Made by a program: the position numbers and the translations under genes
Source of the DNA: Qipengyuania vulgaris
GTDB taxonomy: Bacteria > Pseudomonadota > Alphaproteobacteria > Sphingomonadales > Sphingomonadaceae
Reading direction: 5' to 3'
Length of the DNA: 64,000 nt
Assembly (NCBI GenBank): GCA_000756795.1
Contig: CCSI01000001.1
Coordinates: 62,001-126,000 of the forward strand
Shown: positions 1-64,000 of the stretch, one piece after another
How the letters are laid out: each line of letters opens with the position of its first letter
Position numbering within the stretch: position 1 is the stretch's first letter
The notes under the pieces: model-generated
Seen by the model: the letters and a program-made list of their open reading frames with translations, nothing else
Databases searched by the model: none
Told to the model about the DNA's origin: nothing

Positions 1-4
1 CGCA

Positions 5-784
5 GTGGCACGCACACCCAAGACCGAACTTTCCCGCGAAGAGAAAAAGGCCAAGGCCGACGCTGCCGAGCAGGAAGCGCTGATGCGCGAAGTGGACGAG
101 GCCGTTCGTCAAGGCGACATGGAAAGTTTCATGTCGACTTGGGGCAAGCCGCTTCTGGCGGTGGTCGTCATCGGCCTCGCTGCCTTCGGCGGCTATCTCT
201 ACTGGGATGCCGAGCAGGAAAAGGCGATGGAGGCTTCGAGCGAGCAGCTCGTGACTTCCTTCGACCAGCTCGAAGCAGGCCGCAGCGACACTGCGAACAC
301 GCGTCTCGAAGGCGTCAGCGGCGGCTCGCCCGAACTCAGCGCCAAGATGCTGCGCGCCGGGATTGCTGCGGATAGCGGCGATGATGACACGGCAGCCGCG
401 CTGTTCGCGGAGGTGGCGGAGGATAGCGAGGCGCCCGAGGCGATGCGCAACCTTGCGACCATTCGCCGCACCGCGCTGATGTTCGACACGATGGCACCCG
501 ACGACGTGGTCGCCGCAATGAAGCCTCTGGCCGTGCCGGGCGAGCCCTTCTTCGCCAGCGCCGGCGAACTGCTGGCGCACGCCTATATGGCGCAGGACAA
601 GGATAGCGAGGCCGGCGCGCTGTTCGCCGAAATCGCCCGCCACGAAGACACACCCGAAACCGCGCGCTCGCGCATGCTGAACATGGCCGGCATCCTCGGC
701 GTGGATGCCGTCGACGATGTCCGCGACGTTGTCGAAGCGCAGCAGCGCGGCCCCGCCGACGATTCCGGCCTGGTCAGCGAGTGA
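5..784 (+). CDS. YfgM-like tetratricopeptide membrane protein
   Basis: A 259-residue protein with a charged cytoplasmic N-terminus (about 1-47), one membrane segment at about 49-67, and an alanine-rich helical remainder with TPR-like spacing. This is the architecture of YfgM, an ancillary SecYEG/periplasmic chaperone-network protein. The next gene is bamB, the usual neighbour of yfgM-type genes, which supports the assignment. The start used is a GTG at base 5; with only four bases upstream visible, the true start could lie outside the window. The C-terminal half would be periplasmic. Assignment rests on topology and neighbourhood, not on a diagnostic motif. Confidence 0.7.
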   Translation: MARTPKTELSREEKKAKADAAEQEALMREVDEAVRQGDMESFMSTWGKPLLAVVVIGLAAFGGYLYWDAEQEKAMEASSEQLVTSFDQLEAGRSDTANTRLEGVSGGSPELSAKMLRAGIAADSGDDDTAAALFAEVAEDSEAPEAMRNLATIRRTALMFDTMAPDDVVAAMKPLAVPGEPFFASAGELLAHAYMAQDKDSEAGALFAEIARHEDTPETARSRMLNMAGILGVDAVDDVRDVVEAQQRGPADDSGLVSE

Positions 785-797
785 CGTGAACCCCATT

Positions 798-2153
798 ATG
801 ATGAGCCAAACCATGACGAGAACTGTCCTGCGCGCCGCGCTGGTTGCCACTTCCGCCCTGTCGCTGTCCGCATGCGCCGGGGGCATTTTCGGCGGCGGCG
901 ATGACAAGAAGGACACGCCCACCGTCGGCGACCGCCAGCCCATCCTCTCGCGCATCGACATCGGCGCGAAGGTCGACCCTGCACTTGCAGGCACGCCCGT
1001 TACGCTTCCCGCTCCGCGCACCAACGACGCATGGGGACAAGCGGGCGGCACGGCCAACAAGAGCTACGGCCATCTCGCGCTCGCAGCCGCGCCCAGCCGC
1101 GTCTTCACGGCGCAGATTGCCGGTGCCAGCAACAAGCGCCGCCTTGGTGCGGCTCCGGTCGTGGGTGACGGCAAGCTCTTCGCTGTCGGCACCGACGGGC
1201 AGGTCACTGCATTCGATGCGCAGACCGGTTCGCGCGTCTGGACCTACCAGAGCGAACTGACCGACGATACGCGCCCTTCGGCCTTCGGCGGCGGGGTGAG
1301 CTTCGAACAGGGCCGCATCTTCGGCACCGATGGCGCGGGCAATGTCTATGCACTGGACGCCGCGACAGGGGCTGAGCAATGGAAGGTCCAGCCGGGCGGT
1401 CCGCTGCGTGGTTCGCCGACCGTGGCCTTCGGCAACATTTTCGTGATGAGCCAGGACAACCAGCTCTTCGCACTCAACTCCAGCGACGGCAGCGTTGCGT
1501 GGCAGGAATCGGGTTCGACCACCATGGCCGGCGTCTTCGGCGTGGCAGCGCCTGCCGCCGGTAACGGCACGGTGGTCACCGGCTACACCTCGGGCGAACT
1601 CATTGCCTATCGCTACGAGAACGGCCGCAGCCTCTGGGCCGATGCCCTTGCGCGGACCTCGATTTCGACGCAGGTGGGCGCGCTTTCGGACATCGACGCC
1701 GACCCCATCATCGACAACGGCCAGGTCTTCGCGCTTGGCCAGGGTGGCCGCATGGCCGCTTACGAGCTCGTCACCGGCCAGCGCCTGTGGGAACTCAATG
1801 TCGCAGGTATTTCGACCCCGGCCATCGCGGGCGAGTGGATTTTCGCGCTCACCGACGATGCGCGCATGATGGCGATTGCCCGCAGCACAGGAAAGGTGCG
1901 CTGGCTCACGCAGATGCCGCGCTTCCGCAAGGAAGAAAAGAAGGAAGGCCCCATCTTCTGGCAGGGCCCGGTGCTTGCCGGCGGCCAGCTCTGGGCGGTC
2001 AATTCCGAAGGCCAGGTCTATGTCGTGAGCACGGGCGAAGGCTCGGCCGCGCTCTATGCCGACCTCGAGGAATCCATCAGCCTGCCGCCCGTCGTGGCCA
2101 ATGGCACGATGTATATCCTCGACGACAGCGGCCGCATCACCGCCTACCGCTAA
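798..2153 (+). CDS. bamB: Outer membrane assembly lipoprotein BamB
   Basis: BamB is the eight-bladed beta-propeller lipoprotein of the BAM complex, which inserts beta-barrel proteins into the outer membrane. The protein opens with a lipoprotein signal ending in LSAC (acylated Cys near residue 26), then carries repeated PQQ-type blades recognisable by recurrent motifs such as YALDAATGAEQW and FALNSSDGSVAW. Length, about 451 residues, fits the family. In-frame ATGs occur at 798, 801 and 813; all leave an acceptable signal peptide, and 798 is chosen only as the first. The reading frame stays open further upstream inside the previous gene, but that stretch is not signal-like. Probably co-transcribed with the YfgM-like gene 13 bases upstream. 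Confidence 0.9.
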   Translation: MMSQTMTRTVLRAALVATSALSLSACAGGIFGGGDDKKDTPTVGDRQPILSRIDIGAKVDPALAGTPVTLPAPRTNDAWGQAGGTANKSYGHLALAAAPSRVFTAQIAGASNKRRLGAAPVVGDGKLFAVGTDGQVTAFDAQTGSRVWTYQSELTDDTRPSAFGGGVSFEQGRIFGTDGAGNVYALDAATGAEQWKVQPGGPLRGSPTVAFGNIFVMSQDNQLFALNSSDGSVAWQESGSTTMAGVFGVAAPAAGNGTVVTGYTSGELIAYRYENGRSLWADALARTSISTQVGALSDIDADPIIDNGQVFALGQGGRMAAYELVTGQRLWELNVAGISTPAIAGEWIFALTDDARMMAIARSTGKVRWLTQMPRFRKEEKKEGPIFWQGPVLAGGQLWAVNSEGQVYVVSTGEGSAALYADLEESISLPPVVANGTMYILDDSGRITAYR

Positions 2154-2170
2154 GGCAAAGCGAAGAGGGC

Positions 2171-2473
2171 TCAGCCGAGCGGCTGGCCCTCATCGGTCTC
2201 GTACATCCGCAAGTCTCGAGAAGCGGGCGGGTTGGCCGCCATGACCTCCTGGAATTCGGCCATATGCGCCGTCTTGCCATGAGCTTCGAGCGCCGCGGCA
2301 TCGCGCCAGCGCTCGAACAGGATGAGCGTGTCCGGGTCTGCCAAATCGCGCGCGAAGGCATAATCGAGGCAGCCGTCCTCGGCGCGGCTCGCGCGGACCA
2401 TGTCGACAATCGCCTTCTGCGTTGCCGCGTCGATATTGCGCCCCAGCTTGATGGTTCCGTTGACCTGGATCAT
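2171..2473 (-). CDS. ABM-domain (quinol monooxygenase-like) protein
   Basis: A 100-residue single-domain protein of the antibiotic biosynthesis monooxygenase (ABM/YgiN) fold. Signs are the early beta strand (MIQVNGTIKL), the acidic middle with CLDYAFARDLADPDTL, the FERWRDAAALEAH segment and the HMAEF motif. These small dimeric proteins act on quinols or other aromatics, or bind haem; the substrate cannot be read from the sequence. It lies 20 bases after glutamate-cysteine ligase on the same strand and is probably the last gene of an rsmE-gshA-ABM run. It converges on bamB with 17 bases between stops. Confidence 0.8.
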   Translation of the reverse strand: MIQVNGTIKLGRNIDAATQKAIVDMVRASRAEDGCLDYAFARDLADPDTLILFERWRDAAALEAHGKTAHMAEFQEVMAANPPASRDLRMYETDEGQPLG

Positions 2474-2493
2474 GCGTGCGTCTCCTCGTGCGG

Positions 2494-3864
2494 TTAGAAG
2501 CTGTATTTGTAGACCCTGCTGACGTCACCGCCCCACTCGCCGTGATAGCGGTCGAGCAGGACCTGAGCGGGCACTTTCCCGCTGGCGACGATTTCGTCGA
2601 GCGTTTCGAGGAAGCCCGTTTCGTTGTCGCCCGAAGTGTTCAGGCGGCCCCGCGCAACAAGGCCGGAGCGCGCGATGGCAAGCACGTCCCTTGCAAGGTC
2701 GCGCAATTTGCCGCCCCCCGGAATGGGCGCGTCGAGCGCCAGTTTGGGGACTGCATTACGCAGGTCCTCGCGCTCTTCCATCGTCCAGTGCTTGACCGTG
2801 TCCCACGCCGCGTCGAGCGCGTCCTGTTCGTAGAGCAGGCCGACCCAGAAGGCGGGCAGGGCGCAAATGCGGCTCCACGGGCCGCCGTCCGCACCGCGCA
2901 TTTCGAGGAAGCTCTTGAGGCGTACTTCGGGAAACGCGGTCGAAAGATGGTCCCACCAGTCGCTTTCGGTGGGTTTCTCGCCCGGTAGGACCGACAGCTT
3001 GCCTTCGAGGAAGTCGCGGAAGCTGAGGCCAGCGGCGTCGATATACTTGCCTTCGCGGAAAACGAAATACATCGGCACGTCGAGCATGTAATCGACCCAG
3101 CGTTCGTAGCCGAAACCGTCCTCGAACACGAAGGGCAGCATGCCGGTGCGGTGCGGGTCGGTGTCGCTCCAGATGTGGCTGCGATAGGAGAGATAGCCGT
3201 TCGGCTTGCCCTCGGTGAACGGCGAATTGGCAAACAGCGCGGTGGCGAGCGGCTGGAGCGCGAGGCCGGTACGGAATTTCTGCGCCATGTCGGCTTCGGA
3301 CGAATAGTCGAGGTTCACCTGGATGGTGCAGGTCCGAAGCATCATGTCGAGGCCCAGCGTGCCGACGCGCGGCATGTGCCGCTTCATGATGTCATAGCGC
3401 CCCTTGGGCATCATCGGCAGTTCTTCGCGGGTCTTGTCGGGCCACATGCCGAGGCCGAGGAAACCGACGTCACACGCCTCGCCGACCTCTTTCACCTGTG
3501 CGAGGTGCCGCCCGGTCTCGTTGCATGTCTGGTGCAGGTTCTCGAGCGGCGCGCCCGAAAGTTCAAGCTGGCCTGCAGGTTCGAGGCTGACCGTGCCGTC
3601 GTCGCCGCGCATGGCGATGACCTTTCCCCCCTCTTCGACAGGCTCCCAGCCGAATTCGCGCAGGGAAAGCAGGATATCGCGGATGCCGCCCTTCTCGTCA
3701 TAGGACGGGGCGCGGTGGTCGCTCTTGTGAAAGACGAGCTTTTCGTGCTCGGTCCCGATGCGCCATTGGTCCTTGGGCTTTTCGCCCTTCTGCATAGGCG
3801 CGACGAGCTGGTCACGGCTCTCGATGATAGGATCGGCCTTGGCTGAAGTGTCGCGCGTGCTCAT
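2494..3864 (-). CDS. gshA: Glutamate--cysteine ligase, plant/alphaproteobacterial type
   Basis: Catalyses ATP-dependent joining of glutamate and cysteine, the first step of glutathione synthesis. The 456-residue protein matches the GCS2 type found in plants and alphaproteobacteria: an early RIGTEHEK motif near residue 35, MRGDDGTVSLEPAGQLELSG for substrate binding, then RTCTIQVNLDY and a C-terminal ETGFLETLDEIV region. The start is set at the ATG at 3864 (MSTRDTS); the open frame continues 12 codons upstream but without family resemblance. It follows rsmE by 42 bases on the same strand. Confidence 0.9.
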   Translation of the reverse strand: MSTRDTSAKADPIIESRDQLVAPMQKGEKPKDQWRIGTEHEKLVFHKSDHRAPSYDEKGGIRDILLSLREFGWEPVEEGGKVIAMRGDDGTVSLEPAGQLELSGAPLENLHQTCNETGRHLAQVKEVGEACDVGFLGLGMWPDKTREELPMMPKGRYDIMKRHMPRVGTLGLDMMLRTCTIQVNLDYSSEADMAQKFRTGLALQPLATALFANSPFTEGKPNGYLSYRSHIWSDTDPHRTGMLPFVFEDGFGYERWVDYMLDVPMYFVFREGKYIDAAGLSFRDFLEGKLSVLPGEKPTESDWWDHLSTAFPEVRLKSFLEMRGADGGPWSRICALPAFWVGLLYEQDALDAAWDTVKHWTMEEREDLRNAVPKLALDAPIPGGGKLRDLARDVLAIARSGLVARGRLNTSGDNETGFLETLDEIVASGKVPAQVLLDRYHGEWGGDVSRVYKYSF

Positions 3865-3906
3865 GTCGGTGGCGTTAGGCAACCGAACCTGCGCGCGCAA
3901 AGGAAA

Positions 3907-4662
3907 TTATTCCTCGCCGAGCCAGTCGCCTGCTTCCGCCATCCACACCGCGATGCCCGCCAGCGCTGCCGTCTCGCCGCGCAGGATACGCGGGCCGAGG
4001 CTGATGGCATGGGCGGCCGGATGCGCGCGGATGGCGGCGCGCTCCTCGTCGGTGAAACCGCCCTCGGGGCCGGTTAGCAATGCTGCTGGACCTTCGGTGA
4101 GACAGAAGGCATCGGCGGCAGGTTCGCCGCCTTCCTCGTCGGCGAAGAAAAGCCTGCGGTCGTCGGGCCAGTCGCGCAGCAGGGCGTCGAGCTTCAGCGG
4201 CTCGCCAACATCGGGCAGTGCGGTGCGAGCGCATTGCTCGGCAGCCTCGGTCACAATCGTGCGCGCGCGCTCGGGGTTGAGCTTGTCCGCGACGCAGCGG
4301 CTCGTGAGCACGGGCTGGATTTTCGCCACGCCAAGCTCGGTTGCCTTTTCGAGCACAATGTCGAAGCGGTCCTTCTTGAGCAGCGCGGCGCAGAGCCAGA
4401 AGTCGGGCACCTCCTCGCGCGGGCGCAAGTGGTTTACAACGTGAAGATCGACGCGTCGCTTGTCGACCTGTCCGACGCGGGTAACCCATTCGCCGGTGAT
4501 GTTATCGCACAGGATAACGGCATCGCCCTGGTTCACGCGCATTACGCGGCCGAGGTAATTGGCCGGGTTGCCTTCGATTGCGATGATTTGGCCTTGGCCC
4601 AGCTCGTGGGTCACGAACAGGCGGGGTGTGCTCTTGGGCGGCCATGCGGGAGTTGCTGCCAT
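3907..4662 (-). CDS. rsmE: 16S rRNA (uracil1498-N3)-methyltransferase RsmE
   Basis: A SPOUT methyltransferase that methylates N3 of U1498 in 16S rRNA using SAM. The 251-residue protein has the N-terminal PUA-like part (PRLFVTHELG ... GNPANYLGRVMRV) and the C-terminal trefoil-knot motifs LLTGPEGGFTDEE and LGPRILRGETA that form the SAM pocket. The start is placed at the ATG at 4662 (MAATPAWPP) because the frame upstream runs through a palindromic repeat and has no family similarity. It leads a minus-strand run with gshA and is divergent from ubiA. Confidence 0.9.
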   Translation of the reverse strand: MAATPAWPPKSTPRLFVTHELGQGQIIAIEGNPANYLGRVMRVNQGDAVILCDNITGEWVTRVGQVDKRRVDLHVVNHLRPREEVPDFWLCAALLKKDRFDIVLEKATELGVAKIQPVLTSRCVADKLNPERARTIVTEAAEQCARTALPDVGEPLKLDALLRDWPDDRRLFFADEEGGEPAADAFCLTEGPAALLTGPEGGFTDEERAAIRAHPAAHAISLGPRILRGETAALAGIAVWMAEAGDWLGEE

Positions 4663-4692
4663 GGGTGCCGATAAGCACATGCCCCCGCACTT

Positions 4693-4719
4693 GTCATCCC
4701 CGCGAAAGCGGGGACCCAT
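4693..4719. repeat. REP-like palindromic element
   Basis: The spacer between rsmE and ubiA contains CCCCGC-GAAA-GCGGGG flanked by GTCAT and ACCCA. The perfect six-base stem with a GAAA tetraloop and these flanks match the short palindromic repeats commonly scattered between genes in sphingomonads and related alphaproteobacteria. I did not notice another full copy in this window. It may act as a transcript-end hairpin or be a remnant of a REP-type element. Confidence 0.6.
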
Positions 4720-4771
4720 GGACAAAGCGTTCATACTTTCGCGCCAATCACAGTTTGGGTAGGGGAGGCAT

Positions 4772-5686
4772 ATGAGCGACACCGCCTCACCAGAAATCGT
4801 CCCCGACACCGAGCATCGTGGCCTCGTCGCACGCCTGCCGCAGCTTCCGCGTGACCTTGCGCAATTGGCGCGGTTCGACCGGCCCATCGGCTGGTGGCTG
4901 TTGTTCTGGCCCTGTGTCTGGGGCGTGTGGCTGGCGGGCGCTGGTTGGCATTGGGCGCTGCTCGGCTGGCTGCTGCTCGGCAGCGTGGTCATGCGCGGCG
5001 CGGGCTGCGTCTACAACGATATCGTCGATGCCAGGCTCGACCGGAAGGTGGCGCGCACCGCAAGCCGCCCCGTGGCGAGCGGACGCGTGTCGAAAAAGCT
5101 GGCATGGGGCTGGCTGCTGGTCCTCTGCCTCGTCGGCCTCGTGGTTCTTTTGCAATTGCGGCTTGAGGCACAGGTGGTCGCGCTGGCGAGCCTTGCGCTG
5201 GTCGCCGCCTACCCCTTCATGAAGCGCATCACCTGGTGGCCGCAGGCATGGTTGGGCATGGTCTTCACCTGGGGGTTGCTTGTCGGCTGGACGCAGCTGC
5301 GCGCCGACAATCTCGACGCGCTGGCCGCCATGTATGCGGGCGCGGCGCTCTGGGTCATCGGCTACGACACCATCTACGCCATGCAGGACCGCGAGGACGA
5401 TGCGCTGGTCGGCATCCGCTCGAGCGCGCTGCGCCTCGGTGGGCAGGTGAAGGGCGGGGTGGCGCTCTTCTATGGAGGAGCTGTGGCGCTGTGGGCGCTC
5501 GCCTTCTGGCTATACCGCGCCGACTGGATCGCGCTGCTCACGCTGATACCAGCGGCGGGTCACCTCACATGGCAGGTCGCCACGCTCGACGGCGAGGATG
5601 CGGGCAATCCGCTCGAACGGTTCCGCTCCAACCGCTGGACGGGTGCGCTGGTGGCAATGGCCTGTTTCGTGGTGGGGAACGCCTGA
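4772..5686 (+). CDS. ubiA: 4-hydroxybenzoate polyprenyltransferase UbiA
   Basis: An integral membrane prenyltransferase that attaches the polyprenyl tail to 4-hydroxybenzoate in ubiquinone synthesis. The 304-residue protein has about eight hydrophobic segments and the two Asp-rich metal-diphosphate motifs: NDIVDARLD at residues 82-90 and YDTIYAMQDREDD near residue 195-207. RTASRPVASG follows the first motif, as is usual for the family. Its stop overlaps the start of the SRAP gene by one base, so translation is probably coupled. The polyprenyl diphosphate synthase that would supply its substrate is at 61.5 kb. Confidence 0.95.
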   Translation: MSDTASPEIVPDTEHRGLVARLPQLPRDLAQLARFDRPIGWWLLFWPCVWGVWLAGAGWHWALLGWLLLGSVVMRGAGCVYNDIVDARLDRKVARTASRPVASGRVSKKLAWGWLLVLCLVGLVVLLQLRLEAQVVALASLALVAAYPFMKRITWWPQAWLGMVFTWGLLVGWTQLRADNLDALAAMYAGAALWVIGYDTIYAMQDREDDALVGIRSSALRLGGQVKGGVALFYGGAVALWALAFWLYRADWIALLTLIPAAGHLTWQVATLDGEDAGNPLERFRSNRWTGALVAMACFVVGNA

Positions 5687-6306
5687 TGTGCAATCTCTAC
5701 CGCATGACCAAGAACAAGGACGAGGTCGCCGCGTGGTTCGATGCGGTGAACGAACTCGGCGGCGCAAATTTCGGCGCGGAGGTCTATCCCGGCTACCCCG
5801 GCGCGGTGGTAGCAGGTGGCACGCTCAAGCAGATGAGCTGGGGTTTCCCGCTGGTGATGAAGGGCAAGAACGGCCAGCCGCTGAAGCCCAAGCCGGTGAA
5901 CAATGCGCGCACCGACAAGCTCGACAGCTTCTTCTGGCGCTACAGTTTCGAGGAACGGCGCTGCCTCATCCCGCTCACCGCATGGGCGGAGGCCGAGGGG
6001 CCGAAGGGCGGCAAGACCCGCAGCTGGCTCTCGCGCCCCGATGCCGAACTCTTCGCCTGCGCGGGCGTGTGGCGCGACAGCGAGGAATGGGGCGAGTGCT
6101 ACTCGATGGTCATGACCGACGCTGGCGGCCTTGCGAAAGAGGTGCACACACGCATGCCCGTACTGCTGGCGAAGGACGACTGGGGCCAGTGGACCGAAGG
6201 TTCGCCCGAAGACGCCTTCGCTCTGTGCCGCCCGTGGGAGGGCGAACTCGTGCTTGACCGGACGAAGGTGCCGTGGTCGGGCAAGGGGCAGGTGGGGCCG
6301 CTCTAA
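5686..6306 (+). CDS. SRAP-domain (HMCES/YedK-type) abasic-site protein
   Basis: SRAP proteins crosslink through their second residue, a cysteine, to abasic sites in single-stranded DNA and protect them from cleavage. The 206-residue protein begins MCNLY, so Cys2 is in place once the initiator Met is removed. Other family landmarks are the PVNNARTDK stretch (conserved Asn), the Glu in LTAWAEAEG and the His of VHTRMPVLL, together the known active-site set. MCNLY instead of the classical MCGRY marks a common alphaproteobacterial subgroup. The start codon overlaps the ubiA stop (TGATG). Confidence 0.88.
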   Translation: MCNLYRMTKNKDEVAAWFDAVNELGGANFGAEVYPGYPGAVVAGGTLKQMSWGFPLVMKGKNGQPLKPKPVNNARTDKLDSFFWRYSFEERRCLIPLTAWAEAEGPKGGKTRSWLSRPDAELFACAGVWRDSEEWGECYSMVMTDAGGLAKEVHTRMPVLLAKDDWGQWTEGSPEDAFALCRPWEGELVLDRTKVPWSGKGQVGPL

Positions 6307-6310
6307 CACC

Positions 6311-6763
6311 ATGCGCATCGCCCTGTTCGAACCCGAAATCGCCGGCAATGTCGGCAATGTCATGCGGCTCGGCGCCTGCATGGGCGCAGGCGTCGACCTC
6401 ATCGAGCCGCTCGGCTTCCCGTGGGACGACCGCCGCGTGCGCCGCGCGGCGATGGACTATATCGACCACGTCGAGGTGGTCCGTCACGCCAGCTTCGATG
6501 TCTTTCGCGAGGCGAGGGCAGGGCAGCGGCTGGTCCTGTTCACCACTCGCGCGGCGCAGTCCTCCTACGACTTCGCCTATCGCCCCGACGACATCCTGCT
6601 GTTCGGCAAGGAAAGCGCCGGGGTGACCGACGAAGTGCGCGCTTCGGTGGATGCAAGCGTGCGCCTGCCAATGAGGCCCGAAGTGCGCTCGCTCAACCTC
6701 GCCACCAGCGCAGGGCTCGCGCTGGGTGAGGCGCTGCGGCAGACCGGGGCGCTGCCCGCCTGA
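6311..6763 (+). CDS. trmL: tRNA (cytidine(34)-2'-O)-methyltransferase TrmL
   Basis: A small SPOUT methyltransferase that 2'-O-methylates the wobble base of tRNA-Leu isoacceptors. The 150-residue protein shows the TrmL pattern: FEPEIAGNVGNVMRLGA at the N-terminus, LGFPWDDRRVRRAAMDY, LLFGKESAGV, and the knot motif RLPMRPEVRSLNLATSAGLALGE split here over about residues 116-140. Length fits the family, which lacks an extra RNA-binding domain. It starts four bases after the SRAP gene, making a ubiA-SRAP-trmL run, and ends two bases before the convergent VOC gene. Confidence 0.93.
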   Translation: MRIALFEPEIAGNVGNVMRLGACMGAGVDLIEPLGFPWDDRRVRRAAMDYIDHVEVVRHASFDVFREARAGQRLVLFTTRAAQSSYDFAYRPDDILLFGKESAGVTDEVRASVDASVRLPMRPEVRSLNLATSAGLALGEALRQTGALPA

Positions 6764-6765
6764 GG

Positions 6766-7149
6766 TCAGGCGTAGCAGACGACCTCGAATTCGATGCCGT
6801 CCCAGTCGAAGAAGTAGAACCGCTTGCCGGGTTCGTACTCGTCATGGCCGAAGGGTTCGAGGCCGTGGCGCTTGACCGCTGCTTCTGCCGCATCGAGGTC
6901 GTCGACAGTGAATGCTAGGTGGTTGAGCGGGTTACCCTTGCTATATCCGCCCTTCACATGCTCGCCCGTGTAGAGCGCGATGTAGTCGTGCTCGGCCCCG
7001 ACATGGACCGAACGGCCGTTCTTCATCGAGGGGCCGCGCCAGCGCTCCTTCCAGCCGAGCAAATCGACCAGCAGCGCGGCGCTGCGTTCGGGGTCGGTGA
7101 CCGAGATATTGGCGTGTTCGAGGCGGCCCTGGGGTTTGGTGGTGGCCAT
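6766..7149 (-). CDS. VOC-family (glyoxalase-like) protein, probable SoxR target
   Basis: A 127-residue vicinal-oxygen-chelate protein with the paired beta-alpha-beta-beta-beta modules: LEHANISVTDPERSAAL at the start, LNHLAFTVDDLDAAEAAV in the middle and FYFFDWDGIEFEVV at the end. Candidate metal ligands are His12, His78 and the terminal Glu. VOC members include glyoxalases, dioxygenases and fosfomycin- or bleomycin-resistance proteins; the substrate is not readable here. Its promoter region holds a palindromic SoxR-type operator placed between -35 and -10, with divergent soxR beyond, so induction by redox-cycling compounds is likely. A ribosome site (GGAG) precedes the ATG. Confidence 0.85.
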   Translation of the reverse strand: MATTKPQGRLEHANISVTDPERSAALLVDLLGWKERWRGPSMKNGRSVHVGAEHDYIALYTGEHVKGGYSKGNPLNHLAFTVDDLDAAEAAVKRHGLEPFGHDEYEPGKRFYFFDWDGIEFEVVCYA

Positions 7150-7168
7150 GTTGCATCTCCATTCTTCG

Positions 7169-7185
7169 CCCGCGATGAGCGCGGG
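7169..7185 (-). promoter_or_regulatory. Hairpin in the 5' leader of the VOC gene
   Basis: CCCGCG and CGCGGG form a perfect six-base stem with a five-base loop in the predicted leader between the SoxR-type promoter and the VOC start codon. It ends about 20 bases before the ATG and leaves the ribosome site free, so it may stabilise the transcript. A function is not shown. Confidence 0.35.
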
Positions 7186-7204
7186 TCCGTTTGCGATGCA
7201 TGAC

Positions 7205-7235
7205 TATATGCAACCTCAACCTTGGTTGAGGTCAA
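7205..7235 (-). promoter_or_regulatory. SoxR operator and MerR-type promoter for the VOC gene
   Basis: Bases 7214-7231 read CCTCAACCTTGGTTGAGG, an 18-bp palindrome except for its two central bases and close to the classical SoxR box. On the minus strand a TTGACC -35 (7230-7235) and a CATATA -10 (7205-7210) flank it with a 19-bp spacer. That overlong spacing is the hallmark of MerR-family promoters that the activator must twist into register. The operator lies between soxR and the VOC gene, so it may also autoregulate soxR. Confidence 0.8.
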
Positions 7236-7262
7236 GGTTGAATTTCGCTATCGCTGTAATCG

Positions 7263-7700
7263 ATGAAAGCGAACGACCTCCTGCCCATCGGCGAACTCGC
7301 TCGGCGTACAGGCCTCTCGGTATCCGCCATCCGGTTTTACGAAGGGAAGGGACTGGTCGAGCCGATCCGCACCAGTGGCAACCAGCGCCGCTTCCTGCGC
7401 AGCGATATCCGGCGCTTGAGTTTCATCCTCATCTGCCAAAAGCTTGGCCTCGCCCTCTCCGAAATCGAGGAAGCGCTGGCGGGCCTTCCGCAGGGCCGCA
7501 CGCCCAATGCTGCCGACTGGAAGCGCATCAGCGGGGCGGTACGAAAGCGCATCGACGCGCAAATCGCGGCGCTGCAGAAGGTGCGCGAGGATCTCGACGG
7601 GTGCATCGGCTGCGGATGCCTGAGCCTGAAGAAGTGCGCGCTCTACAACCCGCACGACAAATGGGGCGAGACCGGGAACGGTCCACGCGTCCTGCGCTAA
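7263..7700 (+). CDS. soxR: Redox-sensing MerR-family activator SoxR
   Basis: A 145-residue SoxR. The N-terminal MerR helix-turn-helix is clear (LPIGELARRTGLSVSAIRFYE, given here in the span residues 7-27), followed by a dimerisation helix and the iron-sulphur motif CIGCGC...C with Cys114, 117, 119 and 125, all four ligands of the [2Fe-2S] switch. Oxidation of this cluster by redox-cycling agents or nitric oxide activates SoxR. No soxS is adjacent; outside enterics SoxR usually controls small detoxification genes directly, in line with the VOC gene that shares the operator. Confidence 0.95.
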   Translation: MKANDLLPIGELARRTGLSVSAIRFYEGKGLVEPIRTSGNQRRFLRSDIRRLSFILICQKLGLALSEIEEALAGLPQGRTPNAADWKRISGAVRKRIDAQIAALQKVREDLDGCIGCGCLSLKKCALYNPHDKWGETGNGPRVLR

Positions 7701-7767
7701 TTAGAGTGGCGTTCTTGTTTCGTCACCGCGTGTCTGGTAGCTTCCGCGTCATTCGAGGAGAGACGCC

Positions 7768-8160
7768 ATGACGAAACTCGCACTTGCCCTGTCAGCAACC
7801 CTGATGCTGGCCGGAACAGCCGCTGATGCGCAGCAGCGTGTTCAGGCACAGCAGCCTCAGCCTCGCCAGCCCGGCTACGAGGCACCCAAGATGAACCCGG
7901 TGCTGACCGAACTCAAAGCCCTGAGGGCACAGGTCGACGCGCTGGAGGAGAGCGCGGGTAAGCAAATCCTGGTCTTCCACTTTTCGCAAGGCCAGGCCCC
8001 CGGCGATTCCGAGAATGACTACCAGACCAACCAGCAGAACGCTGCGATGCTGTGCGAGCAGTTTCTCAAGGACCGTTATGGGGGAGTCGTTTCCTACCGC
8101 ATGCATTCGGCCAACGGCTTTTTTTATTTCTCGCATTTGCTGTGCGAAACAAAACCTTGA
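7768..8160 (+). CDS. Secreted protein of unknown function
   Basis: A 130-residue protein with a typical Sec signal peptide cleaved after about residue 21 (TAADAQ). It then has a Gln/Pro-rich stretch (about 22-42), a short helix that could be coiled coil (LTELKALRAQVDALEES) and a compact C-terminal domain with two cysteines (MLCEQF and HLLCETK) that could form a disulphide. A GAGGAGAG ribosome site precedes the ATG. I recognise no family. It lies 59 bases before the MsrQ-like gene on the same strand. Confidence 0.7.
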   Translation: MTKLALALSATLMLAGTAADAQQRVQAQQPQPRQPGYEAPKMNPVLTELKALRAQVDALEESAGKQILVFHFSQGQAPGDSENDYQTNQQNAAMLCEQFLKDRYGGVVSYRMHSANGFFYFSHLLCETKP

Positions 8161-8219
8161 AGCACGCGCTTTCTTAGGCCTTGCGCCCTGACTGCAAAGC
8201 GTGACAACGCGGGATTGCT

Positions 8220-8792
8220 TTGTCCCGCCTTCTCGCTTCACGATATCTGCTTTGGCTCATCCTTGCGCTGCCCGGCCTGTGGCTAGCGGGGCGCTGGCAA
8301 TTCACGCCTGACGAATATGGTTATGGCCATGCGATAGCCGATAGTGGCGACTGGGCGGCATGGCTGCTGATGGTGACCCTGGCGATCACGCCCTTGCGGC
8401 TGCTGTTCCGCAAGTCGGCGGTGGCTAAATGGCTCGTGCGCCATCGCCGCGACCTGGGGGTGGCCAGCTTCGCCTATGCGCTGCTGCACACCGGAATCTA
8501 TCTCTGGAAGAAGGGCACACCGGAGCTCGTGCTGGCGGAGATTAGCGAGGGCTTCATCCTCGCAGGCTGGCTCGCCTTTGCGCTGTTCCTGCCCCTGGCC
8601 CTCACTTCGAACGATGCTTCGATGCGGGCGCTCAAGCGGTCATGGAAGATTTTGCACCGGCTGGTCTATCCGGCTGCGGTGCTGACCTTCCTGCATTGGG
8701 TCTGGTCGGCCTTCGACCCGACCACGGCGTGGATACACGTGGGTATCCTCGCCGCGATCGAGGGTCTCAGGATCTGGCTGCAACGCCGTTAG
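8220..8792 (+). CDS. msrQ: MsrQ-like ferric-reductase-fold haem membrane protein
   Basis: MsrQ is the haem b membrane subunit that feeds electrons to the periplasmic methionine sulfoxide reductase MsrP. The 190-residue protein has about five to six membrane helices and conserved haem-binding histidines in RHRRDLGVASFAYALLHTG and ILHRLVYPAAVLTFLHW, with the FTPDEYGY signature-like N-terminal loop. The start is a TTG at 8220; no ATG or better GTG fits. No msrP is adjacent, so the partner must be encoded elsewhere, or the protein may serve another acceptor. It ends overlapping the convergent lipoprotein gene by four bases. Confidence 0.8.
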   Translation: MSRLLASRYLLWLILALPGLWLAGRWQFTPDEYGYGHAIADSGDWAAWLLMVTLAITPLRLLFRKSAVAKWLVRHRRDLGVASFAYALLHTGIYLWKKGTPELVLAEISEGFILAGWLAFALFLPLALTSNDASMRALKRSWKILHRLVYPAAVLTFLHWVWSAFDPTTAWIHVGILAAIEGLRIWLQRR

Positions 8793-9289
8793 AGCGTCAC
8801 ATACTGGCGGAAGCGCGCCACTTCGGCTTCGTCGACATACTTGCCGATTTCGCGGTCGAATTCGTCCATGTCCGCATAGGGGCGGTATTCCATGAACTCA
8901 TGCTCCATCTTTTCGGTCATGCCGGGGATGAGCTTGATGTCGGCCTCGCTGGCGGTGTTGAGGTTGACCGGCACGAACAGCGTTTCGCGGACAGTGGCGG
9001 CTTCTTCTTCGCTGAGGCTGGCCATCAGCACTTCGTTGAAAGCGCTGGCGCTATCGTAGGGCTGGCCGGCAATAATGGCTTCGGCCAGTTCGGGGGTCAC
9101 GCCTGCCATGCCGGCGAGCTGTTCGGCAGTCACGGTGCTGGCGTCCATGACAGCAGTGGTAGCGGCGGTCGTGTCTTCGGCAGGAGCCGCGGTTTCGGTG
9201 TCTTCGACAACGTCCTCTTCGGCGCCGGAGCAGGCAGCGAGGGTGAGGGCGGTTCCGGCAAGGGCAGCGGCGGCAACAAGTTTACGCAT
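8789..9289 (-). CDS. Lipoprotein with duplicated ComEA-like helix-hairpin-helix
   Basis: A 166-residue lipoprotein: signal ending LAAC (Cys20), an acidic Thr/Ala-rich linker to about residue 47, then two HhH-like units. The second (VNLNTASEADIKLIPGMT) matches the ComEA-type motif; the first (MDASTVTAEQLAGMAGVT) looks like a diverged copy, and each is followed by a similar helical tail. ComEA-type HhH domains bind DNA nonspecifically, but here they would be tethered to a membrane outside the cytoplasm and may instead bind protein. No competence genes are adjacent. Confidence 0.75.
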   Translation of the reverse strand: MRKLVAAAALAGTALTLAACSGAEEDVVEDTETAAPAEDTTAATTAVMDASTVTAEQLAGMAGVTPELAEAIIAGQPYDSASAFNEVLMASLSEEEAATVRETLFVPVNLNTASEADIKLIPGMTEKMEHEFMEYRPYADMDEFDREIGKYVDEAEVARFRQYVTL

Positions 9290-9377
9290 AAATGTTCCTC
9301 TTATTGATAAGCGTTCGCATTAGCATCTTTGTGCTTGATGGACAGGGTTTTCTGTCCAGCCCATCGGGTGGGCAGGC

Positions 9378-9905
9378 TCAATGTTCCGGCCCAAGCTCCG
9401 GGTCGAGGTCGCGCGGGCGGGCGAAATGGACGAGCGTGCCGCAGCCTTCCTTGAGGTCTGCCCAGTCGTCGATGTCGAGTTCGAACACGGCGAAGGCGGC
9501 GGTGGGGAATTTGACCTTGGCTTCGTCGAAAAGGTCATTTTCGTTCTTGGGCGCGACCAGTTCGAACACCATGTCGCCGAAGCCAGGGTTGTGGCCTGCC
9601 AGAAGCAGCGCCTCGGCATCGCCGCCCTGTTCGCTGATGACATCGCAAATCGTCTCGGTCGAGGCGAGGTAGAGGCTGTCCTCCCACTGCGGCTCCGGCC
9701 CGATGGCGGCTTCCTCGAGCGTGATTTTTACGCGCTTGGCGGGGCTGGCGATGAGCTTGTCCCACTTGATGCCGTGGTCGCGGATATGCGCGCCGATGAG
9801 CGCCGCACCCTTGCAGCCGCGCGCATTGAGGCCCCGGTCGAAATCGCGCTTGTCGCTCTGTCCCCAATCGGACTTGGCATGGCGCAACAGGCCGAGGACT
9901 TTCAC
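9378..9905 (-). CDS. SixA-like histidine phosphatase
   Basis: A 175-residue member of the histidine phosphatase (phosphoglycerate mutase-like) superfamily. The catalytic motif is LLRHAKSDW near the N-terminus (RHxK variant typical of SixA), with the second catalytic His in LLLAGHNPGFGD and an Arg in SPAKRVKIT. SixA removes phosphate from His-containing phosphotransfer domains or PTS proteins. The context, beside a lipoprotein and a hydroxylase, does not identify the substrate. Confidence 0.88.
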   Translation of the reverse strand: MKVLGLLRHAKSDWGQSDKRDFDRGLNARGCKGAALIGAHIRDHGIKWDKLIASPAKRVKITLEEAAIGPEPQWEDSLYLASTETICDVISEQGGDAEALLLAGHNPGFGDMVFELVAPKNENDLFDEAKVKFPTAAFAVFELDIDDWADLKEGCGTLVHFARPRDLDPELGPEH

Positions 9906-10015
9906 TTGGGGTCGATCTCCATGGCGAGGGCTGGCTGATACATAGCGACGCTAGGCAGCGTGGCAACTGCCGCCTCGAATACAGGCCGAGAAAACGGGTT
10001 GGGACGAGGCGCGCG

Positions 10016-10849
10016 TCAGGCAGCGCTGGCGGGATTATCGCGCTTGGTCCGGCGTTGAATCAGCGGCTTGGCGACGGCGCGAAAGCGCTCTTTGTACTGC
10101 GGGTGCTCGGTGCCCATCCAGCGATCCCACCAGGTGAAATAGAAGCCGAAATTGTGATTGCCGCCCGAATGGTGGAGGTCGTGATGCGTGGTCGTGCTGA
10201 TCCAGTCGGTCCACTTGCTGTCGACCCAGCCAGCGGGATGAATTTCGACCCCTGCATGCTGCATCACGTTGCGGCTGATCTGGATCCAGATGAAGAGCAG
10301 CAGCGCGAGGCCGGTGAAGGCAAAGCCCATCAGGCTTGTGACCAGCAGGAAGAGCGGCATGAACGCCGCCTCGATAATCGCTTCGATCCAGGTGAAGCTG
10401 TAGGCGGTGAAGGGGGTCGGCGTGCGCGACTTGTGGTGGTGCAAATGGACTGGCCGGAACAGCAGCTTGGAATGCATCCCCCGGTGGGTCCAGTAGAACC
10501 ACGCATCATGCGCCAGGATGATCGCCGCCGCCTGCACCAGTACGAGCCAGAGCGGGAATTCGTTCACCTCGAACTTGATGATGCCAACCCTGCTGAGCGC
10601 GAGGGTGGCGAGCGTGGTTACGCCGAAGAAGAACACCGTGCGCAGCGAGGACAGAATCTCGCGCGCATAATCGTGGCGCGTGGCGCGGCGCGTCTGGATG
10701 CGGCGGTTCTCGGACCAGAGGCGGAAGATGAGGAGGAAGCCGAACATCGCGCCTGCGGCAATGGCGTAGCGCGAGAAGTCGAAATACATCACGCGCATGA
10801 TGTGGTCGGAGACGAGCGCGAAGACCGTTTCAGAACCCTCGGTTTGCAA
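10016..10849 (-). CDS. Sterol desaturase/fatty acid hydroxylase family membrane protein
   Basis: A 277-residue integral membrane di-iron protein. It has about four to five hydrophobic segments and the three histidine clusters of the family: HDAWFYWTH, HLHHH and HHDLHH, which hold the di-iron centre. Family members hydroxylate or desaturate fatty acids, sterols or carotenoids. In carotenoid-bearing Erythrobacteraceae a lipid or carotenoid substrate is plausible but is inference only. An alternative start at the ATG that begins MRVMYFDFSR would shorten it by 17 residues. No related pathway gene lies beside it. Confidence 0.85.
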   Translation of the reverse strand: MQTEGSETVFALVSDHIMRVMYFDFSRYAIAAGAMFGFLLIFRLWSENRRIQTRRATRHDYAREILSSLRTVFFFGVTTLATLALSRVGIIKFEVNEFPLWLVLVQAAAIILAHDAWFYWTHRGMHSKLLFRPVHLHHHKSRTPTPFTAYSFTWIEAIIEAAFMPLFLLVTSLMGFAFTGLALLLFIWIQISRNVMQHAGVEIHPAGWVDSKWTDWISTTTHHDLHHSGGNHNFGFYFTWWDRWMGTEHPQYKERFRAVAKPLIQRRTKRDNPASAA

Positions 10850-10912
10850 AGCCGCCTCTTACTCTTCCGAATGCAGGATGCGCCCTAAAGAGCCGCTTTG
10901 CAACTGACGGTT

Positions 10913-13675
10913 TTACTTGCTTGCCGCGTCAGTATTCTCGGGCTCTGTTTCAGACGACGATTGGTCGAGACCCGCTGCAACCCGCGCTAGAGCTTCGTCG
11001 AGAGTGACGCGGTGGACAGGCGTGCCTTCCGGGAAGGCGGACAGGAGGCGGCTCGGAAAAGCGGGCGACAGCACCACGAAGTGCCCCGCATCGTCCTTGC
11101 TGCGGATGAGGCGCCCGAAAGCCTGCGCAAGGCGAGCGCGGATGATGCGGTCGTCATAGCGCTGGGCGCCGCCTGCCTGTTCGGCGGCGGCAGCGCGGCG
11201 GGCGCGGTGGAGGATGGTGGGGCGGGGCCAGGGCACGCTTTCCATGACCACGCAGCGAAGCGAACGGCCCGGTACGTCCACCCCATCGCGCAGGGCATCG
11301 GTGCCGAGTAGGCTGGCGCGGGCATCGTCGCGGAATATATCGGTCAGCGTGCCCGTGTCGATAGGGTCGACGTGCTGCGCGAACAGCGGCAGGCCGGCAC
11401 GCGCCAGCCGGTCGACGATGCGGCCATAGACCGCGCGCATTCGGCGGATTGCGGTGAAGAGGCCGAGGACGCCGCCGTCGCTCGCCTCGATCAGCCGAGC
11501 ATAGGCGCCCGCGAGCGCAGGGATATCGCCGCGCTTGATAGCGGTGACGATGAGCACCTCGGCGCGGCCCGCGTAATCGAAGGGGCTTTCGGCCTGCGTG
11601 GTCTTGGGCAGCAGTTCCAGATGCGGCGTGCCGCTCTTGGCAATCGCGTGCTCCCAGTCGGTACCGCTCTCGTCGCGGTCGGTCAGCGTGGCGCTGGTCA
11701 GCATCACGCCATGCGCGGGTTCGAGGACGACCTGCGCAAAGGGCTTCATCGGGTCGAGCCAGTGGCGGTAGAGCCCGACATCGAATTCGCGCGCATCATT
11801 GCGGTCGACCGCCAGCCAGTCGACGAATTCGGGGTCCGCAGGCCCGCCGAGACGCGAAAGCAGCGCCTCCCATGCGGCAATGAGGTCGATGCGCCACGCC
11901 AAGGAATGCCGCGCCCCCTCGATACGCGCACGGCCCTGTCCGTCGAGCCAGTCGGGTGCGTCTTCCAGCACCGCCTCGAGTCGCCCCCCCAGCTTGAGCA
12001 GCGGCGTGCGGATTTGCGCGAGTGCCTTTGCGGCGGTCCCGGCAGCCTCGACCAGTTCGCCCGGAAGCTGTGCGGTTTCGGTTTCGATGCCGTAGCCAGC
12101 CTCCAGCCCGCTCTCATCGCGCGCAAAGGTGGTCGCGCGGACCTGTGCCAGCAGTGTCTCAAGCGGCCCCGAGGGAGCACCTTCGGCCAGTCGACCCAGC
12201 CAGCCGTCCGAGGGCAGCGCTTCGGCAGCTTCGATGGCCGCCTCCACCGCATCGCCGCCAGCCTCGTCATAGCTCGCGACATCGGCAAGCCGCGCGGCCA
12301 GCCCGCGTCGGCGCCCGCGCGAATTGCGTTCGGGCCCGATTATCCAGCGCCTGAGTTCGATAGCTTCCTGCCCGGTCAGTGCAGCGGAGAAGGTGCTGTC
12401 GGCGGCATCGAAAACGTGATGGCCCTCGTCGAAGACGATGCGCGTCGGGCGGCTGGCGATATCGCGCCCGCGCGCCGCATTGACCATGACCAGCGCGTGG
12501 TTGGCGATGACGAGGTCGGCCTGCGCGGCATTCCTCGCGCTCCTTTCGATGAAGCATTTGCGGTAGTGGGGGCAGCCCGCATAGACGCATTCGCCACGCT
12601 GGTCTGTGAGCGCCGCAATGCCGCGTTTCCTGAACAGCGTGCCGAGCCAGCCGGGCAAATCCCCGCCAATCATGTCGCCATCCTGGCTGTAGGCCGCCCA
12701 GCGCGCAACGAGATGCGCGAGGATGGCGGGTCGCCCCGCAAATCCGCCCTGCAACGCGTCTTCTAGGTTGAGCAGGCAGAGATAGTTCTCCCGCCCCTTG
12801 CGCACTACGACGGGAGGCGAACCGTCCTCGCGCGCGGGCGGCCATGCCCGCGTGCTCTCGCGTCGCAACTGCCGCTGGAGGTTCTTGGTATAGGTGCTCA
12901 CCCAGACCGTGCCCCCCGATTGCTTCGCCCAGAGCGAGGCGGGGGCGAGATAGCCAAGCGTCTTGCCGATGCCGGTGCCTGCCTGCGCCAGCAAAACATG
13001 CGGGCGCTTTTGCCGGTCACGCGGGGCGAAGACATGGCCTGCACCGCGCGCAAACATGCGCTGCCCCTCGCGCCGCTCCGCGCCTTCGCCGGTCAGCCGT
13101 TCGAGATGCGCCTCGATTTCGGGCTCGTCAATGAGCACCTGCGCAGGCTGCGAACGCTCGGGCGTTTCTTCCCACTCGGGCAGGCGGGTGAAGAGCCACT
13201 TTTCGGCCTTCTCGGGCTTGCGGACATGCGGGGCGAGGACATTCGCCCATGGCCAGCGCAGCCGCGCGAGCGATTGCAGGCTCGACCATGCGCCCTCGCG
13301 CTCGGCCCAGTCTTCGCTTTCGCAGGTCGCCACCAGCGCGCCCGCCGCCTGCTGCAGCAGGAGCGGTACGCCCGCGTCATCCTCCGGCTCGTCCAGCCCA
13401 AGCGCGTGGGCGAGGCCCTTAGGCGTCGGGACGCAGAATTTCGCCGGATGCACGAAGGCGAACAATTCGAGCAAATCGAGCCCCGACAAGTCGGGATAGC
13501 CCAGCCTGCTCGCCACCAGCGGCGCATTCATCAATAGCAGCGGCGTATCGGCCGCCGCCATGACCGCCTCGCCCTTGGAACACCCGCGCGTCGTACCATT
13601 CGCATCGCGCAGCCATGTGCCCGCGTGACTGGCATGAAGGGCAGGGAGGGGCAGCGGCTGGCTCACAATTTTCAC
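10913..13675 (-). CDS. DinG-like iron-sulphur DNA helicase
   Basis: A superfamily 2 helicase of the XPD/DinG type, about 920 residues. It has a Walker A region (QAGTGIGKTLGY), a DEAH-like box written DEGHHVFD, and iron-sulphur cysteines in NYLCLLNL and GECVYAGCPHYRKC. The C-terminal helicase motifs are VMLTSATLTD, LLGTDALRDGVDVPG and QAFGRLIRS. Such helicases unwind R-loops, forks or structured DNA 5' to 3'. The N-terminal region (LPALHASHAGTW onwards) belongs to the alphaproteobacterial form. The open frame extends to 13747, but the GTG at 13675 (a second GTG is at 13666) is the most credible start. Intact. Confidence 0.88.
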   Translation of the reverse strand: MKIVSQPLPLPALHASHAGTWLRDANGTTRGCSKGEAVMAAADTPLLLMNAPLVASRLGYPDLSGLDLLELFAFVHPAKFCVPTPKGLAHALGLDEPEDDAGVPLLLQQAAGALVATCESEDWAEREGAWSSLQSLARLRWPWANVLAPHVRKPEKAEKWLFTRLPEWEETPERSQPAQVLIDEPEIEAHLERLTGEGAERREGQRMFARGAGHVFAPRDRQKRPHVLLAQAGTGIGKTLGYLAPASLWAKQSGGTVWVSTYTKNLQRQLRRESTRAWPPAREDGSPPVVVRKGRENYLCLLNLEDALQGGFAGRPAILAHLVARWAAYSQDGDMIGGDLPGWLGTLFRKRGIAALTDQRGECVYAGCPHYRKCFIERSARNAAQADLVIANHALVMVNAARGRDIASRPTRIVFDEGHHVFDAADSTFSAALTGQEAIELRRWIIGPERNSRGRRRGLAARLADVASYDEAGGDAVEAAIEAAEALPSDGWLGRLAEGAPSGPLETLLAQVRATTFARDESGLEAGYGIETETAQLPGELVEAAGTAAKALAQIRTPLLKLGGRLEAVLEDAPDWLDGQGRARIEGARHSLAWRIDLIAAWEALLSRLGGPADPEFVDWLAVDRNDAREFDVGLYRHWLDPMKPFAQVVLEPAHGVMLTSATLTDRDESGTDWEHAIAKSGTPHLELLPKTTQAESPFDYAGRAEVLIVTAIKRGDIPALAGAYARLIEASDGGVLGLFTAIRRMRAVYGRIVDRLARAGLPLFAQHVDPIDTGTLTDIFRDDARASLLGTDALRDGVDVPGRSLRCVVMESVPWPRPTILHRARRAAAAEQAGGAQRYDDRIIRARLAQAFGRLIRSKDDAGHFVVLSPAFPSRLLSAFPEGTPVHRVTLDEALARVAAGLDQSSSETEPENTDAASK

Positions 13676-13863
13676 AATGTCGGGGGCAGAACGAAAAGTA
13701 AACAGAAGCAAGCAGGAATGTGCCAGGAGCCGTTCGGTTTGCCGCAACGGCTCAGCAACTGGTCCCGATTTGAGAATTGTGAAACAAAGGATTTCAACTA
13801 GTTAGAGTTTCCTGAACGCCAGATTACAGGAACTGTGGCAAAAGTGTGCCCGTTTTTAGGGGC

Positions 13864-14826
13864 ATGACGAAACCCGTTTTGAAAGCCGCTTGCGCCCCCC
13901 TTGCGATTGCCGCGATGGCCGCGCTCCACACCATCCCGGCAGCCGCCCAGTCGCAGCCGCAGATCGTGATCGACGTGCCAGACACTCCGACCACGACTAG
14001 CGAACCGACGATCGTCCTGCCCGATCCGGAACCGGTCGCTACCGATCCGGTGCCGAGCCAGTCCGCTCCCGTGACAACGGTTGCGACCGTACCTGAGCCG
14101 CAGGCCGCGACGACCATAGCGCGCAGCACAGCTACGTCATCTCCGGAAAGCCTTCCGGCTACGGTAAATTCCGCCGACATGGTTCCCTCTGCCCCGTCCG
14201 TAACAGCTAGCGAAGTCGCTAATCCTTCGGCAGCACTCCCCGCTGCTGAAGACACGGAAATCGCCGCAAACCGAGCCGAACTGCCGCCGACACCCGCCGC
14301 AATCGAAGATGTTTCGGGTGCTGCCCTTCTTCTCGCCCTCCTGGGGATTGGGGGAATCGCCTTGCTCGGATTTTTCCTGATGCGTCGCCGCAAGCGCGCT
14401 GTTCCGACAATCGAGCAGCCGATTGTAACCAAAGCACATGCAAATCCCCGTCCAGCACTGGAGCGCGAGCCTGAGGTAACTGCTTACGATTTTGCTCCCC
14501 GTCCGGTTGCATCGGTCGAGGCAAGTCCCTTGTTGGCAACGGGCGCAATAGCTGCCCCCGTAGCTCGCAGCGATGGCGCTGCTGTTGAATTGCCGCAGGA
14601 GGTGCCCCCGACCTTCGAAGGCCGCACCAAGCTGCTCAAACGCATGGTCGCCGCACGGCCGGACCGGGCAAACCCGTTCAAATCTCCCAAGGCCCGCCTG
14701 AAGCGTGCGCGACTGATCATGCAGTCGATCGGCACCAGCTTCCACGACCGCAAGCCTCGCATCGACCTTAGCCAATACACCAATATCTGGCCCGAACTTC
14801 GCGGCTGGAGACCTGCGACCGCCTGA
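13864..14826 (+). CDS. Single-pass membrane protein of unknown function with conserved-looking C-tail
   Basis: A 320-residue protein. A Sec-type signal peptide ends near residue 29 (AAAQSQ), followed by a low-complexity periplasmic stretch rich in Thr, Pro, Ser and Val to about residue 145. One membrane helix (GAALLLALLGIGGIALLGFF) is followed by an RRRKR stop-transfer, then a cytoplasmic tail of about 145 residues. The last 60 residues are basic and ordered-looking (RTKLLKRMVAARPDRANPF ... DLSQYTNIWPELRGW). I know no function. An in-frame GTG at 13846 is a less likely start. A hairpin follows the stop. Confidence 0.7.
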   Translation: MTKPVLKAACAPLAIAAMAALHTIPAAAQSQPQIVIDVPDTPTTTSEPTIVLPDPEPVATDPVPSQSAPVTTVATVPEPQAATTIARSTATSSPESLPATVNSADMVPSAPSVTASEVANPSAALPAAEDTEIAANRAELPPTPAAIEDVSGAALLLALLGIGGIALLGFFLMRRRKRAVPTIEQPIVTKAHANPRPALEREPEVTAYDFAPRPVASVEASPLLATGAIAAPVARSDGAAVELPQEVPPTFEGRTKLLKRMVAARPDRANPFKSPKARLKRARLIMQSIGTSFHDRKPRIDLSQYTNIWPELRGWRPATA

Positions 14827-14860
14827 ATCTCTCACGTCCCACCGATGGTGTCGCAGCGGC

Positions 14861-14897
14861 AAGGGCCGTCCTCTCCTAATGTGAGTGGGCGGCCCTT
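14861..14897 (+). terminator. Hairpin after the 13.9-14.8 kb membrane protein gene
   Basis: AAGGGCCG (14861-14868) pairs with CGGCCCTT (14890-14897), extended by two more pairs past one mismatch. Only a short T run follows (TTCT), so it is a plausible but weak intrinsic terminator upstream of lysS. Confidence 0.5.
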
Positions 14898-14969
14898 CTG
14901 CACGGGATCGCTCAATCAGGCGCGCACTTCGCACTTGCAACACGCGTGGGGAGCGGCAAAGGGGAGGGC

Positions 14970-16598
14970 ATGAGCATGACCGACCTTATCGAAGCCGCAC
15001 GTGTGTCCAAGGCCTGGCCGTTCCAGGAGGCGCAGCGGCTGCTCAAACGCTATCCTGATGGCGCGAAGCCGGATGGCTCGCCGGTACTATTCGAAACGGG
15101 CTACGGCCCCAGCGGCCTGCCGCATATCGGCACCTTCCAGGAAGTGCTGCGCACCACGCTCGTGCGGCGCGCCTTCGAGGCGATGATCGGCGCCACGCCA
15201 GAGGACGGCAAGACGCGCCTCGTTGCCTTCAGCGACGATATGGATGGCCTGCGCAAGGTGCCGGACAATGTCCCGAACCAGCAGCTGCTCGAGGACAATC
15301 TCCATCTGCCGCTCAGCCGTGTGCCGAACCCCTTCGACACGGACCACGACAGCTTTGCCGCACACAACAACGCCAAGCTGCGCGAATTCCTCGACCGCTT
15401 CGGCTTCCAGTACGAGTTCGTCGCGGCGAGCGACCGCTATAATTCGGGCGCATTCGACGATGCGCTCCGCCAGGTCCTGCGCAACAACCAGGACATTCTC
15501 GACATCATGCTGCCGACGCTGCGCGAAGAGCGCCGCAAGACCTATTCGCCCATCCTGCCGGTCAGCCCCGAAACGGGCCGCGTGCTGCAGGTGCCGGTGG
15601 AAGTCGTCGATGCCGAAGCTGGCACCATCCGCTTCACCGACGAGGACGGCACTGTCGTCGAGCAGTCGGCGCTGGGCGGCATGTCCAAGCTGCAGTGGAA
15701 GGTCGACTGGGCGATGCGCTGGTATGCGCTGGGCGTCGATTACGAAATGTACGGCAAGGACCTGACCGACAGCGGCGTACAGTCGGGCAAGATCGTAAAG
15801 GCGCTGGGAGGCCGCAAGCCTGAGGGGCTGATTTACGAAATGTTCCTCGACCAGAACGGCGAGAAAATTTCCAAATCCAAGGGCAATGGCCTGTCGATCG
15901 AGGAATGGCTGCAGTACGGCAGCGAGGAGAGCCTCGGCTTCTACATCTTCCCCAATCCCAAGAGCGCCAAGCAGCTCCACGTGGGCGTCATCCCGCGCGC
16001 TGTGGACGATTACTGGCAGTTCCGCGAACGCTTGAGCGAACAGCCGCTCGACAAGCAGCTCGGCAATCCGGTCTGGCACCTTGCGCGCGCCAACGGCGGG
16101 TTCGAGGGCAGCGAGGCTCCTGGGGCGGGCGACAGCCTGCCGGTGACCTATGGCCTATTGCTGAACCTTGCGAGCGTGCTGGGTGCGGAAGCGACCGAGG
16201 CGAGCCTGCGCGATTACCTCGCCAGCTACATCGGGGCGGACCAGATTACGCCCGAACTCGAAGTGCTGATCGGCACGGCGGTCGCCTATACGCGCGATTA
16301 CATCGTGCCGACGCTGTCGAAGCGCGCGCCGGAAGCGAACGAGGCCGAGGCCCTGCGCGCCCTCGATGCCTGGCTCGCTGAGGCCGCCGCCGACACCAGC
16401 GCCGAGGATTTGCAGACGCAGGTCTATGAAATCGGCAAGCGCGAGGAATATGGTTTCGAGAACCTGCGCGACTGGTTCAAGGCGCTCTACCAGACGCTGC
16501 TCGGCAGCGACCAGGGCCCGCGCATGGGCAGCTTCATCGCGCTTTACGGAATCGAGAACAGCCGAAAGCTGATTGCCGAGGCACTCGCGCGCAGTTAA
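14970..16598 (+). CDS. lysS: Class I lysyl-tRNA synthetase
   Basis: Charges tRNA-Lys. Unlike the class II enzyme of most bacteria, this 542-residue protein has the class I Rossmann signatures: PSGLPHIGTFQEV (HIGH motif) near residue 44 and EKISKSKGNG (KMSKS motif) near residue 296. The archaeal-type LysRS is standard in alphaproteobacteria. The start ATG at 14970 follows a GGGGAGG ribosome site; the frame extends eight codons further without support. It appears monocistronic, with a convergent oxygenase gene after it. Confidence 0.95.
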   Translation: MSMTDLIEAARVSKAWPFQEAQRLLKRYPDGAKPDGSPVLFETGYGPSGLPHIGTFQEVLRTTLVRRAFEAMIGATPEDGKTRLVAFSDDMDGLRKVPDNVPNQQLLEDNLHLPLSRVPNPFDTDHDSFAAHNNAKLREFLDRFGFQYEFVAASDRYNSGAFDDALRQVLRNNQDILDIMLPTLREERRKTYSPILPVSPETGRVLQVPVEVVDAEAGTIRFTDEDGTVVEQSALGGMSKLQWKVDWAMRWYALGVDYEMYGKDLTDSGVQSGKIVKALGGRKPEGLIYEMFLDQNGEKISKSKGNGLSIEEWLQYGSEESLGFYIFPNPKSAKQLHVGVIPRAVDDYWQFRERLSEQPLDKQLGNPVWHLARANGGFEGSEAPGAGDSLPVTYGLLLNLASVLGAEATEASLRDYLASYIGADQITPELEVLIGTAVAYTRDYIVPTLSKRAPEANEAEALRALDAWLAEAAADTSAEDLQTQVYEIGKREEYGFENLRDWFKALYQTLLGSDQGPRMGSFIALYGIENSRKLIAEALARS

Positions 16599-16607
16599 GG
16601 CCCTTTC

Positions 16608-17276
16608 CTACACGTGCTTGCGCACGCGGTACCACTTCGTGAGCACGTATTTGGAGCCCTCGATAACCGGCGTGCCGGCGTGCATCGTGTCCTCGTTCGG
16701 CGTGCCGTCGGGCTTGGCGTTGTTCCAGATGACCAGCGCGCCGGGCTTTGGTTCGATTTTTGCGCCCACATGCGTGTAATGCGTGTGCCCGCCCTGGGGC
16801 ACCTTGTTGAGGAAGGCCATGGCGGTCCAGCAACGCTGTCCGCCGCGCTTGCGCTCTTCCTTCCAATAGGGCTGGTCGGTGTAGAACCAATCGTTATGCG
16901 GCTTGAATTCCTGCCCCGGAAGGTAGCGCTGGCCCTGGATGGCCTCGCCGAGGATGGCGGGCATGCCGAGCAGCTTGTCGATGCGGTCCGAGACGCCTTT
17001 CACGAAAGGGTCCCTGGGGTGGAAATTGCCTGACGAAGAGGTGCGGAAATTCTCGATATAGGCCGTTTCGTGCAGCTCGCTCGGCCGCGCGACGACATCG
17101 ATCATGGTGATGAAACGGCGGCATTCGTCGGGCGTGAGAAAGTCTGACAGGACGAAAATTTCGGCCTTGTCAGTGGGGATCTTGTAGATGTCGGGCACGG
17201 CTTCGAGCTTTTCGCGCGTCCTGGCACCGATGCGCTTTAATGCATCCTGGTCGGGAATCGTGGCTGTCTTCGTCAT
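16608..17276 (-). CDS. Prolyl 4-hydroxylase-like 2OG-Fe(II) oxygenase
   Basis: A 222-residue 2-oxoglutarate/iron dioxygenase of the prolyl 4-hydroxylase alpha-subunit type. The iron-binding facial triad is visible as HND in EFKPHNDWFY and the distal His in DTMHAGTPV, with the 2OG-binding Lys in YVLTKWYR eight residues or so later. RQ-rich recognition loops (TAYIENFRTSSSGNF) match the family. The target residue or protein is unknown. The start ATG at 17276 (MTKTATIP) is preferred to one 12 codons upstream. Convergent with lysS. Confidence 0.88.
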   Translation of the reverse strand: MTKTATIPDQDALKRIGARTREKLEAVPDIYKIPTDKAEIFVLSDFLTPDECRRFITMIDVVARPSELHETAYIENFRTSSSGNFHPRDPFVKGVSDRIDKLLGMPAILGEAIQGQRYLPGQEFKPHNDWFYTDQPYWKEERKRGGQRCWTAMAFLNKVPQGGHTHYTHVGAKIEPKPGALVIWNNAKPDGTPNEDTMHAGTPVIEGSKYVLTKWYRVRKHV

Positions 17277-17382
17277 GCATGCCAGTGTTAGCGAAGCGGC
17301 AAGCGCCTGCAAGACGGCATCTTGTGCATTGGATATGCGGCGCTAGTGTTTGCGCAAAATAAGGGATGGGAGCTTTACTGAC

Positions 17383-17937
17383 ATGACCGACACGGCACGC
17401 CGCTATTCCATCGGTGCGATGATTTTCCATTGGGTGATTGCCATCGCGGTCATCGTGAACTGGAGGCTGGCGGAAAATGCCGAGCATGCCGAGGCGATGG
17501 AAGACAAGATCGCCATCTTCGCCGACCACAAGGCGTTGGGCATCCTCATCCTGTTGCTGACTGTGGGCCGCCTATTGTGGCGCTGGACACATCCGGTCCC
17601 GCCGCTGCCTTCCACTCTCGCGAAATGGGAAGCAACGCTGGCGCGCGCGGTGCACATCTTCTTCTACGTGCTGCTTATCGGCCTGCCGTTGGGCGGCTGG
17701 TTCGCCAACTCGCTGGCAGGGCGCGAGATCGACATGTTCGGGTTCTTCACCATTCCGCCGCTGCCCCTGGGCGACGACCCGGAGGCGGCGAAAGCAATCT
17801 TCGGCCTCCATGCGACTGGCGGTAGCGTCCTCATCTACCTTATCGCGCTGCACATCCTCGGCGCGCTGAAGCACACCTTCTTCGACAGGAACGGCGGCAT
17901 CTTCCGCATGCTGCCCTTCGGCAAGGTGCCGGGCTGA
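17383..17937 (+). CDS. Cytochrome b561
   Basis: A 184-residue four-helix di-haem membrane protein of the bacterial cytochrome b561 family, which moves electrons between quinol and a periplasmic or superoxide-linked acceptor. The opening RRYSIGAMIFHWVIA with the first haem-ligand His, DHKALGILILLLTVGRLLW, VHIFFYVLLIGLPLGGW and LHILGALKHTFFDR supply the usual His ligands. The ATG at 17383 follows GGGAGC. It stands alone between divergent and convergent neighbours. Confidence 0.92.
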   Translation: MTDTARRYSIGAMIFHWVIAIAVIVNWRLAENAEHAEAMEDKIAIFADHKALGILILLLTVGRLLWRWTHPVPPLPSTLAKWEATLARAVHIFFYVLLIGLPLGGWFANSLAGREIDMFGFFTIPPLPLGDDPEAAKAIFGLHATGGSVLIYLIALHILGALKHTFFDRNGGIFRMLPFGKVPG

Positions 17938-17945
17938 GGGCAAAG

Positions 17946-17974
17946 AAAAACCCCCGCCGATTGCTCGGCGGGGG
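17946..17974 (-). terminator. Intrinsic terminator of the RcnB-like gene
   Basis: A perfect ten-base stem (17951-17960 with 17965-17974) and TTGC loop, followed on the minus strand by a run of five T (17946-17950). This is a strong intrinsic terminator for transcription arriving leftwards from the RcnB-like gene; plus-strand transcripts from cytochrome b561 would meet the same hairpin but without a T tract. Confidence 0.85.
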
Positions 17975-18034
17975 CCTTCATGCCCTTCACGGTCCACTCT
18001 CACGCCGTGACGGGCGGGGAAAGTCCGAGAGGAC

Positions 18035-19108
18035 TTACCAGAAGAAGTCGTAAATCACGTCGACCACTTCGCCGCTGTAGATATCGACCAGCAGCACGTC
18101 GTCGTAATAGCGAACCCAGCGATAGGGGCCGTAGACTTCGGGCAGGCGATAGCGCCACGGGTCACTGATCCAGTAGCGGCTGCCGAAGAAGAGGCTGCCC
18201 AAGCGGAAGCCTATGTCCAGCCGGCGGTAGCGATAATCGCGATAAGGCGCGTAGTAACGGCCGAGACGGAAAATGCTGCGATTGGCGTGGCGATAGCGGT
18301 ACCAGTCGTAGCGATGGTTGTCGCGCCAGTGATGGCGGTCCCACCGGTCGTAATCGTGCCAGCGGCGGCCATCGTAATAGCGCGCCCGGCGGTCGTAGCG
18401 ACGGTCGCGGCGATGCTCGGCGCGGCGCGCATCACGATAGCCGTTCCGGTAGGCATCGCGGCGGATGCTCCGATCCTCACGGGCGTCGCGGCGGCGCTCG
18501 TCTCGGCGACCGGCGCGATAGGCATCACGGCGGATGCTCCGATCCTCGCGCGCATCCCTGCGGCGCTCGTCGCGGCGGCCTTCGCGATAGCCGTCGCGGC
18601 GCGCTTCGCGATAGGTGCGATTGCGATCGCTATCACGGTATGCTCGGTTGCGATCACCCCCGCGGTTGTCGTTATCGCGGCGGTTCCACTCACGGCCTGA
18701 GCGTTCACGCGCAATTTCGGCGCGACGTTCGCTGCGGTTCCAGTCACGGCCACGACGGTCGGCACGGTCTTGCCTGCCCTGGCGGGTCGCCTGTGCACGG
18801 CGCGCGGCTTCACGCATCGCCCGTTCACGGCCATTGGCACGATCTTCACGCCGCTCGGCGCGTCGTTCCTGCCGACGCTCGCCACGATTGTCGCGGCGCT
18901 GTTCCTGTCGGCGTTCTGCGCGACGCTCGCCCCGGCGTTCCTGGCGACGCTCTCCGCGTCGCTGTTCGTTTCGGTCACCGCGGTCGCGTTGGCTGCGTTG
19001 CTGCGTGTCGTTTTCGGCCGCTTCTGCGGCTGCAGGCAGGGCAGTGACCGCCATCGCAATCGCGAGGGCGCTCAGCGCGCTGCCTTTCATCAGCTTTGTA
19101 AGGGTCAT
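18035..19108 (-). CDS. Arginine-rich RcnB-family periplasmic protein
   Basis: A 357-residue secreted protein. A Sec signal peptide (MTLTKLMKGSALSALAIA ...) ends near residue 32. A very long Arg/Asp/Glu-rich region (about 35-265) contains two tandem 23-residue units (69 bp each, 18451-18588). The C-terminal domain is tyrosine/tryptophan-rich and ends VYGPYRWVRYYDDVLLVD...VIYDFFW, the RcnB signature. RcnB in enterics helps nickel/cobalt homeostasis; in alphaproteobacteria the family is expanded and function is unclear. The ATG at 19108 follows AAGGATA; an upstream in-frame start at 19168 is unlikely. A strong terminator follows. Confidence 0.82.
   Translation of the reverse strand: MTLTKLMKGSALSALAIAMAVTALPAAAEAAENDTQQRSQRDRGDRNEQRRGERRQERRGERRAERRQEQRRDNRGERRQERRAERREDRANGRERAMREAARRAQATRQGRQDRADRRGRDWNRSERRAEIARERSGREWNRRDNDNRGGDRNRAYRDSDRNRTYREARRDGYREGRRDERRRDAREDRSIRRDAYRAGRRDERRRDAREDRSIRRDAYRNGYRDARRAEHRRDRRYDRRARYYDGRRWHDYDRWDRHHWRDNHRYDWYRYRHANRSIFRLGRYYAPYRDYRYRRLDIGFRLGSLFFGSRYWISDPWRYRLPEVYGPYRWVRYYDDVLLVDIYSGEVVDVIYDFFW
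18451..18588 (-). repeat. Tandem 69-bp coding repeat in the RcnB-like gene
   Basis: Two adjacent copies of a 69-bp unit (starting at 18451 and 18520) encode RRDERRRDAREDRSIRRDAY plus linker residues. They are nearly identical in protein and slightly diverged in DNA, consistent with a recent in-frame duplication. Confidence 0.8.
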
Positions 19109-19280
19109 GGAGCCTATCCTTGTTGTCCGATAGCCGCTCCACACCTGCGGCTTGTTTCGATGTCGCAATTTGTATCACACGGGCCTGACCCGAAACTGAA
19201 CCGCACCTGCAGGGCTTTGTTCAGGTTTGATGCCCAAAAAATGAATGCGAACCTGAGGGCGCATTTAGCGTTGGGTGACC

Positions 19281-19850
19281 ATGGAATGCACTCTCGAGGC
19301 TGTAAAAGCCGACATCATCCGCCTGCTGAAAAAGGCCGCGAGCGATCGCAATTCGCCGATGCATACGCCAGTTGTCGCCACCGCCGATGCTGACGCACGC
19401 ATCATGGTCTTGCGCGAATTCGATCCGAATACCTGGACCTTGCGATTTCACACCGATGCGCGCGCTCCAAAGGTGGAGGTCCTCGAGAAGGATGCAGCGG
19501 TGGGCGTGCTTTTCTATGACAAAGCTGAGAAGGTGCAGATCCGCTGCCGCGGCACCGCTCGTATCGAGAGCGAGACGCCGCTCGCTGAGCAAGCATGGCA
19601 AGAAAGCAGCGCCTTTGCCCGTCGCTGCTATCTCGGTGCCCCTCCAGGCGAGAAGCGCGACAACCCGTCGAGCGGTTTGCCCGAATGGGTGGAGGGCGAG
19701 AGGCCAACCGAGGAGCAATTGGAACCGGCGCGCGAAAACTTTGCCGTCCTCTTGGTAACCTTGGAAAGCGTGGACTGGTATTACCTGTCGACCGATGGGC
19801 ACCGACGCGCTGTTTTCGATGATGGGAAGTGCCGGTGGCTCACCCCCTGA
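19281..19850 (+). CDS. Pyridoxamine 5'-phosphate oxidase-fold flavin protein
   Basis: A 189-residue protein of the FMN-binding split-barrel (PNPOx-like) family. It shows TPVVATADADARIMVLREFD, a WTLRFHTDARAPKVEVL segment where the family binds FMN phosphate, and a VDWYYLSTDGHRRAVF C-terminus. PdxH-type enzymes act in vitamin B6 salvage, but this looser group includes stress proteins with unknown substrates. A GTG two codons upstream (19275) is an alternative start. A CGAAC-N16-CGTT sequence (19248-19272) right in front resembles a general-stress (EcfG-type) promoter but with one mismatch. Confidence 0.78.
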   Translation: MECTLEAVKADIIRLLKKAASDRNSPMHTPVVATADADARIMVLREFDPNTWTLRFHTDARAPKVEVLEKDAAVGVLFYDKAEKVQIRCRGTARIESETPLAEQAWQESSAFARRCYLGAPPGEKRDNPSSGLPEWVEGERPTEEQLEPARENFAVLLVTLESVDWYYLSTDGHRRAVFDDGKCRWLTP

Positions 19851-19933
19851 ACAGTCTGCGATCTTGACGACATATTCACCTTCGCCGCCTAAGAAGACCC
19901 CAGACATATTCAAGTGCCGGGAGTAAAAAGGTT

Positions 19934-20755
19934 TTGTCAGGTCGTATTCTCATGCTGTTCGACAATACGAACAGGGATTACGTTTCGCGCCTCCATTCGG
20001 GGGCCAGCCGATATGCTGGCAGCGCCGGAATCAAGTTGCAGATGGAGAACGTCTACAGCACCGGCAGCAAGCCCGATGAACTGCTCGATGAGCCAGGCCT
20101 GGGCGGAGTCATATTGACTGCGCCGCTATGTGATGACCGCCATCTCATGTTGCAAATCGAGAAGCGGGGGCTCCCTTTCGCGCGTATTGCGTCGATGCTC
20201 GATCCGGGGAGGGGCATCACTGTCTCGATGGACGAGTATGAAGCGGCGCGCACAGTCGCGACGGTACTGCTCGAAGCTGGGCATCGCCGCGTCGGCATAA
20301 TCCGTGGCCCGCGCTCACACCTTTCCAGCATGCGCCGTTACAATGGCTTCGTTGCTGCGCTCGGCTCGAAGCGACTGAAGCCCGAACCCGAACTTGTGGT
20401 CGAGGGCGATTACACACGCGAATCCGGCGCGGAAGTGGGCACCAAGCTTCTGCCAGCCAAGCCGACGGCCATATTCGCCAGCAATGATAACATGGCGCTT
20501 GGGTTTTCAGAGGCTGCCCGAAAGGCAGGAATCTCCATGCCGCAGCAATTGTCACTGGTTGGCTTCGATGACGACCCCTTTGCCAAGACCATGTCTCCGC
20601 CACTCACTTCCATCCGCCAGCCATTGGAAGAAATGGGCGCGAAGGCATGCGAACTGCTCGCCAACGCCATCTCGGGTAAGGGCGCGGCGAAAACCCATGC
20701 GGAAGTGCCCTTCCAGCTGGTCGAGCGCGCATCGGTCGCGCCAGCATCTGCCTGA
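19934..20755 (+). CDS. LacI-type ligand-binding domain protein lacking the DNA-binding domain
   Basis: A 273-residue protein that aligns in kind with the sugar-binding half of LacI/GalR repressors: EAGHRRVGIIRGP, MRRYNGFVAAL, PTAIFASNDNMALGF, LSLVGFDDDPFAKTMSPPLTSIRQPLEEMG. Normal LacI proteins begin with about 60 residues of helix-turn-helix; here the frame is open only about 22 codons above the TTG start and encodes nothing HTH-like. It has no signal peptide, so it is not a periplasmic binding protein. It could be a truncated repressor, or a cytoplasmic sensor that partners another protein. Neighbours are a Tat-exported PLP enzyme and an AraC regulator. Confidence 0.75.
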   Translation: MSGRILMLFDNTNRDYVSRLHSGASRYAGSAGIKLQMENVYSTGSKPDELLDEPGLGGVILTAPLCDDRHLMLQIEKRGLPFARIASMLDPGRGITVSMDEYEAARTVATVLLEAGHRRVGIIRGPRSHLSSMRRYNGFVAALGSKRLKPEPELVVEGDYTRESGAEVGTKLLPAKPTAIFASNDNMALGFSEAARKAGISMPQQLSLVGFDDDPFAKTMSPPLTSIRQPLEEMGAKACELLANAISGKGAAKTHAEVPFQLVERASVAPASA

Positions 20756-20758
20756 CCC

Positions 20759-22054
20759 TCAAAGCGCCGCGATGGCGCGCACTGTCCGTTCCACATCGGC
20801 CTCGTCGGTCATAAGGCTCGGCGCGACCCGCATGTGCAGCGGGCGGTAAAAACCCGGCACCACGCTGGCGATGATGCCTGCCTCGTGCAGCTTGTCCACG
20901 CCTTCATATGGGTCCCAACCGGCGACGTCGAAGCAGACGATGCCAGCCGACATGTCGCGCGCATCGGGCGTTGCCAGCGTGACCTTTGGCAGCTTGCCGA
21001 GTTGCGCCTTGGTCTCGCTGGCCAATGAAGCGATGCGGTCGGCGATCCGCGCACGGCCGATGGATGAGCAAAAGCGAAAGGCGTCCTCGACCGCCCATGT
21101 GTGCTCGAAGGCGTGGAAGCCGCCGGGCGTGTGATGCGCGGCAATCGGCATTTCCATCGGCGGCATGTCGCGCCAGGTCGGGTCGAAAGTGGGGATGCTG
21201 GCCTGTACGAAGGCTTGAGCTTCCGGGCGGGCCCAGACGATGCCTGTGCCCCGCGGGCCGTAAATCCACTTGTGCGTACCGGCGATGAAGAAGTCGGCGC
21301 CGATGTCGGGGATGTCGATGTCCTGATTGCCAAAACCATGCACCCCGTCGACGGCGAAAAGCGTGCGCGCTTCGTCCGACTTGCCGTGATTGTGCTTTGC
21401 CACGACTTCGCCAATCGCCTCGACCGGCATTTTGACGCCTGTGCCCGAATGCACCCAGGTCATGGCGAAGAGGCGTGTGTTGTCCCTCAGCTGCTTGCGA
21501 ACATTGGCCACGACTTCGTCCTTCGTGGCATTGCGCGAGCCTTCGTAGAGGGCTTCGCGGCGAAGGTCTGCACCGCCGCGCTGGGAGGCGTACATGGTCG
21601 AGATCTGGGTCACGATATGATCGCGCGTATCGGTCAGGATCTCGAAATCCTTGCCGACCGGTATGTTCGACAAGGTCAGTCCAAGGCCCGCAGTGGTCGA
21701 ACCGACCTGCGCGATGTGATCGGCTTCGCACCCCATGAATTGCGCCGCTGCGGCGCGCAGTCCGTGTTCGCAGGGCGCCATCATGTCGTGAATATAGCCA
21801 TGGCTGTTCCGGTCGAGACCGAGCCTATGCTTAGCAATGGCATCGCGCACCGGTTTGGGGTGCGAGGCCAGATAGAATGCGCTCATCTGCGATATGCCCG
21901 GAGCGGGGTCGAACAGCGCCTTGATGTCGCTCCAGCCGGCTTCGGCAAGATCCATCGATGTTCGAGAAGTCGCTTTCGCCACGGCGGAGTTGGTAATCGC
22001 TACTCCAGCCAGACCGCCAGCACCGGTGCCGGCAAGGAAATCACGTCGCTTCAT
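20759..22054 (-). CDS. Tat-exported class V aminotransferase (isopenicillin N epimerase-like)
   Basis: A 431-residue fold-type I PLP enzyme of the aminotransferase class V/isopenicillin N epimerase group. A twin-arginine signal (MKRRDFLAGTGAGG ... AVAKA) directs it to the periplasm already folded with cofactor. The PLP lysine sits in FIAGTHKWIYGPRG; upstream are DGVHGFGNQDIDIPDIGADF and GSTTAGLGLTLS (cofactor phosphate site). Tat-exported members of this group are annotated widely but their substrates are unknown. The gene converges on the LacI-like gene (three bases apart), and its ribosome site is inside a palindrome. Confidence 0.85.
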   Translation of the reverse strand: MKRRDFLAGTGAGGLAGVAITNSAVAKATSRTSMDLAEAGWSDIKALFDPAPGISQMSAFYLASHPKPVRDAIAKHRLGLDRNSHGYIHDMMAPCEHGLRAAAAQFMGCEADHIAQVGSTTAGLGLTLSNIPVGKDFEILTDTRDHIVTQISTMYASQRGGADLRREALYEGSRNATKDEVVANVRKQLRDNTRLFAMTWVHSGTGVKMPVEAIGEVVAKHNHGKSDEARTLFAVDGVHGFGNQDIDIPDIGADFFIAGTHKWIYGPRGTGIVWARPEAQAFVQASIPTFDPTWRDMPPMEMPIAAHHTPGGFHAFEHTWAVEDAFRFCSSIGRARIADRIASLASETKAQLGKLPKVTLATPDARDMSAGIVCFDVAGWDPYEGVDKLHEAGIIASVVPGFYRPLHMRVAPSLMTDEADVERTVRAIAAL

Positions 22055-22063
22055 AGGTCAGCC

Positions 22064-22078
22064 CTCCCGAGTCGGGAG
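22064..22078 (-). promoter_or_regulatory. Palindrome covering the ribosome site of the Tat aminotransferase gene
   Basis: CTCCCGAGTCGGGAG is a 15-base perfect palindrome around one central base. On the minus-strand transcript its 3' arm supplies the GGGAGG ribosome site about ten bases before the ATG at 22054. It could hide that site in a hairpin or serve as a dimeric operator for a regulator. Confidence 0.5.
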
Positions 22079-22216
22079 AATAGACCATGATTCCAAACGC
22101 TCAAAATCTGCACGATATGGGGTTTGAGAGGGAATGCATTTGAATGCTTGTCGCAAAAATACAATTCGCATTGGGCAAAAGCTGCGCAAGTCGATGCATC
22201 AGGGGGCAACTTTCTC

Positions 22217-23059
22217 ATGAAGTTCCGTTACTTCAGACCGCGTGACGATGTCCGCGACTTCGTCAGCAGCTATTACAGCGTGTCGTTCGACAAGCGCATG
22301 GAAGATGTCATGCGCGCCGAAATCGCGAATGTTCGCTTCCTCGTGAAAGGCAGTCTCACAAGCGACATTGGCGGCGAGCAGCAGGCCTATCGGGCCCGGT
22401 CCACTATGCTTTGCGGGCCGACCCACCAGGCGACCAATGTCGGATTTTCGGACGGCTGCCACGTTTTCGGGGCAGCCGTCACACCGCTGGGCTGGGCGCG
22501 CATGTTCGATGTCGATGCGAGCGAACTGGCCGACAAGGTGTGCCCTCTCGAAGGGTATCTCTCCGCCGAGCAGCAGACGCTTGCCAAGCGCGTGTTGCTT
22601 GCATCCGATGACGAGGAACGGGTCGCCGCCTGCGATACCCTTTTCGCCGCCATGGCCGATCCCGATCGCGCCATAAACCAGCACTTCCTCGATGAGGTGA
22701 CTGCGTGGATTACCTCGCCCGAAAGCAATGAACTGTCCGACTTGCTGGAGCGGTTCGACTTGTCGAAGCGCCAGGTCGAACGGCTGTCGAAGAAATATTT
22801 CGGCTGCCCTCCCAAGATGCTCCATCGCAAGTTTCGCGCGCTGACTTCGGCCAATCGCCTCGTGTGGAACGAGCTCACCGACTGGCGCGAAGCGGCCTCG
22901 ACCCATTATTACGACCAGCCGCATTTCATTCGCGAGTTCAAGCACTTCAATGGTCGTACGCCGACCGAATTCATCAAGGGCGCGCATCTGCTGGTGCGCG
23001 CGACGCTGCAGGAACGCCTGCAGATTGCGCACCGTTCGCCCTTCAGCCTGATAGGATAA
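22217..23059 (+). CDS. AraC-family transcriptional regulator
   Basis: A 280-residue regulator. The C-terminal third holds the two helix-turn-helices of AraC/XylS proteins (LLERFDLSKRQVERLSKKYFG and the HYYDQPHFIREFKHFNGRTPTEF motif, the latter highly characteristic). The N-terminal 170 residues resemble the DUF6597-like ligand domain common in such regulators. Start ATG 22217 follows a GGGG stretch; the frame is open to 22124 but without support. It is divergent from the Tat aminotransferase and is the natural candidate to control it. Confidence 0.88.
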   Translation: MKFRYFRPRDDVRDFVSSYYSVSFDKRMEDVMRAEIANVRFLVKGSLTSDIGGEQQAYRARSTMLCGPTHQATNVGFSDGCHVFGAAVTPLGWARMFDVDASELADKVCPLEGYLSAEQQTLAKRVLLASDDEERVAACDTLFAAMADPDRAINQHFLDEVTAWITSPESNELSDLLERFDLSKRQVERLSKKYFGCPPKMLHRKFRALTSANRLVWNELTDWREAASTHYYDQPHFIREFKHFNGRTPTEFIKGAHLLVRATLQERLQIAHRSPFSLIG

Positions 23060-23081
23060 GGGCGGCCCCCCCGAGCCGCCC
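23060..23081. terminator. Hairpin between convergent AraC and FKBP genes
   Basis: GGGCGGC (23060-23066) and GCCGCCC (23075-23081) form a perfect seven-base stem immediately after the AraC stop. No clear T run follows in either direction, so termination strength is uncertain. Confidence 0.45.
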
Positions 23082-23109
23082 CATCACGTTAGCCAGTTCG
23101 TTTCCGGCC

Positions 23110-23547
23110 TCAGGCCGCCTGCTGGATTTCACGTAAGGTGAGATCGAAGCTTACATCCTCACCCGCAAGCGGGTGGTTGCCATCGGCCTTCACTGCCTCT
23201 TCGCCGACTTCGATGATATAGAGCGTCATCGGCTGGCCGTCGGGCATTTGCGCATTCAAAGCCATGCCCGGCTGCGGAGCGGGCTCGGGCGGCAGGTTGG
23301 CGCGCGGGATATCGATGACCAATTCCTCGCGGCGCGGGCCGAAGGCCTTGTCGCTGTCGATTGCCACGGTCTTGCTCTCGCCCACGCTCATCCCGGTAAG
23401 CGCTTCCTCGATGGCGGGAAAAATCTGTCCCGAGCCGATCTGGACCTGCTGCGGTCCGACCTCTTGCGTATTGCCGATAATCTCGCCGTCACCGCGCTTG
23501 AGGACGTAGTCGATTGTCACGGTGTCACCGTTGGTGGGAGTAGTCAT
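23110..23547 (-). CDS. FKBP-type (SlyD-like) peptidyl-prolyl isomerase
   Basis: A 145-residue cytoplasmic FKBP with an IF-type insertion, as in SlyD. It has VTIDYVLKRGDGEIIGNT, QIFPAIEEALTGMSVGESKTV (FKBP core), DKAFGPRREEL, then the insert and HPLAGEDVSFDLTLREI. SlyD-type proteins catalyse prolyl isomerisation and chaperone nascent proteins; this one lacks the His-rich metal tail. ATG 23547 follows AAAGGAT; a longer frame upstream is not credible. Confidence 0.92.
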   Translation of the reverse strand: MTTPTNGDTVTIDYVLKRGDGEIIGNTQEVGPQQVQIGSGQIFPAIEEALTGMSVGESKTVAIDSDKAFGPRREELVIDIPRANLPPEPAPQPGMALNAQMPDGQPMTLYIIEVGEEAVKADGNHPLAGEDVSFDLTLREIQQAA

Positions 23548-23724
23548 GAATATCCTTTGAAAATTCGTGTTCGCGGCGCGGGAGTGATGCGCCGCCCAGA
23601 ACAGCACCCGCGAACCAGGCGCTTCACCTCTTATTGTGTCAAACCCGGGCGGGGTGAGTCAAACCGGCCTTGGTGCAGAGATGCACAAGGGGTTCTTAAA
23701 GGAGTGACTGCTAGGCGAGCCTCC

Positions 23725-23991
23725 ATGCAATGCAATCGCAAGACCGCAATCTGGGCTTCGCTCGCCTTTGGCGCGGGCCTCGCGCTTTATGCGCTCGACG
23801 GTCCTGCCGACTATTCGCCTCCGACCAGCCGCGTCGTAAGGGGGCTGGGCGAGACGATAAACGCCGTGATCTACGCATTGGGGGAAGTTGGCGCCGCCTC
23901 CGTGTTCTTCGTCATCGGCGTGGTGATGGCCGGGCTTTCGGCCCTGCTATGCCCCTCCTCACGACAGCGCGGCGAAATCCGGCGCGGGTGA
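23725..23991 (+). CDS. Small two-helix membrane protein of unknown function
   Basis: An 88-residue protein with two hydrophobic segments: about residues 8-23 (AIWASLAFGAGLALYAL) and about 52-72 (VGAASVFFVIGVVMAGLSALL). The loop between them carries the SRVVRGLGETINAVIYALGE amphipathic stretch, and the tail is basic. The ATG at 23725 was chosen because the longer frame upstream is antisense to the FKBP gene. Codon use is ordinary. I recognise no family. Confidence 0.5.
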   Translation: MQCNRKTAIWASLAFGAGLALYALDGPADYSPPTSRVVRGLGETINAVIYALGEVGAASVFFVIGVVMAGLSALLCPSSRQRGEIRRG

Positions 23992-24073
23992 TAGCATCGC
24001 CGCGGTGATGGACCGACGTAGCTGGCAGTTGTAGCGAAAGGCCATCCAAGCGATTGAACGAGGGGCCCAAGTA

Positions 24074-25195
24074 ATGGCTGTGACCACCCACGCGAGCGGC
24101 TGGCGCCGGACAGGAATTTGGGCACTACGCCTCTTCGCGATCTTGCTGGTGGCAGGCTCGCTGATGAGCACGACCGACTTCAACCAGTGGTGGATACGCA
24201 TCTGGGACTTTCCCCGCATCCAGATCCTGGCTGCGATGATTGTTACGCTGTTCGCACTGCACCGCTTTGACAAGGCATGGAGCCCGTGGCTGCCGATCGC
24301 GCTGATCGGCTTTGCTACGTGGCAATTCTATCGTGTGCTGCCCTATACGCCGCTCACCCCGACCGAGGTTGCGCGCGTAGCGGAGGACCAGACCGACCGC
24401 ACGGGTTGTTTCACCGCGCTCACCCTGAATGTGCTGCAGGACAATCGCGAATATGGCCGGACGGTCGATCTCATCCGGCAGGTCGACCCCGATATCATCC
24501 TGCTGACGGAAACCGACCGGGCCTGGGCCGATGCGGTCGAACCGGCGCTGGCGGACTATCCGGGAAGGATCGACCGGCCGCTGGACAACACCTACGGCAT
24601 CATGTTCGCCTCGCGGCTGCCCATGCGCAACGCCTCCATCCAGGATCTGGCGCAAGAGGATACGCCTTCCGTTTTCGCCACGCTCACGGCGGGCGGGCAC
24701 GATTTCCGCATGATCGGTCTGCATCCCCGGCCGCCGGTACCCGAGCAGGACACCGAAGAGCGTGACGCGGAGATCGTCATGGCCGCCAAGAAAGCGCAAG
24801 CTCTGTCGCTGCCGGTGCTCGCGATCGGCGATTTCAACGACGTCGCGTGGTCGGACACGACGCGCCTGTTCAAGGACCTCGGCGGCTTCCTCGACCCGAG
24901 GCGCGGGCGCGGCACCTATGCGACATTCCCGGCCGGCATGGTGTGGCTTGGCTGGCCGCTCGACCACCTGTTCATGACCGAGGAATTCCTCTTCTCTGAA
25001 ATGCGCGTGGGCGAGAGTGTCGGCTCAGATCACCGCCCGGTCGTCGCCCGCCTGTGCCTCGACCCGGAGCGGGCGAGGGCGCGCAACGAGGAAGCGGCAG
25101 CGCCCGATGAGAGCGACGAGGAAGAAGCGGGCAAGGTGATGGAGGAATTCGAGGAAGACACCGCGAGGGATGCGGTGGAGGGTGAGGCGGGCTAG
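24074..25195 (+). CDS. Endonuclease/exonuclease/phosphatase-family membrane hydrolase
   Basis: A 373-residue protein with three N-terminal membrane segments (to about residue 98) and an extracytoplasmic EEP domain. Catalytic landmarks are TLNVLQDN (Asn), IILLTETD (Glu, metal), GLHPRPP (His), AIGDFNDVAWS (Asp/Asn) and VGSDHRPVVA (Asp-His). EEP enzymes cleave phosphodiesters in nucleic acids or lipids; membrane-anchored bacterial members such as the YafD group have no settled substrate. The last 45 residues are strongly acidic and look disordered. Confidence 0.88.
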   Translation: MAVTTHASGWRRTGIWALRLFAILLVAGSLMSTTDFNQWWIRIWDFPRIQILAAMIVTLFALHRFDKAWSPWLPIALIGFATWQFYRVLPYTPLTPTEVARVAEDQTDRTGCFTALTLNVLQDNREYGRTVDLIRQVDPDIILLTETDRAWADAVEPALADYPGRIDRPLDNTYGIMFASRLPMRNASIQDLAQEDTPSVFATLTAGGHDFRMIGLHPRPPVPEQDTEERDAEIVMAAKKAQALSLPVLAIGDFNDVAWSDTTRLFKDLGGFLDPRRGRGTYATFPAGMVWLGWPLDHLFMTEEFLFSEMRVGESVGSDHRPVVARLCLDPERARARNEEAAAPDESDEEEAGKVMEEFEEDTARDAVEGEAG

Positions 25196-25207
25196 GGCTC
25201 GGTCAGC

Positions 25208-26368
25208 CTAGTTCCGTGGCGCTCGATCCAGAACATAGTCGATCGCAAGGCTGCGCAGCTTGTCCGCCCCTTCGCCGCCACGCGTCGTCAGCATGACCAC
25301 GCCGCGGTCATTTTCCGGCTGGAATACGTAAAAACCGGCGTACCCGTCCATATCGCCACTATGATAGAAAAGGGGAGTTGCCACATCATTCAGGGTGACC
25401 TCCTGACGGTTCAGCCCGAAACCGTAGCTTCGACCTTCCGAAACCGAAATGGCCGCGTCCGTAAGGTCGAGTTCCGGAGTATCTTCCTTGCGATAAGCGC
25501 CCAGTTGAGCAACCAGCAGCGACGAAAGATCGACAGGTGTCGAGAAAATGCCGCTCGCCGCGACCAGCGTCCCCGTATTCCATGGCTGCGTGGCGCGAAA
25601 TGCATCTTCCTTGCGGTAGGGTGTGGCCAGAGCTTTCTCGCCCGCTTCGTCCAGATGAACCATCGTGCGGCTCATGCCATACCGATCGGTGACATAAGAA
25701 GCGTGGAGGGCTTCGAAAGGCATGCCCGAAACCCGTTCGGCGATATATCCCAGCAACGCGTATCCGAGGTTGGAATATTCGTAAGTCTCGCCCGGGGCAC
25801 CCACCATCTCGGCGATAGCGAGGTCCTGCAGCAATTTGTCGGAGGTCAGGGGCTCCAACAGGGGATCATTGCCCTCGCGCGTGATCACCGAGGTGTCACG
25901 CGGCAAGCCTGAGCGGTGTGCGACGAGCTGCCTCACTGTGGCGCTGCCAAGATTTTCCGATACTCGCGAATCTACCGTATCAGGCAAATAGTCGAGTATC
26001 GGGCGGTCGAGGTCGAGTTTCCCCTCCAGGACCAGATTGCGAACAATGATCCCGGTCTGGATCTTGGACAGCGATGCTATCTGGAATTGCGTCGTGGGAA
26101 CCACGGGTTCGCCGGATTGCCTGTCGACTACCCCGTGGCTGACGAATTCCTCGACCCCTGCGGAACTGACAAATGCCATGACGAACGCCGGAACATCGTG
26201 GGCGATTGCTGCCTCTATCCCGGCTTCGGCATAGCGGCTGACGGGTACCGGGTAGTCTCCGGATTTCTGCGTTAAGGTCTCAACCGTCTGGGCGTTGCCA
26301 AAAGCGCTTACGCACAGCACTGCGGCGCCGCCAGCGAGGGCGGCCTTTCGCAACCATGTCACGCTCAT
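25208..26368 (-). CDS. Serine hydrolase (class C beta-lactamase-like)
   Basis: A 386-residue secreted serine hydrolase of the beta-lactamase/penicillin-binding fold. The signal peptide ends near residue 26. The catalytic SxxK is S99-L-S-K, the second motif YSN lies in YEYSNLGYALLGY, and the third is HSG in FYHSGDMDGYAG. Such stand-alone class C-like proteins are mostly peptidases or esterases rather than true beta-lactamases. It starts one base after the ettA stop, so it is probably read from the ettA transcript. Confidence 0.85.
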   Translation of the reverse strand: MSVTWLRKAALAGGAAVLCVSAFGNAQTVETLTQKSGDYPVPVSRYAEAGIEAAIAHDVPAFVMAFVSSAGVEEFVSHGVVDRQSGEPVVPTTQFQIASLSKIQTGIIVRNLVLEGKLDLDRPILDYLPDTVDSRVSENLGSATVRQLVAHRSGLPRDTSVITREGNDPLLEPLTSDKLLQDLAIAEMVGAPGETYEYSNLGYALLGYIAERVSGMPFEALHASYVTDRYGMSRTMVHLDEAGEKALATPYRKEDAFRATQPWNTGTLVAASGIFSTPVDLSSLLVAQLGAYRKEDTPELDLTDAAISVSEGRSYGFGLNRQEVTLNDVATPLFYHSGDMDGYAGFYVFQPENDRGVVMLTTRGGEGADKLRSLAIDYVLDRAPRN

Positions 26369-26369
26369 G

Positions 26370-28043
<1,674 letters not shown>

Positions 28044-28183
28044 CGGGCGAATCCTTGGATGTCTTCAAAGAGAATGGGGAAGTTGGGGTGCCAGATAGTC
28101 GCGGCAGGGCCTCGGGGCAAGGTAGGAGGCGCGAATAAGGAAAGGGGTTGGCATGCGCGCTGGCGCTGGTAGCAAGCGGCCCC

Positions 28184-29539
28184 ATGAAAAGGTCGTTCCT
28201 CGCGCTCGCCGCGCTTTCGCTTTCCGTCCCCGCCTATGCCGACAGTGCAGATGATGCGCTGGAAAGCGACACCATCGCGTGGGATTTCGTCGAGGGTATC
28301 ACCACCGAAGTCGGCCCGCGCATGCCAGGCACCGAGCAGGAAGAGCGCGGGCGGGTGTGGGCGATGGACTGGCTGCGCGCCAACGGCTTCGCCAATGTCG
28401 TGAACGAGCCGTTCGAGATGGAGACCTGGGTGCGCGGGCTGGAAACCGCCGAGGTCACCGCGCCCTTCGCCCAGCCGATGGCGATTACCGCGCTTTCGAC
28501 CACCAGCTCGACCGGACCCGAAGGCGTGGAAGCCGAAGTTGTTTATTTCCCCGCCTATTCCGACCTCGAAGCGGCTGCGCCCGGCAGCCTTGCGGGCAAG
28601 ATTGCCTTCGTCAGCCACGACATGCGCCGCGCGCAGGACGGCTCGCATTACGGCTTTGCGGGTCCTGCGCGCTGGGTGGCGCCTTCGCTGGCCGCGAGCA
28701 AGGGGGCTGTGGCGACCGTCATTCGCTCGGTCGGCACCGACAATCACCGCGTCCCGCACACCGGCACAACCACCTTTGCGGAAGGCGTCGCGCCGATTCC
28801 GGCAGGAGCGCTCTCCAACCCCGATGCCGACAATCTGGAGCGCATGTTCGAGCGCGCCGATGGCCAGCCCATCCGCATGAAGCTGGTCATGACCCCGCGC
28901 GACCTCGGCACGACCATGAGCGGCAATGTCACCGGCGAAATCGTCGGCCGCGACCCCTCGCTGCCGCCGGTCCTGCTTGCCTGCCATCTCGACAGCTGGG
29001 ACCTTGGCACGGGCGCTGTCGATGATGGCGCAGGCTGCGGGATTATCGCGGCGGCCGCCAAGCATGTCGCGGCGCAAGGCCAGCCGCTGCGCACCATCCG
29101 CGTGCTGTTCGCAGGGGCCGAGGAAACCGGTCTGTGGGGCTCGAAGGCGTATGCCGCAGAGCATGCTGACGAGCCCATGTTCGTTGGCCTCGAGAGCGAT
29201 TTCGGGGCAGGGCGTATCTGGCGTCTTGAAAGCAACTTCACCGGTAGCGACACGCCGCTCTATCGCAATCTGGCGGCTGCTGTCGCGCGCTTCGGTGTCG
29301 CGCCGAGCCGCATATTGGCGACCGGCGGTGCGGACCTCAACCTTGTCCGCGAGCAGGAGGGCGCGATCATCGACCTGCAGCAGGACGGTACGCAGTACTT
29401 TGACCTCCACCACACCGCTGACGACACGCTCGACAAGGTGGATCCGGCGGCCCTGCGCCAGAACGTCGCGGTCTGGACGGCAGTGGTCGGCGTGCTCGCC
29501 AACCACGGCGAGGAAATCGTCCTTCCGTCGGCCAATTAG
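28184..29539 (+). CDS. Secreted M28-family zinc aminopeptidase
   Basis: A 451-residue di-zinc peptidase. A signal peptide (MKRSFLALAALSLSVPAYA) is followed by a PA-domain-like insert (about 110-230) and the M28 catalytic domain. All metal ligands are visible: ACHLDSWD (His), AVDDGAGCG (bridging Asp), AGAEETGLWGS (catalytic Glu plus ligand), LESDFGAG (Asp) and DLHHTADDT (His). It would release N-terminal amino acids or dipeptides in the periplasm. ATG 28184 is preferred; the frame extends 12 codons further up. No coupled gene. Confidence 0.92.
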   Translation: MKRSFLALAALSLSVPAYADSADDALESDTIAWDFVEGITTEVGPRMPGTEQEERGRVWAMDWLRANGFANVVNEPFEMETWVRGLETAEVTAPFAQPMAITALSTTSSTGPEGVEAEVVYFPAYSDLEAAAPGSLAGKIAFVSHDMRRAQDGSHYGFAGPARWVAPSLAASKGAVATVIRSVGTDNHRVPHTGTTTFAEGVAPIPAGALSNPDADNLERMFERADGQPIRMKLVMTPRDLGTTMSGNVTGEIVGRDPSLPPVLLACHLDSWDLGTGAVDDGAGCGIIAAAAKHVAAQGQPLRTIRVLFAGAEETGLWGSKAYAAEHADEPMFVGLESDFGAGRIWRLESNFTGSDTPLYRNLAAAVARFGVAPSRILATGGADLNLVREQEGAIIDLQQDGTQYFDLHHTADDTLDKVDPAALRQNVAVWTAVVGVLANHGEEIVLPSAN

Positions 29540-29673
29540 CCACACACCAGGAAGAAGTTGCGTCCATTCCGGCGCGAACCGGTGTGCAGAGACTTGTAAG
29601 CACGCGTCAATTCTTTAAGAATGATTAGGTATTCGGGCCTAGGGAGGGCCTTTGAAAGGTCGGGGGCGACCCA

Positions 29674-30888
29674 ATGCGTGGACAAATTGTGGGATTGATA
29701 ACCCCCACCATGGCGGTGGGGTTCTTCGTGCTTTTCCTGATGCTTTGGCATCGCGGGAAGATGGGCAACTATGTGCTTGCCTTCGCCCTGTCCTACCTTT
29801 TTTTCGCAGCCGGCTTTCTCGTCACACACCTGTCGAATACGGCGGCGCCCTACACTTGGCATCTGACGCAATTTCTCTACACTGTCAGCCTGGTCATGGG
29901 CTCGTGGGGACTTGCGAAACGGGCCAATCAGCCGACGATGCTGGGCGCGTTTCTCATCGTCTACTTGCTGGCTGCGGTCACGCTGGGTGTCGCGATAGCG
30001 GTGGATCCGGATATCGGAACACGCCTCGTCATCGTGAATATCGCCTATGGCGTCATCAAGCTGATGACGATGATGATACTGATCGGCTCAACCCGCCGTG
30101 AGGCAATCGACAAGCTCCTGATTGCGGTCCAGGCCATTATCGCGGCGCAGTTCTTCATCCGGCCGACCCTCACCTTGATGTTCGAACAACAGGTGGCAGC
30201 CGGGGATTATCGCGATTCCATTTACTATTCGATCCTCAATCTTTCTGTCTCGCTGATTTCGGTTGCCGGCGCGCTGGTGCTGGTCGGTGCCTGCATCTAC
30301 GATCAGGTGCGTGCCGTAAGGCAGCGGGCGGAGGTCGATGCGCTGACCGGCCTCAGGACCAGGCGTGCTTTTGAGAACGATGTCGTGGCCATGCTTGAAC
30401 GGGCCAAGGCGGAAGAAATTCCACTATCACTGGTCGTGGCAGACCTCGACCATTTCAAGGCGGTCAATGATGTCTGGGGCCACCAGATTGGCGACCGGGC
30501 GATTGCCGCCTTCGGGAAAGTGATCGAGGAAACAATCAGGGATGGCGACATTGCCGGCCGGATAGGTGGTGAAGAATTCTGCATACTTGCCTGGAATTGC
30601 GAGGGCGAAGCCGCGGTTGCGATGGCGAACCGAATCCGCCAGCGCCTTTCCGTCACGATGATCGAGGGCATGCCCGACAACCACCGCCTCACGGCAAGCT
30701 TCGGCGTGGCCGGACGGGGTGAGGGGGAAGGCTATGGCAAGCTTTTCGCCCGCAGCGACTCTGCCCTGTACCGGGCCAAGGAAAGCGGCCGCGACCAAGC
30801 CATTCTCGATACCAAACGTGCAAAGCCTGCCGACAACGTGACGGAGCTCGTCACCGACGAAAAGCCGCTTCGCGAAGCCCGCAGCTAG
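29674..30888 (+). CDS. Membrane diguanylate cyclase
   Basis: Makes cyclic di-GMP. The 404-residue protein has six or so membrane helices (to about residue 215) followed by a GGDEF domain. The active site reads GGEEF near residue 298, with substrate residues DLDHFKAVND. The inhibitory I-site RxxD (RDGD) lies five residues before the GGEEF, so product feedback is expected. The membrane part is not a recognised named sensor. Its stop shares the palindrome CTAG with the stop of the convergent DUF1501 gene. Confidence 0.93.
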   Translation: MRGQIVGLITPTMAVGFFVLFLMLWHRGKMGNYVLAFALSYLFFAAGFLVTHLSNTAAPYTWHLTQFLYTVSLVMGSWGLAKRANQPTMLGAFLIVYLLAAVTLGVAIAVDPDIGTRLVIVNIAYGVIKLMTMMILIGSTRREAIDKLLIAVQAIIAAQFFIRPTLTLMFEQQVAAGDYRDSIYYSILNLSVSLISVAGALVLVGACIYDQVRAVRQRAEVDALTGLRTRRAFENDVVAMLERAKAEEIPLSLVVADLDHFKAVNDVWGHQIGDRAIAAFGKVIEETIRDGDIAGRIGGEEFCILAWNCEGEAAVAMANRIRQRLSVTMIEGMPDNHRLTASFGVAGRGEGEGYGKLFARSDSALYRAKESGRDQAILDTKRAKPADNVTELVTDEKPLREARS

Positions 30889-32039
30889 ACCAGCAATCCG
30901 GCAATCGGACGATTGTTGCGGCCGGGGAACAGGACGCGCATTGCTTCCTCGGCATCGAGACCGAAATGCTCGGCCAGGGCACCGGCCACCAACGCTTCGA
31001 GAGAAGTGGTCGGGCGCAGGTCCCGACCCTCGTAAAGCTGCGATGGGGCAAGGCCCGGCCAGTCGGCCACGACGCGCCCGCCCCTGATACCGCCGCCCAT
31101 CAGCAAGGCAGCACTCGCGGTGCCGTGATCGGTGCCGCCCGTGCCATTGATCGCGGCGGTGCGCCCGAATTCGGTCACTGCCAGCACCAGCGTGTCTTTC
31201 CACGCCGGGCCGATACCCTTGCGGAAGGCGCCGAGCAGCGCGTCGAGCTTGCCGAAGCCTCGCGCCAGCATGCGCGCCTGGTTGGCGTGAGTATCCCAGC
31301 CAGGCACATCGAGCATGGCAATGCGCGCGCCATCCTTCTCGCGCAGCATCCGGGCGGCGAGCGTACCAGCATCGCTCGCCTTGCGCAGGCTGCCCATCTC
31401 GGTGCCGTCGGCGAGGCCTTCGAGCTCCTGCGCCTGTTGCCACATAGCCGCCAGTTGCGGATCGTCGCCATAGAGTGCGGGGAGGCGCGCGAGCAGTCCC
31501 TCGCTTGCTTGCGGCAGGTTGCTCGGCGCGTAAGTGGTTGCCGGATTGTCGCCGCGCAGGGCCAGCGGCATGGCTGGGGCGAGTGCGACGGCGGCCATGT
31601 CACCGTTATTGGCAAGTCCGACAAGGCGGTTGAGAAATCCGTCCCGCCGCTCGAATGGGCGCGTTGCACCGCTCTCAAGAAGGTTTTGCGCATCGAAGTG
31701 CGACCGCTCACGATAGTCGGTCGCGACCGCATGCGCGACCAGCGCGTCGCCATCGCCATACATTCGCGCCACTTCGCCAAGCGACGGGTGCAGGCGGAAG
31801 GTGCCGTCGAGTTTCGTAGCGTTGGCATAGGTTTCGAGCCAGGCGGCGCGCAGGCTTCGGAAGGCGGGGTCGGCAACCGGCGCGGCGAGCGACAGCCCGT
31901 CGGTTGCCCCGCGCATCACGAGCACGAGAAGGCGCTTTTCGCCGCTGCCTTGCGCGAAAGCCACGCGCGGCCCGAAGGCAGCAAGGGTTCCGGCGGCGGC
32001 GCCTGATGCAAGCAATGTGCGTCTGTCGAGCATGCTCAT
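30885..32039 (-). CDS. DUF1501 protein with Tat signal
   Basis: A 384-residue DUF1501 protein. A Tat-type signal (MLDRRTLLASGAAAG ... AFAQG) precedes an alkaline phosphatase/sulfatase-like fold with RLLVLVMRGATDGLSL, MLDVPGWDTHANQ and TEFGRTAAINGTGGTDHGTASAALLMGGGI. The last contains the metal-binding Asp-His. Members are almost always encoded with DUF1800 proteins; the pair has no proven function. The start overlaps the DUF1800 stop by four bases (ATGA), giving tight translational coupling. Confidence 0.9.
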   Translation of the reverse strand: MSMLDRRTLLASGAAAGTLAAFGPRVAFAQGSGEKRLLVLVMRGATDGLSLAAPVADPAFRSLRAAWLETYANATKLDGTFRLHPSLGEVARMYGDGDALVAHAVATDYRERSHFDAQNLLESGATRPFERRDGFLNRLVGLANNGDMAAVALAPAMPLALRGDNPATTYAPSNLPQASEGLLARLPALYGDDPQLAAMWQQAQELEGLADGTEMGSLRKASDAGTLAARMLREKDGARIAMLDVPGWDTHANQARMLARGFGKLDALLGAFRKGIGPAWKDTLVLAVTEFGRTAAINGTGGTDHGTASAALLMGGGIRGGRVVADWPGLAPSQLYEGRDLRPTTSLEALVAGALAEHFGLDAEEAMRVLFPGRNNRPIAGLLV

Positions 32040-33436
32040 CTCCTCAGCATTTCCGGCGATGCCATCAGCAGGGCGAACCCCATTTCGTTGCTCTCCGCGC
32101 CCGCGATGATGGCGCGAGTGGTTTGCGATAGCGACCCTGGCAGCATTGCCTCGGCCAGTTCGCGCGCGTCCTCGAGGCGCGCAGCCCCGGCAAAGCGCTC
32201 CGCCGCCTCTACCTTGCGCAGAAGCGAATTGGCGCCTGTCCAGCTGGCATCGCGGTCGTCCCAGCCGGCAGGCGAGCCCGGTGTCCACGCTTCCTGTCCC
32301 AGTTCGCGCAGCATGATGGCGAACCTTCGGTCGGCAAGGCGCGGCTCGCCGCCAGCGCGCAACATGGCGAGCGACCAGTCCCAAGGGGTGCGGAATTTGA
32401 GCGGCTCGGCGGCCCAGACCTCGTCCGATTCCACCAGCGTGCGGTAGAGCGTGGGCAAATCGCCTCTGCTGTCGATGAAGCTTTCTGCCAGCCGATCGAC
32501 CAGCGTCTGCGGCGGGGCGTCACCAGTGAAATGACGCGCCAGCTTGGTCGCGATGAAACGCGCGGTGGAGGGATGCTTCGCCAGGTCGTCAAGGATACGA
32601 AGTGCCTGATCCGCGCCGGTGTTCGCATAGCGCTGGCCCAGAATGACCCGCTCACCCGGTTCGTGAATATAGGCGAAGAACGCGCCGCCGCCCGGTTGGG
32701 GAACAGCAGCCTTTGCATAGGGCAGGCCCTGCAGCGTCCATCCGGTCAGGGCACGTGCGAGTTCCTTCACGTCTTCTTGCGTGTAACCGCCGTCCACTCC
32801 GAGCGTGTGCAGTTCGAGGATTTCGCGGCCCAGGTTCTCGTTGAGGCCACGTGAAGGTCCGCCCCGCCGCTGGCGCCGCCTCTCGGCATCGCTGTTCGGT
32901 CCCTGCGAGCGGAACTGGTCGAGATAGGCAAGCATCGCCGGGTGGAGCGCAGCGGCGCGCAGCATGTCGGCGAAATTGCCGGTCACATGCGGGCGGATGG
33001 CTCCGAATTCGTGCGGCCCGACGAGCGCCTTCATCCTGTCCTTGTCTGAAGAAACCGCGAAGTGGTTTGCCCAGAAATGCACCATCCGCTCCATGAAGGG
33101 CGTGTCGCTTTCCAGAGCGAGACGGGCGCGCAGGGCAACGTCGCCGACAAAACGCTGACGCTGCTCCCTCGTCAGTTCCTGTCGCATCGCGCGGATTTCG
33201 TCGGCCTTGCCGTTCCCTTTTTCCTGTGCGTCGCGCAGGTCGGACTGAATGTCGGATGCCTGTTCGACGAGGGCACGAATATCGTCCGCTGTATATTGCG
33301 TATCGCCTAGTGCGGGCGGGGCGGGTTCGTAGTCCTCGATTTGGCCGAGCAGCCAGCCTTTCGCCTCACCCGGGAGCGCGTCTCCGCGGCGATAGCCGAG
33401 CCCGAAGCGGTTCAGGGCGATGGCAATTGGGGTCAT
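32036..33436 (-). CDS. DUF1800 protein
   Basis: A 466-residue DUF1800 protein with the family's landmarks: IALNRFGLGYRRGD at the start, MVHFWANHFAVSSDK, LREILELHTLGVDGGYTQEDV-type NLGREILELHTLGV, LTGWT, and HPSTARFIATKLARHFTGD. No signal peptide is evident, so it may leave the cell with the Tat-exported DUF1501 partner. The ATG at 33436 follows AAGGAG. It leads a two-gene operon with DUF1501. Confidence 0.9.
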   Translation of the reverse strand: MTPIAIALNRFGLGYRRGDALPGEAKGWLLGQIEDYEPAPPALGDTQYTADDIRALVEQASDIQSDLRDAQEKGNGKADEIRAMRQELTREQRQRFVGDVALRARLALESDTPFMERMVHFWANHFAVSSDKDRMKALVGPHEFGAIRPHVTGNFADMLRAAALHPAMLAYLDQFRSQGPNSDAERRRQRRGGPSRGLNENLGREILELHTLGVDGGYTQEDVKELARALTGWTLQGLPYAKAAVPQPGGGAFFAYIHEPGERVILGQRYANTGADQALRILDDLAKHPSTARFIATKLARHFTGDAPPQTLVDRLAESFIDSRGDLPTLYRTLVESDEVWAAEPLKFRTPWDWSLAMLRAGGEPRLADRRFAIMLRELGQEAWTPGSPAGWDDRDASWTGANSLLRKVEAAERFAGAARLEDARELAEAMLPGSLSQTTRAIIAGAESNEMGFALLMASPEMLRR

Positions 33437-33487
33437 CGAACTCCTTCCTTGCAAGACAACGCGTCGCGTCCTTGCAGGTCCCCCAAC

Positions 33488-34825
33488 TCAAGCGAAGTCC
33501 CTGCGTATGAGCCCAGGCATGAATGCCACCTGTAAGACAGCTCGCGCCACGAGGAAGAGGCTGAAAGACAGCCACAATCCGTGGCTCCCCATTGGCCAGC
33601 TTAGCCATAGCGACACGCCGTAGACCGCTGCTGCACCCACCATCGTCAAGAGCAGTTTGCGCGTCCAGCTTGCGCCCACATAAACGCCGTCCAGCACGAA
33701 ACCGGCCAGCCCGAGGAAGGGGATGAGAATGAGCCATGACCCCAGTTCCTGTGCGGCATCGCGCACCGCGTCGGTAGCCGCGAAGCTGGTGAGGATAGGA
33801 TCGGCAAACAGCGCGAAACAGAGCGCCACAAGTGCAGCAGTTGCCATGCCTCGCCACAGGATGGCGCGGATGTAACCGGTGAACCCCGCGCGGTCCTTCT
33901 CGCCCATGCGCTCGCCATTCAAGACCTGCGCGGCGTTCTCGAAGCCGTCGAGTAGCAGCGCGGTGAGGATGAAGAGCTGGTAGATGATGCCGTTGGCCGC
34001 CAGTTCGACCGCGCCGCGCTCCGCCGAAAGGCGCGTAATGCCCGCCAGCGCAATGACCAGCACCACCGTGCGCAGGAAAAGGTCGCGATTGACCGAGAGG
34101 AACGGCTTCAATTCGGACAGTTTCGCTACGCCGCCTGCCTTCGCGCGGGCCAGCAGCGCTGCCCCTTGCGCGCCGCCCAAAAGGATGAAGCCAAGCACCG
34201 CCAGCTTGGCGAATTCGGCAATGACGCTCGACCAGCCAATGCCGGCAATGCCCCAGTCGAGGCCGAGCACGAACCACAGACCCAGCCCGACATTGAGGAG
34301 GTTGTAGCCGATTTCGACCAGCAAGACGGTCTTCATACGGCGCTGGCCGACAAGGAAGCCGATCATGGCGAAATTCGCCATCACCGCGGGCGCGCTCCAG
34401 TAGCGGATGTCGGCATAGGTGCGTGCAGCCTCGCGCACTTCGCCATCCGCGCCCAGCGCATCAAGCGCGAAGGGCAGCAGCAGCGGCTTGGCGAGCAGCA
34501 GCATCGCGGCGATGGCGAGACCCACCAGCAGTCCTCGCAGCAACACCAAAGCCTGCGCTTCAGCACCGGAGCGCGTGCCCTCCTGCGCCACCAGCCCGGT
34601 CGTACCGGTCTTGAGAAAGTTCATCACCGTGAACAGCACCGCGAAGAGCCGCGCGCCGACATCGACCGCCCCTTGCGTCGGCGCGTCGCCCAGCCGTCCG
34701 ACAATCCACATGTCGCCAATGCCGATGAGCGCGGTGGCCACATTTGTCACCATCGCCGGCAGGGCAATCGCCCAGATGGCGCGCGTATCGAGCGGTGGGG
34801 AAGGGGAGGCGGTGGTGGTCGTCAC
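33488..34825 (-). CDS. MATE-family multidrug/toxin exporter (DinF-like)
   Basis: A 445-residue transporter with twelve hydrophobic helices in two pseudo-repeats. Typical MATE features are the opening AIWAIALPAMVTNVATALIGIGDMWIVGRLGD (family helix 1 with its Asp; residues about 14-45) and the YLLNVGLGLWFVLGLDWGIAGIGWS-like repeat in the middle. It exports cationic drugs or metabolites using Na+ or H+. The start is a GTG at 34825 after AGGGGAG; the apparent longer frame is the tRNA-Pro gene read as protein. The tRNA ends only 28 bases upstream, so processing of a joint transcript is possible. Confidence 0.9.
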   Translation of the reverse strand: MTTTTASPSPPLDTRAIWAIALPAMVTNVATALIGIGDMWIVGRLGDAPTQGAVDVGARLFAVLFTVMNFLKTGTTGLVAQEGTRSGAEAQALVLLRGLLVGLAIAAMLLLAKPLLLPFALDALGADGEVREAARTYADIRYWSAPAVMANFAMIGFLVGQRRMKTVLLVEIGYNLLNVGLGLWFVLGLDWGIAGIGWSSVIAEFAKLAVLGFILLGGAQGAALLARAKAGGVAKLSELKPFLSVNRDLFLRTVVLVIALAGITRLSAERGAVELAANGIIYQLFILTALLLDGFENAAQVLNGERMGEKDRAGFTGYIRAILWRGMATAALVALCFALFADPILTSFAATDAVRDAAQELGSWLILIPFLGLAGFVLDGVYVGASWTRKLLLTMVGAAAVYGVSLWLSWPMGSHGLWLSFSLFLVARAVLQVAFMPGLIRRDFA

Positions 34826-34853
34826 TACTCGCTCCCCTGCAATGTTCAACGTG

Positions 34854-34930
34854 TGGTCGGGGAGACTGGATTCGAACCAGCGACCCCCTGTACCCAAAAC
34901 AGGTGCGCTACCAGGCTGCGCCACTCCCCG
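34854..34930 (-). tRNA. tRNA-Pro (anticodon TGG)
   Basis: A 77-nt tRNA with encoded CCA. The acceptor stem CGGGGAG pairs with CTCCCCG, the anticodon loop TTTGGGT gives TGG, and the T arm GCTGGTTCGAATCCAGT is canonical. It reads the wobble-expanded proline codons. Confidence 0.95.
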
Positions 34931-34963
34931 ACACATACGTCGAACTTCCGGCCGGACGGCGGT

Positions 34964-35040
34964 TGGTAGGCCCGGCAGGACTCGAACCCGCGACCTAGCC
35001 GTTATGAGCGGCCAGCTCTAACCAACTGAGCTACGGGCCC
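34964..35040 (-). tRNA. tRNA with CAT anticodon, probably tRNA-Ile2 (lysidine)
   Basis: A 77-nt tRNA with CCA. Acceptor GGGCCCG/CGGGCCT, anticodon loop CTCATAA, T arm GCGGGTTCGAGTCCTGC. The CAT anticodon could be elongator Met or the TilS-modified Ile2 species; C4-G69 and C5-G68 in the acceptor are TilS-favouring pairs, and the stem differs from alphaproteobacterial elongator tRNA-Met, so Ile2 is preferred. It lies 33 bases upstream of tRNA-Pro(TGG). Confidence 0.88.
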
Positions 35041-35119
35041 CCGCCAACCGTCCGTGAAGGCGAAGACGCCGCCTAGCCGCGCGGCTGGCATGGCGCAAGC
35101 GGCTTTGGTCGGGTTTTGC

Positions 35120-36787
35120 CTATCCGGCCGCACTTTCGGGCGCTGGCTCGGCCTCGGCGGCGGTGAGCAGCGGGAGCGAGAGCACCAGCCGCTCGCCATC
35201 GCGCATCAGTTCGCCGCCTGCAGAACGCGCCTCTGCACGGGCGAGGCGCAGCGAGAAACCGGCGCCGAAAATGCCTGCGCTGAGCGCGCCGGTCGCAGCG
35301 CGCGTTTCGACCGAGAAGATGTCCTCCGCCTCGCGCAGCGAGACGGGCAGGGTGGAGGCGAATTCGATCTGGTCGCCCTCGGTGTCGAGGTCGAGTCTGA
35401 TAGCTTCGCCAGCGCCCGTAGCACCGGCCAGCGTTGCGAGCAGGCGCCATGCGAGAACTTCGGCTTCCGACTGGTCGAGGCAGAGCGGCGCGCGTGCATC
35501 ACTCAGGCTTGCATCGAAGCGCGCCACACGCGGGCTGAGCACGGTCTGCAATTGCGAAACCTGCCTTCGCGCAATCGCCGCGAAATCGCACGTTCCCGCT
35601 TCCAGTTCGAGCGCACCGGTCTCCAGTTTCGCCAGACGCTCCAACTCGTCGAAACCGGCGAGAATATGCGCCGAATCGCCCGCGATGGTGGCGGCGATGC
35701 TGCGGTATTCGTGCGGGACTGGACCAATCATCTGCTGCTGGATGATTTCGGCATAGCCCTGCATCGCGTTTACCGGGGTGCGCAATTCATGGAGCAGCTG
35801 GCGCAGGCGGTCGGCCTCGGCCTCGCGCCGGTCTGCAACATCGGCGACCACGCGTCGGAAGCGGCCGACGTGGCCGATGAAATGCCCTTCGCCGCGCGAG
35901 AAACGCGGGGTGGCATCGACAATCCACTCGCCCTCGATGCGCTTCGCTCCGCGTAGGGCGAGGCGGGTGTTGCTGAGCGGCTGGCGGCGCGCGAGCGCTT
36001 GGCTCACCGCGGTCGAGCCGAGCGTAGTCAAATCGATGCCGACCACCATCGGCGCGATTGCCGCCTCGGCCCAGTCGATGCGCCCCTCCGCATCGGCGCC
36101 GAAGAGGAAGTGGTCGAGCTCTCCTTGGGGCTCCGCAGCTTCGTCGCCCATCGGCAGGCGCGGGTCTTCGGTCGCTTGCTCACCCCGCGCAGCGCGGCGG
36201 GCAGCCTCGATACGTGCGACTAGCGAGCGCACGTCTTCCTTGCCCGGAGCCGAGCGCGGAGCCGTTTCTTCGGGTTTTTCCTCGACGGGAGCAGGTGCCG
36301 CATCTTCCTGCGGCGGAGCCAGCTCGTCCATCAGCTCGAGCGGCTCAGGCTCGGGCAGTGCGCGGTCGGATACGCCCAGCCGGTCGAGCACTTCAATGGC
36401 CTCGCGCGGCAAGTCGCGGCGGTGGCGCAGGAAGCCGCGCGCCCGGATCGGAAGCTTCGGAATGAGCTCGGCCCACTCGCTACCGCGCAGCTGTGCACGG
36501 TAGAGCGCGGCGGCCGCCACATGCGGATGCGCTTCGCCGAACCACTTAACCAGCTCGGGGTTGCGGAACCGCCAGCCAGCCTCGCCCACGATGGCAGCCC
36601 GGGTCTTGGCCGGTATCATTTCGCCCAGCGCAATCAGGCGCAGATAGGCGGCTGCCTTCAGCGCCCTGTCGCCTGCCTGCGGACGTTCGCCGAGCAGGTC
36701 GATGAGCTGGCGGAACTGCGTCTTCGCCGCACGCTCGCCGGTTGCGCGCAGGCGCAGCACAGTGGCAAGGCGGTCGTCGAAATGCAT
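35120..36787 (-). CDS. Histidine kinase-like protein with a degenerate ATP-binding domain
   Basis: A 555-residue cytoplasmic protein. The first about 130 residues form a helical repeat-like region, followed by an acidic Pro/Ala linker, a PAS-like domain (about 220-310) and a HisKA dimerisation helix with a good HELRTPVNAMQGYAEII box (His near residue 333). The following HATPase region has lost its recognisable N box (LATLAGATGAGE stands where an NAxKYT stretch is expected) and its DxGxG box. It may be a phosphatase, phosphotransfer or scaffold protein rather than a kinase. No response regulator is adjacent. Confidence 0.78.
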   Translation of the reverse strand: MHFDDRLATVLRLRATGERAAKTQFRQLIDLLGERPQAGDRALKAAAYLRLIALGEMIPAKTRAAIVGEAGWRFRNPELVKWFGEAHPHVAAAALYRAQLRGSEWAELIPKLPIRARGFLRHRRDLPREAIEVLDRLGVSDRALPEPEPLELMDELAPPQEDAAPAPVEEKPEETAPRSAPGKEDVRSLVARIEAARRAARGEQATEDPRLPMGDEAAEPQGELDHFLFGADAEGRIDWAEAAIAPMVVGIDLTTLGSTAVSQALARRQPLSNTRLALRGAKRIEGEWIVDATPRFSRGEGHFIGHVGRFRRVVADVADRREAEADRLRQLLHELRTPVNAMQGYAEIIQQQMIGPVPHEYRSIAATIAGDSAHILAGFDELERLAKLETGALELEAGTCDFAAIARRQVSQLQTVLSPRVARFDASLSDARAPLCLDQSEAEVLAWRLLATLAGATGAGEAIRLDLDTEGDQIEFASTLPVSLREAEDIFSVETRAATGALSAGIFGAGFSLRLARAEARSAGGELMRDGERLVLSLPLLTAAEAEPAPESAAG

Positions 36788-37034
36788 CCAGTCTCCGGTG
36801 AAAATTCGGCTTTTCAGGGATCCGCCATCGCAGAATCGCCCTCAAGGAGGGACAACAGATATAGTTAAGCGGCCATTTACCCCAGATGGACACTCGAAAG
36901 AGTCGAGGGGCGTTGCAAAAGGGGACAATTGCTGGCAAACATAATAATGTTAGCCAATCACAAGGTTGCGCGTTTTCAACATTTCATATGCGCGGTCCTT
37001 TTGTGACTTAGGGCCCAGACCGGGGAATTGCATA

Positions 37035-37496
37035 ATGGCCAATCTCGACGACATCGATCGTCGCCTGCTGTCTCAGCTGCAGGACGAAGGCAGGATTACG
37101 AATGTCGAATTGGCGCATCGCGTCGGTCTGACTGCACCCCCATGCCTGCGCCGCGTGCGTGCGCTGGAAGAAGAGGGTGTCATTCGCGGCTACCATGCCG
37201 AATTGGACCCTTCGAAGCTGGGATTTTCCATCACCGTTTTCGCCATGGTCAGCCTCAAGAGCCAGGCCGAAAACGCGCTGCGCGAATTCGAAGAAGCGAT
37301 GAAGGACCTGCCCGAGGTGCGCGAAGTGCACATGCTGAACGGCGAAATCGACTTCATCATCAAGATTGTCGCGCGCGATCTGCAGGCCTTCCAGGAATTC
37401 CTGACGAGCAAGCTCACGCCCGCGCCCAACGTGGCCAGCGTGAAGACCTCGCTCACCATCCGCACCAGCAAGAACGATCCGGGCGTCCCGCTATGA
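37035..37496 (+). CDS. Lrp/AsnC-family regulator
   Basis: A 153-residue feast/famine regulator. The N-terminal winged HTH is DIDRRLLSQLQDEGRITNVE followed by LAHRVGLTAPPCLRRVRALEEEGVI, and the C-terminal RAM domain binds small effectors such as amino acids (VREVHMLNGEIDFIIKIVARDLQAFQEF). The ATG at 37035 starts at the family N-terminus; the longer frame is unsupported. It overlaps the GFA-family gene by four bases, so it is probably co-translated with it. Confidence 0.92.
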   Translation: MANLDDIDRRLLSQLQDEGRITNVELAHRVGLTAPPCLRRVRALEEEGVIRGYHAELDPSKLGFSITVFAMVSLKSQAENALREFEEAMKDLPEVREVHMLNGEIDFIIKIVARDLQAFQEFLTSKLTPAPNVASVKTSLTIRTSKNDPGVPL

Positions 37497-37921
37497 GCAA
37501 GACCATGACCGGTCACTGCTTGTGCGGTGCGGTCACTGTGGAACTTGCCGGCGCCAAGGACGCGCTCGAAATCTGCCAATGCGCCATGTGTCGGCGCTGG
37601 GGCGGAGCATTCTTCGCGGCGCTGGAAAGCGAAAGCTTCACCCTTGGCGGCGAAGAAGCGATTGCCAAATATGCCTCCAGCGAGTGGGGCGAGCGCGCTT
37701 TCTGCTCGAAATGCGGAACCAATATCTGGTGGCTCTTCAAACCGACCGGGAATCGCAGCTTTTCGGCCGGGCTTTTTGACGATGCCGCGCATCTCGCAAT
37801 CGAGAAGGAGATCTTCGTCGATGAAGGCGCCGACTGGTGCCGCCTTAAGGGTGAGCACATCCGCAAAACTGGCGAAGAAGTGATAACCGAAGCCAAGGCA
37901 GCCGGGTTCACTTTCGACTAG
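37493..37921 (+). CDS. GFA/CENP-V-family zinc protein
   Basis: A 142-residue protein of the glutathione-dependent formaldehyde-activating (GFA)/CENP-V fold. Zinc-binding cysteines are in GHCLCGAV, CQCAMCRRWGG and FCSKCGTNIWW. Founding members convert formaldehyde to S-hydroxymethylglutathione, but most relatives are uncharacterised. ATGA overlap with the Lrp gene suggests joint expression. Stops face the DUF3616 gene, three bases apart. Confidence 0.9.
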   Translation: MSKTMTGHCLCGAVTVELAGAKDALEICQCAMCRRWGGAFFAALESESFTLGGEEAIAKYASSEWGERAFCSKCGTNIWWLFKPTGNRSFSAGLFDDAAHLAIEKEIFVDEGADWCRLKGEHIRKTGEEVITEAKAAGFTFD

Positions 37922-37924
37922 GTC

Positions 37925-39040
37925 TTAAGCCTCGAATTCGAACAGGTCGGCGAGGATCGTCCCTTCGTCGAGATCGAGCCTGTCGGGATTGGGGCTGTCG
38001 TAAAAGACGATAAGCCGCCGCTTGCCGTCCTCGTCGGTGAAGAATTCGATGCCCTCGGGATGGTCGGCGTCGAGCTTTACTGGCAGGTCAAACAGGCGGG
38101 TGGGGCGGTGCAATTTGACCGTTTCCTCGTCCTCTGGCTCCTCGTTCGCCCAATCCTTCCAGCGATAAATGGCGCAGCGGCCGTCGAGATCCTGCGTGGG
38201 GCCTGCAAGGATGAGCAAATCGTCGCCATCGACCAGCAGGCCGCGCATCCCAAGGCCGCCCAAATCGACCAGCCGCTTGTAGGGCTTGCCCGGCAGGTGA
38301 AGCTTGCCCGATCTCTTCGGTTCTATTTGCGGCTCGAGCAGTACGGCAAAAGTCTGGATGACCGGGCCACGCAGTCCCAGCGCAATCCGCTCCGGTCCCG
38401 CAGCGGCGATACCCTCGATGTCGAAACCGCCTTCCTTGGCCGCCATGCGCAACGAGGGGCCGATAAGCGGGTCCTTCGCCATGTAGCGCCCCAGCTTGCT
38501 GCCATGCTCCTTCTTCTGGGCGACGAGACCGGCCTTTCGTTCTCCGTCTTCTCTCACGGGTACAGCATGGCCATTTTCGTCATACAGCAGCGGAATGCGC
38601 GCCAGCACGCAGCGCGGGCGGGTGTCCTTGAGGTCGGCAAGTTTCGCGAGGTCGATGCAATCGGGTTCCGCCCCGTCATCGCGCGGGTCGTGGCGCGTGC
38701 GCGAGTGGCTGCCGGTGACCCACAACCAGCCGTCGCATATGCTCAGCCCCTCGATATCCATCTCTTCTTCCGGGTCGCGCAGTTCGACGAAGTCCTTCAG
38801 TGGGAACCGCATGTGGTTCTCCAGCCATCCATATTTTCCCTGGGTCAGCCGCTCGACACAATGCGCCTCGTCGCCCGCGACGAACAGCGTCTCGCCAGCA
38901 AAGGCGCTGGCGGAGATGTCGTGGATGGGATGCTCGTCCTCATGCGCGTCGCCGGAGAACTTGAGCTTCACATGCCCCACCGGCTCGCGCGGTGCGGGAA
39001 GGTTGTCGCTATTGGTGAAGGGTTGGGGCTGAAGCGTCAT
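37925..39040 (-). CDS. DUF3616 protein
   Basis: A 371-residue protein resembling the DUF3616 family, a beta-propeller-like group. Repeating strand-turn units include DISASAFAGETLFVAGDE, MDIEGLSICDGWLWVTGSHS, FDIEGIAAAGPERIALGLRGP and MRGLLVDGDDLLILAGP. The DIEG motif recurs twice. It has no clear signal peptide at the chosen ATG 39040; the frame runs to 39088. Function unknown. It follows the membrane protein at 39.1-40.2 kb by 87 bases on the same strand. Confidence 0.75.
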   Translation of the reverse strand: MTLQPQPFTNSDNLPAPREPVGHVKLKFSGDAHEDEHPIHDISASAFAGETLFVAGDEAHCVERLTQGKYGWLENHMRFPLKDFVELRDPEEEMDIEGLSICDGWLWVTGSHSRTRHDPRDDGAEPDCIDLAKLADLKDTRPRCVLARIPLLYDENGHAVPVREDGERKAGLVAQKKEHGSKLGRYMAKDPLIGPSLRMAAKEGGFDIEGIAAAGPERIALGLRGPVIQTFAVLLEPQIEPKRSGKLHLPGKPYKRLVDLGGLGMRGLLVDGDDLLILAGPTQDLDGRCAIYRWKDWANEEPEDEETVKLHRPTRLFDLPVKLDADHPEGIEFFTDEDGKRRLIVFYDSPNPDRLDLDEGTILADLFEFEA

Positions 39041-39127
39041 GCATACCCAATGCTCCGGCAGGGGCGCGGGTTTCTTGCGCGGCTTCAAGCAAGCTTTCGA
39101 TGAGGGTCCGGATCGCCAGCGGCCAGC

Positions 39128-40168
39128 TCAATGCATGAAGCCAAAGGGGATTGCGGGGCCATATCCGATATCGCGCGCGATGCCTTCGCCGAGCCAATAG
39201 CCGATATCATCGCGCCAATATTGCTGATCGGGATAGGTGGAGTGCGCGATGCGCAGCCCCGAGATGTCCAGCAAGAGCGTGTAGGTCCGGGTGTTGCGAA
39301 GCTGGAATGGCACCTTCCAGGCACTGCGCATGGGATGGAAAAGCCTGAGGGCGTATTCACCTTCGCGCGACTGGAGGGTGATGAAATCTACCTTCGGGTT
39401 TTCGCCGTAGCTTTCGCCCCAGTACCGGCCGAATTGCAGACGTTCTTCGCGCGCCTCATCCGCCTCGCGCCATGTGCCGTAACGAAGACGCCAGTCGTGG
39501 TCCTCTGCGGGTTCGGTCGGGATGATACAGTCCGAGGTGAGTTGCTGCAGGCGCTCGAAATATTCCCGTGGTCGCACGCTCCCGGCCTCAGCCGGGGGCG
39601 GCTCCGGGTCATTCCAATGCTCTTCCAGCCGCGCGGGGCAATTGCCCGTTCGGGACCAGCCGAAACTTAGCTCATCCTCGACAATGGGGGCGGTGTTGCT
39701 TGTCAGTTCGGCGAATGCGGACCACTTCACATCTGCAAGTGTCACCGTGTGGATTTCGCCGCTCAGCAGCAGTTCCTCGACCAGACGCTTGGTGGTCCCT
39801 TCGTCCAAGTAGGGCAAATCGGCCTCGACCCGGACGTGGCCGCTCCAGTCGACCGGTCCCGAAGGTTTCACAGCTTCGACCCGGTAGGGCTCGAGCGCTT
39901 GGCTGGCGATGGCTTGCTGTACGGTCGGGACAAGAATGAAGGTCGCGATAGCCAGAGCGAAGGCCATGAAGTGCCCCGCCGTACCGTCGAGAAAATTGCG
40001 TGCCATAAACAGGAAGGCACAATAGGTGAGGCAGAACACGGTGAAGGTGGGCGCGATACTGCCAAGCAGCATGAGGCTCGGAATAAGCAGGCCGATAGCG
40101 CAGGCGGCCCAGAACACGGTGGGCCACATCGTGCCCGCATAGTCCGTGTCCGATGCCCGCAACCTCAT
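39128..40168 (-). CDS. Membrane protein of unknown function
   Basis: A 346-residue protein with about three N-terminal membrane segments (residues about 14-36, 40-57 and 65-85) and a large extracytoplasmic domain of 250 residues rich in Trp, Tyr, Glu and Arg. Cysteines at GNCPARLEEH and LTSDCIIPTE may pair. The extracellular part ends WLGEGIARDIGYGPAIPFGF. I recognise no family. Same strand as accC, 66 bases further down, so it may be at the end of the acc transcript. Confidence 0.65.
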   Translation of the reverse strand: MRLRASDTDYAGTMWPTVFWAACAIGLLIPSLMLLGSIAPTFTVFCLTYCAFLFMARNFLDGTAGHFMAFALAIATFILVPTVQQAIASQALEPYRVEAVKPSGPVDWSGHVRVEADLPYLDEGTTKRLVEELLLSGEIHTVTLADVKWSAFAELTSNTAPIVEDELSFGWSRTGNCPARLEEHWNDPEPPPAEAGSVRPREYFERLQQLTSDCIIPTEPAEDHDWRLRYGTWREADEAREERLQFGRYWGESYGENPKVDFITLQSREGEYALRLFHPMRSAWKVPFQLRNTRTYTLLLDISGLRIAHSTYPDQQYWRDDIGYWLGEGIARDIGYGPAIPFGFMH

Positions 40169-40234
40169 CGACGCAGTATTACATCGCTTTTAGGCAAATT
40201 GTAGCGGTTTCCCGAAGGCGGGCGGCTGTGCGAT

Positions 40235-41584
40235 TCAGCCGTCCCGCTCCTTCAGCCACTCTTCGAGCCATTTGATCGAATAGTCGCCGCTCTGCACGTC
40301 GGGCTGTTCGAGCAGCGCCTGGTGCAGCGGAATGCTGGTCTTTACGCCTTCGACGACCATTTCTTCGAGCGCGCGCTTGAGGCGCATCATGCAGCCTTCG
40401 CGGTTGCGGCCGTAGACGATAAGCTTGGCAATCATGCTGTCGTAATAGGGCGGGATCGAATAGCCGGCGTAAAGCCCGCTATCGACGCGCACATGCATGC
40501 CGCCAGCCGGGTGGTAATAGCTGATTTTGCCCGGGCTGGGGGCGAAGGTGAACGGGTCCTCGGCGTTGATGCGACACTCGATCGCATGGCCCTTGAACTC
40601 GATATCCTCCTGCGCAACCGACAGCGGCTTGCCAGCCGCGATACGGATCTGTTCGCGCACGAGGTCGACGCCGGTGATGGCTTCGGTGACCGGGTGTTCG
40701 ACCTGCAGGCGGGTGTTCATCTCGATGAAGTAGAACTCGCCGTTTTCCCACAGGAATTCGATGGTCCCTGCACCGCGATAGGCCATGTCGCGCATGGCCT
40801 GCGCGCAGATTTCGCCCATGCGCATGCGGTCTTCCTCGCCCAGAACGGGGGAGGGGGCCTCCTCGAGAACCTTCTGGTGGCGGCGCTGGAGCGAGCAATC
40901 GCGCTCGCCGAGGTGGATGGCATTGCCATTGCCGTCGCCGAAGACCTGGAATTCGATGTGGCGCGGATCGCCGAGGTATTTCTCGATGTAGACGGTGGCG
41001 TCGCCGAAGGCGGCCTTCGCCTCGCTGCCCGCCTGCTTCATCAGCGTTTCGAGCTGGTCCTCGCTTTCGCAGACCTTCATGCCGCGGCCACCGCCGCCGC
41101 TGGCAGCCTTGATGATGACCGGATAGCCGATTTCGTCGGCAATCTTCCGCGCTTCCGACACTTCCGAAACCGCCCCGTCGCTGCCCGGGACCAGCGGGAG
41201 GCCGAGCGCGCCTGCGGTGCGCTTGGCTTCGACCTTGTCGCCCATGGTGCGGATATGTTCGGGCTTCGGGCCAATCCAGGCGATGTCGTGCGCCTCGACG
41301 ATTTCGGCGAACTTGGCGTTTTCCGACAGGAAGCCGTAGCCCGGATGGATGGCGTCTGCGTGGCTGACCTCTGCCGCCGAGATGATGTTGGCGATGTTGA
41401 GGTAGCTGTCTGCCGCAGCCGGCGGACCGATGCAGACGGCATGGTCGGCGAGGCGGACGTGCATGGCGTCGGCGTCGGCGGTGGAGTGCACCGCGACCGT
41501 CTCGATGCCCATTTCATGCGCCGCGCGATGGATGCGCAGCGCGATTTCGCCGCGGTTGGCGATGAGGATTCGGGTGATCGACAT
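40235..41584 (-). CDS. accC: Acetyl-CoA carboxylase biotin carboxylase subunit
   Basis: AccC carboxylates the biotin on AccB with bicarbonate and ATP, the first half of malonyl-CoA formation. The 449-residue ATP-grasp protein begins [16 protein letters not shown] and has the glycine-rich ATP loop ([13 protein letters not shown]), the [13 protein letters not shown] region, [20 protein letters not shown] and [13 protein letters not shown]. The accB stop lies three bases upstream, the normal accBC arrangement. Confidence 0.97.
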
Positions 41585-41587
41585 GGC

Positions 41588-42085
41588 TTACCCGACTACG
41601 ACGAGCGGCTGGTCGAATTCGACCGGCTGGGCGTTCTCGACCAGGATGGATTTTACCGTGCCGGCCTTGTCGGCGGTAATCGGGTTCATGACCTTCATCG
41701 CCTCGACGATGAGCAGGGTCTGGCCTTCCTTCACGCTGTCACCGACCTTTACGAAGTCCGCCGCACCCGGTTCCGGGGCGAGGTAGACCGTGCCGACCAT
41801 GGGCGACTTGATGGCGCCAGCGGTGTCGGCTGCTGCGGGAGCGGAATCGGCTGCGGGGGCTGCTGCTGCAGGTGCCGGGGCTGCTGCCGGGGCGGGCGCT
41901 GCCATCATCGGGGCCTGGGCCGCCATGGCGACGCCGCCGCCACGCGACACGCGAATCTTGCGGTCGCCGTCCTCTACTTCGATTTCGGTGAGCCCGGTGT
42001 CTCCCAGCATCTCGGCGAGTTCACGCACGAGCGAGGTGTCGACGTTCATGCCGGATTTCCCGGCGCTACCTTTACGTTCGGCCAT
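41588..42085 (-). CDS. accB: Acetyl-CoA carboxylase biotin carboxyl carrier protein
   Basis: A 165-residue biotin carrier. An N-terminal dimerisation part (to about residue 50) leads to a flexible Ala/Pro/Met linker (about 53-90) and the biotinyl domain with the VEAMKVMN motif; Lys131 carries biotin. It works with AccC and the carboxyltransferase AccAD at the start of fatty acid synthesis. Located 75 bases after aroQ on the same strand. Confidence 0.97.
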
Positions 42086-42160
42086 GAATGGTCCCTTGTC
42101 AGTTATTGCACGCGCCTATGCGTGAGGCGGGCGCGCAAGACAAGGGGGGTGGGCGCGAAT

Positions 42161-42595
42161 TCAGAGCGCCGCGGCTTTCTCCAACGCTACGGCATAGCTG
42201 CGCGCGCCGAGGCCCTGTACGCAATCGGCCGCCGCCATGCCGACATAGGAAATGTGGCGGAATTCCTCGCGCGTCGTGGGGTCGGAAAGGTGTACTTCGA
42301 TGACCGGCACGCTGATGGCCTTGATCGCGTCGAGCAGCGCAATCGAAGTGTGGGTATAGGCGGCGGCATTGAGCAGGACCGCCTTCGCGCCCTGCCGGTT
42401 CGCCTCGTGCAGCCAGTCGACGAGCTGGCCTTCGTGATTGGTCTGGTGAAAGCTGATCTCCAGCCCCAGCGAGCCCGCTTGGCTCTGCAACATAGCCTCG
42501 ATATCGGCGAGCGTATCGGAGCCGTAAATTTCCGGCTCGCGCGTGCCGAGCAGGTTGAGGTTGGGGCCGTTGAGGACGAAGACAGTGTTGGTCAT
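42161..42595 (-). CDS. aroQ: Type II 3-dehydroquinate dehydratase
   Basis: Step three of the shikimate pathway. The 144-residue type II enzyme begins VFVLNGPNLNLLGTREPEIYG (residues about 4-24), which contains the catalytic Tyr and Arg, and has the Asn/His residues in VLLNAAAYTHTSIAL and VIEVHLSDPTTREEFRHISY. It precedes accB, an arrangement common in alphaproteobacteria, and follows the holin gene by 23 bases. Confidence 0.96.
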   Translation of the reverse strand: MTNTVFVLNGPNLNLLGTREPEIYGSDTLADIEAMLQSQAGSLGLEISFHQTNHEGQLVDWLHEANRQGAKAVLLNAAAYTHTSIALLDAIKAISVPVIEVHLSDPTTREEFRHISYVGMAAADCVQGLGARSYAVALEKAAAL

Positions 42596-42618
42596 TCAGC
42601 GGGTCTTAGCGCCAGTTC

Positions 42619-43032
42619 TCAGCCTTCGACACCCTTTACCTTACCCCACTGGCGCGCGGCGGTGTAGCCGAGGTAGCCGGTGCCGAAGAGCGCGTAGAGT
42701 TCTTCCGGCAAGCCGCGCAGATAGCTGGTGATGCCTGCCCCGATATCCTGCGCGGTTTCGGCCGAGTAGGCGGCAAGCACGCCCATCGGCAGCGCAAACA
42801 GGATGATGGCGTACATCACATAGAGAAAGCTCGGCCGGGCGCGGCTGGTCCAGGGGTCTTTCGAATTGGCTTCGGCAACGATGGCGGTCAACCGCGCCTC
42901 GATGGCTTTCAGTTCGTGCGTGCCTTCGAGCGCAAGCAGCTCGAGCTTGGCTTTTGCGCGGGCCTCCTTGTCGGGAATGATCTTGTCGATGATCGAAGCG
43001 ATGGGGCCGATGAGCGATTCGATGAGTGCCAT
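42619..43032 (-). CDS. GTA-type 3TM holin family protein
   Basis: A 137-residue protein resembling the holin family linked to gene transfer agent release. The N-terminal part is helical with an IPDKEARAKAKLELLALEG segment typical of the family. After AIVAEANSKDPWTSRARPSF come hydrophobic segments at about residues 70-90 and 96-130 (weaker). Holins make lesions in the inner membrane so that an endolysin can reach peptidoglycan. No other phage or GTA gene lies near; instead it leads the aroQ-accB-accC run. The ATG at 43032 follows AGGAC. Confidence 0.75.
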   Translation of the reverse strand: MALIESLIGPIASIIDKIIPDKEARAKAKLELLALEGTHELKAIEARLTAIVAEANSKDPWTSRARPSFLYVMYAIILFALPMGVLAAYSAETAQDIGAGITSYLRGLPEELYALFGTGYLGYTAARQWGKVKGVEG

Positions 43033-43184
43033 TTTGTCCTCCAGAAGTGGTCAGGTGAACCAAATGGGTTCTTGTAGGAAAGTGTTTTCTAAGCATCACC
43101 TCGGCCAGATTCCGTGAGTCCTAATTGAAAATTCATAATTGGTTTGCAAAAGGGCGAGAGGTAAAAACCCGGATAACCCTTACC

Positions 43185-43670
43185 ATGCGCAGATTTCTAC
43201 CGATTGCACTGACAGCCGCGGCAGGCTCGCTTGCCGTGACCGGCACGCTCGCCTTCGCGCAAGTAGCTGCAGATCGCGAAAGCCTGTCGAGCGAAGAGGG
43301 CGCATTGCTGCCGCCCGAGCATTGGGAATGCGGTCTCTACGTCAAGGAATACGAGGATTTTCTCGCGGCCGGCAATGATCCGGCCAGTTGGCGCTTCGCA
43401 GGCAAGCGCTACCGCTCTGCCGGCGATGGCGAGCGCTATGATTGGCGCGGATGGCTTGAATGGTACGAGGATGCGGAATGCGCCTCGGCTCTGCCTGCGA
43501 ACGGAAGTGCCGACGGTGTCGTCAACCCTGCAGGTAGCGGGGCGGGGGGCTCCGGCAATGGTAATGTTGCGCTGTACGCTGTCGGAGGCCTGGCTCTTGC
43601 TGGCTTGCTAGCGGCTGCGGCTGGCGGCGGCGGCGGCGATGAAGTCAGGAACAACAAGAGTCCCGGCTGA
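43185..43670 (+). CDS. Exported protein of unknown function with C-terminal membrane segment
   Basis: A 161-residue protein. Signal peptide to about residue 27 (TLAFAQ), then a central domain with EHWECGLYVKEYEDFLAAGNDPASW and DWRGWLEWYEDAECASAL (two cysteines, perhaps one disulphide), a Gly/Ser linker and a C-terminal hydrophobic stretch (VALYAVGGLALAGLLAAAAGG) ending in a short charged tail. The layout recalls small cell-surface sorting tails but lacks a known motif. The start is the ATG at 43185; an upstream frame adds 20 unsupported residues. Confidence 0.65.
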   Translation: MRRFLPIALTAAAGSLAVTGTLAFAQVAADRESLSSEEGALLPPEHWECGLYVKEYEDFLAAGNDPASWRFAGKRYRSAGDGERYDWRGWLEWYEDAECASALPANGSADGVVNPAGSGAGGSGNGNVALYAVGGLALAGLLAAAAGGGGGDEVRNNKSPG

Positions 43671-43693
43671 GCCTTGCCCCAACATGACGCACA

Positions 43694-43730
43694 AAAAGGG
43701 CCGGACCGCCACTGGGCGACCCGGCCTTTT
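43694..43730. terminator. Bidirectional terminator between convergent genes
   Basis: GGCCGG (43699-43704) pairs with CCGGCC (43721-43726), and an inner CGCC/GGCG stem with ACTG loop extends it. A-rich sequence on the left and TTTT on the right give a T tract on each strand. It lies between the exported protein genes at 43.2 and 43.7 kb. Confidence 0.8.
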
Positions 43731-43748
43731 CTGATCGTCTTTCCCGGA

Positions 43749-44585
43749 TTATTCGTCGGTCATCTCATCGCTTCCCGCATCGGCCGAACCATCGGCCTCT
43801 CCCGTCACTAGCGCATTGCCATTGGCCGAGAGGGCGCCAGCGGGAAAGGTGGTCAGACCGTCGCGGGTCTGGACGACGACTTCGCGGACCTGTCCAGCGC
43901 GGGTCGCTACGATATCGCGGACCGTACCAAGCTGCGCACCCGAAGGCAGTTCGACCGGCATACCGGGCGTCACGGCAAAGGCACCTTCGCCTGCCGCAGC
44001 ACCGCTACCGGCGAGCGCGAGCATTCCGTTACCGAGCGAACCGGCGCCCGAGGCTGCACCGCTGGCCGATCCTGCGGCATTGCCAGCTTGGCTCGCAAGG
44101 CCCGTCGCCTGCTGGCGGGCATTGGCGACAGCCGGAGTGGCGAGGTTACGGACATTCGAAACGTTTTCGCGGGCACGGCCGACAGTGCTCCGTCCGGCTT
44201 CGCGGACCGCATCGGTGCCGATCAGCGAGGCATTGGCGCTACCCGAACCCGAGGCATTGCCCGAACCCGATGCGTCTGCACCCAGCGCGCCGGCAGGGGT
44301 TTCGAGCAACTGGCCGGCAGTCGCACCAACGCCGGTTTCGACCGAGCGCGTTACTGAAACATCGCCCGAACGACGATCGACATTCTGGTCTCCGCGCGTC
44401 GCTGCATCGCCGCGCAGGGTGCCGCGAGTGGTCGTGCGGATGCTGTCCATCGAGCCACGCAGCGTCGAATTGGTCGCGCCGTTCAAAGTGCCCGACAGAC
44501 CTCCACCGCCACCAAGGATCTGGGCGTGGGCGGCAGGGGCCGCCAGAAGGGTCAGTGCCGAAGCTGCAAGCATTAGGTTTTTCAT
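43749..44585 (-). CDS. Secreted low-complexity protein with PRC-barrel-like C-terminus
   Basis: A 278-residue secreted protein with signal peptide (MKNLMLAASALTLLAAPAAHA). The middle is low complexity, rich in Gly, Ala, Ser, Asn and Thr with short repeats such as SGSGNASGSGSANAS. The last 70 residues form a compact unit with MPVELPSGAQLGTVRDIVATRAGQVREVVVQT and TTFPAGALSANGNALVTGE, which resembles a PRC-barrel. Function unknown. The ATG at 44585 follows AAGGAC. Strong terminator downstream. Confidence 0.7.
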   Translation of the reverse strand: MKNLMLAASALTLLAAPAAHAQILGGGGGLSGTLNGATNSTLRGSMDSIRTTTRGTLRGDAATRGDQNVDRRSGDVSVTRSVETGVGATAGQLLETPAGALGADASGSGNASGSGSANASLIGTDAVREAGRSTVGRARENVSNVRNLATPAVANARQQATGLASQAGNAAGSASGAASGAGSLGNGMLALAGSGAAAGEGAFAVTPGMPVELPSGAQLGTVRDIVATRAGQVREVVVQTRDGLTTFPAGALSANGNALVTGEADGSADAGSDEMTDE

Positions 44586-44704
44586 CGTATAGTCCTTTCG
44601 TCTTTGCAGATGCGATGGAGGGGTGTTGCATCCGCTTGAAAGGAAAACGGGGCCCAACGCGGGCTTAATCCAATTTTCTTCGAAAAATCTCGTAAGTTAC
44701 TGAT

Positions 44705-45925
44705 TTATCGACCATTACACCTGCCGCAAACGAGCCCGCGGCCATAGGTTTCGTCGTGGCCCTTGCTACCCAGATCTTCCGCTTCACCGTCCAGGGCATC
44801 GCGCCAGTCGCGCCCAGATCCGATGGCGCGCGCCGCCCTTGCGGCCACCAGCGGCGTGGCAAAAGAGGTGCCGCGCAGCTTGATGCGTTTGCCCTTGGCA
44901 TTGCGTCCGTAGATGTCGGCTCCGGGAGCGGCATAGTCGAGATGCAGCGCGCGGCCCGCCTCGATAAGCGCGCGGCGTTTGCCGTCGACAGCGGTCACCG
45001 CAACGACCCCGTCATAGGAGGCAGGGTAGGCGGGCGGTGCGGCAGGGCCATCATTGCCGACAGCTGCGACCACTACCACGCCTTTGCGGCGGGCGGCGGA
45101 AATGGCTTTCTCGAGCACGGCATTGCGTGGCCCCACGAGGCTGATGGTCACGACCTTGCTCCCGCGCGCGGTGAGCCAGCCGAGGCCTTTGGCGATGGCG
45201 AGCGCATTGCCGCCCGCCTTGTCGGTCCCGTAGACATCGGCCACGCGAATATTCTCTGCGCCCGCATGCGCGAGGAGCGAGGCGACTGCGCTGCCGTGAT
45301 TGCTTGGGTATGGCGCGCCTTTGGCAAATCCGCGCATCTCTACAACCGGCACAGCCTTCCCGGGCGCTCCGTCGATCATCCCCACGGGCGTTCCGCCGCG
45401 CGCTGCAGCAGAGGCGGACATCATGATGGTTGCCCCACCCGTGTCGCCCGACTGGAAATGCAAATTGTCGGCGCTGACTTCGGCTTCGGGCAGCGTGGCG
45501 GAGAGCAACTCTTCCGCGTCATCGAGATCCATGCCGCCGGGTACTCTCACCCGCAGCACCTCGAAGCCGAGGCCTTCCATGGTCTCGCGCGAAATCAGCG
45601 TGAAACCGGCAGCTTCTGCCTTGGCAATCGAAGCCTCGTCAGACCCCATGATCAGCAATTCGCCGCGCCGTGCAGGCTCGCCCCGCGCATCAAGTTCGAT
45701 AACGTCGTTGTTGCGCTGCACCAGCCGTTCGATATTACGCAAACGCTCACGCGCCAGGCGCTCGACCGTACGGCGGGTTTCGGCGGTGGTTTCGTCCAGC
45801 GCATCGGTTGCGGTATCGAGGACACCCTTGACCGGCGGCACCCCTACACGAGGCAAGCCGAGTTGCGCCGCGAGCGGTGTCGCGAGCATGGCAAGAACAG
45901 CGGAAAAGAGGAAAAATCTGCGCAT
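44705..45925 (-). CDS. Secreted subtilisin-like serine protease (S8)
   Basis: A 406-residue protease with signal peptide (MRRFFLFSAVLAMLATPLAA). An N-terminal propeptide-like region runs to about residue 175; the S8 domain follows with an intact triad: Asp185 (GMIDGAPG), His210 (NHGSAVASLL), Ser354 (GTSFATPLVAA), and oxyanion Asn291 (GNDGP). The C-terminus ends CGRCNGR with two cysteines. It is divergent from the sigma/anti-sigma pair across a 47-base or slightly longer spacer, so it may be a product or modulator of that regulon. Confidence 0.9.
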   Translation of the reverse strand: MRRFFLFSAVLAMLATPLAAQLGLPRVGVPPVKGVLDTATDALDETTAETRRTVERLARERLRNIERLVQRNNDVIELDARGEPARRGELLIMGSDEASIAKAEAAGFTLISRETMEGLGFEVLRVRVPGGMDLDDAEELLSATLPEAEVSADNLHFQSGDTGGATIMMSASAAARGGTPVGMIDGAPGKAVPVVEMRGFAKGAPYPSNHGSAVASLLAHAGAENIRVADVYGTDKAGGNALAIAKGLGWLTARGSKVVTISLVGPRNAVLEKAISAARRKGVVVVAAVGNDGPAAPPAYPASYDGVVAVTAVDGKRRALIEAGRALHLDYAAPGADIYGRNAKGKRIKLRGTSFATPLVAARAARAIGSGRDWRDALDGEAEDLGSKGHDETYGRGLVCGRCNGR

Positions 45926-45963
45926 CGGGCCTTCAGGTCTATGGAATATTTTGCATTAAGCAT

Positions 45964-45986
45964 GGATGAAACGTGTGGTTCCATCC
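45964..45986. promoter_or_regulatory. Inverted repeat between protease and sigma factor genes
   Basis: GGATGAAAC (45964-45972) and GTTCCATCC (45978-45986) pair at eight of nine positions around a five-base spacer. The position in the divergent spacer suggests an operator or a leader hairpin. It overlaps the GTG at 45973, which makes that codon a less attractive start for the sigma factor. Confidence 0.5.
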
Positions 45987-46011
45987 GTTTAATCCCTGGA
46001 AGGCAAAGACT

Positions 46012-46500
46012 CTGAGCACTTCGTTCGAACAGGACCTGCTGGCCCTATTGCCCCGGTTGCGCCGATTCGCAGCCGGTCTGGCGGGCAGTCCTGCAGACGG
46101 TGACGACCTTTGCCAGATGTCACTCGAGCGCGCGCTGGCCAATCGTGAAAAATATAAGCCAGGCACGCGGCTCGACAGCTGGATGTACCGGATGATGCGA
46201 AATATTTGGATCGATGAGGGTCGCAAGACCACCCGCAGCCGCCAGACCTTCGTCGCGGAGGAAGCGGGCGCAGGCGTGGGCGGCGACGGCGCGCAGGAAG
46301 CTGCGGTCGAGCTCTCCAATGTCGACCGCGCGATGCAGAGGCTGCCCGAAGACCAGCGCGAAGCCGTGCTGCTCGTGATGGTGGAAGGCTATGCCTACAA
46401 GGAAGCGGCAGAAATCGTCGGCTGTCCGGTGGGCACGCTCAACTCGCGTCTCGTGCGCGGGCGCGATGCGCTGATGGGAATGCTGGGAGAGGCGCAATGA
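46012..46500 (+). CDS. ECF-like RNA polymerase sigma factor
   Basis: A sigma-70-family factor with regions 2 and 4 only: FEQDLLALLPRLRRFAAGLAG, DDLCQMSLERALANREKY, MYRMMRNIWIDEGRK (region 2), and LPEDQREAVLLVMVEGYAYKEAAEI then VGCPVGTLNSRLVRGRDAL (region 4). No ATG opens the frame. A GTG at 45973 exists, but a strong GGAAGG site sits eight bases before a CTG at 46012, where the family sequence begins; a CTG start is therefore proposed. It overlaps its anti-sigma gene by four bases (ATGA). Confidence 0.85.
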   Translation: MSTSFEQDLLALLPRLRRFAAGLAGSPADGDDLCQMSLERALANREKYKPGTRLDSWMYRMMRNIWIDEGRKTTRSRQTFVAEEAGAGVGGDGAQEAAVELSNVDRAMQRLPEDQREAVLLVMVEGYAYKEAAEIVGCPVGTLNSRLVRGRDALMGMLGEAQ

Positions 46501-47195
46501 GTGTAACCGCTGAAGAACTCGCCGCTTTCGCTGATGGCCAGCTAGATGCTGCGCGTGAAGCGGAAGTAGCAGCGCTGGTCGCAGCCGACCCGACGCTGGC
46601 AGAGGAAGTTGAGCGTCATCGTTCGTTGAAGGGAATGCTGGCGGGCCACTACGCGCCGATTGCCGAAGAGCCCGTGCCCGACCGCTTCGCGCAAATGCTC
46701 GCGCCAAAGCAGGAGGCCGATGTCGTCAGCTTCGCCGAGGCAAAGGAACGCCGCGAAGAACGTCGCCGCATCCCGCGCTGGGGCTGGGTGGCAGGTCCGG
46801 CGCTGGCAGCGTCGCTTGCGATTGCCGTATTCTTGCCGCGCGGCGGGGAAGAGGTTTCGCCCTACGCCGACACACAACTCGCCGCCGTGCTCGATGATAC
46901 GCTTGTTTCCGAGCAATCGGCTGACGCTGAAACGCGTGTGCTGCTCAGCTTCGAAGACGAGAACGGTCGCTATTGCCGTGCCTTCAGTGGCGGTGAGGGC
47001 GGCGGGATTGCCTGCCGCGAAGATGCCGGCTGGAAACTAGAGGCTGTGGGCGAGGGCAGCGAAGCGGCCTCGACCGATTACCGCATGGCGGGCGCCGACG
47101 ATGGCGACATCCTCGCAAAAGCACAGGACATGGCTGTGGGCGGTGCGCTCGATGCTGCCGGGGAAGCACGCGCACGCGAAGCCGGCTGGCGCTGA
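46497..47195 (+). CDS. Membrane-anchored anti-sigma factor
   Basis: A 232-residue protein with an N-terminal zinc-finger-free anti-sigma domain (TAEELAAFADGQLDAAREAEVAAL), a membrane helix at about residues 100-117 (WVAGPALAASLAIAVFL) and a 115-residue periplasmic domain with a Cys pair (RYCRAFSG and GIACRED). It would hold the sigma factor at the membrane until a periplasmic signal releases it. Translationally coupled to the sigma gene by ATGA. A terminator follows. Confidence 0.85.
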   Translation: MSVTAEELAAFADGQLDAAREAEVAALVAADPTLAEEVERHRSLKGMLAGHYAPIAEEPVPDRFAQMLAPKQEADVVSFAEAKERREERRRIPRWGWVAGPALAASLAIAVFLPRGGEEVSPYADTQLAAVLDDTLVSEQSADAETRVLLSFEDENGRYCRAFSGGEGGGIACREDAGWKLEAVGEGSEAASTDYRMAGADDGDILAKAQDMAVGGALDAAGEARAREAGWR

Positions 47196-47223
47196 GACCT
47201 CCTGAGAATTCTCTTCGCACACG

Positions 47224-47264
47224 AAAAAAGGAAGAACCGGCGGGAGTACCGGTCCTTCCTTTCA
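47224..47264. terminator. Bidirectional terminator after the anti-sigma gene
   Basis: AAAGGAAG-A-ACCGG (47227-47240) pairs with CCGGT-C-CTTCCTTT (47249-47262), with one internal mismatch and an eight-base loop. The A run at 47224-47229 and the T run at the other side allow termination on both strands. Confidence 0.8.
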
Positions 47265-47316
47265 GGATACGGGCTGCCTTGAGGGACGGTGGCAGCCCGC
47301 GTGACGTTCGCCGGGG

Positions 47317-47661
47317 TCAGTCGACGACGATGACTTGGCCCATGCGGTAACCGCGTTCGGCCATTTCCTCGATGTAGTGCTTGCGCTCGTGGCTGAGTTC
47401 GCGGGCATATTCTTCCCACGCATCGCGCTGGTCCTCGACATCGCTGGCGCGGCGAAGGTCACTGGTGAGTTCCTTCTGCGCTTCGGTGATGTCGATGCGG
47501 TAATCGAACCAGAAGCGGTTCTCGATGCCGGCAATGGGATGCGTGATGATGCGCGCTTCTTCGTCGCGTGCCATCTGCTCTTCATGCAGCATCGGGACGG
47601 CCGCAGTGGCGGCAGTCGCGATGCCGAGCGTCAAAATCGAAAGCGTGGTGAGTTTTTTCAT
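47317..47661 (-). CDS. Secreted charged protein of unknown function
   Basis: A 114-residue protein with signal peptide (MKKLTTLSILTLGIATAATA) and a mature helical region rich in Glu, Arg and Asp (ITEAQKELTSDLRRASDVEDQRDAWEEYARELSHERKHYIEEMAERGYRMG, about residues 57-107). It resembles a small periplasmic coiled-coil chaperone or stress protein but I recognise no family. ATG 47661 follows AGGAGAA. Convergent with the anti-sigma gene. Confidence 0.7.
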   Translation of the reverse strand: MKKLTTLSILTLGIATAATAAVPMLHEEQMARDEEARIITHPIAGIENRFWFDYRIDITEAQKELTSDLRRASDVEDQRDAWEEYARELSHERKHYIEEMAERGYRMGQVIVVD

Positions 47662-47812
47662 TGGTCGTTCTCCTTGTTTCTCGCTCCCGCCGCGGGCGGG
47701 GCTTGCGAGGAGAACGGAAGGCAATTCGCATTTAATCCACGTGCGACGAAAAAAATCGGCGCTCCGCGAAACAGGATCGCAGCCAATCGACGAATTGTAA
47801 GGAGGAAACCAC

Positions 47813-47889
47813 TGGTCGGGATGACTGGATTCGAACCAGCGACCCCCACACCCCCAGTATGGTGCGCTACCAGGCTGCGCTACATCCCG
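47813..47889 (-). tRNA. tRNA-Pro (anticodon GGG)
   Basis: A 77-nt tRNA with CCA. Acceptor CGGGATG/CATCCCG, D arm GCGCAGCCTGGTAGCGC, anticodon loop CTGGGGG giving GGG, T arm GCTGGTTCGAATCCAGT. The second proline tRNA of the window. Confidence 0.95.
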
Positions 47890-48115
47890 AAACCAGTGGA
47901 GGCGGCCCTATAGGCGTGGCATTTCGACATGGCAAGCACCTGTCTTGTGCATTTCGCATCCCGAGAGGGTCGGTTCATTGCCAGTCCAACCCATTGCTGC
48001 TAACCGCGCGCCACAAATTTAAGGAGGGAGCCTTTCGCATGTCTTGAAGCGTGCGATCAAAGCGCCCAACTGACTTCGACCAGACCTTCAACAGAAAACG
48101 ACAGGCTTCATTTCC

Positions 48116-48439
48116 ATGTTCACCCTTCTCGCCGTGACCGGCACTGCTGCAGAGCCGCCGATTTGGCTGACCATCCTGCCGTGGGTCGCAATCTTTGCCG
48201 TTTTCTGGTTCCTCATGATCCGTCCGCAGATGCGTCAGCAGAAGGCTCACCAGGAAAAGGTCGCCGGTCTCAAGAAGGGCGATGAAGTGGTCACCGCTGG
48301 CGGTCTCGTCGGCAAGATTACCAAGGTGGAAGAGCAGTTCGTGGAGCTTGAACTGGCCAAGGGCATGAAGGTCCGCGCGGTCAAGCACACCATCGGCGAA
48401 GTGCTGAGCGGCAAGCCCGCCAAGCCCGCCAACGACTGA
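48116..48439 (+). CDS. yajC: Sec translocon accessory subunit YajC
   Basis: A 107-residue single-pass membrane protein with the usual YajC core: WVAIFAVFWFLMIRPQMRQQKAHQ, then VAGLKKGDEVVTAGGLVGKITKV. YajC joins SecDF and YidC in the holotranslocon. It heads the yajC-secD-secF operon, the standard order, with 28 bases to secD. The preceding 226 bases up to tRNA-Pro show nothing I can name. Confidence 0.95.
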   Translation: MFTLLAVTGTAAEPPIWLTILPWVAIFAVFWFLMIRPQMRQQKAHQEKVAGLKKGDEVVTAGGLVGKITKVEEQFVELELAKGMKVRAVKHTIGEVLSGKPAKPAND

Positions 48440-48467
48440 CCCGGCGCCTAGGACGAAAGACACCGCC

Positions 48468-50066
48468 ATGCTGGAATTCCCGACCTGGAAGAAGGTCATG
48501 CTCTGGGGCATCGCCGTTTTCGGCATCCTCCTTGCCCTGCCTTCGCTTGCTTCGTTGTCGAACCAGCAATGGCCCGACGCCCTGCCCGAGCCGACTATCA
48601 ATCTTGGCCTCGACCTTGCCGGTGGCAGCCACATCCTGCTCGAAGCAGAGCGCAGCCAGGTTGCGGCGAAGCGGCTCGAGGACATGGAAGAAGGCGTTCG
48701 CAATGCCCTGCGCCAACCGCGCGAAGAGCGCGTGCGTATCGGCGACGTCTCTACCGAGGACGGCCAGCTAAGCTTCCTGCTCGATGACGCTGGCGATATT
48801 GACCGCGCACGTGGCAAGATCGAGAACCTCATCAACGGCACAGGCACGGTCCGCGAATGGGACCTCCAGGTCGTCGACGGGCAGCGCTTCGTCCTGACCC
48901 AGACCGAGGCCGGGCTCGACAATGCGGTGAGTTCGGCGATGGATGCAGCGCTCAGCGTTATCAACGACCGTATCGATAGCCTTGGCACCCGCGAACCCAC
49001 TGTCATTCGCCAGGGCGACACGCGCATCGTGGTGCAGGTCCCCGGCCTGCAGGACCCTGAAGCGCTTAAGGAACTCATCGGCAAGACCGCACAGCTCGAA
49101 TTCAAGCGCGTGCTCCGCGAGGCATCGACTGAAGAGGTCGCGCGCGGGTTCGTTGCAGGCGGGGAGGTCGTTCCCTACTCCGCAGAGGAAGGTTTCGCTG
49201 GCGGCGGCGTCGTAGTCGAACGCCTCGGCGGGATTGACGGTTCGACGCTGACCAATGCGCAGCAGGGCGTGGACCCCCAGACCAATGAAGCGGTCGTCAA
49301 TATCGCCTTCAATGCCGAAGGTTCGCGGCGTTTCGCCAATCTGACCACCAAATATGTCGGCGAGCGTTTTGCTATCATCCTCGACGACCAGGTCATCTCG
49401 GCGCCCGTCATGCGCGAGCCCATTCTCAACGGCCAGTCGCAGATCAGCGGCAGCTTCACAGTCCAGACCGCCAACAATCTTGCCATCCAGCTGAGCTCGG
49501 GCGCGCTGCCGGTCGACCTGTCGGTGGTGGAAGAGCGCACCGTTGGTCCCGACCTCGGAGCCGATTCGATCAAGCAGGGCTTGCTCGCAATGGGTATCGG
49601 TACACTGCTGGTCATGGCGCTGATGATTTTGACCTATGGCCGCTTCGGCATCTACGCGACGGTAGCTCTCACCATCAACGTGCTCATGCTGCTCGGCATC
49701 ATGGCGTTGATGAATGCCACGCTGACGCTGCCGGGTATCGCCGGGTTCGTGTTGACCATCGGCGCCGCGGTCGACGCCAACGTGCTGATCAACGAGCGTA
49801 TCCGCGAAGAGCGCAACCGCGGTCGCCGCGTGATTGCGGCGGTCGAGAACGGCTACAAGGAAGCCAGCCGCGCGATTTACGATGCCAACATCACCAACTT
49901 CATCGCCGGCGTGCTGCTGTTCAGCTTCGGCTCGGGGCCCATCAAGGGCTTCGCAGTGGTGCTCGTGGTCGGCCTCTTCACCTCGGTCTTCACCGCGCTG
50001 CCGCTGACCCGCATGTGGGTGGCGAACTGGCTGCGCAAGACGCGCCCCAGCGACATCAACCTTTAA
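48468..50066 (+). CDS. secD: Protein translocase subunit SecD
   Basis: SecD uses the proton gradient with SecF to pull preproteins through SecYEG on the periplasmic side. The 532-residue protein has one N-terminal helix, the large periplasmic P1 region (LGLDLAGGSHILLEAE onwards), and five C-terminal helices with GFVLTIGAAVDANVLINERIREE-type motif (residues around 430-455). Complete. secF starts 12 bases later with a strong GGAGG site. Confidence 0.97.
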   Translation: MLEFPTWKKVMLWGIAVFGILLALPSLASLSNQQWPDALPEPTINLGLDLAGGSHILLEAERSQVAAKRLEDMEEGVRNALRQPREERVRIGDVSTEDGQLSFLLDDAGDIDRARGKIENLINGTGTVREWDLQVVDGQRFVLTQTEAGLDNAVSSAMDAALSVINDRIDSLGTREPTVIRQGDTRIVVQVPGLQDPEALKELIGKTAQLEFKRVLREASTEEVARGFVAGGEVVPYSAEEGFAGGGVVVERLGGIDGSTLTNAQQGVDPQTNEAVVNIAFNAEGSRRFANLTTKYVGERFAIILDDQVISAPVMREPILNGQSQISGSFTVQTANNLAIQLSSGALPVDLSVVEERTVGPDLGADSIKQGLLAMGIGTLLVMALMILTYGRFGIYATVALTINVLMLLGIMALMNATLTLPGIAGFVLTIGAAVDANVLINERIREERNRGRRVIAAVENGYKEASRAIYDANITNFIAGVLLFSFGSGPIKGFAVVLVVGLFTSVFTALPLTRMWVANWLRKTRPSDINL

Positions 50067-50078
50067 GGAGGACGAACA

Positions 50079-51056
50079 ATGAAACTTCTCAAGCTCGTCC
50101 CCGACGACACCAACATCAAGTTCCTCAAGTGGCGCGTGCCCTTCTTCGTGGTCAGCCTGCTGCTGATTGCCGCGAGCTGGGCACTGGTGATGACCAAAGG
50201 TCTCAACTACGGCGTCGATTTTGCCGGTGGCCTCGAAGTGCGTGCAACCTTCACCGAGAGCAGCGAGGCGCCAATCCCGCAGCTGCGTACCGATATCGAG
50301 GGGCTGGGTTACGGTTCGCCCGTCGTGCAGCGCTTCGGGGAGGACAACCAGGTATCCATTCGCGTGCGACTGCCCGACGATGTTTCGGCAGACAAGGATG
50401 CCGCCCAAGCTGCTGCTACCGCTGTCATCGAGGAATTACAGGGCAACTATCCTGACATCCGCATCGATGGGAACGACAATGTCTCTGGTAAGGTCTCGGG
50501 CGAGTTTCGCGAAGATGCGATTTACGCGCTCATCTATGCCATGCTCGCAGTCGCGCTCTACATCTGGATACGGTTCGAATGGCAATTCGGCGTAGGTGGT
50601 TTGTTCGCGCTATTCCACGACGTGTCGCTGACACTGGGTATGTTCTCGCTGTTCCAGCTCGAATTCAGCCTGCAGATTATCGCCGCCATCCTCGCCATCA
50701 TCGGTTACTCGCTGAACGATACGATCGTCGTCTATGACCGCATCCGCGAGAACCTGAAGAAGTATCGCAAGATGCACTTGCCCGAGTTGCTGGATCTGTC
50801 GGTCAACGAGACGCTCGCGCGTACCGTGATGACCTCGCTGACGCTCCTCGTGGCGCTGCTGCCGCTGCTGTTCTTCGGTCCGGCAAGCCTCTTCGGCCTG
50901 ACCGCCGGTATCGTCTTCGGCCTGTTCGTCGGCACCTATTCCTCGGTCTACATGGCCTCGCCGCTGCTGGTGTGGATGGGTGTGAACTCCGACAGCTTCA
51001 TTCCTGAAGAAACCGTGGCAGACCGGCAGGAAAAGAAGCTGCGCGGCGAAGTCTGA
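50079..51056 (+). CDS. secF: Protein translocase subunit SecF
   Basis: A 325-residue partner of SecD. The first helix is followed by a short periplasmic domain (GLNYGVDFAGGLEVRATF) and five helices with the conserved IGYSLNDTIVVYDRIREN and TSLTLLVALLPLLFFGP motifs. Ribosome site GGAGG precedes the ATG. Final gene of the yajC-secDF operon; the XRE regulator converges on it. Confidence 0.97.
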   Translation: MKLLKLVPDDTNIKFLKWRVPFFVVSLLLIAASWALVMTKGLNYGVDFAGGLEVRATFTESSEAPIPQLRTDIEGLGYGSPVVQRFGEDNQVSIRVRLPDDVSADKDAAQAAATAVIEELQGNYPDIRIDGNDNVSGKVSGEFREDAIYALIYAMLAVALYIWIRFEWQFGVGGLFALFHDVSLTLGMFSLFQLEFSLQIIAAILAIIGYSLNDTIVVYDRIRENLKKYRKMHLPELLDLSVNETLARTVMTSLTLLVALLPLLFFGPASLFGLTAGIVFGLFVGTYSSVYMASPLLVWMGVNSDSFIPEETVADRQEKKLRGEV

Positions 51057-51075
51057 TTGCTATCGTCCGTCGCCT

Positions 51076-51648
51076 TCAGAGGCGGCGGACGAGCATCTCT
51101 GCGACGCCGATCCAGGCGGGATTGTCGACCACCTGCTGCTTTTCGCCGTGACCGGGCGGGAGCAGGCCAACGAGGTTGCCCTGCCGGTCGATAAGTCGGC
51201 CGAAGGCGAAGCGCCCCCCCTTCTTCGGCACCAGCACATCGCGATTGACCGCGCGGGCTGCCTCTTCGGGCGGGAGTTGCCGCAGCCATAGCTGGTCGCC
51301 CGGACGAAACTCCCCATGCGGATAGTCGATGGTGAGGACCACGAGCGCGCCGTCGCCGCCGAGGTCGGTGGCGAGAATGGCATCGCGGGTCGTGCCCAGT
51401 GCCTCGGGGCCGGTTTGGCCCAGCGTGGCGACCACTTGCGGATGTCCTGCCTTCTCCGAGCGCACCAGCATTTCCGGCTCCACACCCAGCGCCGCACCTA
51501 TCCGCTCCATCCATTTGAGCGAGAGGTTGCGCATGCCGGTTTCGAGCCGCCCAACTGTCTGCGGCGTGGTGGGCGGGGTGCAGGCCTCGGCGAGGTCGGC
51601 CAAAGTCATGCCCTTCTGCTTACGAATATCGCGGATGCGGTTTATCAC
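51076..51648 (-). CDS. XRE-family regulator with S24-like C-terminal domain
   Basis: A 190-residue regulator. An XRE helix-turn-helix (INRIRDIRKQKGMTLADLAEAC ... TVGRLETGMRNLSLKWMERI, about residues 2-55) is followed by a domain resembling S24/LexA-like C-terminal folds (FRPGDQLWLRQL, VLVPKKGGRFAFGRLIDR). No catalytic Ser-Lys pair is obvious, so self-cleavage is doubtful. The GTG start at 51648 is supported by GAGGGG upstream; the frame extends 21 codons further without support. Confidence 0.82.
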   Translation of the reverse strand: MINRIRDIRKQKGMTLADLAEACTPPTTPQTVGRLETGMRNLSLKWMERIGAALGVEPEMLVRSEKAGHPQVVATLGQTGPEALGTTRDAILATDLGGDGALVVLTIDYPHGEFRPGDQLWLRQLPPEEAARAVNRDVLVPKKGGRFAFGRLIDRQGNLVGLLPPGHGEKQQVVDNPAWIGVAEMLVRRL

Positions 51649-51740
51649 GGCAAACCCCTCATATAACCGGAATGGTGATTTCTCTTTCCTATACGAACCG
51701 ATGAATTGCAAGGCCGCTGCATAGCAAAGCGGAGATTGCG

Positions 51741-52217
51741 ATGAAAAGGGAACTGGTCGAGCGCGAATTGACCGAGGTCGGTCCGAAGCGCGCAGGTTCG
51801 GTGGCGGGCAAGCGGCGAACCGTTACGGTGAACATGGCCGAATCGCCGCTGACTTGGCTCCATGCGCGTGGGCACCTCGACGAGAGGCAATTCGATGCAG
51901 GTGAGCGGCTGCGCGCGGATTACGAGCGGGCGCAACTCTCGCCCTCGGTAACCATGCGGTGGGACCCGGTGCGCGTCGATGGTGGCGGAGGTGACGGCTT
52001 GACGCCATCCGAGCGGCAGCTGGCGGCAAAGGCGCGCTTCGACGGGGCGATGGCCGAGGCGGGGAGCGGTCTAAATGACATCCTCTGGCGCGTGGCTTGC
52101 GCTTGCGAAGGGCTGCCCGAGGCGGAGAAGGGGCTTGGCTGGCCCGCGCGGAGCGGGAAGCTGGTGCTCAGGCTGGCGTTGGACCGGGTGGCCGATTTTT
52201 ATCGCATCAGGTCCTGA
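51741..52217 (+). CDS. DUF6456 protein
   Basis: A 158-residue alphaproteobacterial protein matching the DUF6456 pattern: ESPLTWLHARGHLDERQFDAGERLRADYERAQLSPSVT (about residues 34-71), then LNDILWRVACACEGLPEAEKGLGWPARSGKLVLRLALDRVADFY (about 112-155). The family is of unknown function and has been discussed only as a possible DNA-binding or replication-initiator-like protein. Divergent from the XRE regulator, 92 bases between starts. Confidence 0.85.
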   Translation: MKRELVERELTEVGPKRAGSVAGKRRTVTVNMAESPLTWLHARGHLDERQFDAGERLRADYERAQLSPSVTMRWDPVRVDGGGGDGLTPSERQLAAKARFDGAMAEAGSGLNDILWRVACACEGLPEAEKGLGWPARSGKLVLRLALDRVADFYRIRS

Positions 52218-52226
52218 GCACTAGCC

Positions 52227-52580
52227 TCACTGCTGGCCGTACATAAACCGTTCTTCGGCGATCTTGCCGTCCTTTACCGTGTACAGGCCGACTTCTTTCA
52301 TCTGGCTACGTTCGCCGTCCATTGTGACGTCCATCTCGTAATTTACCGCGAATTGGTCGCCAAATACGTAGGGGCCTTCGGCAGACGAAGAATGCACTTC
52401 GGCATTCTCGTTCCACCATGCGTGTTTCTGCTGGAGAGCATCGCGCCCTTCGCATCGCGACATGGGCCCATCGTTAGGTTCGAGGCTGACAATGTCATCC
52501 GCCCAATAGGCTTGGTAGTCTTCTGTCCGGTCTTCGGCGACGGCTCGCGTGAAATCCTTGGCCATCTGTTCAATCGACAT
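52227..52580 (-). CDS. SnoaL/NTF2-like protein
   Basis: A 117-residue alpha+beta-barrel protein. The typical opening IEQMAKDFTRAVAEDRTEDYQAYWADDIVSLEP, a middle EGRDALQQKHAWWNENAEVHSS and the end strands KEVGLYTVKDGKIAEERFMYG match the SnoaL-like group. Such folds serve as isomerases, hydrolases or binding proteins; no catalytic signature can be named. ATG 52580 follows AGGAGAG. Confidence 0.82.
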   Translation of the reverse strand: MSIEQMAKDFTRAVAEDRTEDYQAYWADDIVSLEPNDGPMSRCEGRDALQQKHAWWNENAEVHSSSAEGPYVFGDQFAVNYEMDVTMDGERSQMKEVGLYTVKDGKIAEERFMYGQQ

Positions 52581-52646
52581 GTTGCTCTCCTCGCGACTCA
52601 GGTTCCGTCCGTGCGAGCATACCACAGGGTCACGGCAAGCCGAGCG

Positions 52647-53225
52647 CTATTGCAGACGGTCGCATACCTGTTGCCTGAGGACCGGCAGGATTTCCGCTTC
52701 AAACCAAGGGTGCTGCTTCATCCAGATCATGCTGCGCCATGCGGGATGGGGCAATGGCAGGAAGCGCGGGAGAAAATCGCGGAAAGCGCGGACCCTTCCG
52801 GTCATCGAAAGTTTGCGCGTTTCAGGAAGGTAATGTGCCTGTGCATAGGCGCCGACCAGCAGTGTCAATCGGTCTTCGGGAAGCACATCCAGCACGCGCT
52901 CGTGCCATTGCGGCGCGCATTCAGGGCGTGGAGGCTTGTCGCCGCCACTGGCCTTCCCGGGATAGCAAAAGCCCATCGGGACAAGAGCGACGCGTGTGGG
53001 GTCGTACATCTGCTCTTTGGACAGGCCAGTCCATTCGCGCAGCCGGTCGCCGCTTTTGTCGTCCCACGGAATTCCGGTTTTGTGCACGATGGAGCCCGGA
53101 GCCTGTCCGATGATCAGCAGGCGCGCACTTGGCGAAAAGCTTGTGACTGGGCGGACGCCATGGGGCAGGTGAGCGGCGCAAGTGCGGCAGCCCGCGATCT
53201 CCCTTGCGAGATCGTGGTGGCTCAA
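52647..53225 (-). CDS. Uracil-DNA glycosylase superfamily protein
   Basis: A 192-residue protein with the UDG fold motifs: LIIGQAPGSIVH (motif A) and PLPHPAWR (motif B). N-terminal CRTC and later CYPG and CAPQW cysteines may bind an iron-sulphur cluster as in family 4/5 enzymes, but spacing is unusual. It belongs to a subgroup whose activity has not been defined in my knowledge. Its start overlaps the ABC-F stop by four bases (ATGA), so expression is coupled. Confidence 0.82.
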   Translation of the reverse strand: MSHHDLAREIAGCRTCAAHLPHGVRPVTSFSPSARLLIIGQAPGSIVHKTGIPWDDKSGDRLREWTGLSKEQMYDPTRVALVPMGFCYPGKASGGDKPPRPECAPQWHERVLDVLPEDRLTLLVGAYAQAHYLPETRKLSMTGRVRAFRDFLPRFLPLPHPAWRSMIWMKQHPWFEAEILPVLRQQVCDRLQ

Positions 53226-55030
53226 AGCGCCTCGAACTGCTCGGCGAGGTCCAGCCAGCGTTCCTCGGCAGCATCCTTTTCGGCGCGGGCGTTCTCGATG
53301 CCCTTGGAGACATTGGCGAAACGCTGCGGGTCGGAGGTGTAGAGGTCCGGATCGGCAAGGATCTGCTCGCCGCGCGCGATGGCTGCTTCCAGCTCCTCGA
53401 TACGTGCGGGCAGCAGTTCGTAGTCGCGCTGGTCCTTGTAGGAGAGCTTGGTCGGCTTGGGCGGCGGCGGGGGAGGGGGCGCGGGCTTGCCTTCCGACTT
53501 CTCGCTCTTCGCCTTGCCCGTGACGGGCTTCTGGCGTTTCGCCTGCCAGTCTTCATAACCGCCGGCGACAACATCGACCTTGCCCGTGCCGTCGAGGCCG
53601 AGCGTGATGGTCACCGTGCGGTCGAGGAAGTCGCGGTCATGGCTGACGATGAGGACCGTGCCCTCGTAATCGGCGATGACTTCCTGCAGCAGGTCGAGCG
53701 TTTCCAGGTCGAGGTCGTTGGTCGGCTCGTCGAGCACGAGGAGGTTCGATGCCTTGGCAAACTCGCGCGCCAGCAGCAGGCGGCTGCGTTCGCCGCCCGA
53801 AAGTACTGCCACCTTCATGTCGACAATCTTGGGGTCGAACAGAAACTCCTTGAGGTATCCCTGCACATGCTTGCGCACCCCGCGCACGTCGATCCAGTCG
53901 CCGCCCTCGGCCAACACTTGCCGCACGGTCTTGTCGGCGGTGAGGAGCTGGCGCTGCTGGTCGATCATCACGCCGGTAAGCGTCTTGGCAATGTCGACCG
54001 TGCCGCTATCGGGCTCCAGCTCGCCGGTGAGCATCTTCAGCAGCGTCGTCTTGCCCGCACCATTCGCGCCGACGATGCCGATGCGGTCGCCGCGCTGGAT
54101 GCGCAGCGAGAAGGGCTTGATGATGGTGCGGTCACCATAGGCCTTGGTAATCTGGTCGGCGACGATAACCGACTTGGACTTAAAGTCCTCCTCGGTTGCC
54201 AGTTTGAGCTTGGCGGTCCCGCCTGCCGAAATCATCGAGGCACGCTGGGCGCGCATTTGCCAGAGTTTCTCGAGCCGCCCCTGATTACGCTTGCGCCGCG
54301 CGGTCACGCCGCGTTCGAGCCAGTGCGCCTCGATCTTCAGCTTCGCGTCGAGCTTTTCTGCCGCGCGCGCTTCCTCGGCATAGACCTGCTCTTCCCATGC
54401 CTCGTAGCCGCCGAAGCCGACTTCCTTGCGGCGCAATTCGCCGCGGTCGAGCCAGATGGTGGCGCGGGTGAGGCGCTTCAAAAAAGTCCGGTCATGGCTG
54501 ATGACGACGAAGGCCCCCTTGTAGCGCTCCAGCCAGCCTTCCAGCCAGTCGATTGCGCCCAAGTCGAGGTGGTTGGTCGGCTCGTCCATCAGCAGGAGGT
54601 CCGGCTCCTGCGCCAGCGCGCGGGCGATGGCGGCGCGGCGTTTTTCGCCCCCGCTGGCGCCCTTGGTTTCGCGGCTCATGTCGATGCCGAGCTGGCCGGC
54701 TATGGCCTCGACCTCGAATTCCTGCGGGGCGTGTGTCCCGTCGAGCGCCCAGTCCATCAGGGTCTTGTAGCCGGTGAGGTCGGGGTCCTGTTCGAGCAGC
54801 ACGATTTTCGCATGCGGCTTGACCTTGCGCGTGCCGGCATCGGTTTCGATGCGGCCGTCGATCATGCGAAAGAGCGTGGTCTTGCCTACGCCATTGCGGC
54901 CAATCAGCGCGAGCCGGTCGCGTGGGCCGATGTGCAGGTCGAGCGGGGCGTGGTCGGGGCCGCCGAACAGCCACTTGCCGCCCTGCTGCAGCGCCATGCC
55001 TTCGAGGCTGAGGATAGGGGGCTGTGCCAT
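53222..55030 (-). CDS. uup: ABC-F ATPase, Uup-like
   Basis: A 602-residue soluble ABC-F protein with two cassettes: Walker A GRNGVGKTT and GANGAGKTT, signatures SGGEKRRAA and LSGGERSRL, and Walker B MDEPTNHLD and LDEPTNDLD. A C-terminal coiled coil (about 535-600, preceded by a Pro-rich hinge) is the Uup feature that binds DNA or Holliday-junction-like structures and helps ribosome assembly. Coupled to the UDG gene downstream. Confidence 0.92.
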   Translation of the reverse strand: MAQPPILSLEGMALQQGGKWLFGGPDHAPLDLHIGPRDRLALIGRNGVGKTTLFRMIDGRIETDAGTRKVKPHAKIVLLEQDPDLTGYKTLMDWALDGTHAPQEFEVEAIAGQLGIDMSRETKGASGGEKRRAAIARALAQEPDLLLMDEPTNHLDLGAIDWLEGWLERYKGAFVVISHDRTFLKRLTRATIWLDRGELRRKEVGFGGYEAWEEQVYAEEARAAEKLDAKLKIEAHWLERGVTARRKRNQGRLEKLWQMRAQRASMISAGGTAKLKLATEEDFKSKSVIVADQITKAYGDRTIIKPFSLRIQRGDRIGIVGANGAGKTTLLKMLTGELEPDSGTVDIAKTLTGVMIDQQRQLLTADKTVRQVLAEGGDWIDVRGVRKHVQGYLKEFLFDPKIVDMKVAVLSGGERSRLLLAREFAKASNLLVLDEPTNDLDLETLDLLQEVIADYEGTVLIVSHDRDFLDRTVTITLGLDGTGKVDVVAGGYEDWQAKRQKPVTGKAKSEKSEGKPAPPPPPPPKPTKLSYKDQRDYELLPARIEELEAAIARGEQILADPDLYTSDPQRFANVSKGIENARAEKDAAEERWLDLAEQFEAL

Positions 55031-55072
55031 AGGCCGCGCGAGGTAGTCGCGCGCGGCCTTTCCCGCAAGCCG

Positions 55073-56632
55073 TTAGCGCGCCGCCTTCTGCGCCGCCACC
55101 ATGCGGGCCACGTCTTCGAGCAGCGCGGGCGCGTCATAAACGATGCCGTCCTTGATGGTCCAGCGCACGCCGCCGACCTGCTCGATATCGCCCGTCTCGT
55201 AATTGAGCCTCGTATGACCCGTGCCGTAGAGCAGCTTGAGATTGTCGAGCGGATTGCCGGGGACGATGACGAGGTCGGCCAGTTTGCCGACCTGTATCGT
55301 ACCCATTGGAGGGGTCTCACCGCGCGCCTGATAGATTTCCTGTGCCCCGGCGATGGTGGCGGCGCGGATGACTTCGAGCGGTTCGAGACCGGCCTCGCGC
55401 AGCATTTCCAGCTCGCCAATATAGGCAAAGCCCCAGGTCTGGTAGATATAACCCGGGTCGCTGCCTGCCGTGACGCGGCCGCCGCGGCGGTGGAATTCCT
55501 TGGTGAGGTCGAACCAATAGCGGTAGAACTTGCGCCAGGCGACTTCGTCCTCGGTCGACCAGTCCTTGTAATAACTGCCGTGATTGGTCGCGCTGGGAGC
55601 GTAGAAATCCATCAGGCTGGGCAGGCTGTAGCGCTCGTGCCAGTCGCGGTTTTTCGCCGCCATCACATCGCGGCTGGCGGAATATATGTTAAAGGTGGGG
55701 CTCAGCGTCACGCCGCTGTCGACGAGGTGGTCGATATAGGCATCCCATTCCTCGCTGCCCGGCTCCACCACTTGGTCGGCGAGCCGCGCGACCCAGGCGA
55801 AGCGCGATTGCTCGTCGTAATAGTTATAGCCCTGCGGATAGGTCGGCAGCGCCGCATCGTCGAGTAGGCTCTCGAAATGGCCGTAGAAATGGGTGATGCC
55901 GTCCATTCCTAGCTCCACGGCCTTGGCGGCGTTGACGCGCTGGACGCCGGGCTGGGCGAGGTGGGCGACGCTGCCCATCTGCTGCTTCTCCGCCTCGTCG
56001 AGCGCAGCTTCGAGCACTTCGGGCGAGGCTGAGTTGAAGAACTTGATGCCCCAATAGCCGCGCGCTTTCGCCCAGCGCACCCATTCGCGCGCCTTGGCGG
56101 GAGTGTCGACCGCGCTGCGGTCCCATTTGTCGCCGAAAGCGGCATAGGGAAACAGGCGCGGGGCGGTGATGGAATTGTCGGCGCTGCGCTGGGTGTCAGA
56201 GAGGTCGGGCTGGCCCGGTCCCCAGTAGAAGGACACGCCGCGAACGCTGGTCACGCCATGCGCGAGCCAGAGCTTGTAGCCGTAGGAGGGCTGTCCGGCC
56301 TTGGCGGGATCGCCATTGTGGCCGTGTGTATCGATGAAGCCGGGCATGACGGTCATGCCTTTAGCATCGATGATGCGGCCTGCCTTGGCGCGCACCTCGT
56401 CGGGAGCGCTCCCGCCATGGATGGCGGCGATGCGGTTGCCTTCGATGACGATGTCCACCGGCCCCATCGGCGGCGCGCCCGAGCCTTCGACCATCGTAGC
56501 GCCCGACACGATGAGCGTGGAGTAGGGGCCTTCGCCCTCGGTGCGGTCGGGGACAGGCTGCATGCCCTGCGCAGCAAGCGGTGCGGGCACCAGCACGGCT
56601 AGCGCGGCAAATACGAACTTCGGCAGTTTCAC
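55073..56632 (-). CDS. Secreted amidohydrolase-family metal hydrolase
   Basis: A 519-residue protein with signal peptide (MKLPKFVFAALAVLVPAPLAAQ) and an amidohydrolase (TIM barrel) domain. Metal ligands are likely His-x-His in GFIDTHGHNGD, then His in VAHLAQPG, His in ITHFYGH and the Asp in TAGSDPGYIY. The composite beta-sandwich flanks (LIVSGATMVEGSG and GKLADLVIVPGNPLDNL) are typical. Extracytoplasmic members are often peptidases or prolidase-like; the exact substrate is unknown. Confidence 0.88.
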   Translation of the reverse strand: MKLPKFVFAALAVLVPAPLAAQGMQPVPDRTEGEGPYSTLIVSGATMVEGSGAPPMGPVDIVIEGNRIAAIHGGSAPDEVRAKAGRIIDAKGMTVMPGFIDTHGHNGDPAKAGQPSYGYKLWLAHGVTSVRGVSFYWGPGQPDLSDTQRSADNSITAPRLFPYAAFGDKWDRSAVDTPAKAREWVRWAKARGYWGIKFFNSASPEVLEAALDEAEKQQMGSVAHLAQPGVQRVNAAKAVELGMDGITHFYGHFESLLDDAALPTYPQGYNYYDEQSRFAWVARLADQVVEPGSEEWDAYIDHLVDSGVTLSPTFNIYSASRDVMAAKNRDWHERYSLPSLMDFYAPSATNHGSYYKDWSTEDEVAWRKFYRYWFDLTKEFHRRGGRVTAGSDPGYIYQTWGFAYIGELEMLREAGLEPLEVIRAATIAGAQEIYQARGETPPMGTIQVGKLADLVIVPGNPLDNLKLLYGTGHTRLNYETGDIEQVGGVRWTIKDGIVYDAPALLEDVARMVAAQKAAR

Positions 56633-56767
56633 TCCGGCATCTCCCCCGTTTCGTGGCCTTGGCTAGCGCGCAAATCCCTGTCGGCAAAGCATTTAGCGGA
56701 ACTTCCCCGTTCAGGCAGGCGTAAAGCTCTGAAGCGGAAACTTCGCTCGACAAAAGGAGATTCGACG

Positions 56768-57502
56768 ATGCTGCCGATCAAGACCATGTTCGCCATACCC
56801 GCCCTCGTTATGGCTGCTGCCGTGCCGATGACCGCTCAGGCTGCCGAGGTGCAGATTGCATCCGAAGGGCCGGTGGTGGAGCTAACCGTGCAGGAAAACG
56901 TGTTCTCCGCCCCCGATGTCGCGCAAATCGCGGCTGGTGTGATGACCCGCGCCGCGACGGCCCAGCAGGCGGTTCAGCAAAATGCGCAGGCGATGGAGCG
57001 GCTGGTCGAACGCATGCGCGCGCTGGGTATCGAGCGGCGCGACATCCAGACGTCGAATTTCAATCTCAATCCCGATTATCGCCATAACCCCCAAACCGGC
57101 GAGGCGAGCTTCAGCGGATACACGGTGCATAATCAGGTCAGCGTTAAACTGCGTGACCTGAAGCGGGCTGGCGAGGTGCTTGATGCGCTGGTGACTGCGG
57201 GAGCGAACAATATCCATGGCCCCAATTTCATGCTCGAAGACGATGCGGACGCGAAGGCCAAAGCCCGGGCCGCAGCTTTCGCCAGCGGAAAGGCGATGGC
57301 CGAGAATTATGCGCGGATGGCGGGCTATTCCGGTGTACGCCTGCTGGAGGTGTCGGAAAGCTACCAGTCCTACATGCGCCCCCCGCCGCCGATGGCCGCA
57401 GTCGCGATGCGCGCGGAATCTGCCGATGCGTCCACTCCCATCGAGCCGGGTGAGGTAGGCACGGGCATTTCCATAATGGTCAAATACGAGATGGTGCGCT
57501 GA
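56768..57502 (+). CDS. SIMPL-domain periplasmic protein
   Basis: A 244-residue secreted protein of the SIMPL (DUF541/YggE) family. Signal peptide to about residue 24, then the domain with VELTVQENVFSAPDVAQIAAGVMTRAATAQQAVQ and GIERRDIQTSNFNLNPDY. YggE-like members protect against oxidative stress or join envelope complexes, with unclear biochemistry. Start ATG 56768 follows AAAGGAG. It precedes the PepSY gene but is separated from it by a promoter-like region. Confidence 0.88.
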   Translation: MLPIKTMFAIPALVMAAAVPMTAQAAEVQIASEGPVVELTVQENVFSAPDVAQIAAGVMTRAATAQQAVQQNAQAMERLVERMRALGIERRDIQTSNFNLNPDYRHNPQTGEASFSGYTVHNQVSVKLRDLKRAGEVLDALVTAGANNIHGPNFMLEDDADAKAKARAAAFASGKAMAENYARMAGYSGVRLLEVSESYQSYMRPPPPMAAVAMRAESADASTPIEPGEVGTGISIMVKYEMVR

Positions 57503-57513
57503 GCAAGTTTCAC

Positions 57514-57569
57514 TGAACGGGTGTGAACGCTCGCATTCACACCTTGTTCAATGCTTCATGCGTAGTAGA
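57514..57569 (+). promoter_or_regulatory. OmpR/PhoP-type promoter box in front of the PepSY gene
   Basis: Plus-strand box ATTCACACCTTGTTCAAT (57535-57552) holds two TTCA half-sites 11 bp apart. Ten bases later TAGTAG (57563-57568) is a -10 candidate. The mirror copy GTTCACACCCGTTCA on the minus strand (57514-57528) makes the inverted repeat GGTGTGAA-N8-TTCACACC (57520-57543). The same box and spacing recur before the lipoprotein gene at 60.1 kb. Confidence 0.65.
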
Positions 57570-57578
57570 GCTGGCATC

Positions 57579-57884
57579 ATGAAACAGGTTCTCGCATCCC
57601 TTCTCGCCTTCGGCCTCATCGCCGGGCCGATTGCCGCGACGCCGGCTGAGGCGCAGCGCCGCTCCGACCAGGGCGAAGCGCGCAAAGAAATGCGCGCGGG
57701 CAACATCCTGCGTGCCCGCGAGATCGAGAACCGTGTCCTGCCGATGATGGGCGATGCGGAATACCTTGGCTTCGATTACGATTCGACCGCCATGGCCTAC
57801 CGCCTCAAGTTCATCAAAAAGGGCAAGGTGCTCTATGTCGATGTCGATGCGCGCACTGGCCGCATCCTTCGTCGTAGTCGCTGA
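57579..57884 (+). CDS. Small periplasmic PepSY-domain protein
   Basis: A 101-residue secreted protein with signal peptide ending near residue 26 (AEAQRR) and a single PepSY domain (GNILRAREIENRVLPMMGDAEYLGFDYDSTAMAYRLKFIKKGKVLYVDVDARTGRIL, about residues 40-97). Small PepSY proteins often sit beside two-component genes and are thought to modulate the sensor from the periplasm. Here the response regulator starts 86 bases downstream. The PhoP-type box upstream suggests feedback control. Confidence 0.85.
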   Translation: MKQVLASLLAFGLIAGPIAATPAEAQRRSDQGEARKEMRAGNILRAREIENRVLPMMGDAEYLGFDYDSTAMAYRLKFIKKGKVLYVDVDARTGRILRRSR

Positions 57885-57904
57885 TTTTCCGCGATCAGAA
57901 ACCT

Positions 57905-57936
57905 CGTTCATCTTGACGCGTTCATCTACATGAACG
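57905..57936 (+). promoter_or_regulatory. CGTTCATC repeats in front of the response regulator gene
   Basis: CGTTCATC occurs at 57905-57912 and again at 57919-57926, with the inverse ATGAACG at 57930-57936. The TTCA core matches the half-sites before the PepSY and lipoprotein genes, but the spacing is 14 rather than 11 bp. Likely autoregulatory sites of the response regulator. Confidence 0.45.
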
Positions 57937-57970
57937 ACACGCGCAAGATTATTAGCGAGGACGGAAATTC

Positions 57971-58651
57971 ATGAGAATCCTTATCGTCGAAGACGAGCCG
58001 ACCCTCGGGCAGCAGCTGAAAAGCACGCTCGAGCAAAACGGCTATGCGGTTGATTTGTCCACCGATGGCGAGGACGGACATTTCCTCGGCTCAACCGAAG
58101 ATTACGATGCGGTCATCCTCGACCTCGGCCTGCCCGAGATCGACGGGCTGACGGTGCTCGGCATGTGGCGCAAGGAGGGGCGCAAGTTCCCCGTGCTGGT
58201 GCTAACCGCGCGTGACAGCTGGTCGGACAAGGTCGCCGGCCTCGATGCGGGCGCCGACGATTACCTTGCCAAGCCCTTCCAGACCGAAGAGCTGATTGCC
58301 CGCCTGCGTGCGCTGATCCGCCGCGCTTCGGGCAATACCTCGAGCGAGCTGACGGCTGGCGACGTGCGTCTCGACACGCGCTCGGGCCGTGTCACGCTGA
58401 AGGGCGAGCCGGTCAAGCTGACCGCGCAGGAATACAAGCTGCTGTCCTACCTCATGCACCACAAAGGCAAGGTGGTCAGCCGCACCGAACTTATCGAACA
58501 CATTTACGACCAGGATTTCGACCGGGATTCCAACACCATCGAAGTCTTCGTCACGCGCATCCGCAAGAAGCTGGGTGCCGAAGTGATTACGACCATCCGT
58601 GGACTCGGTTACAGCCTCGACGACCCCGCCGACCAGCCCCGCGCATCCTGA
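57971..58651 (+). CDS. OmpR-family (PhoP-like) response regulator
   Basis: A 226-residue regulator: receiver domain with DEP acidic pocket, phosphoacceptor Asp51 (VILDLGLPEIDG) and the conserved Lys of YLAKPFQ, then an OmpR winged helix (ELTAGDVRLDTRSGRVTLKG ... SYLMHHKGKVVSRTELIEHIYDQDF). The C-terminus IEVFVTRIRKKLG matches the PhoP/QseB type. The kinase frame starts 53 bases before its stop. Ribosome site is weak (AGGACGG). Its likely target sites are the TTCA boxes around it. Confidence 0.95.
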   Translation: MRILIVEDEPTLGQQLKSTLEQNGYAVDLSTDGEDGHFLGSTEDYDAVILDLGLPEIDGLTVLGMWRKEGRKFPVLVLTARDSWSDKVAGLDAGADDYLAKPFQTEELIARLRALIRRASGNTSSELTAGDVRLDTRSGRVTLKGEPVKLTAQEYKLLSYLMHHKGKVVSRTELIEHIYDQDFDRDSNTIEVFVTRIRKKLGAEVITTIRGLGYSLDDPADQPRAS

Positions 58652-60092
58652 GGAGGATGCCGAGGCGAGGGCGGCGGAGGGTTCTCCTTCCGGTGCTTCC
58701 GCTGCGCCTGCCAGAGATGCCGACCCGGTAGTCCTCGCTACACCCCCTGCGCCCCAACGCAGCCTCGCTAAGCGCATGATGGCGATTGCCGCCATCTGGA
58801 TCTCGGTGTTACTGCTTGGCGGCGGATTTGCGCTCGATCGAGCGCTGACGCGGGAGGTGCAGGAGAATTTCGACGACCAGCTCGAATATGTGTTGACCGC
58901 GTTGATCGCCTCGGCGGAAGTCGATGACTGGGGCGATGTGCGTTTTTATCGCTCGCTTGGCGACCAGCGCTTCCTCGAAGTCAATTCAGGGGTTTATTGG
59001 CAGATCAGCGGACCGGAACGCGACCCCTACCCGAGCCGGAGCTTGTGGGACCGCACTCTGGAAGTGCATGGCGATCACGAGGACAACGAACCTCACTTCT
59101 ACGACAGCAACCAGTTCCCGGACGAACCGCTGCGTATCGTCGAGCGCAATATCATCCTGCCCGATAGCGATGTGCAATGGACCTTCACGGTTGCCTCCGC
59201 GCGCGAGGAACTCGATTTCCAGGTGGCGCGTATTCGCTCGATCCTCGTGTGGAGTTTCGCCGTATTGGGTCTGGGGCTTCTCATCATGGCCGCGCTGCAG
59301 AGCTGGTATGGTCTCTCTCCCCTCCGCCGTGTGCGTGCTGCCATCAAGTCGATGCGAAGCGAAGGTGCGAACCGCATCGAGGAACCGCTGCCGCTCGAGG
59401 TCGAGCCTCTGGTCGATGAAATCAATGCGCTCCTCGCTCATACGGAAAAGCAGGCCGAGGAAGCGCGCATGCATGCGGGCAATCTCGCCCATGCGCTGAA
59501 AACGCCGCTTACGGTCCTCACCAATGCCGCCACGGCGCATGACCCGAAACTCTCGGACCTCGTTTGCCGCGAGACCAAGACCATGCAGCGCCATGTCGAA
59601 CACCACCTTGCGCGGGCAAGGGCAGTCGGGCGCCGCGCGACCGGCCATTCGCGCGCCGACGTCTGGCCAAGCGCGGAAAGCGTGCTGCGCGCGGTGACAC
59701 GCATTTACGAGGACACCCGCTTCGACCTCGACGGGAACCGGGAGGCGACTGTTGCCATCGAGCGGCAGGACCTCGACGAAATCCTCGGCAATCTCATCGA
59801 GAACGCGGCGAAATATGGCGGCGGAAGCGTCTTCGTGACCGTCGATGCACAGCCTGAGGACGAGCTGTGCACCATCTGGGTGGAGGACGACGGCGAAGGC
59901 ATTCCCGAAGCCGAACGCATCCGCATCTTCGACCGCGGCGCCCGCCTCGACACCGGCAAGCCCGGAACGGGGCTCGGCCTGTCTATCGTGCGCGATGTCG
60001 CGGAAATCTATGCGGGCGAGGTGGCACTGGGCACCAGCGAGGACCTTGGCGGCCTGTTAGTCACGCTTAGATTACCGAGACCCGGCAACTGA
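58599..60092 (+). CDS. PhoQ-like sensor histidine kinase
   Basis: A 497-residue kinase. After a Pro/Ala-rich cytoplasmic start come two membrane helices (about 62-82 and about 210-232) bracketing a 125-residue periplasmic sensor rich in Asp/Glu (HGDHEDNEPHFYDS). Then HAMP, HisKA with NLAHALKTPLTVL (His298) and a full HATPase: LIENAAKYGGG (N box), DDGEGIP and GTGLGLSIVRD. The GTG at 58599 lies inside the regulator gene; a start near the first helix is an alternative. It resembles the alphaproteobacterial FeuQ/PhoQ kinases. Confidence 0.92.
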   Translation: MDSVTASTTPPTSPAHPEEDAEARAAEGSPSGASAAPARDADPVVLATPPAPQRSLAKRMMAIAAIWISVLLLGGGFALDRALTREVQENFDDQLEYVLTALIASAEVDDWGDVRFYRSLGDQRFLEVNSGVYWQISGPERDPYPSRSLWDRTLEVHGDHEDNEPHFYDSNQFPDEPLRIVERNIILPDSDVQWTFTVASAREELDFQVARIRSILVWSFAVLGLGLLIMAALQSWYGLSPLRRVRAAIKSMRSEGANRIEEPLPLEVEPLVDEINALLAHTEKQAEEARMHAGNLAHALKTPLTVLTNAATAHDPKLSDLVCRETKTMQRHVEHHLARARAVGRRATGHSRADVWPSAESVLRAVTRIYEDTRFDLDGNREATVAIERQDLDEILGNLIENAAKYGGGSVFVTVDAQPEDELCTIWVEDDGEGIPEAERIRIFDRGARLDTGKPGTGLGLSIVRDVAEIYAGEVALGTSEDLGGLLVTLRLPRPGN

Positions 60093-60127
60093 ATTCACAA
60101 ACTGTTCAATTCGTCCACGGTAGGCAA
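60093..60127 (+). promoter_or_regulatory. Second copy of the PhoP-type box, before the lipoprotein gene
   Basis: ATTCACAAACTGTTCAAT (60093-60110) is identical at 15 of 18 positions to the box at 57535-57552, with the same 11-bp TTCA period. TAGGCA (60121-60126) follows after exactly ten bases as a -10 candidate, and the ATG comes 23 bases after the box. Confidence 0.65.
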
Positions 60128-60133
60128 CGTTTC

Positions 60134-61075
60134 ATGGACGATTCGAAGAACAGCGCGCGCTTGGCGCCACTCGCTTTCCGGATGGGGATCATCGGCCTTG
60201 CAGGCCTCGGCCTTGGTGGATGTACCATTTACGACGATGGCTATGGCCATTCGGGCGTCTCGGTCGGCGTCGGTTATCACGACGGATATTACGACCCCTA
60301 TTACGACGACTACTATTACGGCTGGTATGAGGATTACTATTATCCCGGCACCGGCTATTACGTCTACGACCGGCGCGGTTATCGCCATCGCTGGAGCGAC
60401 CGCCACCGCCACTATTGGCACCAGCGTCGCAGCGGCGTGAGGCGCCTGGCCGAAAACTGGGCCGGTTATTCGCGCGGCGATGATGGCTATTATCGCGATC
60501 AGCGTCGCCACGCGCGCCGCGGAGACCGTCACGAACGCCGCGGCGAGGGTCGCCGGGGCCGCCACGTAGGCGAGGCTCGCGAAGAGCGCCGTGAGGGCGG
60601 CTTTGGCAGCGAGGCCGTGCGCCGCGCGGCAGAAGCGAGGGCGCGCGAGGAGCGTCTTGCAGAGCGTCGCACAGAAAGTCGGGAGGAGCGCCGTGCAGAG
60701 CGCCGCGCCGACCGCCGTGATGAGCGTCGATCAGAGCGTCGCAACGACCGCCGTGAAGGCAGCTTTGGCAGCGAGGCCGTACGCCGGGCAGCCGGGGCAT
60801 CTTCACGCGAGGAACGTCGCACGCGTCCCGCCGAACGCGCTGGCACGCGCCGCAACGCGCCGGCTGCCGCCGCCACGGGCACTCGCCGCGCACGAACCAC
60901 GCCCGCTCCGGCGGCTGCAACGCGGCGGGCGGAACCTTCCCGTCCGGTAGCTTCCGCGCCCGCACCGCGTGCCCAGCAGTCAAGCCGTCCGGCCCGCACG
61001 CAGCGCAGCGCCCCGGCGCCGCGCCGCAGTGCTCCGCCCGCCAAATCGCGGCCTTCGCAGCACGATGACGACTAA
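60134..61075 (+). CDS. Arginine-rich lipoprotein of unknown function
   Basis: A 313-residue lipoprotein: basic n-region, hydrophobic GIIGLAGLGL and Cys30 in GLGGC. A Tyr/Asp/Gly-rich segment (about 31-78) full of YYDDYYYG-like runs is followed by a long Arg/Glu stretch with two copies of an EGGFGSEAVRRAA/EGSFGSEAVRRAA unit, and an Ala/Pro/Arg/Ser tail. Composition resembles RcnB-type proteins but without their C-terminal domain. It follows the kinase under a PhoP-type box. It overlaps the convergent chorismate mutase stop by four bases. Confidence 0.75.
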   Translation: MDDSKNSARLAPLAFRMGIIGLAGLGLGGCTIYDDGYGHSGVSVGVGYHDGYYDPYYDDYYYGWYEDYYYPGTGYYVYDRRGYRHRWSDRHRHYWHQRRSGVRRLAENWAGYSRGDDGYYRDQRRHARRGDRHERRGEGRRGRHVGEAREERREGGFGSEAVRRAAEARAREERLAERRTESREERRAERRADRRDERRSERRNDRREGSFGSEAVRRAAGASSREERRTRPAERAGTRRNAPAAAATGTRRARTTPAPAAATRRAEPSRPVASAPAPRAQQSSRPARTQRSAPAPRRSAPPAKSRPSQHDDD

Positions 61076-61383
61076 GCGGAGTTTCCGCGCGCCTGTTCGT
61101 GGTGCCGGATAACTTCGTCGATGATGAAGCGAAGAAACTTTTCGCTGAATTCGGGGTCCAGTTCGCTTTCTTCCGCGAGGCGCCGCAGCCGGGCAATCTG
61201 CTCGGCCTCGCGCGCCGGATCGGCGGGAGGAAGCGTGACCTTCGCCTTGTAGGCGCCGACCGCCTGCGTAATCCGGAACCGCTCGGCCAGCATATGCACC
61301 AGCGCGGCATCGATATTGTCGATGCTCTTGCGGAAGCCTGCCAGCGTTGCGTCCTCGGCGGTTTGTTGCATGTCTTGCGCCAT
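61072..61383 (-). CDS. Chorismate mutase (AroQ/type II)
   Basis: A 103-residue all-helical chorismate mutase that rearranges chorismate to prephenate in phenylalanine and tyrosine synthesis. Active-site residues appear in FRKSIDNIDAALVHMLAERFRITQAVGAYKA (residues about 17-47) and in the IARLRRLAEE...FLRFIIDEVIRHH helix. It stands alone as a monofunctional enzyme. The ATG at 61383 is used; another ATG is four codons downstream. Confidence 0.93.
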   Translation of the reverse strand: MAQDMQQTAEDATLAGFRKSIDNIDAALVHMLAERFRITQAVGAYKAKVTLPPADPAREAEQIARLRRLAEESELDPEFSEKFLRFIIDEVIRHHEQARGNSA

Positions 61384-61450
61384 GAGGTGAGAGATTAGCG
61401 GCAATCGCGCTCTTGCCAAGAAAGCTTAGGCAGGACATGGCCAAGCTGAC

Positions 61451-62467
61451 ATGACAGCCGACGTCGTTCCCCTGCCGCGCAAGGCCCCGGAGCCTTCCAT
61501 CGAGCCCATGCTGGCGCTGACCGCGCAGGGCATGAACCAGGTCAACCAGGTCATCCTCGACCGCATGCAGAGCGAAGTGCCGCTCATCCCGGCGCTGGCG
61601 GGTCACCTGATTTCAGGGGGCGGCAAGCGGTTGCGCCCCATGCTCACGCTCGCAGGGGCAGAGCTGGTCGGATATAGCGGCACGCGCCACCACAAACTCG
61701 CCGCGGCGGTCGAGTTCATCCACACAGCCACGCTTTTGCATGACGATGTCGTCGACGGCAGCGATTTGCGGCGCGGCAAGGCGGCGGCCAATATCATCTT
61801 CGGCAATCCGGCGACCGTGCTGGTCGGCGATTTCCTGTTCAGCCGCAGTTTCGAGCTGATGACCGAGGACGGCAGCCTCAAGGTCCTTAAAATCCTCTCC
61901 GGCGCCAGCGCCATCATTGCCGAGGGCGAGGTCGACCAGCTGACCGCGCAGCGCAAAATTGACACCAGCGAGGAACGCTACCTCCACATCATCCGCGCCA
62001 AGACCGCCGCGCTCTTCGCCGCCGCCAGCCGCATCGCGGCCGTCGTGGCCGAATGCAGTGACGAGGAGGAACAGGCGCTCGACGAATACGGCCGCAACCT
62101 CGGCGTGGCCTTCCAGCTCGTCGACGACGCGCTCGATTACGATTCCAATGCCGCCGAAATGGGCAAGGACCGCGGCGACGACTTCCGCGAGGGCAAGATG
62201 ACGCTGCCCGTTATCCTCGCCTATGCGCGCGGAAACGAGGAAGAACGCGAATTCTGGAAGGCCGCGATTGCGGGCTTCCGCACCTCGGACGACGACCTCG
62301 AGGAAGCCATCCGCCTTATCGACAGCCACAATGCGGTCGCCGATACCAAGGCCCGCGCACGCCATTTCGCCCAGCGCGCTATCGATGCCCTGTCGATATT
62401 CTCTGACGGCAAGGCCCGCCGCGCCATGACTCAGGCCGCACTCTTCGCTGTCTCGCGCGGATACTGA
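61451..62467 (+). CDS. ispB: Polyprenyl diphosphate synthase (ubiquinone side chain)
   Basis: A 338-residue trans-prenyltransferase that chains isopentenyl units onto a starter to make the ubiquinone tail, the substrate of UbiA. The two aspartate-rich motifs are HDDVVDGSDLRRG (FARM, about residue 100) and QLVDDALDYD (SARM, about residue 225), with GGKRLRP and KTAALFAAAS also in place. Chain length cannot be read from the sequence. Divergent from chorismate mutase; a terminator follows. Confidence 0.93.
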   Translation: MTADVVPLPRKAPEPSIEPMLALTAQGMNQVNQVILDRMQSEVPLIPALAGHLISGGGKRLRPMLTLAGAELVGYSGTRHHKLAAAVEFIHTATLLHDDVVDGSDLRRGKAAANIIFGNPATVLVGDFLFSRSFELMTEDGSLKVLKILSGASAIIAEGEVDQLTAQRKIDTSEERYLHIIRAKTAALFAAASRIAAVVAECSDEEEQALDEYGRNLGVAFQLVDDALDYDSNAAEMGKDRGDDFREGKMTLPVILAYARGNEEEREFWKAAIAGFRTSDDDLEEAIRLIDSHNAVADTKARARHFAQRAIDALSIFSDGKARRAMTQAALFAVSRGY

Positions 62468-62500
62468 AAAGCCCGACCTGCGCGCGGCAGGCCGGGCTTT
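62468..62500. terminator. Bidirectional terminator between ispB and a lipoprotein gene
   Basis: AAAGCCCG-A-CCTG (62468-62480) pairs with CAGG-C-CGGGCTTT (62488-62500), with one mismatch and a seven-base loop. The stem ends in A and T runs, giving T tracts on both strands between these convergent genes. Confidence 0.8.
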
Positions 62501-62516
62501 CCGAAATTGGATCTGA

Positions 62517-63323
62517 TTACTGGCGGGTGGCCGTCCAGCGCACCACGCTGTCGTCACGTGCGTCTGTCGATACGCCGCTCATCGTGTCGCCGTCGATGGT
62601 CAGTTCGGTGACCGAGAGCGTCTCGCCATCGCGTGAGTAGGTCTCGCGATAACCGTTCTCACCCATCCGCTCGACAGCGACCATCATGCCGGAATTGTTT
62701 CCTTCGATGGCGACCGGTTCGCCGCCCAGCGTCGCCGTGTAGCTACCGTTGTTTCCGTCGAAGGTGAATTGGTCGCCCTCGACATTGTACATGGCGCGCA
62801 GCGCTGCCTCGTCCACGCTATCGGGACCATTGTTCGACCATTGGCCCGAAACCGCGTGCGCACCTTCGGGCGCATCACCCGTGCGGGTGTAGGTTTCGCT
62901 GCCGTTGATGGTCTCGTCACCGGTCATGCTGGTGAAGTCGAGTTTCATCGACGTTCCGTCTTCGCTGACGGTCCAGGTCGAGCCACCGGTGTCCTTGCCC
63001 TCGAACTGGTAGGCTGTCTTCACGGTTCGGTCGTCGACCACTTCGATCATGCCTTTGTCCGCGCCGGGGCGGTCGAGGTCCTGCCATTCTCCATCGGCAG
63101 TCATACTGAAGGGCGGGTTGCAACTCTTGCACTCGAACGTGCCGTCGGCGAGCAGGTATTCGCGGTTGTCGTTCTCGAACTCCGCGCTGTCGAGGTCGAT
63201 CATCCAGTTGCCCGAGATATCGCCTGCAGCAGCAGTGGTGGCTTCGGTATCGTCCGCGCTCGAGCAGGCCGCGAGGCCCGCGGTCAGCGTAAAGGCGGCG
63301 AGCGCCGTCATCATCTTTTTCAT
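62517..63323 (-). CDS. Lipoprotein of unknown function
   Basis: A 268-residue lipoprotein, signal MKKMMTALAAFTLTAGLAAC with acylated Cys20. The mature part is beta-rich with several similar strand pairs (SGNWMIDLDSAEF, FSMTADGEWQDL, YQFEGKDTGGSTWTV, FTFDGNNGSYTATL, LTIDGDTMSGV) that suggest a lipocalin- or barrel-like fold, plus a CKSC pair. Acidic overall. I recognise no family. A strong ribosome site (GGGAGA) precedes the ATG. Confidence 0.7.
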   Translation of the reverse strand: MKKMMTALAAFTLTAGLAACSSADDTEATTAAAGDISGNWMIDLDSAEFENDNREYLLADGTFECKSCNPPFSMTADGEWQDLDRPGADKGMIEVVDDRTVKTAYQFEGKDTGGSTWTVSEDGTSMKLDFTSMTGDETINGSETYTRTGDAPEGAHAVSGQWSNNGPDSVDEAALRAMYNVEGDQFTFDGNNGSYTATLGGEPVAIEGNNSGMMVAVERMGENGYRETYSRDGETLSVTELTIDGDTMSGVSTDARDDSVVRWTATRQ

Positions 63324-63507
63324 ATGTTTCTCCCTTGCTTTCGTGCTGTCCCGCCGTGCGCTCTTGCACTGGTCGGCATGCGGACAACCTCACCCCCTCC
63401 ACCCGAATGAAAGAGCAAGGAGCGGGATGGATATATGAAGCGGAGTGTTTCTCCAAATTGCTTGATCCGGGGCTGTCTCGAGCGCGGGTTTGTGCAATGG
63501 GGCTCTC

Positions 63508-64000
63508 GTGTCCAATACGCTTCCCATCCATGCCGTCCTGCCCGAGCTGCTCGCTGCCCTTCGCAGTCGTAGCGGGGCGGTCCTCGTCGCACCTCCCGGT
63601 GCCGGCAAAACCACTGCAGTTGCGCCCGCGCTGCTTGACGAGAGCTGGTGCAGCGGCACGATTATCCTGACCTCGCCCCGCCGCGTCGCGGCGCGCGCAG
63701 CAGCGGAACGGATGGCGCAGATGCTGGGCGAGAAGCCGGGCGAGACGGTCGGCTATGTCACACGCCTCGACAGCAAGCGCGGGGCGAGAACGCGCATCCT
63801 TGTCGTCACCGAGGCGATTTTCGTAAACACCATCCTCGGGGACCCCGAGCTGGCGGGCGTTTCGGCAGTGCTTTTCGACGAAGCGCACGAGCGGCATCTC
63901 GACAGCGACCTCGGCCTTGCGCTGGCGCTGGAGACGCAGGGCGTGCTGCGCGAGGATTTGCGCGTGCTGGTGATGTCGGCAACCATCGACGGCGCGCGCT
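63508..64000 (+). CDS. hrpB: ATP-dependent helicase HrpB, partial (5' part)
   Basis: The first 164 codons of a DEAH-box helicase. From a GTG at 63508: an opening LPIHAVLPELLAAL, Walker A LVAPPGAGKTTAVAPALL, motif Ia TSPRRVAARAAAERM and GETVGYVTRLDS, motif II FDEAHERHLDSDLGLAL, and motif III MSATIDG near the window edge. HrpB is a DEAH RNA helicase-like ATPase of unclear target, about 800 residues in full. The frame is open to the last base, so the gene continues outside the window. Confidence 0.9.
   Translation, partial: MSNTLPIHAVLPELLAALRSRSGAVLVAPPGAGKTTAVAPALLDESWCSGTIILTSPRRVAARAAAERMAQMLGEKPGETVGYVTRLDSKRGARTRILVVTEAIFVNTILGDPELAGVSAVLFDEAHERHLDSDLGLALALETQGVLREDLRVLVMSATIDGAR

Follow-up and report, generated by a model that had tools for sequence, protein, structure and literature searches.

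A TTCA-N7-TTCA box conserved ahead of a putative FeuNPQ-type operon and of lipoprotein genes in Qipengyuania vulgaris and its relatives

The analyzed DNA is a 64-kb stretch of the Qipengyuania vulgaris genome (hereafter, the window). It contains a gene encoding a small exported protein (export was assigned by visual inspection of the N-terminus) ahead of the genes of a response regulator and a sensor histidine kinase, and the gene of a probable lipoprotein follows (Table 1). Response_reg and Trans_reg_C domains were found in the regulator, in agreement with the OmpR/PhoP type assigned to it in the original prediction. The lipoprotein has an LGGC lipobox with the cysteine at residue 30 (read by eye) and gave no Pfam match at E 0.001 and no NCBIfam match at E 0.01. 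Within the genus, identity to the window sequences was 93–100% for the regulator, 68–97% for the kinase, and 63–96% for the PepSY-like protein. The operon is preceded by a SIMPL (DUF541) gene at 56768–57502.

Table 1. Genes and sequence elements of the locus (positions in the window)
Feature	Position	Strand	Basis or remark
Box 1, TTCA-N6-GTTCA core, ahead of PepSY gene	57535..57552	+	Pattern match, conservation
-10 element TAGTAG, 10 bases 3' of box 1	57563..57568	+	Expected transcript start about 57575
Small secreted PepSY-like protein, FeuN/DbfQ position, 101 aa	57579..57884	+	
Conserved element, TTCA-N10-TTCA and palindrome, between PepSY and regulator genes	57904..57945	Not assigned	
OmpR-family response regulator, probable FeuP orthologue	57971..58651	+	Domains, best hits, tree
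Sensor histidine kinase (2CSK_N, HATPase_c), FeuQ position	58599..60092	+	True start uncertain; listed ORF overlaps regulator
Box 2, starts on the base right after the kinase stop codon	60093..60110	+	
-10 element TAGGCA, 10 bases 3' of box 2	60121..60126	+	Expected transcript start about 60133
Arg-rich (22%) probable lipoprotein, Tyr-rich N-terminal part	60134..61075	+	

The two boxes, ATTCACACCTTGTTCAAT (box 1) and ATTCACAAACTGTTCAAT (box 2), are identical in 15 of 18 bases, the differences being three adjacent spacer bases, and TTCA is repeated 11 bp apart in each. The sequence thus bears out the original description of two similar boxes with TTCA half-sites of an 11-bp period, placed just upstream of a TAG-type -10 element at a distance of exactly ten bases (TAGTAG at 57563 and TAGGCA at 60121). 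The pattern ATTCACA-N3-TGTTCAAT has exact matches in the window only at boxes 1 and 2; with up to three mismatches, three matches were obtained, versus a shuffled mean of 0.49. The part conserved across the targets described below is TTCA-N6-GTTCA-N12-TA, which is fewer than all 18 bases. The start codons are located 16 (PepSY) and 13 (lipoprotein) bases downstream of the initial T of the -10 element, and should the transcripts start as expected, they would be only 4 and 1 nt further on, which would make both mRNAs nearly leaderless. A scan of region 56500–61500 against Rfam gave a single match, far below the gathering score.

For the analysis of conservation, five sets of regulator loci were used. 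A regulator match was found in all 61 relatives, in 59 of them at the orthologue level (E below 1e-90). The genus set represents 36 of 37 genomes (G013, 75% complete, has no orthologue-level match), and the order set 23 of 24 (G044 has no such match). The family set consists of 32 loci from the 58 genomes with a match, own genome included, and of locus L252 from a same-family genome; the class set consists of 40 loci from 38 genomes, out of 42 with a match that belong to the class but not to the family. As for Rhizobiales, 80 loci were kept from at least 591 relatives, and 620 nt of upstream sequence was present in 79. Among 190 class genomes, 145 lacked a regulator match at E 1e-62.

The 18-base box with no more than two mismatches precedes the PepSY gene in all 36 genus loci, and the first three bases of the -10 element at 57563 are TAG in 30 of them. 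Within 620 nt upstream of the regulator, TTCA-N7-TTCA was found in 36/36 genus, 32/33 family, 16/23 order, and 25/40 class loci and, among the matches listed, in 71/79 Rhizobiales loci; the exact box is absent in 7 of the 23 order and 15 of the 40 class loci. On the other strand, the repeat was detected in no genus or family locus, in two loci each of the order and class sets, and in one Rhizobiales locus (among the matches listed). TA is located exactly 12 nt after the repeat in 32/36 genus, 28/32 family, 12/16 order, and 15/25 class boxes, and in 30 of the 71 Rhizobiales boxes among the matches listed. Conservation of the box and its spacing at orthologous loci, the check named together with the original prediction, is therefore observed from the genus to the class and in Rhizobiales.

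When TTCA spacers of 0 to 20 were compared over the same 620 nt, a spacer of 7 was the commonest in all five sets (in Rhizobiales, among the matches listed). The others were far rarer, reaching 8 to 10 of 79 Rhizobiales loci for spacers 1, 2, and 11 (among the matches listed), with the exception of spacer 10, which corresponds to the second conserved element of Table 1. This element, around TTGACGCGTTCATCTACATGAACGA, has an exact TTCA-N10-TTCA in 23 of the 36 genus loci; a second promoter or operator may reside here. In several Bradyrhizobium loci, L333, L334, and L341 among them, only about 70–85 nt separate the box from the regulator, too short a stretch to hold a gene for a small exported protein. 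The ATG of the PepSY gene lies 42–43 nt downstream, counted from the initial T of the first TTCA, in 35 of the 36 genus loci and 39 nt in one; because this distance is near-constant, the gene probably starts at 57579 and not at the in-frame ATG at 57558.

The same repeat is known from Sinorhizobium meliloti, where TTCA-N7-TTCA (Motif 3) is reported as the candidate FeuP site; it was found upstream of 12 genes, five of them already known to be FeuP-dependent, and also near feuN (PMC3616915). The window locus resembles the FeuN-FeuP-FeuQ locus of S. meliloti in the order of its genes (small periplasmic-type protein, OmpR-type regulator, kinase) and in the presence of this repeat upstream of the operon (PMC3616915). 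The best hit of the window regulator was the FeuP-position gene in all five named Rhizobiales genomes (63–66% identity); in three Rhizobiaceae genomes, the second hits showed 51–54% identity versus 65–66% for the best. In the reverse search, made with the L397 regulator only, the window regulator came first (66%), and the next hit had 38%. Loci L396, L397, L399, and L385 share the gene order small exported protein, regulator, kinase, lipoprotein, and CcmI-like gene, the last being checked by Pfam in L396 only. The commonest regulator variants from the genus to Rhizobiales (in the latter, among the matches listed) have the recognition helix DSNTIEVF; two class sequences read DSNVVEVL, and all five paralogues checked differ from DSNTIEVF.

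In the phylogenetic tree, the clade uniting the window and Rhizobiales regulators has modest support (88/82). The box is carried by 43 of the 49 non-paralogue sequences, and 4 of the 17 paralogues are placed among box-bearing class sequences in the next wider clade. As for the small exported protein, the window sequence scores 18.4 bits with Pfam PepSY, below the cut-off of 24, and matches, at 98.7% by profile, seven proteins encoded at this position in order- and class-level genomes; the order/class set in turn matches L388 and L362 at 97%. The class-level protein of L285 reaches 49.9 bits with Pfam PepSY, but the regulator of L285 stands beside paralogues in the tree. The FeuN-position proteins of Rhizobiaceae are not detectably PepSY: those of L385, L397, L398, and L399 did not match the PepSY sets in profile comparisons (1–18%). 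Since the repeat is the published candidate FeuP site and the best hits fall in Rhizobiaceae FeuN-P-Q loci, the locus is most likely a FeuNPQ-type system, S. meliloti being represented here by its published motif and the other Rhizobiales by sequence. A second FeuP-like regulator, SMc02366, is reported in S. meliloti, and the orthologue of the window regulator may be either of the two.

The box could instead be the site of another regulator that controls both the operon and envelope genes, the enclosed regulator acting elsewhere. Other OmpR-type regulators do exist in the genome, as indicated by its 21 matches to the window regulator at E 0.001, and binding of the box by the enclosed regulator is a prediction from sequence. 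Against this explanation, the box co-occurs with the enclosed regulator across the class, and TTCA-N7-TTCA is absent upstream of all 17 paralogues, which were chosen by hand; the FeuP dependence of five of the 12 motif-bearing S. meliloti genes cited above points the same way. Control by another regulator is consequently considered unlikely, and the box is predicted to be the site of the FeuP-like regulator of the locus.

A search for further genes behind the box gave 130 genus-wide matches of TTCA-N6-GTTCA-N12-TA in 37 genomes versus 19 for the reversed pattern; mismatched matches in the own genome were not counted as targets unless conserved. In 109 TTCA-N7-TTCA sites, the second TTCA is always preceded by G, and positions +27/+28 are 88% T and 98% A; as the sites were selected by this repeat, the TTCA columns are fixed by choice, and independent information comes solely from the G and the TA. 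Two genes located away from the operon are preceded by the box in the genus. The first encodes a lolA-like protein (Pfam LolA 83.9 bits, cut-off 23.6; NCBIfam lolA 62.9, cut-off 112) and has the box 22–23 nt ahead with at most one mismatch in 30 of 30 loci, with TA in 28 (30 loci of the 37 genomes with a match). The second encodes a DUF4136 lipoprotein, with the box in 29 of 30 loci and TA in 28 (30 of 36). In addition, the lolA-like promoters (L207–L236) contain GCTCC (30/30) and GGAGC (29/30) flanking the -10 element as an inverted repeat. The box was also noted ahead of a secreted protein with weak TPR similarity and of a decarboxylase-like protein (named by eye) in some genus members, and ahead of a SIMPL-like gene (named by eye) away from the operon in one member, L428.

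Genes similar to that of the Arg/Tyr-rich lipoprotein were matched 15 times, in 14 of 37 genomes. Of the 15, 14 have the box; seven lie on a different contig or at a distance from the operon, and six of these seven are among the 14. Only 8 of the 14 boxes have TA at the fixed distance. The Arg/Tyr lipoprotein follows the kinase in only 7 of 36 genus loci. The locus had been described as a self-contained module; this part of the original prediction is not supported in view of the rare linkage of the lipoprotein and of the box ahead of the lolA-like and DUF4136 genes elsewhere in the genome.

In other families of the order, the place after the kinase is often taken by another lipoprotein, of the 17-kDa-antigen type. 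It was identified with a profile built from six proteins of the searched loci (L042, L044, L055, L388, L396, and L397), which match by construction. In the genus, the profile detected it in none of 35 loci; the single family locus with it, among 19, has the box. Among 21 loci from other families of the order, 15 carry it after the kinase, and the box stands in the gap in 13 of these; the corresponding class figures are 2 of 20 loci, the box being present in both gaps. In Rhizobiales, 23 of 74 loci contain it, and the box was found in 0 of the 23 gaps among the matches listed. With Pfam 17kDa_Anti_2, L388 (43.3 bits) and an order-level protein (35.2) exceeded the cut-off, and L392 and L397 fell short of it; L382 gave no match and contains only glycine zippers. 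Two family loci have the Arg/Tyr lipoprotein after the kinase, L303 with the exact repeat and L312 without it. The presence of one or the other lipoprotein type after the kinase may reflect exchange of the gene with the promoter retained, or far-reaching divergence of a single lipoprotein.

The rare linkage of the Arg/Tyr lipoprotein within the genus would also fit box 2 being a chance copy with no role at the lipoprotein gene. Such a coincidence is very hard to reconcile with the box ahead of Arg/Tyr lipoprotein genes located elsewhere in other species and with its presence before the other lipoprotein type that occupies this place in other families, so that this explanation is given almost no weight. 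The original claim that the enclosed regulator activates both the PepSY and the lipoprotein genes is supported by the box conservation at orthologous loci; autoregulation and regulation of the neighbouring lipoprotein gene are predicted as likely.

Taken together, the data suggest, with a probability of about 80%, a FeuN-FeuP-FeuQ-type system in which the regulator activates its own operon, the adjoining lipoprotein gene, and the distant lolA-like and DUF4136 genes via TTCA-N7-TTCA. In this system, the kinase would be the sensor of envelope disturbance, and the PepSY-like protein would keep it at low activity, by analogy with FeuN and DbfQ. The phosphorylated regulator would bind the boxes at the -35 place, 12 bases before a TA-type -10 element, and, judging from the fixed spacing, recruit RNA polymerase. 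It would thereby switch on its own operon (brake, regulator, and kinase) together with the genes of the adjoining lipoprotein, the distant LolA-type carrier, and the DUF4136 lipoprotein. As in the negative feedback of the original prediction, the PepSY-like product may be a brake induced by its own regulator, with the lipoproteins and the LolA-type carrier as the output.

The opposite action, repression by the regulator at the boxes, is improbable. A repressor could also sit at the -35 place, where the box is located; a fixed distance to the -10 element suits an activator of the OmpR family. In S. meliloti, FeuP is reported to be needed for the activation of at least 14 genes (PMC3616915), and in Vibrio cholerae, mutants with increased phosphorylation of DbfR showed a rise of about 40-fold in a dbfQRS reporter (PMC12714742). 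Activation by the regulator is accordingly retained in the proposed scheme.

Comparison with described systems shows both likenesses and differences. In S. meliloti, FeuN is reported as a small periplasmic protein restraining the kinase (PMC12486126), and the named target in the cited texts is ndvA (cyclic glucan export), whereas here the genes behind the box encode lipoproteins and a lolA-like protein (PMC3616915, PMC12486126, PMC5929573, PMC5539429). The DbfQ-DbfR-DbfS system of V. cholerae is similar in that a PepSY-type periplasmic protein, DbfQ, which restrains the kinase, is encoded before the regulator and kinase; its positive operon autoregulation and response to outer-membrane damage are likewise counted as a likeness to the system proposed here (PMC12714742). 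The words FeuN, FeuQ, lipoprotein, and LolA do not occur in the text of that paper, and the likeness is drawn from the description of the system (PMC12714742). Pseudomonas aeruginosa BqsR-BqsS with PA2658/PA2659, another PepSY-linked two-component system, is likened by description only (PMC12714742). In a literature search, the repeat TTCA-N7-TTCA turned up in one paper, and among the matches listed, there was no co-mention of PepSY with FeuP, FeuPQ, or FeuN, nor of FeuP with LolA; most subscription journals were outside the search, and this is weak evidence of absence.

A wider generalization is offered tentatively, at rather less than even odds: FeuNPQ may be a widespread alphaproteobacterial response to outer-membrane lipoprotein stress, FeuN and DbfQ being one kind of PepSY-type kinase brake. 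The output gene next to that of the kinase would have been swapped between unrelated lipoproteins (17-kDa-antigen and Arg/Tyr types) under a kept FeuP-box promoter, with lolA as a core distant target.

The results extend a candidate motif of one species to a footprint across Alphaproteobacteria and provide a testable regulon (lolA-like, DUF4136, and variable lipoprotein genes) for a system whose regulatory role has been investigated in S. meliloti. They also suggest that FeuN and DbfQ, which were described separately, work alike. The genes behind the box appear to be those that a cell-surface control system, known from a root-nodule bacterium, turns on, and in the bacteria analyzed here, these genes encode lipoproteins and a likely lipoprotein carrier.
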